Assembly (NCBI GenBank): GCA_900316335.1 | Contig: ONCN01000023.1 | Span: forward strand, 1-39,231 | DNA: 39,231 nucleotides | Direction: 5' to 3' | DNA from: an uncultured Eubacteriales bacterium | Lineage (GTDB): Bacteria; Bacillota; Clostridia; Oscillospirales; Oscillospiraceae | Shown: piece by piece, positions 1 to 39,231 of the stretch | Layout of the letters: each line of letters starts with the position of its first letter | How positions within the stretch are numbered: the first letter of the stretch is position 1 | Notes under the pieces: model-generated | The model's input: only the letters and a program-made list of their open reading frames with translations | The model's database searches: none | Told to the model about the DNA's origin: nothing | Program-made: the position numbers and the translations under genes

Positions 1-178
1 TGGATCCAAGGAGGGGGAAGAAATTCGAAATCTTCCCCCTCCTTGGCGTGTCTTTGGTTACTTTCTGCACGAGCAGAAAGTGACGCCCCCGGCAGGGTGC
101 GCAGGTTGCAGAGTTAGGAGCATTACCATTGGGTGGCGGAAGGCCAATACAACCACAGACCAATCCCAAAACCCAGGT
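1..178 (+). repeat. Structured intergenic repeat A, copy 1
   Basis: The first ~178 bases recur, inverted, at about 14562-14747 with roughly 80 percent identity by eye. The copy opens with a 15-bp perfect stem (6-20 with 32-46) of the type CCAAGGAGGGGGAAG, followed by a second hairpin (60-68 with 73-81, loop ACGA). In the other copy the second stem is kept but its tip bases differ on both arms. No open frame here looks like a real gene. It is probably a dispersed non-coding repeat family; the element may extend left of the window. Confidence 0.8.
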
Positions 179-540
179 AGCGCACCGAATGGCGCTTCGC
201 GACGGGTCGATGAGCGACGCGTAGCTAGTCCCTTAGGAGTCATCGACCCCTACGGGATAGGTACGTTCCGTAGTGACGCATGACTCCCAGGGGACTAGCT
301 GCGCGTCGCACATGCGCCAGCACGTATGCGCCTGCATAACCTCCGAGCGTTCCAAAACCCGAAACCGCCCACAAGGGCGCTTCGCGACGGGCTGATGTGG
401 TCATCAGCCCCTACGGACTCTGAGGATCGTGGCGCTGCGCGACGGGCCGATGTGCGGTGCGAAGCTGGTCCCTTGGGAGTCATTCTTCGTGACGCTTCGA
501 GTTCGGCCTCTACGGGGCAGGACTACGGCGGGGGCAGCGG
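179..540. repeat. Nested direct and inverted repeats
   Basis: This gene-free stretch is built from repeated modules. A 22-base module beginning GGCGCT and ending in a GATG occurs at 191-212, 376-397 and 431-452. Each is followed by a partner able to pair with its end: 241-249, 402-410 and about 503-508. A separate 30-base module occurs at 214-243, inverted at 280-309, and direct again at 454-483. The stem sequences differ between copies but stay complementary. Small frames here look spurious. The function is unknown. Confidence 0.75.
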
Positions 541-550
541 AAAAATTTGG

Positions 551-576
551 ATTGTCAAGCTTTTAGCCTTGACAAT
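551..576. promoter_or_regulatory. Inverted repeat overlapping the -35 box
   Basis: ATTGTCAAG at 551-559 and CTTGACAAT at 568-576 form a perfect 9-bp inverted repeat with an 8-base spacer. Its right arm contains the -35 hexamer of the ylxM-ffh promoter, so it could be an operator. It could also be the end of an upstream terminator-like hairpin, or a chance product of the -35 sequence. Confidence 0.45.
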
Positions 577-597
577 TGGCGCTGGTTCGTGTATAAT
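569..597 (+). promoter_or_regulatory. Sigma-A promoter for ylxM-ffh
   Basis: TTGACA (569-574) and TATAAT (592-597) are both perfect consensus hexamers separated by exactly 17 bases. Transcription should start near 604, giving a leader of about 65 nt before ylxM. Confidence 0.9.
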
Positions 598-635
598 GGG
601 CTAGCTGTCAAAGTTTGGACCTTGATAGGGGGCGC

Positions 636-693
636 GGGCCGTGAAGGATGATCAGCTTGAAATGGGGCCGTGAAGGATGATCAGCTTGAAATG
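636..693 (+). repeat. Perfect 29-bp tandem duplication at the ylxM start
   Basis: Bases 636-664 are repeated exactly at 665-693. Each copy carries a GTG start followed by the codons for the YlxM N-terminus. Because 29 is not a multiple of three, the first GTG (641) reads only ten codons and stops at TGA 671-673. That stop overlaps the second GTG (670) as GTGA. Confidence 0.95.
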
Positions 694-1020
694 ACGCTGT
701 ACTTCGATTTTTACGGCGAGCTGCTCACGCAAAAGCAGCGGACCTGCTTTGACCTGTATTACAACCAGGATCTTTCTCTCTCCGAGATCGCCCAGCTTGA
801 GGGGATCAGCCGCCAGGGTGTGCACGACGCCATCAGCCGCGCCGAAGCCCAACTGAGCCAACTTGAGCAAATCACCGGCTGCGTCCGCTCCGCACGCGCG
901 GCTGCGCAAACCGCACAGCGGCTTGAGGCGCTTGCCCGGCGGCTCGCCGCCCTGCCCGGCGACGAGGCCCAGGCCATCGCCGGAGAGATCCGGGAGGCCG
1001 CGGCCTCACTAAAGGAGTAA
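670..1020 (+). CDS. ylxM: YlxM-family helix-turn-helix protein, SRP-associated
   Basis: A 116-residue protein of the UPF0122/YlxM family, a small sigma-70 region-4-like helix-turn-helix protein. It is almost always encoded directly before ffh and is linked to the signal recognition particle pathway. The FDFYGELLT opening and the following LTQKQR...DLSLSEIA...ISRQGV segment (about residues 14-52) are the family signature. I chose GTG 670 because VKDDQLEMTLYFDFYGELL aligns with the usual family N-terminus; ATG 691 is the alternative. The start lies inside a perfect 29-bp duplication whose first copy makes a ten-codon minigene. The stop is 3 bases before ffh, so the two are co-transcribed. Function beyond SRP association is not settled for the family. 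Confidence 0.9.
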   Translation: MKDDQLEMTLYFDFYGELLTQKQRTCFDLYYNQDLSLSEIAQLEGISRQGVHDAISRAEAQLSQLEQITGCVRSARAAAQTAQRLEALARRLAALPGDEAQAIAGEIREAAASLKE

Positions 1021-1023
1021 GCT

Positions 1024-2397
1024 ATGGCATTTGAAGGCCTGACTGAAAAACTATCCGCCTCCTTCCAGCGGCTGCGCAGCAAGGGGCGGCTGACCGAAAG
1101 CGACGTGAAAGAAGCCATGCGGGAGATCCGCCTGGCCCTGCTTGAGGCCGACGTGAGCTACAAGGTGGTCAAGGACTTTATCAAGTCCGTCACCGAGCGC
1201 TGCGTGGGCAACGATGTGCTCGAAAGTCTGACCCCCGCCCAGATGGTGGTGAAGATCGTCAACGAAGAGCTCACCCGCCTCATGGGCAGCGAAAACCAGA
1301 AGATCACCCTCTCCTCCAAGGGGCCGACGGTGATCATGCTGGTGGGTCTGCAGGGCGCGGGCAAAACCACCAACGGCGCAAAGCTCGCCGGCTGGTTCAA
1401 AAAGACCCAGGGCAAGCGGCCGCTTCTTGTGGCCTGCGACGTCTACCGCCCCGCCGCCATCCGGCAGCTTGAGGTCGTGGGCGGCCAGCTCGATATCCCC
1501 GTGTTCCAGATGGGTCAGATCGACCCTGTGAAGATCGCCAAGGAGGCCATGACCTACGCCGTGCAGCACGGCAACGACATGGTGTTTTTGGATACCGCAG
1601 GCCGCCTGCATGTGGACGAAGCGCTTATGACCGAGCTGCAGTCCATTAAGCAGGAGGTCAAGCCCGACGAGATTTTGCTGGTGCTCGACGCCATGACCGG
1701 TCAGGACGCGGTGAACGCCGCGCAGACCTTTGACCAGTGGCTTGACATCGGCGGCGTGATGCTCTCCAAGCTCGACGGCGACGCCAGAGGCGGCGCGGCA
1801 CTGTCTGTCAAGGCTGTGACCGGCAAGCCCATCAAGTTTATCGGCACCGGCGAAAAGCTGGACCAGATCGAGCCCTTCCACCCCGGGCGCATGGCCGGGC
1901 GGATCTTGGGCATGGGCGACGTGCTGAGCCTGATCGAAAAGGCTGAGCAGGCGCTTGACCGCAAAAAGGCCGAGGAGATGGAAGCCCGTCTGCGGCAGAA
2001 CAAATTCACCCTCTCAGACTTCTACGACCAGCTTTTGCAGCTCAAAAACATGGGCAGCATCCAGGATATCCTGGGCATGATGCCCGGCATGGGCAGCATG
2101 AAGGACATCCCTGTGGACGAAAAGGCGCTCACCCGTGTGGAGGCCATCATCCAGTCCATGACCCCCTATGAGCGGGAAAACCCCTCCTGCCTCGGCTCAA
2201 GCCGCAAAAAGCGCATCGCCGCCGGCTGCGGGCAGCGGGTGGAGGACGTGAACAAGCTGCTCAAGCAGTTTGACCAGATGCAGAAGATGATCAAGATGAT
2301 GTCCGGCCCCGGCGCCTCGCGGAAGATGAAAAAGCTCCAGCGCAAGGGCGGCTTCCCCAACTTGGGCGGCGGCATGGGCGGCTTCCCCGGCCTGTAA
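1024..2397 (+). CDS. ffh: Signal recognition particle protein Ffh (SRP54)
   Basis: A 457-residue GTPase that binds SRP RNA and signal peptides and, with FtsY, targets nascent membrane proteins to the translocon. The order is the N domain (about 1-90), the G domain with P-loop GLQGAGKTT near residue 108, DTAGR near 190 and TKLDG-like SKLDG near 248, and the methionine-rich M domain from about 300. The M domain carries the SRP RNA-binding segment SSRKKRIAAG and a glycine/methionine-rich tail. Length is normal. The RBS AAAGGAG lies over the end of ylxM. The M domain has CLGSS where relatives have an Ile/Asn-containing segment, which is probably a tolerated substitution. Confidence 0.98.
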   Translation: MAFEGLTEKLSASFQRLRSKGRLTESDVKEAMREIRLALLEADVSYKVVKDFIKSVTERCVGNDVLESLTPAQMVVKIVNEELTRLMGSENQKITLSSKGPTVIMLVGLQGAGKTTNGAKLAGWFKKTQGKRPLLVACDVYRPAAIRQLEVVGGQLDIPVFQMGQIDPVKIAKEAMTYAVQHGNDMVFLDTAGRLHVDEALMTELQSIKQEVKPDEILLVLDAMTGQDAVNAAQTFDQWLDIGGVMLSKLDGDARGGAALSVKAVTGKPIKFIGTGEKLDQIEPFHPGRMAGRILGMGDVLSLIEKAEQALDRKKAEEMEARLRQNKFTLSDFYDQLLQLKNMGSIQDILGMMPGMGSMKDIPVDEKALTRVEAIIQSMTPYERENPSCLGSSRKKRIAAGCGQRVEDVNKLLKQFDQMQKMIKMMSGPGASRKMKKLQRKGGFPNLGGGMGGFPGL

Positions 2398-2403
2398 ACG
2401 AAA

Positions 2404-2449
2404 TTGACAATTGCACACAATTGACAATGATATCAAACTATTATTATTT
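2404..2449 (+). promoter_or_regulatory. Possible promoter region before rpsP
   Basis: Two TTGACA hexamers (2404-2409 and 2421-2426) lie in a repeated AATTGACAA context within an AT-rich 68-base gap. TATTAT-like -10 candidates are at 2439-2447, but spacing is not ideal (12-15 bases) for the second box. The first box has a TGATAT at 2428-2433 with an 18-base spacer. A promoter is plausible but its exact elements are uncertain. Confidence 0.45.
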
Positions 2450-2465
2450 TTAAGGAGATACTACC

Positions 2466-2705
2466 ATGGTTAAGATCAGACTCAGAAGAATGGGCGCCAA
2501 GAAGAACCCCTTCTACCGCATTGTTGTCGCTGACTCCCGCAGCCCCCGTGACGGCCGCTGCATCGAAGAGATCGGCACCTACAATCCCCTGGCCAACCCC
2601 GCCGAGATCAACCTCGACGTAGAGAAGGCTCAGACCTGGATCAAGAACGGCGCTCAGCCCACCGACACTGTCAGAGGTCTGTTGAAGAAGGCCGGCGCTC
2701 TGTAA
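2466..2705 (+). CDS. rpsP: 30S ribosomal protein S16
   Basis: A 79-residue protein with the S16 signature at its start ([24 protein letters not shown]) and the usual family length. It is a structural protein of the small ribosomal subunit, needed for assembly of the 16S rRNA 5-prime domain. The RBS TAAGGAG lies 8 bases before ATG. It is followed after 15 bases by khpA, the classic ffh-rpsP-khpA order. Codon use is more AT-tolerant than that of its neighbours, as expected of a highly expressed gene. Confidence 0.98.
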
Positions 2706-2720
2706 GCCGAGGGCGTCATC

Positions 2721-2948
2721 ATGAAGGAACTGCTGCTCTACATGGCTCAAAACCTGGTGGAACACCCCGACCAGGTGACTGTCACCGAGCTGGAGGGCGA
2801 CCCCACTGTGCTGGAGCTCCGTGTAGCCCCTGAGGACATGGGCAAGGTCATCGGCCGCGGCGGCCGGATCGCCAAGGAGATCCGCGCCATCATGAAGTCT
2901 GTGGCCCAGCGCAAGGGCGTTCGCGTCAGCGTGGAGATTGTAGACTGA
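2721..2948 (+). CDS. khpA: KH-domain RNA-binding protein KhpA (YlqC)
   Basis: A 75-residue single KH-domain protein of the KhpA/YlqC family. The GKVIGRGGRIAKEIRAIM segment (about residues 46-63) holds the GxxG loop that contacts RNA. In Firmicutes KhpA pairs with KhpB and influences cell division and elongation through RNA binding. It sits directly after rpsP, as is typical, with a weak RBS (GAGGG). A strong hairpin terminator follows within 11 bases of the stop. The usual next gene, rimM, is displaced by a convergent gene. Confidence 0.95.
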   Translation: MKELLLYMAQNLVEHPDQVTVTELEGDPTVLELRVAPEDMGKVIGRGGRIAKEIRAIMKSVAQRKGVRVSVEIVD

Positions 2949-2958
2949 ACATGAACAC

Positions 2959-2988
2959 AAAACAGGCTGCTGAAAAGCAGCCTGTTTT
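2959..2988. terminator. Bidirectional terminator, khpA / TM2 gene
   Basis: A 13-bp perfect stem (2959-2971 with 2976-2988) with a GAAA loop, A-rich on the left and T-rich on the right. It can therefore terminate khpA on the plus strand and the TM2 gene on the minus strand. Confidence 0.9.
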
Positions 2989-2992
2989 GATA

Positions 2993-3484
2993 TCAAATGT
3001 AATATGGATTTGGTTTTGTCAAGAGTGTGATCAAATCAACCAACCATCCAATTCCGAACAGTCCAAAAGTAAACAAGTACAGAATTCCCATCCCTGTCTT
3101 GCCCTCATAGAACTTATGTGCACCCAATCCTCCCAGGAAAAAGCACAGCAGCAGCGCTACCGTTTTATCCTTCGGCGTTCCAGCGCTGACGGTTTTGACG
3201 GCGGGCTGTGGTGCAATGTTGTTTGTGATCACAATCTGTGGTTGTGGATTTACCCTTGTTGCCACTTGCGGTCCGCCACATTTTGGACATACTGCGCAGG
3301 ATGAATGAATTCTGCTGCCGCAATGTCTGCAAAAAATCAGTTCGTTCATACGGGGAGCGAACTGTGGCGCAGATCGGGTTGTTGCTTCGTTCACATATTT
3401 TGTACCGCAGCTTTGGCACACCCAAATGCCGTCCTGACAAATGAGATCAGGGCTGTTGCACATCTGACAAATCAGTGCTTTCAC
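2993..3484 (-). CDS. Zinc-ribbon TM2-domain membrane protein
   Basis: Starting at GTG 3484, a 163-residue protein with two zinc-ribbon motifs and a C-terminal TM2 domain. The ribbons are CQMC...CQSCGTKY near the N-terminus and CRHCG...CPKCGG in the middle. The TM2 domain is two helices around FFLGGLGAHKFYEGK and LFTFGLFGIGWLVDLI. The longer frame reaching 3730 is rejected because a good promoter lies at 3573-3545, downstream of that start. The RBS is AGGAGG 11 bases from GTG. Function is unknown; the layout fits an inner-membrane protein with a cytoplasmic zinc-binding head. The gene is visibly AT-richer than its neighbours and sits inside the usually continuous khpA-rimM block, which suggests an acquired gene. 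Confidence 0.85.
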   Translation of the reverse strand: MKALICQMCNSPDLICQDGIWVCQSCGTKYVNEATTRSAPQFAPRMNELIFCRHCGSRIHSSCAVCPKCGGPQVATRVNPQPQIVITNNIAPQPAVKTVSAGTPKDKTVALLLCFFLGGLGAHKFYEGKTGMGILYLFTFGLFGIGWLVDLITLLTKPNPYYI

Positions 3485-3544
3485 GGGAACGACTACCTCC
3501 TCTGTTTCATGCGTTTGGCAGGATGAAATGGATGGATTTTTCTT

Positions 3545-3573
3545 ATTGTAGCACGATAGGCAGAGGTTTGCAA
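3545..3573 (-). promoter_or_regulatory. Sigma-A promoter for the TM2 gene
   Basis: On the minus strand TTGCAA (3573-3568) and TACAAT (3550-3545) are separated by 17 bases. The expected transcript start near 3538 leaves a leader of about 54 nt before GTG 3484. Confidence 0.8.
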
Positions 3574-3630
3574 CCTTTTTTCCTCTGTTTTGCAGCGTCA
3601 TGCACTGCTGCGCGAGCAGAACGATTTCTC

Positions 3631-3659
3631 TTGACAAAGCCGTGTCCGGACGCGATAAT
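3631..3659 (+). promoter_or_regulatory. Sigma-A promoter for rimM-trmD
   Basis: TTGACA (3631-3636), a 17-base spacer and GATAAT (3654-3659). The rimM start is 60 bases further on. This replaces read-through from khpA, which is cut off by the inserted gene and its terminator. Confidence 0.85.
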
Positions 3660-3718
3660 ACAATTAGCAAATCCTTTGCCGACCGGCACGGTTCCGGCAA
3701 TGACAAATGGAGGACCCC

Positions 3719-4222
3719 ATGAACAATCAATACTTAGAAACCGGCAAGATCGTCTCGACGCACGGCATCCGGGGGGAGGTCAAGGTGCAGCCCTGGGCGG
3801 ATTCACCGGATTTTTTGCTGCGCTTCAAGACCCTGTATCTGGACCGCGGCGCCAGACCGATGGCCGTGGAGCAGGCCCGGGTGCAGAAGACGATGGTGCT
3901 GCTCAAGCTCAAGGGAATCGACACCGTCGAGCAGGCGCAGGCGATGCGGGATCAGATCCTGTATCTGGACCGGCAGGACCCGCATATCCCCGCAGGCACC
4001 GTCTTTCAGGCGGATCTGATCGGCCTGCCGGTGCGCGCAAACGGCGAGGAGCTTGGCACCATCCGGGAAATTTTGTCCATGCCCGCCTCAGACGTGTGGG
4101 TGGTCAGAGGGGAGCACGAATACATGATCCCCAACGTCAAGGCCTTTGTGCCGGTGATTGATCTGTCTTTGGGCTACGTGGACGTGAATTTGATCGAAGG
4201 GATGCGCACCGATGCGGATTGA
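3719..4222 (+). CDS. rimM: Ribosome maturation factor RimM
   Basis: A 167-residue protein that helps mature the 16S rRNA 3-prime (head) domain and binds ribosomal protein S19. The N-terminal GKIVSTHGIRGEVKV segment is the RimM signature, and the PRC-barrel half follows (ADLIGLPV...EYMIPNVKAFV...VDVNLIEGM). Start ATG 3719 is preferred to the in-frame ATG 3707 because GGAGG at 3709-3713 then sits 5 bases upstream. It overlaps trmD by 11 bases, so the two are translationally coupled. Confidence 0.96.
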   Translation: MNNQYLETGKIVSTHGIRGEVKVQPWADSPDFLLRFKTLYLDRGARPMAVEQARVQKTMVLLKLKGIDTVEQAQAMRDQILYLDRQDPHIPAGTVFQADLIGLPVRANGEELGTIREILSMPASDVWVVRGEHEYMIPNVKAFVPVIDLSLGYVDVNLIEGMRTDAD

Positions 4223-4997
4223 TATTATGACCCTCTTCCCCGAGACTGTGGGGGACGTGCTCTCTGAGTCGATCATCGGCAGAGCGCAGGAGCGGGGCTT
4301 TGTCACCATCCGGACCCACCAGATCCGGGACTACACCACCAACAAGCAAAATCAGGTGGACGACTATCCCTACGGCGGCGGCCACGGCGCAGTGATGCAG
4401 GCAGACCCGCTCTATCGCTGCTGGGACCACATCCGGCAGGAGACGGGCCTGAAGCCGCACACGATCTATCTATCCCCCTGCGGCACGGTCTTTGACCAGG
4501 CCAAGGCAAGGGAGCTGGCGGGAAGCTATGAAAGTCTCATTTTGGTCTGCGGCCACTATGAGGGCATCGACCAGCGCTTTATCGACGAGTGCGTGGACGA
4601 GGAGATCTCTTTGGGCGACTTCGTGCTGACCGGCGGCGAGATTGCGGCCCTGGCTGTGAGCGACGCGGTGTGTCGTCTTCTGCCCGGGGTGCTTTCAGAC
4701 CCCGCCTGCTTTGAGGACGAGAGCCACTGGAACGGTCTGTTGGAATATCCCCAATACAGCCGTCCGGCGGTGTGGCACGAACGTCCGGTGCCGGAAATTT
4801 TGCTCTCGGGCAACCACGAAAAGGTCGCCCGCTGGCGGCGAAAGCAGTCTATTTTGCGCACCATGCACCGGCGGCCGGATCTGTTTGCCAGGCTGCGGCT
4901 GCCAAGCCATTCCAAGGCCGAGAAAAAATTCATACAGGAACTGGAGGAGGAAGACGATGCATTCCAAGCTCGATACGCTGAAAACCTGGGTCGATGA
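4212..4997 (+). CDS. trmD: tRNA (guanine-37-N1)-methyltransferase TrmD
   Basis: A 261-residue SPOUT-class enzyme that methylates G37 of tRNAs with S-adenosylmethionine, which prevents +1 frameshifting. Visible family motifs are MRIDIMTLFPE at the start, VDDYPYGGGHGAVMQADP, LVCGHYEGIDQRF (about residues 110-122) and LGDFVLTGGEIAA. These form the trefoil-knot cofactor site. Length is slightly above the common ~245. It overlaps rimM by 11 bases, and its last 41 bases overlap the sirtuin start. The usual follower rplS is absent. Confidence 0.97.
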   Translation: MRIDIMTLFPETVGDVLSESIIGRAQERGFVTIRTHQIRDYTTNKQNQVDDYPYGGGHGAVMQADPLYRCWDHIRQETGLKPHTIYLSPCGTVFDQAKARELAGSYESLILVCGHYEGIDQRFIDECVDEEISLGDFVLTGGEIAALAVSDAVCRLLPGVLSDPACFEDESHWNGLLEYPQYSRPAVWHERPVPEILLSGNHEKVARWRRKQSILRTMHRRPDLFARLRLPSHSKAEKKFIQELEEEDDAFQARYAENLGR

Positions 4998-5673
4998 GGC
5001 CCGGTCCATGGTCTTTTTCGGCGGGGCAGGCGTCTCCACGGAAAGCGGCATCCCCGATTTTCGCAGTGTAGACGGGCTGTACAGCCAGAAATTCAAGTAT
5101 CCCCCCGAAACCATCATCTCAGCCACCTTCTTTGCCCGGAAGCCGGAGGAATTCTTCGACTTCTACAAGCAGAAGATGCTCCCTCTGGGCTTTGAGCCCA
5201 ACGTGACCCACAAGGTCCTCGCCCGCTGGGAGCGGGAGGGCCGTCTGGCCGCCGTGGTGACCCAGAACATCGACGGCCTGCATCAGAAGGCGGGCTCTAA
5301 AACCGTCTATGAGCTCCACGGCTCGGTGCTGCGCAACTACTGCACCCGCTGCCACCGCGCGTACTCCGCCCAGTATGTGAAAAACAGCCGGGGCGTGCCG
5401 ATGTGCGACTGCGGCGGCATCATCAAGCCCGACGTGGTGCTCTATGAAGAGTCTTTGGACACCAACGTGATGTACGGCGCGGCCCAGGCCATTGCAAACG
5501 CGGATATGCTGATTGTGGCCGGGACCTCGCTCACGGTCTACCCCGCGGCCGGGATGCTGCGCTACTATCGCGGCAATCGTCTGGTTTTGATCAACCGCGA
5601 CGCCACCCCCTATGACGACGAGGCGGATCTGGTCTTCCACGAAAGTCTGGGCACGATCTTCTCCCAGCTTTGA
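4957..5673 (+). CDS. cobB: NAD-dependent protein deacylase (sirtuin, SIR2 family)
   Basis: A 238-residue sirtuin that removes acyl groups from lysines using NAD. Motifs: FGGAGVSTESGIPDFRS (21-37) binds NAD, TQNIDGLHQKAG (102-113) forms the active site, and ELHGSV holds the catalytic His121. A zinc site is formed by Cys129, Cys132, Cys150 and Cys152, and GTSLTVYPAA follows near the C-terminus. Start ATG 4957 has GGAGGAGG 6 bases upstream and overlaps trmD by 41 bases in another frame. This implies coupling to the tRNA/ribosome maturation genes. A strong terminator follows immediately. Confidence 0.95.
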   Translation: MHSKLDTLKTWVDEARSMVFFGGAGVSTESGIPDFRSVDGLYSQKFKYPPETIISATFFARKPEEFFDFYKQKMLPLGFEPNVTHKVLARWEREGRLAAVVTQNIDGLHQKAGSKTVYELHGSVLRNYCTRCHRAYSAQYVKNSRGVPMCDCGGIIKPDVVLYEESLDTNVMYGAAQAIANADMLIVAGTSLTVYPAAGMLRYYRGNRLVLINRDATPYDDEADLVFHESLGTIFSQL

Positions 5674-5719
5674 CAAAACGGTCCCGGGATCGAAACGGAT
5701 CCCGGGACCTGTTTTGTCA
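5671..5719 (+). terminator. Rho-independent terminator after the sirtuin gene
   Basis: An 11-bp GC-rich stem (5681-5691 with 5698-5708) nested in an outer stem of TGACAAAAC paired with GTTTTGTCA (5671-5679 with 5711-5719). It overlaps the stop codon. Confidence 0.9.
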
Positions 5720-5870
5720 AAAACTTCGGATCATGCACAGCGTGGGGAATGAAAGATTGAGAGAAGGAAAAAATGGAGGCGTCCGTTCTGGACAATTTGG
5801 ATACAGTTCTATATCGAAGATGTGGAACTCACCAAAATTCTTTCCTTGTTTCATTCCCGCTGCTCTGCAA
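5720..5870. repeat. Divergent intergenic repeat B, copy 1
   Basis: This gene-free stretch resembles 14905-15060. The clearest match is 5795-5866 against about 14988-15060, sharing ATATCG-AGAT-TGGAA and AATTCTTT-CTTGTTTCATTC; identity is about three quarters by eye. The left half matches more weakly. No convincing gene is present, and small minus-strand frames are probably artefacts of the repeat. Confidence 0.6.
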
Positions 5871-5876
5871 AAGCGC

Positions 5877-6617
5877 TTATTCTCCGCGCTGGCGGAGGAA
5901 GCGCTCGGTCTGCTCAAGCTGCTCGGGGGTGTTGACGCCGATGATCTGCTCGTTGAGCGCGGCGGTGTAGACCGCAACGCGCTTGCCCTGGTCGCGCAGA
6001 ATGGCAGGAACGTCGGTAAGGTAATACTCTTTTTGGGCGTTGTTGTTTTTGAGACTGCTCAGCGCCTCGAGCAGCGAGGCACAGTCGAAGGCGTAGATGC
6101 CCACGTTGAGCTCGCGGATGGCCTTCTGTTCCTCGGTGCAGTCGCGGTCTTCCACAATGCGGAGGAAGTCGCCGTTTTCATCGCGCAGCACACGACCGTA
6201 GGGCAGATATTCCTTGCAGGTGCCCGAGAGCATCGTGCAAAGCGCGCCGGTCTCGGCGTGGTGCTGCAGAAGGCCCTCATAGACCTCTTTCTTCAACAGG
6301 GGCATATCCCCGTAGCAAACCAGCACGGTGCCATCAAAGCCCTCCAGGTGCTCCTTCGCGCACATCACAGCGTGGCCGGTGCCAAGCTGGGGCTCCTGCA
6401 CGGCTTGGGGATAGCCGGGGAAGGCGGCAAAGACCGCCTCTTTCATATAGCCGCCGACAAGGACGGTGTTTTCCGGGGGGATAAAATCAATAGCCTTGAG
6501 CACGTAGTGCAGAAGGGGCTTGCCGCAGGCCTGACGAAGGACCTTGGGCAGATTGTTGGTTTCAGACATCATTCTGGTGCCCTTGCCGGCTGCCAGAACA
6601 ACCGCTTTTGTATTCAT
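5877..6617 (-). CDS. GlmU-like sugar nucleotidyltransferase, single domain
   Basis: A 246-residue protein matching the N-terminal uridylyltransferase half of GlmU. LAAGKGTRMMSETNNLPKVL near the start is the nucleotide-binding loop. QEPQLGTGHAV, CYGDMPLL, YGRVLRDENGDFLRIVEDRD and ELNVGIYAFD follow in GlmU order. The left-handed beta-helix acetyltransferase half (about 200 residues) is missing. The chain ends at ERFLRQRGE just where that half would begin, and a repeat lies immediately beyond the stop. It probably makes UDP-GlcNAc or a similar sugar nucleotide; the sugar cannot be read from sequence. Start ATG 6617 has GGAG 7 bases upstream. Stand-alone homologues exist, so loss of a domain is only one explanation. 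Confidence 0.85.
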   Translation of the reverse strand: MNTKAVVLAAGKGTRMMSETNNLPKVLRQACGKPLLHYVLKAIDFIPPENTVLVGGYMKEAVFAAFPGYPQAVQEPQLGTGHAVMCAKEHLEGFDGTVLVCYGDMPLLKKEVYEGLLQHHAETGALCTMLSGTCKEYLPYGRVLRDENGDFLRIVEDRDCTEEQKAIRELNVGIYAFDCASLLEALSSLKNNNAQKEYYLTDVPAILRDQGKRVAVYTAALNEQIIGVNTPEQLEQTERFLRQRGE

Positions 6618-6689
6618 ACTTTCACTCCATTTGCCGCCGGGCGGCGATTTTCTTTGCTTTGGCTCCTGCTGTGTGGCAGGGCTATGTTC

Positions 6690-6718
6690 AGTATAAGGGA
6701 TATTCACCAAAAATGCAA
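6690..6718 (-). promoter_or_regulatory. Promoter for the GlmU-like gene
   Basis: Minus strand TTGCAT (6718-6713), 17-base spacer, TATACT (6695-6690). It is divergent from the promoter at 6739-6767. Confidence 0.8.
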
Positions 6719-6738
6719 CAATTTATTTCCTGAAACGC

Positions 6739-6767
6739 TTTACAAATCCCGGCTTTTGCGGTATAAA
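6739..6767 (+). promoter_or_regulatory. Promoter for the YgjP-like/threonine aldolase pair
   Basis: TTTACA (6739-6744), 17-base spacer, TATAAA (6762-6767), 23 bases before the start codon. The RBS GGGAGG is at 6780-6785. Confidence 0.75.
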
Positions 6768-6790
6768 AAAGAAAAAAATGGGAGGTCTGT

Positions 6791-7336
6791 ATGTATACCC
6801 TCATCCGATCCGCGCGAAAAACCATTGCGCTGGAGCTCACGCGGCAGGGCGATTTGATCGTGCGCGCGCCAAACCGGATGCCCGAGCGGGAGATCCGCGC
6901 GTTTGTGGCATCCAAAGAGGCGTGGATCCGCGCCCACCGCGAAAAGCTTTTGGCCGCCGCCCCCGATGAGGCCGACCGGCTGGGCCCGGCCGAGCTCAAG
7001 CGTCTGGCCGAGGCTGCGCGCGCGGATCTGTCTGCGCGGGCCCGGCACTGGGCCGGCGTGATGGGCCTGCGCTACGGCAAGCTCACCATCCGAAGCCAGA
7101 CCACCCGCTGGGGGAGCTGCTCGGCCAAGGGCAACCTCAACTTCAACTGCCTTTTGATGCTCGCGCCCGAGGCGGAGCGGGACTACGTGGTGGTCCACGA
7201 GCTGTGCCATCTCAGGCATATGGACCACTCCCCCGCCTTCTGGGCCGAGGTGGAGGCGGTCTTGCCCGATTACCGGGCGCGGGTGGCCTGGTTCAAGGCC
7301 AACGGCGCCGCACTTATGCGAAGAATGACCGGCTGA
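6791..7336 (+). CDS. YgjP-like (DUF45/WLM) metallopeptidase
   Basis: A 181-residue protein of the YgjP family of putative zinc metallopeptidases. VVHELCHLRHMDHSPAFW (about residues 134-151) supplies the HExxH zinc ligands and a third histidine. The TTRWGSCSAKGNLNFN segment just before it is the family hallmark. The physiological substrate is not known. GGGAGG lies 5 bases before ATG. A threonine aldolase gene follows after 21 bases, probably in the same transcript. Confidence 0.9.
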   Translation: MYTLIRSARKTIALELTRQGDLIVRAPNRMPEREIRAFVASKEAWIRAHREKLLAAAPDEADRLGPAELKRLAEAARADLSARARHWAGVMGLRYGKLTIRSQTTRWGSCSAKGNLNFNCLLMLAPEAERDYVVVHELCHLRHMDHSPAFWAEVEAVLPDYRARVAWFKANGAALMRRMTG

Positions 7337-7357
7337 AGGCCGGGGAAGGAGCGACCT

Positions 7358-8398
7358 ATGATCAGCTTTGAAAGCGACTATACCACCGGAGCACACCCGG
7401 AAATTCTGCAGCGTCTTTTGGAGACCAACCTGGAGCCCCAGCCAGGATACGGCGAGGACGCCTATTGCCGCAGCGCCAAAGAAAAGATCCGGCAGGCGCT
7501 TTGCGACGAGCAGGCGGAGATCTTTTTCCTCTCAGGCGGCACGCAGACGAACGCCATTGTGGCCTCGAGCCTGCTGCAGCCCTGGCAGGGCGTTCTGGCC
7601 GCCCAGACCGGGCACATCCACGGGCATGAGGCGGGCGCGATCGAGGCCATGGGGCACAAGGTCCTGGCTTTGCCCGAGCATTTGGGCAAGCTGGACCCGG
7701 GGGAGCTTGCAGACTATCTTGCCGCCTTTTATGGCGACGAAAACCGCGAGCACTTGGTCTGGCCGGGCGTGGTGTATCTCTCGCACCCAACAGAGTGGGG
7801 CACGCTGTATTCCAAGCAGGAGCTTGCCGACATCAGCGCGCTTTGCCGAAAATATGATCTCAAGCTGTTTTTGGACGGGGCAAGGCTTGGCTATGCGCTG
7901 GCAAGCCCCGAGTGCGACGTGACGCTGCAGGATCTGGCGCAGCTTTGCGACGCGTTTTATATCGGCGGCACCAAGGTCGGCGCGCTGTGCGGTGAGGCGG
8001 CGGTTTTTCCCCGCGGCGGAATGCCCCCGCACTTTCTGAACTGGGTCAAAAAGCACGGCGGCCTGCTGGCAAAGGGCCGGCTTTTGGGCGTGCAGTTTGA
8101 CGCGCTGTTTACAAACGAGCTGTATGCCAGGCTGGGGCAGAACGGCATTGACCGGGCCGTGGAGCTGAAGCAGATCCTGGCGCGGCACGGCGTGCCCTTC
8201 TATTTGGAAACGCCCACAAACCAGCAGTTTGTGGTGCTGCCGGACCACGTCATCCACTCTCTGGAGGCGCGCGGCATCCGCTGCGGCTTCTGGTCCAAGC
8301 CTGACCCGGAGCATACGGTGGTCCGCTTTGCCACAAGCTGGTCCACCACCCCCGAAGATCTCGCCGCACTGGACGCCGCCCTGGGGCAAACCATTTAA
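7358..8398 (+). CDS. Low-specificity threonine aldolase family PLP enzyme
   Basis: A 346-residue fold-type I PLP enzyme of the threonine aldolase/beta-eliminating lyase family, expected to cleave L-threonine or allo-threonine to glycine and acetaldehyde. Family motifs are the SDYTTGAHPEIL opening, YGEDAYCRSAKEKI, FFLSGGTQTNAI, FLDGARLGYAL and YIGGTKVGALCGEA. Lys206 in the last motif is the Schiff-base lysine. The RBS AAGGAG precedes ATG. Some homologues act on other beta-hydroxy amino acids, so exact specificity is inferred. A hairpin-rich repeat region follows. Confidence 0.93.
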   Translation: MISFESDYTTGAHPEILQRLLETNLEPQPGYGEDAYCRSAKEKIRQALCDEQAEIFFLSGGTQTNAIVASSLLQPWQGVLAAQTGHIHGHEAGAIEAMGHKVLALPEHLGKLDPGELADYLAAFYGDENREHLVWPGVVYLSHPTEWGTLYSKQELADISALCRKYDLKLFLDGARLGYALASPECDVTLQDLAQLCDAFYIGGTKVGALCGEAAVFPRGGMPPHFLNWVKKHGGLLAKGRLLGVQFDALFTNELYARLGQNGIDRAVELKQILARHGVPFYLETPTNQQFVVLPDHVIHSLEARGIRCGFWSKPDPEHTVVRFATSWSTTPEDLAALDAALGQTI

Positions 8399-8426
8399 GG
8401 CTGGCCGCATTGCTGCGCGCGCGACC

Positions 8427-8510
8427 CATGAAGCGGCGCCGGGGCGCCATGAAGCATGGCGTTCGCCATATGAAGCAGCCTTCGGCCATGAAGCGCGGCT
8501 GCCGCCGCAT
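8427..8510 (+). repeat. Tandem array of ~20-bp CATGAAGC units with mini-hairpins
   Basis: CATGAAGC (one unit reads CATATGAAGC) begins units at 8427, 8448, 8467 and 8487, a period of 19-21 bases. Each unit carries a different short self-complementary segment after the common block, for example GGCGCC-GGGGCGCC or GGCGTTCGCC. The stem sequence varies while self-complementarity is kept. No protein function is evident. Confidence 0.75.
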
Positions 8511-8536
8511 TGAGAAGCGTAACCGGCAGGCCCCGC

Positions 8537-8779
8537 AGGGGCGATGGCTGTGGATCCCATTTCCGGCGGCTTTGCCGCCGGAAATGGGGAATACAAAACA
8601 GAACACGCTGATGCAAATCCGCAATACCCGACCGGGTACGAATTTGCATCGGCGCGTTCTGTTTTGGAGGTTGTCGCTGCGGACGAGCGATACAGCACAG
8701 TCCGGTGGACTGTGCTGTATTTTATCCCCCAGTTGCGGCGGCTCTGCCGCCGGAAATGGGATCCACAGCCATCGCCCCT
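8537..8779. mobile_element. MITE-like element with 34-bp perfect terminal inverted repeats
   Basis: Bases 8537-8570 and 8746-8779 are perfect inverted repeats of 34 bp bounding a 243-bp unit without a gene. Inside are further hairpins: 8557-8587, a long one around 8595-8667 whose arms share AAAACAGAACACG and ATGCAAAT, and 8690-8720. It has the form of a non-autonomous, fold-back element. No target-site duplication could be identified with confidence. Confidence 0.75.
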
Positions 8780-8831
8780 ACACACTTGGCCCCAGGCAGA
8801 GGGATCTGCCCGCCGGGTGGGCGCTGCAGTG

Positions 8832-9824
8832 CTAGAGGGTCGCGTCGGTGGGGCGGTGGTGGCGAAGCTGGCGGATGTCCTGCCCGACGAAGGGGACGTA
8901 CTGGAAGCTGCCGAGGAAGCGGGAGCTGAGCTGGGGGCCATAGCGGGGATCCAGGTCCTCGGGGCGAAGGTTTGTGGACACGACCATCGCCTTGCGCGCA
9001 AGCAGGCGGTCGTTGACCAGGGTATAGAGCGTAGAGACCACAAACTGGGTGGTCATCTCAGTGCCAAGATCGTCCAAAATCAGAAGATCACAGGCGGCAA
9101 ACCGGTCCAGATCCGCGCCGCCCTGGCCAAAGCGCTCAGACTCATACGCCGCGAAGAGCTTCGGCGCGGAGATATAGACCACCGACGAGCCGCCGTCGGC
9201 CACGGTGCGGGCGATGCAGGCCGACAAAAAGGTCTTGCCAAGCCCCGGCGCGCCGGAGAGCAGCAGATTGCCGCAGCCGGGCTTAAAGGTTTGGGCGTAG
9301 CGGCGGCAGAGATTGAGCGTCCGGCTCATCAGTTGGCGGGGGCTTGCGCCCAGGTCGGGGTCAAACTGCTCGGAATAATACGACAGTGAGAAGGTCTCAA
9401 ACCGCTCCTTGCCGGTCAGAAGCTCGGCCAGCTCGCGCTTTTGCTCCTGCCGGCACAGCTCAGACAGGCACTCGCACATGCGCGCGCCGACGTAGCCTGT
9501 GCCGCCGCAGATGGTGCACACGGGGCCGTCGTCGAGAAAGTCGTCGCCCAGCTCAAGCTCGTCGAGGATCCACTGCCGCTCGTCCTGGAGCTTGAGATTG
9601 CGCTCGCGCACGGCGGCGATGGCGGCCTTGGGGTCCTCGCCCCGGGCAAAGCAGAGCGCCACGGTCTCAGACATGGTCTGGCGCAGCTCGCGGTCGATCT
9701 GCTCCAGGCGCGGGCGCATGCGGTAGGCCTGCGCAAGATGCGTCTCATACTCCCGCCTGCGCTGGCGGTTTGCCTCCTCAAGCCGGTCGCGGGCGCGGCG
9801 CAGCACTTCTTCGGAATAGGCCAT
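8832..9824 (-). CDS. DnaC/DnaI-type replicative helicase loader (AAA+ ATPase)
   Basis: A 330-residue AAA+ ATPase of the DnaC/DnaI/IstB group. After a charged N-terminal region comes a probable zinc cluster (Cys103, Cys106, Cys117, Cys119), then Walker A GAPGLGKT (191-198) and Walker B LLILDDLGTE (247-256). A VSTNLRPEDLDPRYGPQLSSRF sensor/arginine-finger region is near the end. It is expected to load the replicative helicase DnaB onto DNA. The dnaD-like gene ends 3 bases before its start, and AGGAGG is the RBS. No transposase is nearby, so an IstB role is unlikely. Confidence 0.92.
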   Translation of the reverse strand: MAYSEEVLRRARDRLEEANRQRRREYETHLAQAYRMRPRLEQIDRELRQTMSETVALCFARGEDPKAAIAAVRERNLKLQDERQWILDELELGDDFLDDGPVCTICGGTGYVGARMCECLSELCRQEQKRELAELLTGKERFETFSLSYYSEQFDPDLGASPRQLMSRTLNLCRRYAQTFKPGCGNLLLSGAPGLGKTFLSACIARTVADGGSSVVYISAPKLFAAYESERFGQGGADLDRFAACDLLILDDLGTEMTTQFVVSTLYTLVNDRLLARKAMVVSTNLRPEDLDPRYGPQLSSRFLGSFQYVPFVGQDIRQLRHHRPTDATL

Positions 9825-9827
9825 GGG

Positions 9828-10730
9828 TCAATCCTCCTGCTCGTCTTGCATCATGCGGGCCACGGCCTGCTTCATCATCGGGCTCAAGGCCTGGCCGTGG
9901 CGCTGGAAATCGCCCTTGCCCGCCTTTAAGGGCGCGCCGGGCTTGCGGTCGCGGGCGCTGATCTGCTCCACCGTAGTCAGACCCTGCGCGTTCCAGCTTT
10001 TCAAAATCGAGTGCATATAGGGCCATTTTAAGGCCCCGGTGTTCATACAGGTCTTGTCATAGGCCAGGCGCAGCACCTCGTCTGTAAAGCCCCAGTCGGC
10101 CCAGGTCTGGATATATTTTTCCTCGCCCTGGGTGAGAACGCGGCCCTGTATGCCCAAAAGCTCTGTGATCTGGCGGCTGCGGCTCTCGCGGTGAAGCTGG
10201 CTTTGGATGAAGGCGGCAGCCCGCTCCATGGTGTCGATGCCGGCGTCGGCCCAGCGGTAGGCCTCGCGCTCGATGTTACGCATGGAGGGTGTGCGGCCCG
10301 AGCCGCGGCTGCGGCCCCGGTCCACGCAGTAGTGGACCAGCATATTGATGACCTCTGTGGGCAGGCCCAGGTATTGATACATCGACAGCAGGATCTTGAG
10401 CTCTTCCGTGCTCAGGGCCTTGCCGAGATAGCGCTGGACCTCCCCCACCAGGCGGCGGAAGGGCGACTGCGGCGGCTCGAGCTGGGCTGCCACGTCATAG
10501 TCGGAGTACTCCGGCCGCTCGTCCGCGCCCTTGAGATAGCGCGGGGCGTCCGGCTGCTGGGCGCCGAGCTGGCGCAGAAGGCGCTCGGCCTCGGTGAGTC
10601 TTGCCTCAGAGAAGCCCGTGACCACGTCGCTCAGGCCGCAGGTCCGGCAAAGATACAGCAAGGCCGCGTCGCCGCTGCCGGCGGCCAGGATGCGGCGCAC
10701 AGCCTGCACGTCCAAAAAACCTTGATCCAA
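9828..10730 (-). CDS. DnaD-domain replication initiation protein
   Basis: A 300-residue protein with two DnaB2/DnaD-type helical regions. The first covers about residues 90-165 (SPFRRLVGEVQRYLGKALSTEELK...). The second ends in the family hallmark YMHSILKSW at about 248-256. Such proteins help open the origin and recruit the helicase loader in Firmicutes. The start is TTG 10730 with GGAGGAG 8 bases upstream; an ATG overlapping the RBS is in another frame. It is paired with the helicase loader gene in one operon driven by the promoter at 10792-10764. Confidence 0.9.
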   Translation of the reverse strand: MDQGFLDVQAVRRILAAGSGDAALLYLCRTCGLSDVVTGFSEARLTEAERLLRQLGAQQPDAPRYLKGADERPEYSDYDVAAQLEPPQSPFRRLVGEVQRYLGKALSTEELKILLSMYQYLGLPTEVINMLVHYCVDRGRSRGSGRTPSMRNIEREAYRWADAGIDTMERAAAFIQSQLHRESRSRQITELLGIQGRVLTQGEEKYIQTWADWGFTDEVLRLAYDKTCMNTGALKWPYMHSILKSWNAQGLTTVEQISARDRKPGAPLKAGKGDFQRHGQALSPMMKQAVARMMQDEQED

Positions 10731-10763
10731 GGGGCTTCTCCTCCATTCTGAATTATTTTCTCT

Positions 10764-10792
10764 ATTCTATCATGTTTTTACAGAAAATTCAA
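10764..10792 (-). promoter_or_regulatory. Promoter for the dnaD-dnaI pair
   Basis: Minus strand TTGAAT (10792-10787), 17-base spacer, TAGAAT (10769-10764). Confidence 0.8.
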
Positions 10793-10802
10793 CCATTTCC
10801 CA

Positions 10803-10831
10803 TTGCATCCCGGCTGGAAATGTGATAAGAT
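10803..10831 (+). promoter_or_regulatory. Promoter for the parvulin foldase-mnmG pair
   Basis: TTGCAT (10803-10808), 17-base spacer, TAAGAT (10826-10831). Its -35 box lies only ten bases from that of the divergent dnaD promoter, so the two could interfere. Confidence 0.65.
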
Positions 10832-10864
10832 GGTAGCAATTCAATCAGAAGGCAGGTAATCGCC

Positions 10865-12589
10865 ATGGAATGTAAATACTGCAACGCCACGCTGCCGGAG
10901 GACACCACGCTGTGCCCCTTCTGCGGCAAGGATAACGCCAAGGATCTGACCGAGGCCGCCGAGCAGGCCGCCCGGGACGTCACCGAAGAGGCCCAGGCCG
11001 AAGTCGAACAGGCCGCCGAGGCGGTTGAGGATACCGCCGAGCAGGCCGCTGAGACCGTTGAGAACGCCGCCGAGCAGGCCGCTGAGACCGTTGAAAACGC
11101 CGCCGAGCAAGCTGCCGAGACCGTTGAAAACGCCGCCGAGCAAGCTGCCGAGACCGTTGAAAACGCCGCCGAGCAGGCTGCCGAGACCGTTGAAAACGCC
11201 GCCGAGGACGCACAGGACGCTGTGGAAGGCGCCGAGGACGCTGCCCGGGAGACCGCCGCGGTGATCCCCGAAGCGATCCGGGAAGAGGCTTCCATCCCCG
11301 AAGCACCCAAAAAGAAGAAAAAGACCGGCAAGGTCGTGGGCATTGTGATCGGCTGCCTGGTGGGCTTGCTGCTGCTGGCTGCCGCGGGCTACTACGGCTA
11401 CTACGCCTATGCCCACAAGGACGAGCGCAGCTTCACAGAAAATCTGAAGGCCGCGACCGACGCGCTGCTGGGCCGCACCCCCGCGCTTGCAGGCGGCGAC
11501 GACATCAACGTCAAGACCGTCTACACCGACCAGGCCCTCGTTGCCGGCGACGCACGGCTGGCCGCCCCGGTCGCCCAGTGCGGCGATCTGACGCTGGACA
11601 ACGGTACCTTCCAGATCTACTACTGGATGCAGTTCTACACCTTTATGAACCAATACGGCTCCTACGCCTCCATGTACGGGCTGGATACCTCCCTGCCCAT
11701 GTCTGAGCAGGATTGCATGCTCCAGGAGGGTCTGAACTGGGAGCAGCTCTTCGTGGAGTCCGGCATCGACCAGTTCAAGGAATACGGCGCGGTTTACAAC
11801 GACGCAATCGCCAACGGCTACACCCTGTCGCAGGAGGATGCGGACAATCTGCAGTCCATGCTGGACAACCTGGAAACCGAGGCCCTGAACAACGGCTACC
11901 CCTCCGCCGACGCCTATATCCAGGAGTCCTTCGGCCCCGGCGTCACCATGGAAAGCTACACCAAGTTTGCCAACGTCTACTATCTGTCCGGCTGCTATGA
12001 GCGCGATCTGTACAACCAGGTGGAGTACACCGACGAGGATCTGGCCGAGTGGTATGAAAACTCCGGCTACGCCGAGGAGTACGGCATCCCCATGGACGAC
12101 ACGCACAACGTCAACGTCCGCCACATCCTGATCCAGCCCGAGACCGACGACGAGGGCAACGCCACCGACGAGGCCAAGGCCGACGCCAAGGCGCTGGCAG
12201 AGGAGATTTTGGAGACCTGGAAGAAGGATCCCACCGAGGACAACTTCGCGTCTTTGGCCCAGCTCCACAGCACCGACAGCGGTTCTGCGGAAAACGGCGG
12301 CCTGTATGAGGACGTCTATCCCGGCCAGATGGTCGAGGCCTTCAACGACTGGTGCTTCGATCCCACGCGGAAGACCGGCGACACCGACATCGTCGAGACC
12401 GACTACGGCTTCCACGTAATGTACTTCGTCAGCCAGTCCGACAACGTGCAGTGGAAGGTCATCGCCCAGCAGGAATACCCCGCCAGCCGGATCTCCACCA
12501 TGGTCCTTGAGCTGCGGGACAAGTACCCCACCACCGTGTGCTACAACAACATCGTGCTGGGTCCCGTTGATTTGGAAAGCGCAGAATAA
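10865..12589 (+). CDS. Membrane-anchored parvulin-type peptidyl-prolyl isomerase with zinc ribbon and heptad-like repeats
   Basis: A 574-residue protein built from distinct parts. A zinc ribbon (Cys3, Cys6, Cys17, Cys20) opens it. An Ala/Glu-rich helical region follows, containing five copies of the 11-residue unit [11 protein letters not shown] (about 63-115). A Lys cluster (149-153) precedes one membrane helix (157-177). The outer part has SurA-like helices and a PpiC/parvulin domain from about residue 415 ([12 protein letters not shown]...[14 protein letters not shown]...[10 protein letters not shown]). By its form the N-terminus is cytoplasmic and the isomerase is outside. It probably acts as a PrsA-like foldase for secreted proteins, though it is not a lipoprotein. 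Its stop overlaps the mnmG start as TAATG. Confidence 0.85.
11051..11215 (+). repeat. Five 33-bp tandem repeats within the foldase gene
   Basis: Units starting with GAGACCGTTG at 11051, 11084, 11117, 11150 and 11183 have an exact 33-base period and encode 11-residue Ala/Glu repeats. The middle copies are nearly identical at DNA level, so copy number may vary between strains. Confidence 0.95.
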
Positions 12590-14454
12590 TGCAGACCTAT
12601 TCAGCAGGAACCTATGACATCGCCGTCATCGGTGCCGGCCACGCCGGCATCGAGGCGGCGATGGCCGCAGCAAGGCTTGGTTTGCGCACCGTGGTCTTTA
12701 CGATCAACCTTGACGCCGTGGGCAACATGCCCTGCAACCCTGCCATCGGCGGCTCGGGCAAGGGCCATCTGGTGCGGGAGCTGGACGCTTTGGGCGGTCA
12801 GATGGGTCTGGCCGCAGACCACTGCTGCATCCAATACCGGATGCTCAACCGGGGCAAGGGCCCGGCGGTCCACTCCCTGCGCGCGCAGGCTGACCGGCGG
12901 CAGTATCAGACCTATATGAAGCACCTGCTTGAGCGGCAGGAAAACCTGGATCTCAAGCAGGCCATGATCGTCTCCATCGGCACGAAGGACGGGGCGGTGT
13001 GCTCTGTCACCACCCAGCTTGGGGCGGTGTATGCGGTGCGGGCCGTGGTTCTGGCCACGGGCACCTTTTTGGAGAGCACCGTCATCACCGGCGAGAGCGT
13101 GATCGCCTCCGGCCCGGACGGGATGCACGCAAGCACCGGCCTGAGCGCCTGCCTCAGCGCGCTGGGGCTGCCCTTGCGCCGGTTTAAGACCGGCACGCCG
13201 CCGCGCGTCAACGCCCGCAGCGTCAACTATGCGGCCATGGAGATCCAGCCTGGCGACGAGCAGGTCATCCCCTTCTCCTTCCAGACCGCGCAGGCGCCGG
13301 AAAACCGGGCCGTGTGTTATCTCACCTACACCAACGAGCAGACCCACGCGATCATCCGCGACAATCTGGACCGCTCGCCGCTCTACGACGGCTCGATCAC
13401 CGGCGTCGGGCCGCGCTACTGCCCCTCGATCGAGACCAAGATCGTCCGCTTTGCAGACAAGTCCCGGCACCAGCTCTTTGTGGAGCCCTGCGGCCTGGAC
13501 ACCGAGGAGGTCTATTTGCAGGGCTTTTCCTCGTCGCTGCCAGAGGACGTGCAGATCCGGATGCTCCACTCCGTTGCGGGCCTGGAGCACGCCGAGATCA
13601 TGCGCCCGGCCTACGCCATCGAGTACGACTGCATCGACCCCACCCAGCTTTTGCCCACCCTGGAGTGCAAAACCGTCCGGGGCCTGTACGGCGCGGGGCA
13701 GTTCAACGGCTCATCCGGCTATGAGGAGGCCGCGGTGCAGGGCCTGGTCGCCGGGGTGAACGCCGCGTTGAAGCTGCTGGGCCGGGAGCCTATGATTTTG
13801 CAGCGGTCTGACGGCTATATCGGCGCGTTGATCGACGATCTGGTGACCAAGGGCACAGAGGAGCCCTACCGGATCATGACCTCACGCAGCGAATATCGGC
13901 TGCTGCACCGCCAGGACAACGCAGACTGGCGGCTGACCCCCATCGGCTACCGCGTGGGGCTGATCAGCCGGGCGCGGTATGAGGCCGTGCTGGAAAAATA
14001 TGAAAAGGTCAAAAAAGAGATCGCCCGGCTCGAGCACAGCGGCGTTGCGGCAAGCGAGGCGCTCAACCGGCTGCTGGCCGAAAAGGGCTCCGCCCCGGTG
14101 GAGAGCTCGGTCCGGCTGTCGGATCTGGTGCGGCGGCCGCAGCTTGGCTATGACGAGATCGCTCCCTTCGACCCCGAGCGGCCCGCGCTGCCGCGGGACG
14201 TGACCGAGCAGGTGGAGATCCAGCTCAAATATGCAGGCTACATCGCACGGCAGGAAAAGCAGGTGGAGGAATTCCGCCGGGCCGAAAACCGGCTGATCCC
14301 CCCGGAGCTGGACTATGCCGCGATCCCTGGTCTGAAGGAAGAGGCGCGGCAGAAGCTTGCGCAGATCCGCCCCGTGAGCGTGGGGCAGGCCGGCCGCATC
14401 TCCGGCGTCAGCCCGGCGGACCTTGCGATCTTGCTGGTGGCCCTGAGCAAATAG
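12589..14454 (+). CDS. mnmG: tRNA uridine-5-carboxymethylaminomethyl modification enzyme MnmG (GidA)
   Basis: A 621-residue FAD protein that with MnmE modifies U34 of tRNAs reading NNA/NNG codons. The FAD-binding fold opens with [21 protein letters not shown] (about 11-31). [43 protein letters not shown] and the C-terminal [16 protein letters not shown] block all match the family. Length is typical. The ATG overlaps the upstream stop by one base, so the foldase and MnmG are co-translated. A terminator follows. MnmE is not in the window, and the usual neighbour rsmG is on the opposite strand. Confidence 0.98.
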
Positions 14455-14456
14455 AC

Positions 14457-14498
14457 AAAGAAGAACCGTTTCCCAAACGCGGGAAACGGTTCTTCTTT
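14457..14498 (+). terminator. Terminator after mnmG
   Basis: An 18-bp perfect stem (14457-14474 with 14481-14498) with an AAACGC loop, directly after the stop codon. A 38-base identical copy is at 15086-15123. Confidence 0.9.
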
Positions 14499-14561
14499 CA
14501 GACTGTCAAAGAACGTCGGACGCAGCATATCATGGCGCTTCGCGTCGCACATGCGCGATTG

Positions 14562-14747
14562 CAGGCATTTCCAGGTTTTTTAGGATGGTCGGAGGTTGTA
14601 TCTGCCCTCCGCCACCCAATGGTAACACTCCTAATCCTGGTACCTGCGTACCCTGCCGGGGGCCTTACTTTCTGTGCGCACAGAAAGTAAGCAAAGATGC
14701 GCCAAGGAGGGGGAAGATTTCGAATTTCTTCCCCCTCCTTGGATCCA
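14562..14747 (-). repeat. Structured intergenic repeat A, copy 2
   Basis: The reverse complement of this segment matches window bases 1 to about 178, including the 15-bp CCAAGGAGG-type hairpin. It also matches the ACTTTCTG hairpin, the GGCAGGGT box and the block ACCATTGGGTGGCGGA. The two copies lie in opposite orientation about 14.5 kb apart. Confidence 0.85.
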
Positions 14748-14904
14748 CCCCTATTTAAAACGACCAAAAGGGTCTTAACCCTTTTGGATTACCCGCGGCT
14801 CTGAATGTTTGGGGTTTCACATTTTGTTTGGGTTTTACGCAATGGACTTCTGATGATCGCGAGATTGTGAATAGACGTAAAAACCGTATCGGAGTTTTTA
14901 AAAA

Positions 14905-15060
14905 GTTCCGTACGAGCACCGTACAGGAGACAGGGTAAGCGAGGGTATAAAAATGAAAGGCTAAAACAATTGCGGTGTCCCTTTGGGTCGATTTGACTGC
15001 AATTTCCATATCGCAGATATGGAAATTCCCACAATTCTTTCATTGTTTCATTCATTCCCA
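14905..15060. repeat. Divergent intergenic repeat B, copy 2
   Basis: Resembles 5720-5866 in the same orientation, most clearly from 14988 to 15060, where an imperfect hairpin (TTTCCATATC-GCA-GATATGGAAA) is followed by an AATTCTTTCATTGTTTCATTC block. No gene is credible here. Confidence 0.6.
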
Positions 15061-15085
15061 TGACCTTCGCGTTTTTGACACGCTG

Positions 15086-15123
15086 AAAGAAGAACCGTTT
15101 CCCAAACGCGGGAAACGGTTCTT
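15086..15123 (-). terminator. Terminator after rsmG
   Basis: A 14-bp stem (15090-15103 with 15110-15123), identical over 38 bases to the mnmG terminator at 14457. Read from the minus strand it ends in a T-rich tract 4 bases after the rsmG stop. Confidence 0.8.
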
Positions 15124-15126
15124 TGC

Positions 15127-15822
15127 TTACAGCGGCTTTTGCTTCATTCTGGCCCAGGCGCGAGGGTATTGGGCGGGGGTGAGGCGCGTTTTGTGGATGA
15201 CGACGACCCGGTGGGTGACGCCACCGATGTCAAAGGCCTCGGTGCGCTCAAAGCTGCCACCCAAAAGCTGGATGGCGCGCGAGGCCTCCTTGAGCTCCTC
15301 GGCGGCGCCGGCGCCCTTCATAGCCAGGAAGTAGCCCCCCTGGTGGACAAAGGGCAGGCACAGCTCGCACAGAACATCCAGCCGGGCCACGGCCCGGGAG
15401 GCGACCACGTCAAAGCGCTCGCGGTGGGTCTGGGCAAAGTCCTCCGCCCGGCCGGTGAGAAAGCGGGCCTCGACGGAAAGCTCCGGCAGGGCCTCCTCCT
15501 GCAGCCAGCGCATGCGCTTTTGCAGGCTGTCAAGCAGGGTCAGTCTGAGACTCGGCACGGCGAGCTTCAAGGGCACGCCCGGGAAGCCTGCGCCGGTGCC
15601 GACGTCCAGAAGAGACTTGCCCTCCAGCGGGAGGACCTTGAGCAGCGTGAGGCTGTCGAGCAGATGGAGCTCCGCCACCTGGTCGGGCTGGGTGATGGCC
15701 GTGAGGTTCATCACCTTGTTTTTTTCGATGACGGCCTGTCCGAAGCGGACCAGGTCCGCCCGGACCTGGGGGTCCAGGCTCAGGCCCAGGCGCTCCAGAC
15801 CGGCGGACAGGGTTTGATCCAT
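15127..15822 (-). CDS. rsmG: 16S rRNA (guanine-527-N7)-methyltransferase RsmG (GidB)
   Basis: A 231-residue Rossmann-fold methyltransferase that adds the m7G527 mark to 16S rRNA using S-adenosylmethionine; its loss in other bacteria gives low-level streptomycin resistance. NLTAITQPDQVAELHLLDSL, LLDVGTGAGFPGVPLKLA (SAM site, about 71-88) and VASRAVARLDVL are family motifs. The RBS CAGGAG lies 8 bases before ATG 15822. It follows the broken transketolase subunit by 14 bases, so it is likely the last gene of that run. Confidence 0.96.
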   Translation of the reverse strand: MDQTLSAGLERLGLSLDPQVRADLVRFGQAVIEKNKVMNLTAITQPDQVAELHLLDSLTLLKVLPLEGKSLLDVGTGAGFPGVPLKLAVPSLRLTLLDSLQKRMRWLQEEALPELSVEARFLTGRAEDFAQTHRERFDVVASRAVARLDVLCELCLPFVHQGGYFLAMKGAGAAEELKEASRAIQLLGGSFERTEAFDIGGVTHRVVVIHKTRLTPAQYPRAWARMKQKPL

Positions 15823-15836
15823 AGCAGAGCTCCTGC

Positions 15837-16743
15837 TTACTTCTTCATGGCCACGGCCTGGCGGGCCTTGGCAGCAATGCCCTCGGGGGTGAGGCCGAAG
15901 TACTCGAGAACCGCGGCGGCAGTGCCGGAGCGGCCGAACTCGTCGTTCACGCCGTGACGGATCACGGGCACGGGGCAGGTGCCGGAGACAAGCTCCGCCA
16001 CAGCGCCGCCCAGACCGCCCAGGATATTGTGCTCCTCGGTGGTGACGATGGCGCCGGTCTCGCGGGCAGCCTTGAGGACCAGCTCTTCATCCAGGGGCTT
16101 GATGGTGTGCATGTCGATCACGCGGGCGGAAATGCCCTCGGCAGCCAGGATCTCTCTGGCCTTGAGCGCCATGCCGACCATGATGCCGGTGCCGATGATG
16201 GTGACGTCCTTGCCGTCAGCCAGGGTGATGCCCTTGCCCAGCTCGAACTTGTAGCCCTCGATCTCGTCGGTGAAGATCTCGGTGGCGGCGCGGGCCAGAC
16301 GCAGATAGGCGGGGCCCTCATAGTTGATGAGCGCCTCGACAGCCTGCTTCATCTCGTTGCCGGCGCAGGGGCAGCAGACCAGCATGCCGGGGATCTGGCG
16401 CATGAGGCCGAAGTCCTCGATGCACTGATGGGTCGCGCCGTCCTCGCCGACGGAGACGCCGCCGTGGGAGCCCACCACCGTGACGTTCAGGTGGGGGTAG
16501 CCGATGGAGTTGCGCACCTGCTCATAGGCGCGGCCGGAGGCAAAGATGGCGAAGGTGTTGGTGAAGGGCTTGAGGCCGCAGGTGGACATACCGGCGGCGA
16601 TGCCGGGGATACGCCGCGGCAAAGTGCTTACTCATGGTCGCGCCGGCCAGGTCCGCGTCGAGGACCACCAGCTGCGGGTATTTTTCCGCCAGCTCTACGA
16701 GGGCTTCGCCGTAGGCGGCGCGGGTCGCAATTTTACCTGCCAT
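15837..16743 (-). pseudogene. Transketolase C-terminal subunit, frameshifted
   Basis: The start codon at 16743 has a perfect GGAGGAG RBS and reads MAGKIATRAAYGEALVELAEKY and onward to KHFAAAYP. That is the normal opening of a split transketolase beta subunit. Near 16602-16612 the frame is lost, and the rest (IPGIAAGMSTCGLKPF to AVAMKK, ending at 15837) continues in another frame. Between FAAAYP and GIAAG, relatives have about 14 residues including GIAE-type sequence with the glutamate that activates thiamine diphosphate. Only one base is left of them here. So about 41 bases appear deleted, removing the catalytic glutamate and shifting frame. The remaining domains look intact, which suggests a recent event or an assembly error. 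Confidence 0.85.
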
Positions 16744-16744
16744 T

Positions 16745-17590
16745 TCAATTCTCCTCCAATTCTTTGATTTTCGCTTCGAGCTCAGCCTTGGCCTGGGCAA
16801 ACTGCTCGTCGTTGGGAGCCTTGCCGTGCCAGCCGGCCTGATTCTCCATAAAGGAGACGCCCTTACCCTTGACGGTGGCCATAAGGATGACCGTGGGCTG
16901 ACCCTTCACTTCTCTGGCCTCGGCCAGGGCAGCCAGGATCTGGTCGAAATCGTGGCCGTTGATCTTGATGACGTGCCAGTTGAAGGCCTCGAACTTCTTG
17001 TCCAGCGGCTCGGAGGGCATGACGTCGGCGGTCTTGCCGTCGATCTGCAGGCCGTTGACGTCCACAAAGACGCAGAGGTTATCCAGGTGCCACTTGGCAG
17101 CGGCCATGGCGGCCTCCCAGATCTGGCCCTCGGCGATCTCGCCGTCGCCGCAGATGGCGTAGGTGCGGTAGGTCTTGCCCTGGTGCTTGGCAGCCAGCGC
17201 CATGCCCACAGCGGTGGACAGGCCCTGACCCAGAGAGCCGGTAGACATATCCACGCCGGGCACATGTCTCATATCCGGGTGGCCGGAGAGGTGGGCCTTG
17301 ATCGACCGCAGAAGCTTCAGATCCTCGGTGGGGAAATAACCGCGCAGGGCCAGCACCGCGTACAGTGCCGGCGCGCAGTGACCCTTGGACAGGACGAAGC
17401 GATCCCGGTCGGGGCAATGGGGCTGGGTGGGGTCGATGTTCATCTCATTGAAATACAGGGTGGTCAGGGCGTCCATGCAGGACAACGAGCCGCCGGGATG
17501 GCCGGAGGACGCGGTATGCACAGCCTCCACAGCCAGCAGACGGGCCTTGTATGCCTGGATCGCAAGGTCTTTGCCGAACAGTTTTTCCAT
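16745..17590 (-). CDS. Transketolase N-terminal subunit (thiamine-diphosphate binding)
   Basis: A 281-residue alpha subunit of a two-gene transketolase, which transfers two-carbon units between sugar phosphates in the non-oxidative pentose phosphate pathway. ASSGHPGGSLSCMDALTTLYF, LSKGHCAPALYAVLA and GSLGQGLSTAVGMALA are present. GDGEIAEGQIWEA (from about 149) is the thiamine-diphosphate/magnesium motif. AAGGAAG lies 7 bases before ATG. Its stop is one base before the start of the beta subunit, which is broken here, so the enzyme may be inactive unless another copy exists. Confidence 0.95.
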   Translation of the reverse strand: MEKLFGKDLAIQAYKARLLAVEAVHTASSGHPGGSLSCMDALTTLYFNEMNIDPTQPHCPDRDRFVLSKGHCAPALYAVLALRGYFPTEDLKLLRSIKAHLSGHPDMRHVPGVDMSTGSLGQGLSTAVGMALAAKHQGKTYRTYAICGDGEIAEGQIWEAAMAAAKWHLDNLCVFVDVNGLQIDGKTADVMPSEPLDKKFEAFNWHVIKINGHDFDQILAALAEAREVKGQPTVILMATVKGKGVSFMENQAGWHGKAPNDEQFAQAKAELEAKIKELEEN

Positions 17591-17653
17591 GATATTCTTC
17601 CTTTGTATGTTAAATTTTGTTGCTCATACTTCAAACGGGGGGATCCCCGCTGT

Positions 17654-18841
17654 TTACTTACGCTTGGCCAGCGGCTCGCTGGCCTCCTGCGCCTGCTGCA
17701 GGCGGACGATGATCTGGTTGGAAACCAGAAAGCCCAGCGGCGTGAGGATCCAGCGGCCGCCCTCCTGCGTGAACAGGCCGCGCTCGGCCAGGGGCTGGAT
17801 CACGTTCAAAAGCGGCTCAAAGGGCATGAGATAGTTCTTCTCATACTCCTCGGGGCTGATGCCGCGGGTGGTCCGCAGGCGGAGCATGACGTACTCCCCT
17901 GCCCGCTCTCTGGGCGGGATGAGGTCGCACTCAGACAAAATGGGCACGTCCTGCTTGATGAGCCCGCGCACGTAGGTCTGGATGTCGGGCATATTGGTGT
18001 AGCGCTTGCCGGCAAAATCCGAGGCCGCGGCGGGGCCGAAGCCGATATATTCGTCGCCCAGCCAGTATTTGAGGTTGTGCCGCGACTCGTAGCCGGGCTT
18101 GGCAAAGTTGGAGATCTCATACTGGCGGTAGCCGTGCTCGGCCAGGATCTTCACCGCCTTGAGGTACATCTCGGCCTGGGTCTCGTCGGAGGGCAGATTG
18201 GCCTCGTCCTTGTAAGACCACAGAGGGGTGTTTTCCTCCACCTTGAGGCCGTAGCAGCTCATATGCTGGGGCCGCAGGCGCAGCACGTTCAAAAGGGTCT
18301 CCTCCCAGGCCAGGTTGGTCTGCGAGGGCAGGCCGTACATAAGGTCGAGCGAGATGTTGTCAAAGCCCGCGGCCCTGGCAAGCTCCACGGCCATGACCGC
18401 CTGGTCATAGGTGTGGGGGCGGCCCAGCTTTTTGAGCACGTCGTCGCGGTCGTTCTGCACGCCCAGAGACATCCGGTTGAAGCCCTCGGCGCGCAGCTTG
18501 CGCAAAAGCTGGTCGCTGACGCTGTCGGGGTTGGCCTCAAAGGTGACCTCGGCGTCCTTGTCCACACGGAAGCGGTGCTGGACCTCGGCAAAGATCCGGC
18601 GCAGGTTGTCCGCCCCGAAGAAGGACGGCGTGCCGCCGCCGAAATAGACGGTGTCCACCACGTAGTCCGTGGCCCGGGCGCCGGTCTCTTTAAAGTGGAT
18701 GGCAAGCGCCTGCATGTAGTTGTCCACCAGCCGCTTGTCCCGGCTGCCGCCGATGGAGTAAAAATCACAGTATTGGCATTTGCTCCGGCAGAAGGGGATG
18801 TGGATGTAAATGCCCAGGGTTTTCAGTTCGTCGTTTGGCAT
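17654..18841 (-). CDS. hemW: Radical SAM heme chaperone HemW
   Basis: A 395-residue radical SAM protein of the HemW family, long annotated as oxygen-independent coproporphyrinogen oxidase but better viewed as a heme carrier or insertion factor. The iron-sulfur motif is Cys18-x3-Cys22-x2-Cys25 in IPFCRSKCQYCDF. VYFGGGTPSFF, MSLGVQNDRDDVLKKLGRPH and QYEISNFAKPGYESRHNLKYW follow. The extra cysteine before C18 found in true HemN-type enzymes is not obvious. Start ATG 18841 (GGAG 7 bases upstream) is chosen over a long upstream extension that lies inside lepA. lepA-hemW is a conserved pair. Confidence 0.93.
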   Translation of the reverse strand: MPNDELKTLGIYIHIPFCRSKCQYCDFYSIGGSRDKRLVDNYMQALAIHFKETGARATDYVVDTVYFGGGTPSFFGADNLRRIFAEVQHRFRVDKDAEVTFEANPDSVSDQLLRKLRAEGFNRMSLGVQNDRDDVLKKLGRPHTYDQAVMAVELARAAGFDNISLDLMYGLPSQTNLAWEETLLNVLRLRPQHMSCYGLKVEENTPLWSYKDEANLPSDETQAEMYLKAVKILAEHGYRQYEISNFAKPGYESRHNLKYWLGDEYIGFGPAAASDFAGKRYTNMPDIQTYVRGLIKQDVPILSECDLIPPRERAGEYVMLRLRTTRGISPEEYEKNYLMPFEPLLNVIQPLAERGLFTQEGGRWILTPLGFLVSNQIIVRLQQAQEASEPLAKRK

Positions 18842-18867
18842 AGTCTTCTCCAATGGATGCTTGTGCG

Positions 18868-20673
<1,806 letters not shown>

Positions 20674-20685
20674 GGTTTCACCTGC

Positions 20686-21078
20686 CTATTTCTTGTTCAG
20701 ATCCTGCTTGATCTGGGTGGTGGAAATCTCCGGCGTGCGGGGCAGATAGACCACCTCGCACTGCTCCTTGAGGAAGTCGAACTTGCCGGCCCAGTCGTCG
20801 CCCATGACGAAGGTGTCCACATGGTATTCCTTCACATCGGTGCGCTTCTGCTCCCAGTTTTCCTCGGGGATGACCAGATCCACGTAGCGGATGGCCTCGA
20901 GAAGCTGCTTGCGCTCGGCATAGGTGAAATAGCACTTCTTCTGCTTTTCGTTCCAGTTGAACTCGTCGGTGGAAAGGGCCACAATGAGATAGTCGCCCAG
21001 GGCCTTGGCCCGGCGCAGCAGGTTGATGTGGCCATAGTGCAGAAGGTCAAAGGTGCCGTAGGTGATCACACGTTTCAT
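20686..21078 (-). CDS. tagD: Glycerol-3-phosphate cytidylyltransferase (TagD/TarD family)
   Basis: A 130-residue nucleotidyltransferase that makes CDP-glycerol from CTP and glycerol-3-phosphate, the donor for teichoic-acid-like glycerophosphate. YGTFDLLHYGHINLL (7-21) carries the HxGH motif (His14-Tyr-Gly-His17). FVMGDDWAGKFDFL and RTPEISTTQI near the C-terminus complete the active site. Length is typical. The start overlaps the TagB-like stop by 4 bases (ATGA). Confidence 0.95.
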   Translation of the reverse strand: MKRVITYGTFDLLHYGHINLLRRAKALGDYLIVALSTDEFNWNEKQKKCYFTYAERKQLLEAIRYVDLVIPEENWEQKRTDVKEYHVDTFVMGDDWAGKFDFLKEQCEVVYLPRTPEISTTQIKQDLNKK

Positions 21079-22127
21079 ATTGTTTCTCCTTTGATGAGGT
21101 TTAAAATCAGATCCGCGCAGCGGCGGGCGGCCCCGCCATCCTCTGCAAAGCCGTTTTCGGCGGCAAAGTCGGCCCAGGCCCGGTTTTCGTCCGGCAAAGA
21201 GAGGATCGTCTGTACAAGCGCGTCGTTGTCGTCCGCGCCGGGGAAGGGCAGGCGGTCGAGCGGGAAGTAGAAGTTGCGATCCCCGGCATAGGCCGCAGCG
21301 TCGGGCGTAAAGCGCACCACGGGTCTGCCGGACAGGGCGTAGTCGAACATGGACGAGGAATAGTCGGTGATCAGAAGCTCTGCCGCAACCAAAAGCTCCT
21401 GCATATCGGGGTACATCGTGGCGTCGACCACGCGGACCCCGTCATAGGCAAAGAGGCGCTCGGACTGGTCCGCCACGTTGGGATGCAGGCGCACAAGCAC
21501 CGTCCAGGCCCCGCCGAAGCGGGACTCGCAGGCAAGGCGCACCCGCTCGGCATCCAGGCAATAGGCGCCGGTGGAGCGGTCTGCGCGGAAGGTGGGCGCA
21601 TAGAGTGCCAGACGCCGGCCAACATCCAGGCCGAGGGCGCGGCACACCTTTTCTCGGGTTTCGCCCTTGGGGGCAAAGAAGACGTCGTTGCGGGGCGTGC
21701 CGGTCTCGAGCACCTTGCCGTCGTACCAGAAGCTGGTTTGATACAGCCCGGTCATAAACCGGCTGCCGGAGATGATCAGATCGCACTGCTTTGCGTCGCT
21801 CTTGCAGGCGCGGATATAGTCCGGCTCCAGATGGGCCTCGGCGTCGCGCTCGATGCGCTTGAGGGCAAAGCCGTGCCAGGTCTGCAAATAGAACTGACCG
21901 GGCTTTTTGATGGTTTCATACTTGCGGCAGTTGTCCACCCAGACGCGCGCCGTGGCAAGCGCGCGCAGCTTGGCAAGGCCGGTGTTGGGCACCGCGCGCA
22001 CGCCCTGCGGCAGGCTTTTGGCCTCGGTCTCGTTTTTGACCAGCCAGCACAGATCCAGCCGCTGGCCGGAGGCCAGAAGCGCCTCGCAGATGGCCTTGGG
22101 GCTGTCGGAATAGCCGCGGCCCGACAT
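21075..22127 (-). CDS. CDP-glycerol glycerophosphotransferase (TagB/TagF family)
   Basis: A 350-residue enzyme of the Glyphos_transf family that transfers glycerophosphate from CDP-glycerol to a lipid-linked sugar. The motifs are LQTWHGFALKRIERDA (about 82-97), ISGSRFMTGLY, TGTPRNDVFF, LYAPTFRAD, RLHPNV and ADLLITDYSSSMFDYAL-like LLITDYSSSMFDYALSGRP. ATG 22127 is chosen because AGGAGG then lies 6 bases upstream; ATG 22133 touches the RBS. The usual ~25-30 residue basic N-terminal lead before GxGYSDSPKAI is absent. The upstream flippase reads through into this gene in another frame, so a past indel at this junction is likely. Confidence 0.9.
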   Translation of the reverse strand: MSGRGYSDSPKAICEALLASGQRLDLCWLVKNETEAKSLPQGVRAVPNTGLAKLRALATARVWVDNCRKYETIKKPGQFYLQTWHGFALKRIERDAEAHLEPDYIRACKSDAKQCDLIISGSRFMTGLYQTSFWYDGKVLETGTPRNDVFFAPKGETREKVCRALGLDVGRRLALYAPTFRADRSTGAYCLDAERVRLACESRFGGAWTVLVRLHPNVADQSERLFAYDGVRVVDATMYPDMQELLVAAELLITDYSSSMFDYALSGRPVVRFTPDAAAYAGDRNFYFPLDRLPFPGADDNDALVQTILSLPDENRAWADFAAENGFAEDGGAARRCADLILNLIKGETI

Positions 22128-23409
22128 GGGCATCCTCCTTCAGGCGGTCCCGGTGCAGCCAGATGACGACCAGGCGGTAGCACAAAATCAAGGTCTCAGC
22201 CACAGACATGGCAGCGCCGAGGGTGATCATATTCATGTTGCCGGTGAAGTACAAGATCGCAAGGTTGACCAGATGGAGCACCGAGCCGAAGATCGTGGAG
22301 TAGTTGGCGTGCTTGGCCAGGCCCATGCTGGAGAGCATGGGGAAGCCGCAGATATAGCTGGGCAGGATGACCACAGCCGTGGGCAGCATGACCCGCAGCA
22401 CGTCGCCGGCGCCCGTCAGGTCTTTGCCGAAGAACCAGGCGCAGAAGGGCCGGGCAAAGATGAAGACCACCGCGCAGAAGGCGAAGATCAGGGGCTCCAT
22501 GATCAGAAGGACCTTTTTGACCAGCTTATAGTCGTGGTTTTTGACCATATACGGATACAGGCTGTCAGAAAGCGGCGACAGCGCCTGCTTGCCGGTGGTC
22601 ATAAGCTTATCTGCAGCGGTATAGTAGCCGCGCACCGTGCTGGCTGTGGGGGCCACGATGTCCAAAATCACGGTGTTGAGCGCGGAATAGGCTGTGGTGG
22701 CAAAGCGGGAGAGGAAAAACACGGACGACTGCTTCATGCGCAGCCACACGTCCGCCAGGCTGACCCGGCACAGCCGCACGCCCAGCCGCTTTTTCGCGTC
22801 GATAAAGCAGGCGACCACGGCCACCAGGTTGCCAATGGCGGTGAGGATGGGGATGACCGGCAGATCCTCCGGCTTTTTGAGGAAGAGGAAGATGCCCAGC
22901 GTGGAAAACGCGCGGATGCAGACCGTGCGGATGGTGATGGCGGACATCTTTTCCAGCCCGCGGTAGAGGAAATCCGGCAGCAGCGCGTTGATGGCCGTGC
23001 CGATGAAAAACAGGCTGTAAAAGCCAAATCTGCCCTTCCAGGCGTCGATCACCTGGCAGAGTGCAAACAGCACCAGGACCGACACCGCGCACAAGGCCAG
23101 CTTGCACCAGGTCACGGCGGTCAGAACCACGTTCAGCCGGTCATGGTCCCGGCGGAAGCGGGAGACCTCCTCCGTGGCGGAGAGCAGGAAGCCAAAGTCG
23201 ATGAAAAGCTGGAAATACACCATGATCGCCATGGCAACGCCCAACTGGCCGTAGCCGTCAACGCCGCCGCTGGTGAGCACCCTGGCTTCATAGGGCACCA
23301 CCATCAGCGAGAGAAAATAGTTGGAGAAGGTCAGCAGATACAGCATCAGGGTATTCCAGGCCAGAACGCCCTTTTTGTTGGATAGAAGTTGTTTGAGTTT
23401 GTTGATCAC
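21916..23409 (-). CDS. Polysaccharide flippase (Wzx/RfbX type) with out-of-frame C-terminal tail
   Basis: A multi-pass membrane protein of the oligosaccharide flippase superfamily, about 497 residues from GTG 23409. The first ~425 residues form roughly 12 hydrophobic segments starting YLLTFSNYFLSLMVVPYEARVL and including GYYTAADKLMTTGKQAL. It should move undecaprenyl-linked repeat units across the membrane. GTG 23409 overlaps the previous stop as GTGA. The last ~70 residues are Arg/Gly/Ala-rich, hydrophilic and lie over the TagB-like gene in another frame. They look like read-through rather than protein; a frameshift or a lost stop is likely. Confidence 0.88.
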   Translation of the reverse strand: MINKLKQLLSNKKGVLAWNTLMLYLLTFSNYFLSLMVVPYEARVLTSGGVDGYGQLGVAMAIMVYFQLFIDFGFLLSATEEVSRFRRDHDRLNVVLTAVTWCKLALCAVSVLVLFALCQVIDAWKGRFGFYSLFFIGTAINALLPDFLYRGLEKMSAITIRTVCIRAFSTLGIFLFLKKPEDLPVIPILTAIGNLVAVVACFIDAKKRLGVRLCRVSLADVWLRMKQSSVFFLSRFATTAYSALNTVILDIVAPTASTVRGYYTAADKLMTTGKQALSPLSDSLYPYMVKNHDYKLVKKVLLIMEPLIFAFCAVVFIFARPFCAWFFGKDLTGAGDVLRVMLPTAVVILPSYICGFPMLSSMGLAKHANYSTIFGSVLHLVNLAILYFTGNMNMITLGAAMSVAETLILCYRLVVIWLHRDRLKEDAHVGPRLFRQPQGHLRGASGLRPAAGSVLAGQKRDRGQKPAAGRARGAQHRPCQAARACHGARLGGQLPQV

Positions 23410-24419
23410 TTGGTTTCGTTCCTCACTGGTTTGATCGACCGCAAAAGGGCGGTCGCACGGAAGATGGCGCGGGCAGCCTTGTAGTGTCGGCCCTCGAGCA
23501 GCTTCAAGAGCAGCAGCTTCTTCCGGCCAAGGCGGCGAAGCTCCGCCACGCTGCGATAGTCGGGGTAATGGGTTTGGAGATAGGCGACAAAGTCGGGCAG
23601 ATAGTCCGCCTTGGGATCCGCCATCAAAACGCGGCGGGCCGCCTGGATGGCGTTGTCCACGCTCAGCACGCAAAGCCAGGCGCGGTGCGTCTCAAGCGCG
23701 CCCTGGGCCTCATAATAGGCGCGCACGGTCTCGAGCGCGTCCAAAATCTCCAGGTTGCGGCGCAGATTGGCGTTTCGCATGATCGAGCCCTGGCGCTGAT
23801 AATAGAAATAGAGCACGTCCGGGATCTGCACGATCTGCCCCGCGCGAAGCAGCGCCTTGGGCGTGGTGCAAAGATCCTCATACCACACCCGGGCCGGGAA
23901 ACGGATGGTGCCGTCTGCAAACAGGCTGCGGTGCCACAGGCGGAAGCAGGCGCTGGGCGAGTCAAGCAGCAGCTCAGGGTCGGTCGCAAGACTCTGCGGC
24001 GCGCCCGTCACGGCGGACTGCCGCGGCTCGGACGGTAGGATGCCCTGCTCGGTCTCATAGCAGAAGTCGAAGACGATCATCTTCGCCTCGGTGTGATGAA
24101 GCTGCCGGGCGAGGGTCTCAAGCGTGTTGGGGGCGATGCGGTCGTCGCTGTCAACAAACAGCAGCCATTCGCCCCGGGCGGCCTCGATGCCGGTGTTGCG
24201 CGCCGCGCCCAGGCCGCCGTTTTGCTGGTGGATCACCCGGACCAGGTCCGGGTGGGCGGCGGCGTAGTCGTCGCACAGCGCGCCGCTTTTGCCGTCGGTG
24301 GAGCCGTCGTCCACCAGAATGATCTCGTCGTCCTCCAGCTTTTGGGCAAGGATGGAGGACATACAGGTCCCCAGATAGTCGGCCACGTTGTAGACCGGGA
24401 CCACGATGCTAAATCTCAT
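23406..24419 (-). CDS. Family 2 glycosyltransferase (GT-A fold), second copy
   Basis: A 337-residue GT-A fold enzyme. FSIVVPVYNVADYL at the start, IILVDDGSTDGKS, GLGAARNTGIEAARGEWLLFVDSDD (about 70-94; DSDD is the metal/nucleotide motif) define the family. The second half matches the next-upstream glycosyltransferase (SxxxRLWxRSLF, RVWYEDLCTT, GSIMRNANLRRNLEILDA), so the two are paralogues. The sugar is not readable. It is cytoplasmic and adds sugars to the lipid-linked repeat. AAGGA in the upstream gene end serves as RBS. Confidence 0.93.
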   Translation of the reverse strand: MRFSIVVPVYNVADYLGTCMSSILAQKLEDDEIILVDDGSTDGKSGALCDDYAAAHPDLVRVIHQQNGGLGAARNTGIEAARGEWLLFVDSDDRIAPNTLETLARQLHHTEAKMIVFDFCYETEQGILPSEPRQSAVTGAPQSLATDPELLLDSPSACFRLWHRSLFADGTIRFPARVWYEDLCTTPKALLRAGQIVQIPDVLYFYYQRQGSIMRNANLRRNLEILDALETVRAYYEAQGALETHRAWLCVLSVDNAIQAARRVLMADPKADYLPDFVAYLQTHYPDYRSVAELRRLGRKKLLLLKLLEGRHYKAARAIFRATALLRSIKPVRNETK

Positions 24420-24421
24420 AC

Positions 24422-25393
24422 TTATCCTTTCAAGCGGAACAGCAGCCGCAGCAGACGATAGTGCCGCCCCTCCACCAGCTTGAGCGCAAGGCGCTTGAGC
24501 CCGGGCAGACGGGGCAGGTAGCGGTTTTCCCGCCAGCGGGGGAAGTGCTCCTGCGTATAGGCGGCAAACTCCGCCAGAAGCGGCGAGGCGGGATCCGCCC
24601 TTGCCACACGGACTGAGGCGGCCAGAAGCACATGCTGGACCGTGAGCGCACAGAGCTCCGCTTCATATTGGTCATACAGCCCCTCGGCGCGATACCAGGA
24701 CAGGATGTCATCCATGGCGTCCAGGATCTCCCGGTTGCGGGAGAGCTTGGCGCTGTTCATGATCGAGCCGGGGCGGCTGAGATAGTCATACAGGTGCTCC
24801 GGCAGCACGCGGATGCCGGAGGCCAGCGCAAGCAGCTTGGTCGTGGTGCGGATGTCTTCATACCAGACGCGGGAGGGATAGGTGATGCCGTTCTCCACAA
24901 AGAGGCTGCGGCGCCACAGACGCATCCAGGCGGACGGCAGCTCAAGCAGATAGTCCGGCGCGTCAGCCAGACGGAAGGGGCCTCTGCCCTGCCACAAATT
25001 GGGCTGCGGCGTCGGCGGGTCAGAGCCGTTGTCGGCCCGGAAGCCGAAGGCGTAGATCTCCGCGTCGCCCTCGCGCGCGGCCTGCTTTAAGACCGCAAGC
25101 GCGTCGGAGGTCAGCTTATCGTCGCTGTCCACAAACAAAAGCCAGTCGCCCTTGGCCGCGGCGATGCCGGTGTTGCGCGCCGCGCCCAGGCCGCCGTTTT
25201 CCTGGTGGATGACTCGGATGAGGTCCGGCCGGGCGGCGGCGTAATCGTCGCACAGCTTGCCGCAGCCGTCGTCGGAGCCGTCGTCCACCAAAATGATCTC
25301 ACACGCGGCGGTGTCGTTTGCCAGGATAGAGGCCACGCAGCCGGGCAGATAATCCTCCACCCGGTAGACCGGCACGATCACACTAAGGAGCAT
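24422..25393 (-). CDS. Family 2 glycosyltransferase, first copy
   Basis: A 323-residue enzyme from ATG 25393, starting MLLSVIVPVYRVEDYLPGC. Motifs are IILVDDGSDDG, GLGAARNTGIAAAKGDWLLFVDSDD and RVWYEDIRTTTK. It parallels the following glycosyltransferase along its length, pointing to tandem duplication. The start overlaps the stop of the Wzy-like gene by 11 bases. An earlier in-frame ATG (25405) has its RBS too close, so 25393 is preferred. The product should extend the same lipid-linked unit. Confidence 0.92.
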   Translation of the reverse strand: MLLSVIVPVYRVEDYLPGCVASILANDTAACEIILVDDGSDDGCGKLCDDYAAARPDLIRVIHQENGGLGAARNTGIAAAKGDWLLFVDSDDKLTSDALAVLKQAAREGDAEIYAFGFRADNGSDPPTPQPNLWQGRGPFRLADAPDYLLELPSAWMRLWRRSLFVENGITYPSRVWYEDIRTTTKLLALASGIRVLPEHLYDYLSRPGSIMNSAKLSRNREILDAMDDILSWYRAEGLYDQYEAELCALTVQHVLLAASVRVARADPASPLLAEFAAYTQEHFPRWRENRYLPRLPGLKRLALKLVEGRHYRLLRLLFRLKG

Positions 25394-26852
25394 AGGTTTT
25401 GCCATCCTTTCCGCTGTGATACCACAGCCCCGCAAGGGTCAGGCCAAGATAGACCGAAGCATTGTTGCGCCGCAGCACCGAGACCGTCGCCCAGGCATAG
25501 CACAGAGCAATGGCAAAGGCGCAGGCAAAGGCACAGAAGCCAGGGGTGAAGACGTCCTTTGGCGCACGCCCCAGGGCGATCAGCGCCCGCAGGGCAAACA
25601 GAAGCAAAAAGCACACGATGAGCCCGAGCCCCACCAGGCCGCAGAGATAGTAGACGCCGTGGAAATCGTTTTCCGGGTCAAAGGTCTCGGTGCCGGGGTG
25701 CCATTGGTCCTTGGCAAAGTCATACAGCTCGGTCTTTTGGCGCATGAGGCCGAGCTCAAGCCCGAAAAAGCGGGCAGAATGGGGCGCGTCTTCCATCAAC
25801 AGGCGGCAGCCGCTGAGCAGCATGGTGCGCCGGTCGAAGATCTCACCCACCTTTAAGGAGTTGTGATACTGCCGGGCGACCCGCTCCAGACCGAAGCGGT
25901 CCACCAGGGCCTGCAGGTAGAAGTGATACGCCGCAGCCAGAGCCTGCGGATCGTCGGTCTCGGTCTGCTCCTCCGTGACGCCGTAGGGCGCGACGGCGGC
26001 GTAGATCCGATCCTGCTTGGTCTGGACGTTTTGGTCCAGAGTCTTCTGGTTTTTCACCATGGGCGACACCGGGATCAAAGCCAAAAAAACCAGCGCGCAG
26101 CAAAGCACGGCCACCGCCTGGCGGCGGCGAGCCTTGCCCATCAGAAGCAGGCACAGCGCCATGCCGACGCCTGCCGCGGCCAGCGACAGATAGGCAAGCC
26201 TGGTGCCGCAGAAAAACAGCAGGCCAAAGCTCAAAAGGCAGGTCCCCACAAGCGGCAGCAGGCGGCCTTCAAACCGCTCCAGCGCAAAATAGATGGCAAT
26301 GGGGCACAGGATGCTCAAAATGGCGCTCTGGCTGTTGGCCCAGATGAACCAGCCCAGCACGCCGATATTCTTGTTGGAATAGGTGTGCGGGTCGGTCCCG
26401 GTGAGGGTAGCAAGCAGCTCCACCAGGAGGATGACGCCGAGATTGACCATCAGGCCCGTAAGCATGGCCTTGTAGGAGCGGCTGTTTTGCTTTAAAAAGG
26501 TGATAAAGCACAAGGCCGTGGCCGGCATGAGGAAGATGCGCATCTGCTCGGTCAGATCCTCCAGGGGGTCCAGGTAGCCCATGGCGCGGCAGCTCAGCAC
26601 GTGGCCGATCAGATACAGCAGCACAACGCCGCCTCCGCAAAGGTACACCCACTTGCGGTCGCTCAAAACGAAGCCCAGAAGCAGCATCAGGGCCAGAAGC
26701 AGCATCCGCGCGAACATCGTGACGCCGTTTGGGATCTCAAGCTGCTGCTGCCAATAGCCCAGCACGTCCAGGAGCGGCTGCATCACGCAAAACAGCAGGA
26801 TCATCAGCGGCAGCATTTTTTTCAATTGTTGCTTGGAATATACTGCCTTCAC
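25383..26852 (-). CDS. O-antigen ligase/polymerase-like membrane protein, second copy
   Basis: A 489-residue polytopic protein with about 11 membrane segments and a large extracellular loop, the layout of Wzy polymerases and O-antigen ligases. Segments shared with the upstream paralogue are QPLLDVLGYWQQ near the start, TDPHTYSNKNIGVLGWFIW and ANSQSAIL. PENDFHGVYYLCGLVGLG sits at the end of the outer loop, and SVLRRNNASVYLGLTLAGLWY at the C-terminus. It should polymerise or attach repeat units outside the membrane. The start is GTG 26852 with AAGGAAGGG upstream, 15 bases after the previous stop. Confidence 0.85.
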   Translation of the reverse strand: MKAVYSKQQLKKMLPLMILLFCVMQPLLDVLGYWQQQLEIPNGVTMFARMLLLALMLLLGFVLSDRKWVYLCGGGVVLLYLIGHVLSCRAMGYLDPLEDLTEQMRIFLMPATALCFITFLKQNSRSYKAMLTGLMVNLGVILLVELLATLTGTDPHTYSNKNIGVLGWFIWANSQSAILSILCPIAIYFALERFEGRLLPLVGTCLLSFGLLFFCGTRLAYLSLAAAGVGMALCLLLMGKARRRQAVAVLCCALVFLALIPVSPMVKNQKTLDQNVQTKQDRIYAAVAPYGVTEEQTETDDPQALAAAYHFYLQALVDRFGLERVARQYHNSLKVGEIFDRRTMLLSGCRLLMEDAPHSARFFGLELGLMRQKTELYDFAKDQWHPGTETFDPENDFHGVYYLCGLVGLGLIVCFLLLFALRALIALGRAPKDVFTPGFCAFACAFAIALCYAWATVSVLRRNNASVYLGLTLAGLWYHSGKDGKTYAP

Positions 26853-26867
26853 AGCGGTTCCCTTCCT

Positions 26868-28421
26868 TTAGTTGGACTGCTTGGCGTCGGCCTTGGCCAT
26901 AAGCTTGGCCGACAGCTCCTTTCTTGACAGATACCACAAAGCCACCAGCACCATGGCCATATACACCGAGGCATTGTTGCGCCGCAGAACCGATGCCGTG
27001 AAGTAGGCGTGGGCCAGACAGCAGCAGTAGGCGATGGCAAAGCCCACCATGTCCAGCGTGAAATAGGTCTTGAAATCCCGGATCACGCGCCAAAGGGCCC
27101 GCAGGCCGAAGTAGAGCAAAAATGCGATCATCAGGATAAGGCCGACGATGCCTGTGAGGAAGTAGATGCCGTGGAAGTCGTTTTCCACGTCGTAGTTCTC
27201 GTAGCCGTCCTCCCAATAGTCGCGCTCGGCGTCGTAGAAGCCGGAGCGGATGAACTCCCGCATATCCAGCAGGTTCATGCCGAACAGCCGGTTCATCACC
27301 CCGGCGTCCTCCATCAGAAGGGTGCAGAAGGTGATCTTTTTGGTGCGCTGCGAGCCGAGGATGGCGGTGTTGAGCGTATAGTCATAGGCCTCAAGCACGC
27401 GGTCGAGCCCGAAGTGCTGCACCATGCCGAAAACGTAGCCCTTGTAGATCTTCTCCACCTTTTCCCGGGTGTTTTTGTCCAGCACGACGCGGGGCTTTTC
27501 TTCCTTGGTCTTGTGCCCGGCGGCCGGGGCCGGGACGGTGGTGATATGGATGTCCATCTGCGTGACCTCAGACTGGTTGCGGTTGTTGATCACCGCCACG
27601 GTATGCAGCCGCGCATTGGTCGGAGAATAGGGATAGGCGCTGACAAACAGCACCGTGACCAGCACAATGGCTGCCGTCTGCTTCCAGCGCTTGCGGTTTA
27701 CCAAAAGCAGGCAGACCGCAACGCCAACCCCCGCCACAATAAAGCTGAAGAATGCAAGGCGCGGCGCCAGGAAAAACAGCGGCGCCTCGGCCAGGGCCGT
27801 GATCAGCGCGATCGGCAGCAGCTTGTCGGGCCATCTTTGCAGCGCCCAGCAGATGGACACCGGAGCCAGGATGGCCAGGATGGCGCTTTGGCTGTTGGTC
27901 CAGAGGAACCAGCCCAGCACGCCGGTCTTGTCGTTGGCATAGGTGTGGGGATCGGTATGGGTAACGGTGGCAAGAAGCTGCACCAGCGCGATGATAACAA
28001 GCGTAAGGACCATGCCGAGCTTCATGCTCTCAAAGACCTTTTCATTGCGCCGCACAAAGGTGATAAAGCACAGGACCGTCATGGGCATAAAGTAGATCCG
28101 CACGAGGTTGACCAGATCTGTGATGGGCGAGATATACTCCCCCGGCTGGATCACGCAGGCGATCATGTGCAGGACCGTGAGCAGGCCCAAAACGCCCGCC
28201 GTGATAAAGTAATACCGCTTGCGGTCAGAGAGCAAAAAACCCAGCAGCACCGATCCGCCCAACAGCAGCATCCGCAGCGCCAGGGTAACGGCGTTGCTGA
28301 CCTTGAAATACTGCTGCCAGTAGCCCGCCACGTCCAGCAGCGGCTGGATCACGCAGAAAATCAGGACCATCGTGGGCAGCCATGCTCCGATTCGGTTATT
28401 GATCTTATCACAAAGCCTCAT
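26868..28421 (-). CDS. O-antigen ligase/polymerase-like membrane protein, first copy
   Basis: A 517-residue polytopic membrane protein paralogous to the next gene. QPLLDVAGYWQQYF, THTDPHTYANDKTGVLGWFLW, VENDFHGIYFLTGIVGL and SVLRRNNASVYMAMVLVALWY match at equivalent positions. The outer loop differs and carries a Pro/Ala/Lys-rich insert near residues 320-340. It is the first gene of the surface-polymer operon, 60 bases after the promoter -10 box. ATG 28421 is chosen with an AGAGAG-type RBS; an upstream extension would begin almost at the transcript start. One paralogue may act as polymerase and the other as ligase. Confidence 0.85.
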   Translation of the reverse strand: MRLCDKINNRIGAWLPTMVLIFCVIQPLLDVAGYWQQYFKVSNAVTLALRMLLLGGSVLLGFLLSDRKRYYFITAGVLGLLTVLHMIACVIQPGEYISPITDLVNLVRIYFMPMTVLCFITFVRRNEKVFESMKLGMVLTLVIIALVQLLATVTHTDPHTYANDKTGVLGWFLWTNSQSAILAILAPVSICWALQRWPDKLLPIALITALAEAPLFFLAPRLAFFSFIVAGVGVAVCLLLVNRKRWKQTAAIVLVTVLFVSAYPYSPTNARLHTVAVINNRNQSEVTQMDIHITTVPAPAAGHKTKEEKPRVVLDKNTREKVEKIYKGYVFGMVQHFGLDRVLEAYDYTLNTAILGSQRTKKITFCTLLMEDAGVMNRLFGMNLLDMREFIRSGFYDAERDYWEDGYENYDVENDFHGIYFLTGIVGLILMIAFLLYFGLRALWRVIRDFKTYFTLDMVGFAIAYCCCLAHAYFTASVLRRNNASVYMAMVLVALWYLSRKELSAKLMAKADAKQSN

Positions 28422-28480
28422 AAGCAATACTCTCTCTTTCGTTTGGAATAAAGCAAAGCGCAGACTCTCCCTTTTAGAAC

Positions 28481-28509
28481 AGTATATCATAGCGTCCCCG
28501 GTTTGTCCA
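28481..28509 (-). promoter_or_regulatory. Promoter of the surface glycopolymer operon
   Basis: Minus strand TGGACA (28509-28504), 17-base spacer, TATACT (28486-28481). The transcript start near 28474 gives a leader of about 53 nt. No strong terminator was seen between here and 17654, so one transcript could run through lepA-hemW. Confidence 0.8.
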
Positions 28510-28698
28510 GCATTAGTTTGACCGCGATCAGAAGCCCCGATGCCGCAAAGCGGCGCGCAGGCGCCGCAGCGAGGCCGAAATTCCCGTTTGAATCGCGCGG
28601 GAGCCTCGCGCCGGCCTTTCTGCGATCAGAAAGCACAGCGGGGCGAAAGCGCCGGACAGGGCGGAACAAAAAAATGAAAAAAATTTTTGATTTTTATG

Positions 28699-28727
28699 TT
28701 GACAAACGATATATGTCGTGGTATGAT
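28699..28727 (+). promoter_or_regulatory. Promoter of the padR-DUF2812 operon
   Basis: TTGACA (28699-28704), 17-base spacer, TATGAT (28722-28727). Confidence 0.85.
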
Positions 28728-28761
28728 ACAGTCGTAAGGCGACATAACAGGAGGCGACATA
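28712..28761 (+). promoter_or_regulatory. Probable PadR operator (TATGTCG / CGACATA repeats)
   Basis: TATGTCG at 28712-28718 lies within the spacer. Its complement CGACATA is at 28740-28746 and again at 28755-28761, the last between the AGGAGG RBS and the ATG. The inverted pair brackets the -10 box and start site. By analogy with autoregulated PadR genes this is a likely binding site. Confidence 0.65.
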
Positions 28762-28762
28762 A

Positions 28763-29074
28763 ATGAAAAAGAGTGAGCCCATGTCGGAGAGCTACTATTA
28801 TATCCTGCTCTGCCTGGCGAAGGGCGCAAACCACGGCTACGGGATCATGCAGATGACCGAGCGCTTGTCCGGCGGGGACGTAACCATCGGCTCGGGCACC
28901 ATGTACGGGGCCACAGGCAATATGATGAAAAAGGGCTGGATCCGGGAGATCATGTCCGACGAGCCGGGTCTGGAGCGCAGACGGCTCTACCAGCTCACCG
29001 ATGCCGGGCGTGAGGCCCTGCGCGCCGAGATCGCGCGGCTGCGCCGGATGCTGGACAACGCGGAAGGAGTGTAA
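28763..29074 (+). CDS. PadR-family transcriptional regulator
   Basis: A 103-residue winged-helix repressor of the short PadR subfamily. SESYYYILLCLAKGANHGYGIMQMTERLSGGDVTIGSGTMYGA is the classic PadR N-terminal domain. GWIREI...RRRLYQLTDAGREAL is the wing and following helix, and one dimerisation helix ends the chain. The RBS AGGAGG is 8 bases from ATG. It is followed after 3 bases by a DUF2812 membrane protein, a frequent pairing. It probably represses its own operon through the repeats around the promoter. Confidence 0.95.
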   Translation: MKKSEPMSESYYYILLCLAKGANHGYGIMQMTERLSGGDVTIGSGTMYGATGNMMKKGWIREIMSDEPGLERRRLYQLTDAGREALRAEIARLRRMLDNAEGV

Positions 29075-29077
29075 CCG

Positions 29078-29983
29078 ATGGGAAAACAGTATAAGCGTTC
29101 ATTCAAGGTGTATTCGGCCTGGAACTATCAGCGGGAGATTGAGGATCTCAACCGGGCCTCCGAGCAGGGCTGGCAGTTGGTCAGAGGCGGCTGCTTTCAC
29201 AGCGTGTTTGAGAAAAATCCGAACGTGCAGTACCGCTATCAGCTCGATTACCGCCGGATCGACAACATGGGCCGGTATATCGAGACCTTCCGGGAGCAGG
29301 GCTGGGAATATGTGAACTCGGTCTTCAACGGCTGGCACTATTTCCGCAAGCTCTATGACCCCACCCAGCCTGAGCAGGCCTATGAGATCTTCACAGACCG
29401 GGAGTCCATGGCGGAGATGAACAACCGCTGGGCAAACCTTGCCCTGGGCATCGGCATTGCGCTGGGCCTGTTTGCCCTGGTCAGTCTGGTGCAGTTGATC
29501 CGTATGCCAAATCTGCCGCGGCTGGTCCGGTTTTTGACCTTTGCGCTGGAAAGCGGCGTTCTGCTGCGCGGCGTCGGGATCATGAAAAACCCCAGTGCCA
29601 GCCGAAGCCGCAAGGGTGACAGCACGCTGGTTGCCGTCTTTTTCGCAGTGATCCTGCTCGGCGCAGCAGGCTACGTTCTGCTGACGCTGGCAAGGCCGCA
29701 TTTCAACACCGCGCAGTCGGCAGCAGAGATCACCGAGCCCGTCGCGGACAACCGCTGGGCATACTTCGAGGTTCCATATCCCGACAACTATTATCTGGAT
29801 CTGGACATGAGGGCCGAGCTGCCCATGACCTTCTCCGTGCTGGACGCAGACGGCCAGGCCGTTTACACCCAAACCGGCACCGAGTTCACCGGCAGCAACG
29901 TCCGGCTGCGGCTGCCCAAGGGCTCCTATTGTTTCTCCCTCACCTGTGACAGCGGCTTTTCGCTGAGCTGCGACCTGGATTGA
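29078..29983 (+). CDS. DUF2812 membrane protein with an extended C-terminal domain
   Basis: A 301-residue protein. The N-terminal half (about 1-110) is DUF2812: KVYSAWNYQREIEDLNRASEQGWQLV, QYRYQLDYR and TFREQGWEYVNSVFNGWHYFRK. Two membrane helices follow (about 118-143 and 188-211). The final ~85 residues look like a small beta-rich outer domain (YFEVPYPDNYYLDLDMR...GSYCFSLTCDSGFSLSCDLD). Family function is unknown; PadR-DUF2812 pairs are often linked to membrane stress or transporter control. The C-terminal domain is beyond the usual family core. A terminator follows. Confidence 0.85.
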   Translation: MGKQYKRSFKVYSAWNYQREIEDLNRASEQGWQLVRGGCFHSVFEKNPNVQYRYQLDYRRIDNMGRYIETFREQGWEYVNSVFNGWHYFRKLYDPTQPEQAYEIFTDRESMAEMNNRWANLALGIGIALGLFALVSLVQLIRMPNLPRLVRFLTFALESGVLLRGVGIMKNPSASRSRKGDSTLVAVFFAVILLGAAGYVLLTLARPHFNTAQSAAEITEPVADNRWAYFEVPYPDNYYLDLDMRAELPMTFSVLDADGQAVYTQTGTEFTGSNVRLRLPKGSYCFSLTCDSGFSLSCDLD

Positions 29984-29986
29984 CGG

Positions 29987-30031
29987 AAAACCGGCGTACG
30001 CGCGATCTTTTCTCGCGCGTGCGCCGGTTTT
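29987..30031. terminator. Terminator between the DUF2812 and HtrA genes
   Basis: A long stem (about 29987-30005 with 30013-30031) of AAAACCGGCG-type sequence with T-runs on both strands. It suits convergent termination. Confidence 0.9.
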
Positions 30032-30045
30032 TTGCGGGTATCCTG

Positions 30046-31725
30046 TCACGGCAGGGTGAAGCCGAAGGGGTTTTGGGGAACGGACTCGGTGGGCTCCGGC
30101 TCGGTTTGGGGCTCCTGCGCGGGCTGGTCGAGCTCGCGGGGGCGGGCGTCGAAGGTCAGCTCCAGCGTGAGATATTTGCCCGCGCGGAAGACGGTGACGG
30201 TGACGGTGTCGCCGGCCTTGTGGCCGTTCATGGCGGTGACAAGGCCCTCGTAGGAGGAGATCACGGTATCGTCCATGCCCACGATCACGTCTCCGGCCTG
30301 CAGGCCGGCCTTGTGGGCGCAGTAGCCCTCCACCACCTCGCTGAGGTACGCGCCTGCGGGCAGGTTCTGGCTCTGGACCGCGGCGGAATCGCCCACCTTG
30401 ACGCCGAGGTACGGCTTGGTGGTGACGTAGCCGTACTGCTGCAGATCGTCCAAAATCTCCATCACGTCCCCGATCGGCAGGGCAAAGCCCAGGCCCTCCA
30501 CGGTGGTGCCAGAGGAGGTGGAGCCGGAATACTTGGCTGTGACGATGCCCACCACGTTGCCCGCCATGTCAAAAAGCGGCCCGCCGGAGTTGCCGGCGTT
30601 GATGGTGGCGTCGATCTGCATCATGTTGATGGGGCTGCCGTCGGTGTTGATGGCCCGCTCCTTGGCGCTGACGTAGCCCACGGTGAGCGTGTAGGTCAGC
30701 TCGCCCAAGGGGTTGCCGATGGTGCAGACCTCCTCACCTACCATCAGATCATCCGACGAGCCAAACTGCACCGTGGGCAGATCCTCGGCCTCGATCTTGA
30801 GCAGGGCCACGTCGCAGGTGAGGTTTTCGTAGCCCACGACCCGGGCGGGATACTCGGTGCCGTCATAGAGCTGGACGGTCAGATTGTCGCCGCCCTTGAC
30901 CACATGGTAGTTTGTGAGGATATATCCGTCGTCGGAGATCACAAAGCCCGTGCCGGAGCTTGCGATCGACGAAGCCTGGCCCCAGACGTTGGTGGTGGTG
31001 CCCTCGCTGACGATGCCAACCACGGCGTTAACGTTGTTCTGGTAGATCTCGGCGGGGGCCTTGTACTCGCCGCTCTGGGCGCGCTTTACGCGCTGGGTGA
31101 TGTCGCCCGCGCCGCGGGTCTCCTCGGGCAAGGAGGCGGCAGGCTCCCGGTCCAGCATGGGGTTGTGGTCATAGGTCCTGGGGCCTGCAAGCAGATGGTA
31201 GCCGGCCGCGCCGCCTGCCGCGCCCAATACCAGGGCAAAGAGCAGGCCGAGAGTGATCCAGAGGCCGGTGTGCTTCTTTTTGGCCGGCTTTTGCGGCTTT
31301 GCAGGCTCCGGCGCGCTGGGCGGCGCGCTCGTCGTCCGCGGCTGGGCGCCGTAGAAGCTGGTCCGGCTGTCGGAGGGATCCACGTACATCCCGCCCGTCA
31401 CATAGCGCGGACCGCCCGGGCTGCCTGCGCCGTACCGGTCGAAGCCGTCGGTGTAAAAGGCGGGCCGGGGCGTCGGCTGCGCAGGCGCGGAGGCCCAGCT
31501 CTGGGCCGAGGCAGCCTGGCGGGCCGTTCTGGCGAAGAGCGCCTCCCCCTGGCGGGGGATTTGCGGCGCAAAGGCGTCGGCAGGCTCTGCCGGGGACGCT
31601 TCCATGCCGGCGTCCGGCGTCCGGAGCTGAGGCTCGGGCTCAGCGGGCTCGGGGTCTTGCGCAGCTTTGGGCGCCTCCGGGGGGACCGGGGCTGCGTCAA
31701 ACAGATCATCGTGCAGATATTCCAT
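30046..31725 (-). CDS. HtrA/DegP-like membrane-anchored serine protease with PDZ domain
   Basis: A 559-residue protein. Residues 1-150 are Pro/Ala/Glu-rich and probably disordered and cytoplasmic. One membrane helix lies at about 154-176. A trypsin-like protease has His274 (TNYHVV), Asp305 (CDVALLKI) and Ser380 (NAGNSGGPLF). A PDZ domain follows (about 440-530: PYLGVKVG...GLQAGDVIVGMDD). It should degrade misfolded proteins on the outer face of the membrane. ATG 31725 has AGGAGG 8 bases upstream. It follows an IclR regulator by 20 bases, probably in one operon. Confidence 0.93.
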   Translation of the reverse strand: MEYLHDDLFDAAPVPPEAPKAAQDPEPAEPEPQLRTPDAGMEASPAEPADAFAPQIPRQGEALFARTARQAASAQSWASAPAQPTPRPAFYTDGFDRYGAGSPGGPRYVTGGMYVDPSDSRTSFYGAQPRTTSAPPSAPEPAKPQKPAKKKHTGLWITLGLLFALVLGAAGGAAGYHLLAGPRTYDHNPMLDREPAASLPEETRGAGDITQRVKRAQSGEYKAPAEIYQNNVNAVVGIVSEGTTTNVWGQASSIASSGTGFVISDDGYILTNYHVVKGGDNLTVQLYDGTEYPARVVGYENLTCDVALLKIEAEDLPTVQFGSSDDLMVGEEVCTIGNPLGELTYTLTVGYVSAKERAINTDGSPINMMQIDATINAGNSGGPLFDMAGNVVGIVTAKYSGSTSSGTTVEGLGFALPIGDVMEILDDLQQYGYVTTKPYLGVKVGDSAAVQSQNLPAGAYLSEVVEGYCAHKAGLQAGDVIVGMDDTVISSYEGLVTAMNGHKAGDTVTVTVFRAGKYLTLELTFDARPRELDQPAQEPQTEPEPTESVPQNPFGFTLP

Positions 31726-31745
31726 CGTTTCACCCTCCTGCGGTG

Positions 31746-32540
31746 TTATGGTTTCAAGCCGCCCTGCCGCCAGCCAAGGGCGGCGGAGAGCTCTTTGGCC
31801 AGGCGGCAGGCGGCCTGGATGATGTCCTGAAAATCCAGCGAGGTCACACGGCCAAACAGCCCGACCACGCCGAAGGCATAGCACAGCCGCCCCGTCTGGT
31901 CATAGACCGGGGCTGCCACAGAGCGCAGGCCAACCTTATATTCGCCGTCTTCGAGCGCATAGCCCCTGGCGCGGGCCTCGGCAAGCTGCGCAAGCAGGCG
32001 GTCGGGGTCGGTGACGGTGTGGCGGGTGTAGGCGACCAGGCCGCCGTCGAGCACCCGGCGGATCTCCGATTCGGAGCAGCCCGAGAGCAGCAGCTTGCCC
32101 TGCGCCGTGGCGTGCAGCGGCAGGGGCGTGCCGGTTTCCACCGAGACCTGCAGGCCAGAGCCTGCGGCGGACACCGCCTTGTCAAAGGAGATGGCGTGGC
32201 GCTCGCTGCGCAGCGACAAAAACGCGCCGCCGCCGGTCTGGGCGGCCAGCTTTTCCAGATAGGGATGCGCCAGGGCGGTGATGTCCCAGGCCCCGGCCAC
32301 CGCACAGCCGTATTCATACAGGCGGATGCCGAGGCAATAGGTCCCGTCCGGGTTCTGGCCGATCATATCATACTCCCGCAGGGTGGAGAGCAGACCGTGG
32401 ACCGTGCTTTTCGGGTAGCCGCTGCGCTTTTGCAGCTCCTGCAGGGTCATGGGGCCCCGGTGGTCGAGCAGCAGGCCCAAAAGCTCCATGGCCTTGCCCA
32501 GCGCGCGCACGCTGCCCTTGGGCTCAATGGCCGGCGCCAT
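31746..32540 (-). CDS. IclR-family transcriptional regulator
   Basis: A 264-residue regulator. The N-terminal winged helix (about 8-70) includes MTLQELQKRSGYPKSTVHGLLSTL. The C-terminal effector domain carries the IclR signature with HATAQGKLLLSGCSESEI and DGEYKVGLRSVAAPVYDQTGRLCYAFGVVG. Such regulators sense small carbon metabolites, but the effector cannot be inferred. The promoter is at 32598-32570 with AGGAGGGG as RBS. It is divergent from the molybdate operon and upstream of htrA, so either could be a target. Confidence 0.94.
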   Translation of the reverse strand: MAPAIEPKGSVRALGKAMELLGLLLDHRGPMTLQELQKRSGYPKSTVHGLLSTLREYDMIGQNPDGTYCLGIRLYEYGCAVAGAWDITALAHPYLEKLAAQTGGGAFLSLRSERHAISFDKAVSAAGSGLQVSVETGTPLPLHATAQGKLLLSGCSESEIRRVLDGGLVAYTRHTVTDPDRLLAQLAEARARGYALEDGEYKVGLRSVAAPVYDQTGRLCYAFGVVGLFGRVTSLDFQDIIQAACRLAKELSAALGWRQGGLKP

Positions 32541-32569
32541 CGCAACCCCTCCTCTCGTGATTTGGTCCT

Positions 32570-32598
32570 ATTATACCCCGAATGCCCGGAAAACGCAA
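32570..32598 (-). promoter_or_regulatory. Promoter of the iclR-htrA unit
   Basis: Minus strand TTGCGT (32598-32593), 17-base spacer, perfect TATAAT (32575-32570). Confidence 0.85.
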
Positions 32599-32648
32599 GG
32601 ATTATTCTGCATTGCCGGATCACGATTTCACAATGCCGAATTGGTCGC

Positions 32649-32677
32649 TTGTGTTTTTTCTTTGCAGCGGTTATACT
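32649..32677 (+). promoter_or_regulatory. Promoter of the molybdenum operon
   Basis: TTGTGT (32649-32654), 17-base spacer, TATACT (32672-32677), giving a leader of about 57 nt. A second TTGTAT-17-TATGAT pair (32699-32727) would place the start site on the RBS and is less likely. Confidence 0.75.
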
Positions 32678-32688
32678 GAAAACAGTAT
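32673..32688 (+). promoter_or_regulatory. Perfect palindrome over the -10 box of the mod operon
   Basis: ATACTG-AAAA-CAGTAT is a perfect 6-4-6 inverted repeat covering the -10 hexamer and the predicted start site. This position suits a repressor responding to molybdate. No ModE gene is in the window, and the regulator is unknown. Confidence 0.55.
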
Positions 32689-32740
32689 CACGCACCCATT
32701 GTATTTTTTCCATTCGTCTGCTATGATAAAGGAGGTACCT

Positions 32741-33556
32741 ATGAAACGTTGGATTTCGCTGTTTCTCGTGCTCGCGCTTGTGTGCGCAGGGCTGTGCGGC
32801 TGCCAGGCAAAGAGCAAGGACGTGGAGCTGACGGTGTTTGCCGCCGCCTCTTTGACCGAAACGCTGACCGAGCTTGGCGAGCAGTATCACCAGGCGCACC
32901 CAGAGGTCACCATTCGCTTCAACTTTGACTCCTCCGGCACCTTGAAGACCCAGCTTCAGGAGGGGGCAGACTGCGATCTGTTCCTGTCGGCCGCCCAGAA
33001 GCAGATGAACCAGTTGGATATCACCTGCGACGAGGAGAAAAACCCCGACCGGCTGGATCTGATCGACCACGACACCCGCGTGGATCTGTTGGAAAACAAG
33101 GTCGCCCTGGTCGTGCCCGAGGGCAACCCGAAGGGGCTTGCCAGCTTTGACGACATGGCCCGGGCCCTGCAAGCGGGCGGCGTTTTGATGGCAATGGGCA
33201 ACGCAGACGTCCCTGTGGGCCAGTACACCGAAAAGATCTTTGCTTACTACGGGCTGGATCAGGCCGCTCTGGAGGGCGCAGGTCTCATCTCCTACGGCTC
33301 CAACGTCAAGGAGGTCACAAGCCAGGTTGCCGAGGCCGCCGTGGACTTTGGCGTGGTCTACCAGACCGACGCGTTCTCCGCCGGGCTCACCGTGGCGGAC
33401 ACCGCCACAAAAGAGATGTGCGGCCAGGTGATCTACCCCGCCGCCGTGACGAAAACCAGCCAGAACGCCGAGGCTGCCCGCGACTTTTTGTCCTTCCTCT
33501 CCACCCCGGAGGCCGGGGAGGTCTTTGCCCGCGTGGGCTTTACGCCCCTGGGGTAA
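32741..33556 (+). CDS. modA: Molybdate ABC transporter substrate-binding lipoprotein ModA
   Basis: A 271-residue lipoprotein. A signal peptide with lipobox LCGC (Cys21 as lipid anchor) precedes a periplasmic-binding fold. LTVFAAASLTETLTEL, RFNFDSSGTLKTQLQEGADCDLFLSA and GNADVPVGQYTEKIF match ModA; the FAAASL serine and the SSGT segment contact the oxyanion. It captures molybdate (or tungstate) for ModBC. Start ATG 32741 has AAAGGAGG 6 bases upstream; the longer frame has no signal peptide. Confidence 0.95.
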   Translation: MKRWISLFLVLALVCAGLCGCQAKSKDVELTVFAAASLTETLTELGEQYHQAHPEVTIRFNFDSSGTLKTQLQEGADCDLFLSAAQKQMNQLDITCDEEKNPDRLDLIDHDTRVDLLENKVALVVPEGNPKGLASFDDMARALQAGGVLMAMGNADVPVGQYTEKIFAYYGLDQAALEGAGLISYGSNVKEVTSQVAEAAVDFGVVYQTDAFSAGLTVADTATKEMCGQVIYPAAVTKTSQNAEAARDFLSFLSTPEAGEVFARVGFTPLG

Positions 33557-33580
33557 TTACAAAGAAAGGGCCGGATCACG

Positions 33581-34249
33581 ATGGATCTGTTTCCTTTGTT
33601 CAACTCTCTGCGCATCGCCGCCGTCAGCGCGGTGGTGGTGTTCTTTGCCGGGATTTTCCTGGCCAATCTGATTGCCAAAGCCCCGCGACTCGTCAAGGGG
33701 CTTTTGGACGTTGTATTGACCCTGCCCCTGGTGCTGCCGCCCACGGTGGTCGGCTATCTGCTGCTGCTGATTTTGGGACCGAGGCGTCCGGTGGGGCTGG
33801 TGTTTCTCAGGTGGTTCGGGCTGAAGCTGACCATGCACTGGTGGTCGGCGGTGTTTGCGGTGTCGGTGGTGGTGTTCCCGCTGATGTACCGCACAGCCCG
33901 GGCCGCCTTTGAGCGCTTTGACGAGGATCTGGCCCAGGCCGGACGGACGCTGGGCCTGTCTGACACCTATATTTTTTGGCGTATCCGGATGCCTGCCTGC
34001 CGCCAGGGAATTCTGGCGGGCGTGGTGCTCTCGTTTGCGCGGGCCATCGGCGAATACGGCGCGACCTCGATGATCGCAGGCTACACCCCGGGCAAAACCG
34101 CAACCGTGGCGACGGAGGTCTACCAGCTCTGGCGTACGGGCAACGACCGACTGGCGGTGGTCTGGGTTTTGATCAATATTGCGATCTCCGCGGCGGTGCT
34201 GCTCACGGTGAACCTTCTGGAAAGGAGGGACCGCGATGCTGCGCGCTGA
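33581..34249 (+). CDS. modB: Molybdate ABC transporter permease ModB
   Basis: A 222-residue permease with five to six membrane helices. LTLPLVLPPTVVGYLLLLILG near residue 46 and the EAA-type coupling loop DEDLAQAGRTLGLSDTYIFWRIRMP (about 115-139) dock ModC. SFARAIGEYGATSMIAGYTPGKTATVATEVY is typical of ModB. It forms the channel for molybdate. The C-terminus overlaps modC by 14 bases, and AAAGGG-type RBS precedes the start. Confidence 0.96.
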   Translation: MDLFPLFNSLRIAAVSAVVVFFAGIFLANLIAKAPRLVKGLLDVVLTLPLVLPPTVVGYLLLLILGPRRPVGLVFLRWFGLKLTMHWWSAVFAVSVVVFPLMYRTARAAFERFDEDLAQAGRTLGLSDTYIFWRIRMPACRQGILAGVVLSFARAIGEYGATSMIAGYTPGKTATVATEVYQLWRTGNDRLAVVWVLINIAISAAVLLTVNLLERRDRDAAR

Positions 34250-35282
34250 ATTTGAGTTGCGCCTCGGCAGCTTCACGCTCAAGGTCGATCTGGCCGCCCA
34301 GGGCGGGATTTTGGGTCTGCTGGGCGCCTCGGGCAGCGGCAAAAGTCTGACCCTGCGGTGTCTTGCGGGCTTGATCCGCCCCGACCGCGGGCGCATCGTT
34401 CTGGGCGAGCGGGTTTTGTTTGACAGCGAGGCCGGCATTGATCTGCCGCCGCAAAAGCGGCGGATCGGCCTGCTGTTTCAAAGCTACGCCCTCTTCCCCC
34501 AGATGACGGTGGAGCAGAATATTGCCGCGGGGCTTGGCCATCTGCGCAAGGCGGAGCGTGCCGCGCGGGTGGAAGAGCTGCTTGCCGCCTATAGGCTGAC
34601 CTCCCTGCGGCGGCGCTACCCCGCCTCGCTCTCCGGCGGGGAGCAGCAGCGCACGGCCCTGGCCAGGACCCTGGCTGCGGAGCCGGAGCTTTTGCTGCTT
34701 GACGAGCCCTTTGCCGCCCTGGACGACTATCTCAAGTGGCGCACCGAGCTGGAGTTGACCGGGCATCTGGCCCGCTTTGGCGGCGACGTGATTTTGGTCA
34801 GCCACAGCCGGGATGAGATCTGCCGCCTGTGCGACCGGGTATGCGTGATGAACCGGGGCCGCAGCGAGCCGATTTTGGAGGTCGCGGCGCTGATGAAAAA
34901 CCCGGGCACCGTGTCGGGCGCATTGATCTCAGGCTGCAAAAACCTCTCTCCCATCCGGGCGACGGAGGACGGGCGCGTTTTTGCAAGCTCCTGGGGCGTT
35001 GCGCTCACGCCGCCCCGCGCGCCCGAGCCGGGCGAGCAGACGCTTGGCATCCGGGCGCACGATCTGCGCCTGGAAGGGCCCGGCGAGGCGATCGACTGCC
35101 GGGTGGACCGGGTGATCGACAACGTATTTTCCTACATTCTCATGCTGCGCACCCCGGGCGAGGGTCTGCTGCGGCTCGAGCGGCCCAAGGCGGGCTTCAC
35201 GCCCCCGGCTGCGGGCGCTGCGCTGACGGTCTACGTGCGGCGGGAGGATATGATGCTTTTGACAGGAGCGCCGGAGCTATGA
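34236..35282 (+). CDS. modC: Molybdate ABC transporter ATP-binding protein ModC
   Basis: A 348-residue ATPase. Walker A is GASGSGKS (about 31-38), the Q-loop is FQSYALFPQM, the ABC signature LSGGEQQRTALARTLA, and Walker B LLLLDEPFAALD; the switch histidine is in LVSHSRDE. The last ~120 residues form a regulatory beta-domain (MOP/TOBE-like: IDCRVDRVIDNVFSYILML...LTVYVRREDMML). It powers molybdate import. Its stop overlaps the moaA start (ATGA). Confidence 0.96.
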   Translation: MLRAEFELRLGSFTLKVDLAAQGGILGLLGASGSGKSLTLRCLAGLIRPDRGRIVLGERVLFDSEAGIDLPPQKRRIGLLFQSYALFPQMTVEQNIAAGLGHLRKAERAARVEELLAAYRLTSLRRRYPASLSGGEQQRTALARTLAAEPELLLLDEPFAALDDYLKWRTELELTGHLARFGGDVILVSHSRDEICRLCDRVCVMNRGRSEPILEVAALMKNPGTVSGALISGCKNLSPIRATEDGRVFASSWGVALTPPRAPEPGEQTLGIRAHDLRLEGPGEAIDCRVDRVIDNVFSYILMLRTPGEGLLRLERPKAGFTPPAAGAALTVYVRREDMMLLTGAPEL

Positions 35283-36226
35283 ACGATCTGTTTGGCCGGA
35301 ATATTGACTATCTGCGGCTGTCTGTGACAGATCTGTGCGATCTGCGCTGCGTGTACTGCATGGATCCGGCGGGTGTGGAAAAGCTGGCGCATGGAGACAT
35401 TTTGTCCTTTGAAGCGCTTGAGGAGCTGGTGCGCTGCGCGGTGGCGCTTGGCGTCACCAAGGTCCGACTCACGGGCGGTGAGCCCTTGACCCGCCGGGGG
35501 ATCGTGACGCTGTGCGCGCGCCTCAAGGCCATACCGGGCGTCAAGGAGCTTGCCATGACCACCAACGCCCAGACGCTGGAGCGCTTTGCCCGGCCCCTGC
35601 GCGAGGCGGGGCTGGACCGGCTGAACGTCAGTCTGGACACGCTGGACCCCGACCAATACCGCCGCCTCACCCGCGGCGGGGAACTCGAGCGGGTCCTGCG
35701 TGGGATCGAGGCGGTCGAGGCTGCGGGCTTCCCGCCGGTGAAGCTCAACGCGGTGCTGCTGGGCGGCGTCAACGACGATCAGATCCGCCCGCTTGCGGAG
35801 CTGGCACAGCAGTCGCCCCGCTCGGTGCGGTTTATTGAGCTGATGCCCATCGGCGTGTGCGCGCGCTTTGACCCGGCGCGCTTTGTCTCGGCCCAGAGCG
35901 TTTTGGAGCGGCTGCCCGAGCTGAGGCCGCTGGACCGCGACGGCGTGGCCCTGCGCTATACGGCCCCGGGCTGGGCCGGGACGGTGGGGCTCATTCGCCC
36001 GATGACAGACCACTTCTGCCCTGCCTGCTCGCGCATCCGCATCACAAGCCGGGGCTTTTTGAAGCCCTGCCTGCACGATGCAGCCGAAATCCCGCTGCGG
36101 GGGCTGCACGGGCAGGCGCTCACAGAGGCCATGATGCAGGCCATCTTGTGCAAGCCCCGGCAGCACCATCTGGGGCCGGACGAGCCAAGCGGGGCCGGGC
36201 GGGCCATGTATGAGATTGGAGGATAA
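35279..36226 (+). CDS. moaA: GTP 3',8-cyclase MoaA
   Basis: A 315-residue radical SAM enzyme that, with MoaC, converts GTP to cyclic pyranopterin monophosphate, the first molybdenum-cofactor intermediate. The N-terminal cluster ligands are Cys20, Cys24 and Cys27 ([10 protein letters not shown]). The second cluster has Cys247, Cys250 and Cys264. The C-terminus ends in the diagnostic Gly-Gly tail (EIGG). ATG 35279 overlaps the modC stop by 4 bases, so transport and synthesis are coupled. Confidence 0.97.
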
Positions 36227-36227
36227 G

Positions 36228-36713
36228 ATGGAGCTGACCCATTTTAACGACGAAGGACGCGCCCGGATGGTGGACGTGAGCGAAAAAGCGCCCACCATGC
36301 GCCGCGCGCTGGCACGGGGCGAGGTCCGCATGGCCCCCGCCACCGCCGAGGCCATCCGAACCGGCGGCGTGCCGAAGGGCGACGTGCTGGCCGTGGCGCA
36401 GGTGGCGGGCATCATGGCCGCCAAACGGACGTGGGAGCTGATCCCCATGTGCCATCCGCTGCAGCTCACAGGCGCGGATCTGCGCTTTTGCTGGCTGTCT
36501 GACCGGGTTTTGGAGATCACCGCCGAGGTGCGCTGCAAGGGCGAAACCGGCGTGGAGATGGAGGCCTTGACCGCGGTCTCGGCGGCGGCTTTGACCGTGT
36601 ATGACATGTGCAAGGCCCTGCAAAAGGACCTTTGCATCACCGAGATTGCCCTGGTGGAAAAAACCGGCGGCAAGAGCGGCGACTATCACCGAAAGGAGGC
36701 CCGGCATGGCTGA
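36228..36713 (+). CDS. moaC: Cyclic pyranopterin monophosphate synthase MoaC
   Basis: A 161-residue enzyme that rearranges the MoaA product to cyclic pyranopterin monophosphate. [20 protein letters not shown] near the start, [22 protein letters not shown] and [23 protein letters not shown] are diagnostic; the MCHP histidine and the downstream lysine in VEKTGGKSG belong to the active site. Start ATG 36228 has GGAGG 6 bases upstream and is one base after the moaA stop. Confidence 0.97.
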
Positions 36714-37143
36714 GGTGATCGCAGTTTGCATCAGCAAGGAAAAGGGCACCGTCAAGACGCCGGTTCCGGCCATCGAGCTTTTGGAGAACTACGGCATCCA
36801 AGGCGACGCCCACGCGGGGGCCTGGCACCGCCAGGTCAGTCTGCTGGCCCAGGAGAGCGTGGAGACCATGCAAAACCTGGGCGTGGCGCTTGCGCCCGGG
36901 ATCTTCGCAGAAAACGTCCTCACCCGGGGCATCGCGCTCAAAACGCTGCCTGTGGGAACCCTTTTGCGCGTTGGCCCGGCGCTTTTGCGCGTGACGCAGA
37001 TCGGCAAGGAGTGCCATCAGGGCTGCGCCATCCGGGAGAAGACCGGCAAGTGCGTCATGCCCACAGACGGCGTCTTTGCCGTGGTGGTACGGCCCGGGAC
37101 CGTTCGTCCGGGCGACGAGATTGCAGTGGAGGCGGAAGCATGA
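36706..37143 (+). CDS. MOSC-domain protein
   Basis: A 145-residue stand-alone MOSC domain, a fold found in molybdenum-cofactor sulfurases and thought to bind or deliver sulfur or the cofactor. [52 protein letters not shown] and [18 protein letters not shown] are typical. The cysteines in KECHQGC may be sulfur carriers. It overlaps moaC by 8 bases and the next gene by 4 (ATGA). AAAGGAGG serves as RBS. Confidence 0.92.
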
Positions 37144-38159
37144 AGCAGATCGACACCGTAAATGCCGTGGGCCACGTGCTGGCGCACGATCTGACCCAGA
37201 TCATCCCCGGGCAGTACAAGGGCGCGCGCTTCCGCAAGGGGCACATCGTCCGACAGGAGGACATCCCCGTGCTGCTGTCGATGGGCAAGGAGCACCTGTA
37301 TATCCTCGAGCTGGAGGAAGGGATGCTGCACGAAAACGACGCAGCCCTGCGTCTGGCGGCCCTGTGCCAAGGCGCAAACATGCGCCAAAGCCCGGTCAAG
37401 GAGGGCAAGATCGAGCTCACCGCCGAGATCGACGGTCTTCTGCGGGTAGACAGCGCCAGGCTTCTGGCTGTAAATGAGATCGACGAGCTGATGATCGCCA
37501 CGCGCCGCGGCAACACCGCGGTCAAGCAGGGCGACAAGCTCTGCGGCACGCGGGTGATCCCGCTGGTCATCCGGGAGGAAAAGCTGCGCCGGGCCGAGCA
37601 GGCCGTGGGCGATAAGCCCATTTTAGAGCTTCTGCCCTTCCGTCTTCGCACCGCGGCCATTGTGACCACCGGCAGCGAGGTGGCCTCGGGCCGGATCGAG
37701 GACCGGTTCACCCCGGTTCTGGTGGATAAGCTCGCGGCCTTCGGCATCCGGGTTATCTTCCACGAGACTGTGGGCGACGGGCTTGAAACGATTTGTGCCG
37801 CCATCGCACGGGCCAGAACGGCAAAGCCTGATCTGATCCTCTGCACGGGCGGCATGAGCGTAGATCCAGACGACAACACCCCCGGCGCGATTGCAAAAAG
37901 CGGGGCCGGGATCGTCACCTACGGCGCGCCGGTGCTGCCGGGGGCCATGCTTTTGGTGGGCTATTACGACGACGGCACCCCGGTTTTGGGGCTGCCGGGC
38001 TGCGTGATGTATGCAAAGGCCACGGTGTTTGACCTGGTTTTGCCGCGCCTCGCCGCCGGGGTGCGGCTGGAGCGCCGGGATTTGACCGTCCTCGGTGAGG
38101 GCGGGCTGTGCCTGGGCTGCGAGGTGTGTCACTACCCCGTCTGCCCCTTTGGAAAGTGA
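37140..38159 (+). CDS. MoeA-like molybdopterin-binding protein with Cys-rich tail
   Basis: A 339-residue protein with a MoeA/MogA-type binding fold in its second half: IVTTGSEVASGRIEDRFTPVLVDKL, DLILCTGGMSVDPDDNTPGAI and GLPGCVMYAKATVFDLVLPRL. The first ~170 residues differ from standard MoeA. The chain ends in CLGCEVCHYPVCPFGK, a five-cysteine tail that may hold metal. Relatives occur with molybdenum hydroxylase genes. It probably binds molybdopterin and helps insert molybdate; the exact step is uncertain. ATG 37140 overlaps the MOSC stop. Confidence 0.88.
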   Translation: MKQIDTVNAVGHVLAHDLTQIIPGQYKGARFRKGHIVRQEDIPVLLSMGKEHLYILELEEGMLHENDAALRLAALCQGANMRQSPVKEGKIELTAEIDGLLRVDSARLLAVNEIDELMIATRRGNTAVKQGDKLCGTRVIPLVIREEKLRRAEQAVGDKPILELLPFRLRTAAIVTTGSEVASGRIEDRFTPVLVDKLAAFGIRVIFHETVGDGLETICAAIARARTAKPDLILCTGGMSVDPDDNTPGAIAKSGAGIVTYGAPVLPGAMLLVGYYDDGTPVLGLPGCVMYAKATVFDLVLPRLAAGVRLERRDLTVLGEGGLCLGCEVCHYPVCPFGK

Positions 38160-38167
38160 GGTATGCG

Positions 38168-38659
38168 ATGTATCAAGTCAAACTCATCACGGTCTCTGAC
38201 CGGAGCTGGCAGGGGTTGCGGGAGGATCTCACCGGTCCCGCCCTGGCGGAGCTGCTTACCGGGGCGGGCTACGCGGTCTCCCCCATCGGCCTGGTGCCGG
38301 ACGAGATCCAAGAGATCCAAGCCGCGGTGCTTGCCGCGGCAGAGGAGGATCACGCCCTGATCCTGACCACCGGCGGCACGGGCTTTGCCCCCAGGGACGT
38401 CACGCCCGAGGCGGTGCTGCCCCTGCTGGAGCGGCTGACCCCCGGGATCCCGGAGGCCATGCGCGCTGCCTCCATGGCGATCACGCCGCGCGGGATGCTC
38501 TCGCGCTCGGTGGCAGGGATCCGGGGCAGGAGCCTCATCATCACCCTGCCGGGCTCGCCCAAGGGCGCGCGCGAAAACCTCATCGCCGTGCTGCCCGCGC
38601 TGGCACACGGGCTCAAGATGCTCCGCGGCGGCCAGGCCGACTGCGCCGCAGAAGGCTGA
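38168..38659 (+). CDS. Molybdopterin adenylyltransferase family protein (MogA/MoaB)
   Basis: A 163-residue single-domain protein. ITVSDRSWQGLREDLTGPALAELL at the start and LILTTGGTGFAPRDVTPEA (about 61-79) are the MogA/MoaB motifs, with LPGSPKGARENL at the end. It should adenylylate molybdopterin before metal insertion. Start ATG 38168 has GAGG upstream and follows the MoeA-like gene by 8 bases. It is the last gene of the operon; no moaD or moaE is seen. Confidence 0.93.
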   Translation: MYQVKLITVSDRSWQGLREDLTGPALAELLTGAGYAVSPIGLVPDEIQEIQAAVLAAAEEDHALILTTGGTGFAPRDVTPEAVLPLLERLTPGIPEAMRAASMAITPRGMLSRSVAGIRGRSLIITLPGSPKGARENLIAVLPALAHGLKMLRGGQADCAAEG

Positions 38660-38660
38660 A

Positions 38661-38700
38661 AAAGCTCCCGCCGTCCGGGGTTACGGGCGGCGGGAGCTTT
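38661..38700. terminator. Terminator at the end of the molybdenum operon
   Basis: A 13-bp stem (38661-38673 with 38688-38700) of AAAGCTCCCGCCG type, flanked by A- and T-tracts. It may serve the convergent kinase gene too. Confidence 0.9.
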
Positions 38701-38707
38701 GTTGTGT

Positions 38708-39231
38708 TCACAGCGGGAAGCGGCAGACGAAGGCAATGCGGGTCTGGCCTTCATAGCGGGCGGTGAGCTCGGCCCGGTTTTGCTGGGCGATGACCCGGGC
38801 GGCGGACAGGCCGATGCCAAAGCCGCCGCTTTTCTGCGTGCGGGCGGAGTCGCCGCGGTAGAAGCGGTCAAAAAGCTGCTCCGGCTCGCACTGCGGAAGC
38901 TGCTCGCAGTCGTTTTCGAGCGTGAGCTGGACGTGCTTGCCCTCCTTGCCGAGCTGCAGGCGGATCTTTCCGCCCTCGGGCGTGTACTTCACGGCGTTGT
39001 CGAGCAGGATGGAGAGCAAATTCCCGAGCTGCGCGCCGTTGGCCTGGATGGTCTGGTCCGGGGCGATCTGCGGCTGGCAGGTGATGGACTTGAGCTCCAT
39101 CGAGGGCAAAAACATCTGGAGCTGCTGCTGGGTAAGCTGGCTCAGATCCACGTCGTGGATGGCCCCGGCGGAGGGCGTCTCCTCGGCGCGGGCGAGGGTC
39201 AGCAAATTCCGGGTCAGATCGGTCAGACGCG
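38708..39231 (-). CDS. Sensor histidine kinase, C-terminal part (cut by window end)
   Basis: At least 174 residues of a HATPase_c kinase domain; the gene continues beyond 39231. LLSILLDNAVKYTPEGGKI is the N-box, LFDRFYRGDSAR the F-box region and GGFGIGLSAARVIA the G2 ATP-lid. The start of the visible part (LTRNLLTLARAEE) is the end of the HisKA dimerisation helix. The phosphorylated histidine and sensor lie outside. The partner response regulator would be expected just upstream on the minus strand. Confidence 0.93.
   Translation of the reverse strand, partial: RLTDLTRNLLTLARAEETPSAGAIHDVDLSQLTQQQLQMFLPSMELKSITCQPQIAPDQTIQANGAQLGNLLSILLDNAVKYTPEGGKIRLQLGKEGKHVQLTLENDCEQLPQCEPEQLFDRFYRGDSARTQKSGGFGIGLSAARVIAQQNRAELTARYEGQTRIAFVCRFPL

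Follow-up and report, generated by a model that had tools for sequence, protein, structure and literature searches.

The closest described systems are the GTAG REPs and REPtrons of group 2-3 TnpAREP (RAYT) transposases, such as SMAG/REPSm of Stenotrophomonas and PU/BIME of E. coli. TnpAREP/RAYT binds and cleaves the hairpin of a single-stranded REP, acting on one strand only, and the degree to which the GTAG and the hairpin are needed varies among systems (PMC8266576). GTAG REP families are divided into subfamilies that carry 'alternative complementary stem residues' (PMC3733652), and coevolution of REPs with RAYTs has been described (PMC2817692). In the cited literature, these systems come mainly from Proteobacteria and Cyanobacteria, with some from deeper phyla, and the GTAG survey does not use the word 'Firmicutes' in its main text. 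The repeats described here share with them a short palindrome immediately preceded by GTAG, a high copy number in both orientations, clusters, inverted dimers, subfamilies with complementary stems, and an association with RAYT genes (here in congeners). They differ in their host, which, judged from ylxM-ffh, appears to be of clostridial type, in the presence of nested loops of 28-48 nt, and in having a CGCGNAGCG mini-hairpin on the 3' side of the main one. The GGGYYGATG/TGGCCGCTG stem family has been matched to none of the 24 published GTAG families, whose consensus sequences stayed outside the comparison. IS200/IS605 single-strand transposons likewise have subterminal hairpins and an enzyme family with HUH/Y1 chemistry. 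The genome has one IS200-like TnpA (C148), but this is a separate gene around which the repeats do not form paired ends, and it was rejected as a partner.

The locus lies near the start of the window, meaning the whole 39,231-nt stretch of DNA that was analysed. It is very probably a BIME-like cluster of four GTAG-tagged REPs, that is, short non-autonomous mobile repeats whose hairpin would be recognised and spread by a RAYT. Three units are on the minus strand and one is inverted, on the plus strand. Read on the minus strand, the plan of a unit is GTAG, a 9-bp hairpin (GGGTCGATG-loop-CATCGACCC and variants), GT, and CGCGNAGCG. The features are as follows.

125..193, plus strand: composite flank module (ACCATTGGGTGGCGGA...), which recurs in the genome, usually with REP units after it
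194..257, minus strand: REP unit a, long loop (R1 covariance model match, 53.3 bits); CTAC on the plus strand at 250-253 (= GTAG), arms 241-249 / 204-212 of stem type GGGTCGATG, 28-nt loop at 213-240, GT-CGCGAAGCG flank
213..240, with a direct copy at 453-480 and an inverted copy at 283-310: nested loop module AGCGACGCGTAGCTAGTCCCTTAGGAGT of about 28-30 nt, which holds a GCGNAGC 7-mer
266..329, plus strand: REP unit b, the inverted partner (R1 match, 23.8 bits); GTAG at 270-273, arms TGACGCATG at 274-282 / CATGCGCCA at 311-319 with one mismatch, 28-nt loop at 283-310
379..418, minus strand: REP unit c, short loop (R1 match, 65.4 bits); CTAC at 411-414, arms 402-410 / 389-397 of stem type GGGCTGATG, 4-nt loop at 398-401, then GT-CGCGAAGCG
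434..517, minus strand: REP unit d, extra-long 48-nt loop and decayed stem (R1 match, 32.3 bits); GGGCCGATG at 444-452 / GTTCGGCCT at 501-509, CTAC at 510-513
569..597, plus strand: consensus promoter TTGACA-N17-TATAAT, upstream of ylxM-ffh and outside the repeats

A covariance model built on the short unit matched units a to d and nothing else in the window. The preliminary description had recognised three modules with GGCGCT heads (starting at 191, 376 and 431), each with a stem partner, and its strings and coordinates were correct: GGGTCGATG at 204-212 with CATCGACCC at 241-249, GGGCTGATG at 389-397 with CATCAGCCC at 402-410, and GGGCCGA at 444-450 with TCGGCC at 503-508. Those three modules are real, but the inverted unit b, which belongs to the subfamily GTAG-TGGCGCATG, had been overlooked, as had the GTAG that stands 5' to each stem in the cluster. 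The module of about 30 nt was likewise found as described, twice direct (~213-242 and ~453-482) and once inverted (~281-310). Its copies fall within a direct repeat of 85% identity over 54 nt (D1) and an inverted repeat with 46-nt arms (I1, 210-255 / 268-313, 80% complementary). The loop of short units is only 4 nt (ACCA/ACCT), the other units carrying the nested loop of 28-48 nt. On the minus strand, unit c reads GTCC-GTAG-GGGCTGATG-ACCA-CATCAGCCC-GT-CGCGAAGCG, with CC directly before the GTAG. When folded as DNA, it forms the 9-bp hairpin plus a 3-bp mini-hairpin with a GAA loop (z -3.75), and the surrounding 362-nt stretch has a fold z of -6.55, beating 100 of 100 shuffles by a margin well outside chance; the 9-bp hairpin is absent from the minimum-energy DNA fold of the long-loop units.

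Downstream, the cluster ends about 50 nt before the consensus promoter, and the genes that follow the promoter were identified as those for YlxM and Ffh. At the start of ylxM there is a perfect 29-nt tandem duplication (GGGCCGTGAAGGATGATCAGCTTGAAATG, 636-664 and 665-693), which may be genuine or an artefact of the assembly. As for the composite flank module, copies of ACCATTGGGTGG had REPs within 450 nt downstream in 9 of 10 cases at the loci examined. A second composite flank, in the opposite orientation, lies at 14500-14745 of the window and comprises a GGAGGGGGAAGA hairpin, an AGAAAGT hairpin and a GGGTGGCGGA module; it retains a GCGCTTCGCGTCGCACATGCGC remnant and has no full REP hairpin. 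Two more repeated hairpins adjoin the REP cluster, at 1-46 (CCAAGGAGGGGGAAGA...) and at 57-84 (ACTTTCTGC...GCAGAAAGT), the latter type occurring 18 times in the loci examined, often close to REPs.

The genome carries at least 113 copies of the REP unit, on both strands and also in clusters and dimers, as counted by covariance model matches; a nucleotide search that used this stretch of the window as query gave 104 matches. Copies were read from individual repeat-bearing loci, and across copies of the same unit the loop measured 4, 24, 27, 28, 47 or 48 nt. GTAG stands directly 5' of the palindrome, in keeping with the definition of GTAG-type REPs, in which an unpaired GTAG or close variant precedes a palindrome of 6-13 bp, and in the loci of this genome the tetramer preceding perfect hairpins was GTAG 62 times, against 0.9 expected; as the loci were picked for holding the repeat, this count reflects the anatomy of the unit rather than a genome-wide frequency. 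Among contigs chosen for repeat content, 24 of 36 copies lay no more than 600 nt from a contig end (5.4 expected). Twenty copies fell inside long ORFs, although the ORF calls were rough and these frames may be spurious or open-ended. Between gene pairs of the same direction, and with the same rough ORF calls, 14 copies were oriented with the genes and 9 against them, indicating no clear preference.

Stem pairing is maintained by complementary changes. All nine positions were paired in 41 of 46 short-loop copies and in 10 of 14 copies with a 28-nt loop, both sets having been picked by flanking sequence and spacing only; an earlier copy set selected for pairing, and the shuffle test built on it, are excluded from these claims. 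Six paired stem types were present (GGGTCGATG, TGGCCGCTG, GGGCTGATG, GGGCCGATG, GGGCCGCTG and TGGCCGATG), to which a sister group adds TGGCGCATG. Across 27 distinct copies, 96.7% of cells were paired, compared with 83.1% when partners were shuffled, and changes on both sides occurred in 29 cells, compared with 8.9 in shuffles; sliding the stem partners abolished the signal. Congeneric copies displayed further stem types (TGGCCCGTG, TGGCCTGTG, TGGCCGTTG and GGGCGGATG) and gave 99.5% paired cells, with 47 both-side cells against 12.4, in an alignment (A2) that had been fitted to the model. The claim that the stems change in sequence while pairing is kept, for which many copies and a covariation test had been proposed as the check, is thus borne out across the genome, except that the pairing of unit d is imperfect and that a few copies in the genome combine arms of two stem types, such as GGGTCGATG/CAGCGGCCA, with pairing broken in some cells. 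The shuffles ignore relatedness among copies, and many copies have their stem type in common by descent, so the independent events are far fewer than the cells. The stem differences in the window are mostly subfamily types common to many copies, rather than compensatory events that arose independently at this locus.

Since complementary-stem subfamilies of REPs have already been published, the window repeats belong to a known kind and are largely explained by it. The association with RAYT genes was found in congeners. Six congeneric genomes encode RAYTs flanked by REPs of the window type, inverted around the gene; in the DNA examined, the REPs were on both sides in G018, G006, G012, G019 and G021, and on one side in G014. 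The flanking hairpins were GTAG-TGGCCGATG, GTAG-GGGCCGATG, GTAG-TGGCCGCGCA and GTAG-TGGCCGCTG, and a 26-nt REP (GTAGTGGCCGCTGACCACAGCGGCCA) beside the G014 gene is identical to copies in the genome of the window. The encoded proteins have an invariant MPNHxH and DY motif, and their best family is NF047646, with 54-79 bits, just below the NCBIfam cut-off of 80 bits. In phylogenetic reconstruction, RAYTs with window-type REPs formed one group (94/87), separate both from the RAYTs that have GGGCGAGCA/GGACAAGCA/GGGCGGCC hairpins and from those whose hairpins have long loops, so that stem type tracks RAYT clade. In the neighbourhood of the G014 gene (L092, ~1650-1890), half-units are reiterated, with TGACCATTGTAGTGGCCGC present up to three times, which suggests a possible route by which nested loops originate.

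The genome of the window, which is a fragmented assembly, has two RAYT-like genes of its own (C121 and C145), both flanked by other palindromes, and no RAYT of the matching clade, or flanked by the REP type of the window cluster, was found in it. The C121 gene has neighbours that, as read from their translations, resemble serC and serA, and the inverted hairpins on either side of it are GTAG-GGGCGAGCA, which is another REP type. The C145 gene (locus L086) lies between direct copies of 60 nt or more, at 1-60 and 953-1012, which begin GCAG-AACAGTCC-GGT-GGACTGTT, in contrast to the usual inverted REP pair. No RAYT was detected in the similarly fragmented assembly of G013, which has 32 model matches. 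Given fragmented assemblies and REPs at contig ends, loss of RAYT genes into assembly gaps is plausible, if unproven.

A RAYT transposase has probably spread the repeats through the genome by copying them. A RAYT, as an HUH/Y1 single-strand transposase, would recognise the GTAG and hairpin on single-stranded DNA, cut nearby, and aid the copying or insertion of the unit. Spread would then be limited to units able to fold, while the stem sequence drifts into subfamilies. The simplest account of the conserved pairing is that only folding units would be mobilised, because such transposases recognise a single-stranded hairpin. Insertion or duplication of units within units could give rise to the nested loops and to the head-to-tail and inverted runs.

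An alternative is that pairing is kept without any selection on folding, by a mutation bias in which template switching in quasi-palindromes copies one arm onto the other. One-sided intermediates are almost absent, as this would predict, and the existence of units that are hybrids of two subfamilies shows that arms can be exchanged. On both grounds, arm-to-arm copying may contribute, adding to RAYT-driven spread rather than replacing it. As the whole explanation it is unlikely, for it does not say why GTAG is invariant, how the units reached at least 113 sites, or why stem type goes with RAYT clade.

The preliminary description had left open whether the selected fold was RNA or DNA, or a recombining fold-back element. 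Folded mobile DNA is supported by the GTAG hairpins that flank congeneric RAYTs, but RNA lacks support as the principal explanation. It is very improbable that the hairpins were selected in transcripts, as a terminator, stability element or sRNA, even though covariation is strong and REPs are often transcribed and able to act as RNA hairpins (PMC3733652). A one-sided G-U pair was seen in a single cell, against the 29 both-side cells, and loop length is highly variable (4 to 48 nt). The Rfam search returned nothing at gathering score, only sub-threshold chance matches to eukaryotic miRNA models; orientation relative to genes shows no clear preference, and the cluster lies upstream of the promoter. 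Nor would a structured RNA explain the GTAG and the RAYT-flank association. The repeat is best described as a mobile ssDNA-hairpin repeat, not a demonstrated RNA.

A classical MITE or fold-back element with terminal inverted repeats, moved by a double-strand (DDE) transposase, might be read into the long inverted arms at 210-255 / 268-313, but is the least probable of these alternatives, since the unit is asymmetric, being tagged with GTAG at a single end, no target-site duplication was seen on non-systematic inspection, and the REP-flanked congeneric genes encode HUH/Y1 rather than DDE transposases. A protein-coding reading, for which frames were checked by ORF listing, is countered by the loops of 4, 24, 27, 28, 47 or 48 nt within one REP unit.

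A possibly new detail is the GCGNAGC motif, which occurs both in the 3' flank and inside the nested module. A GNA loop closed by at least two G-C pairs forms an extraordinarily stable DNA mini-hairpin, of which CGCGAAGCG is a used example (PMC4686876). Directly 3' of the REP hairpin, the N of CGCGNAGCG was A in 46, C in 17 and G in 2 of 65 copies, with neighbouring positions nearly invariant; in 52 copies of the nested module, the N of GCGNAGC was C in 23, T in 14, A in 13 and G in 2. The 7-mer also follows some REPs of the congeners G013, G004 and G018. The exact d(GCGNAGC) sequence with a variable N is thus present in both places, but it is known as a chemical structure, and a role in REPs is our own inference; no published description of it in REPs was met, in a literature that was not searched specifically for it. 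A tentative extension, which we regard as possible but doubtful, is a compound REP, in which the GTAG hairpin and the conserved GNA-triloop mini-hairpin, the latter repeated in the nested module, would form a two-hairpin ssDNA signature read by the transposase or replication machinery, with REP loops offering further modules a place to land. That the N of GCGNAGC is free points toward selection on the shape of single-stranded DNA, not RNA.

Taken together, these repeats reveal an abundant and diversified REP/RAYT system in one genus of bacteria that carry ylxM-ffh, probably gut Clostridia. Because several RAYT clades of the genus go with hairpin types of their own, it provides a good natural data set for the study of RAYT-REP coevolution.
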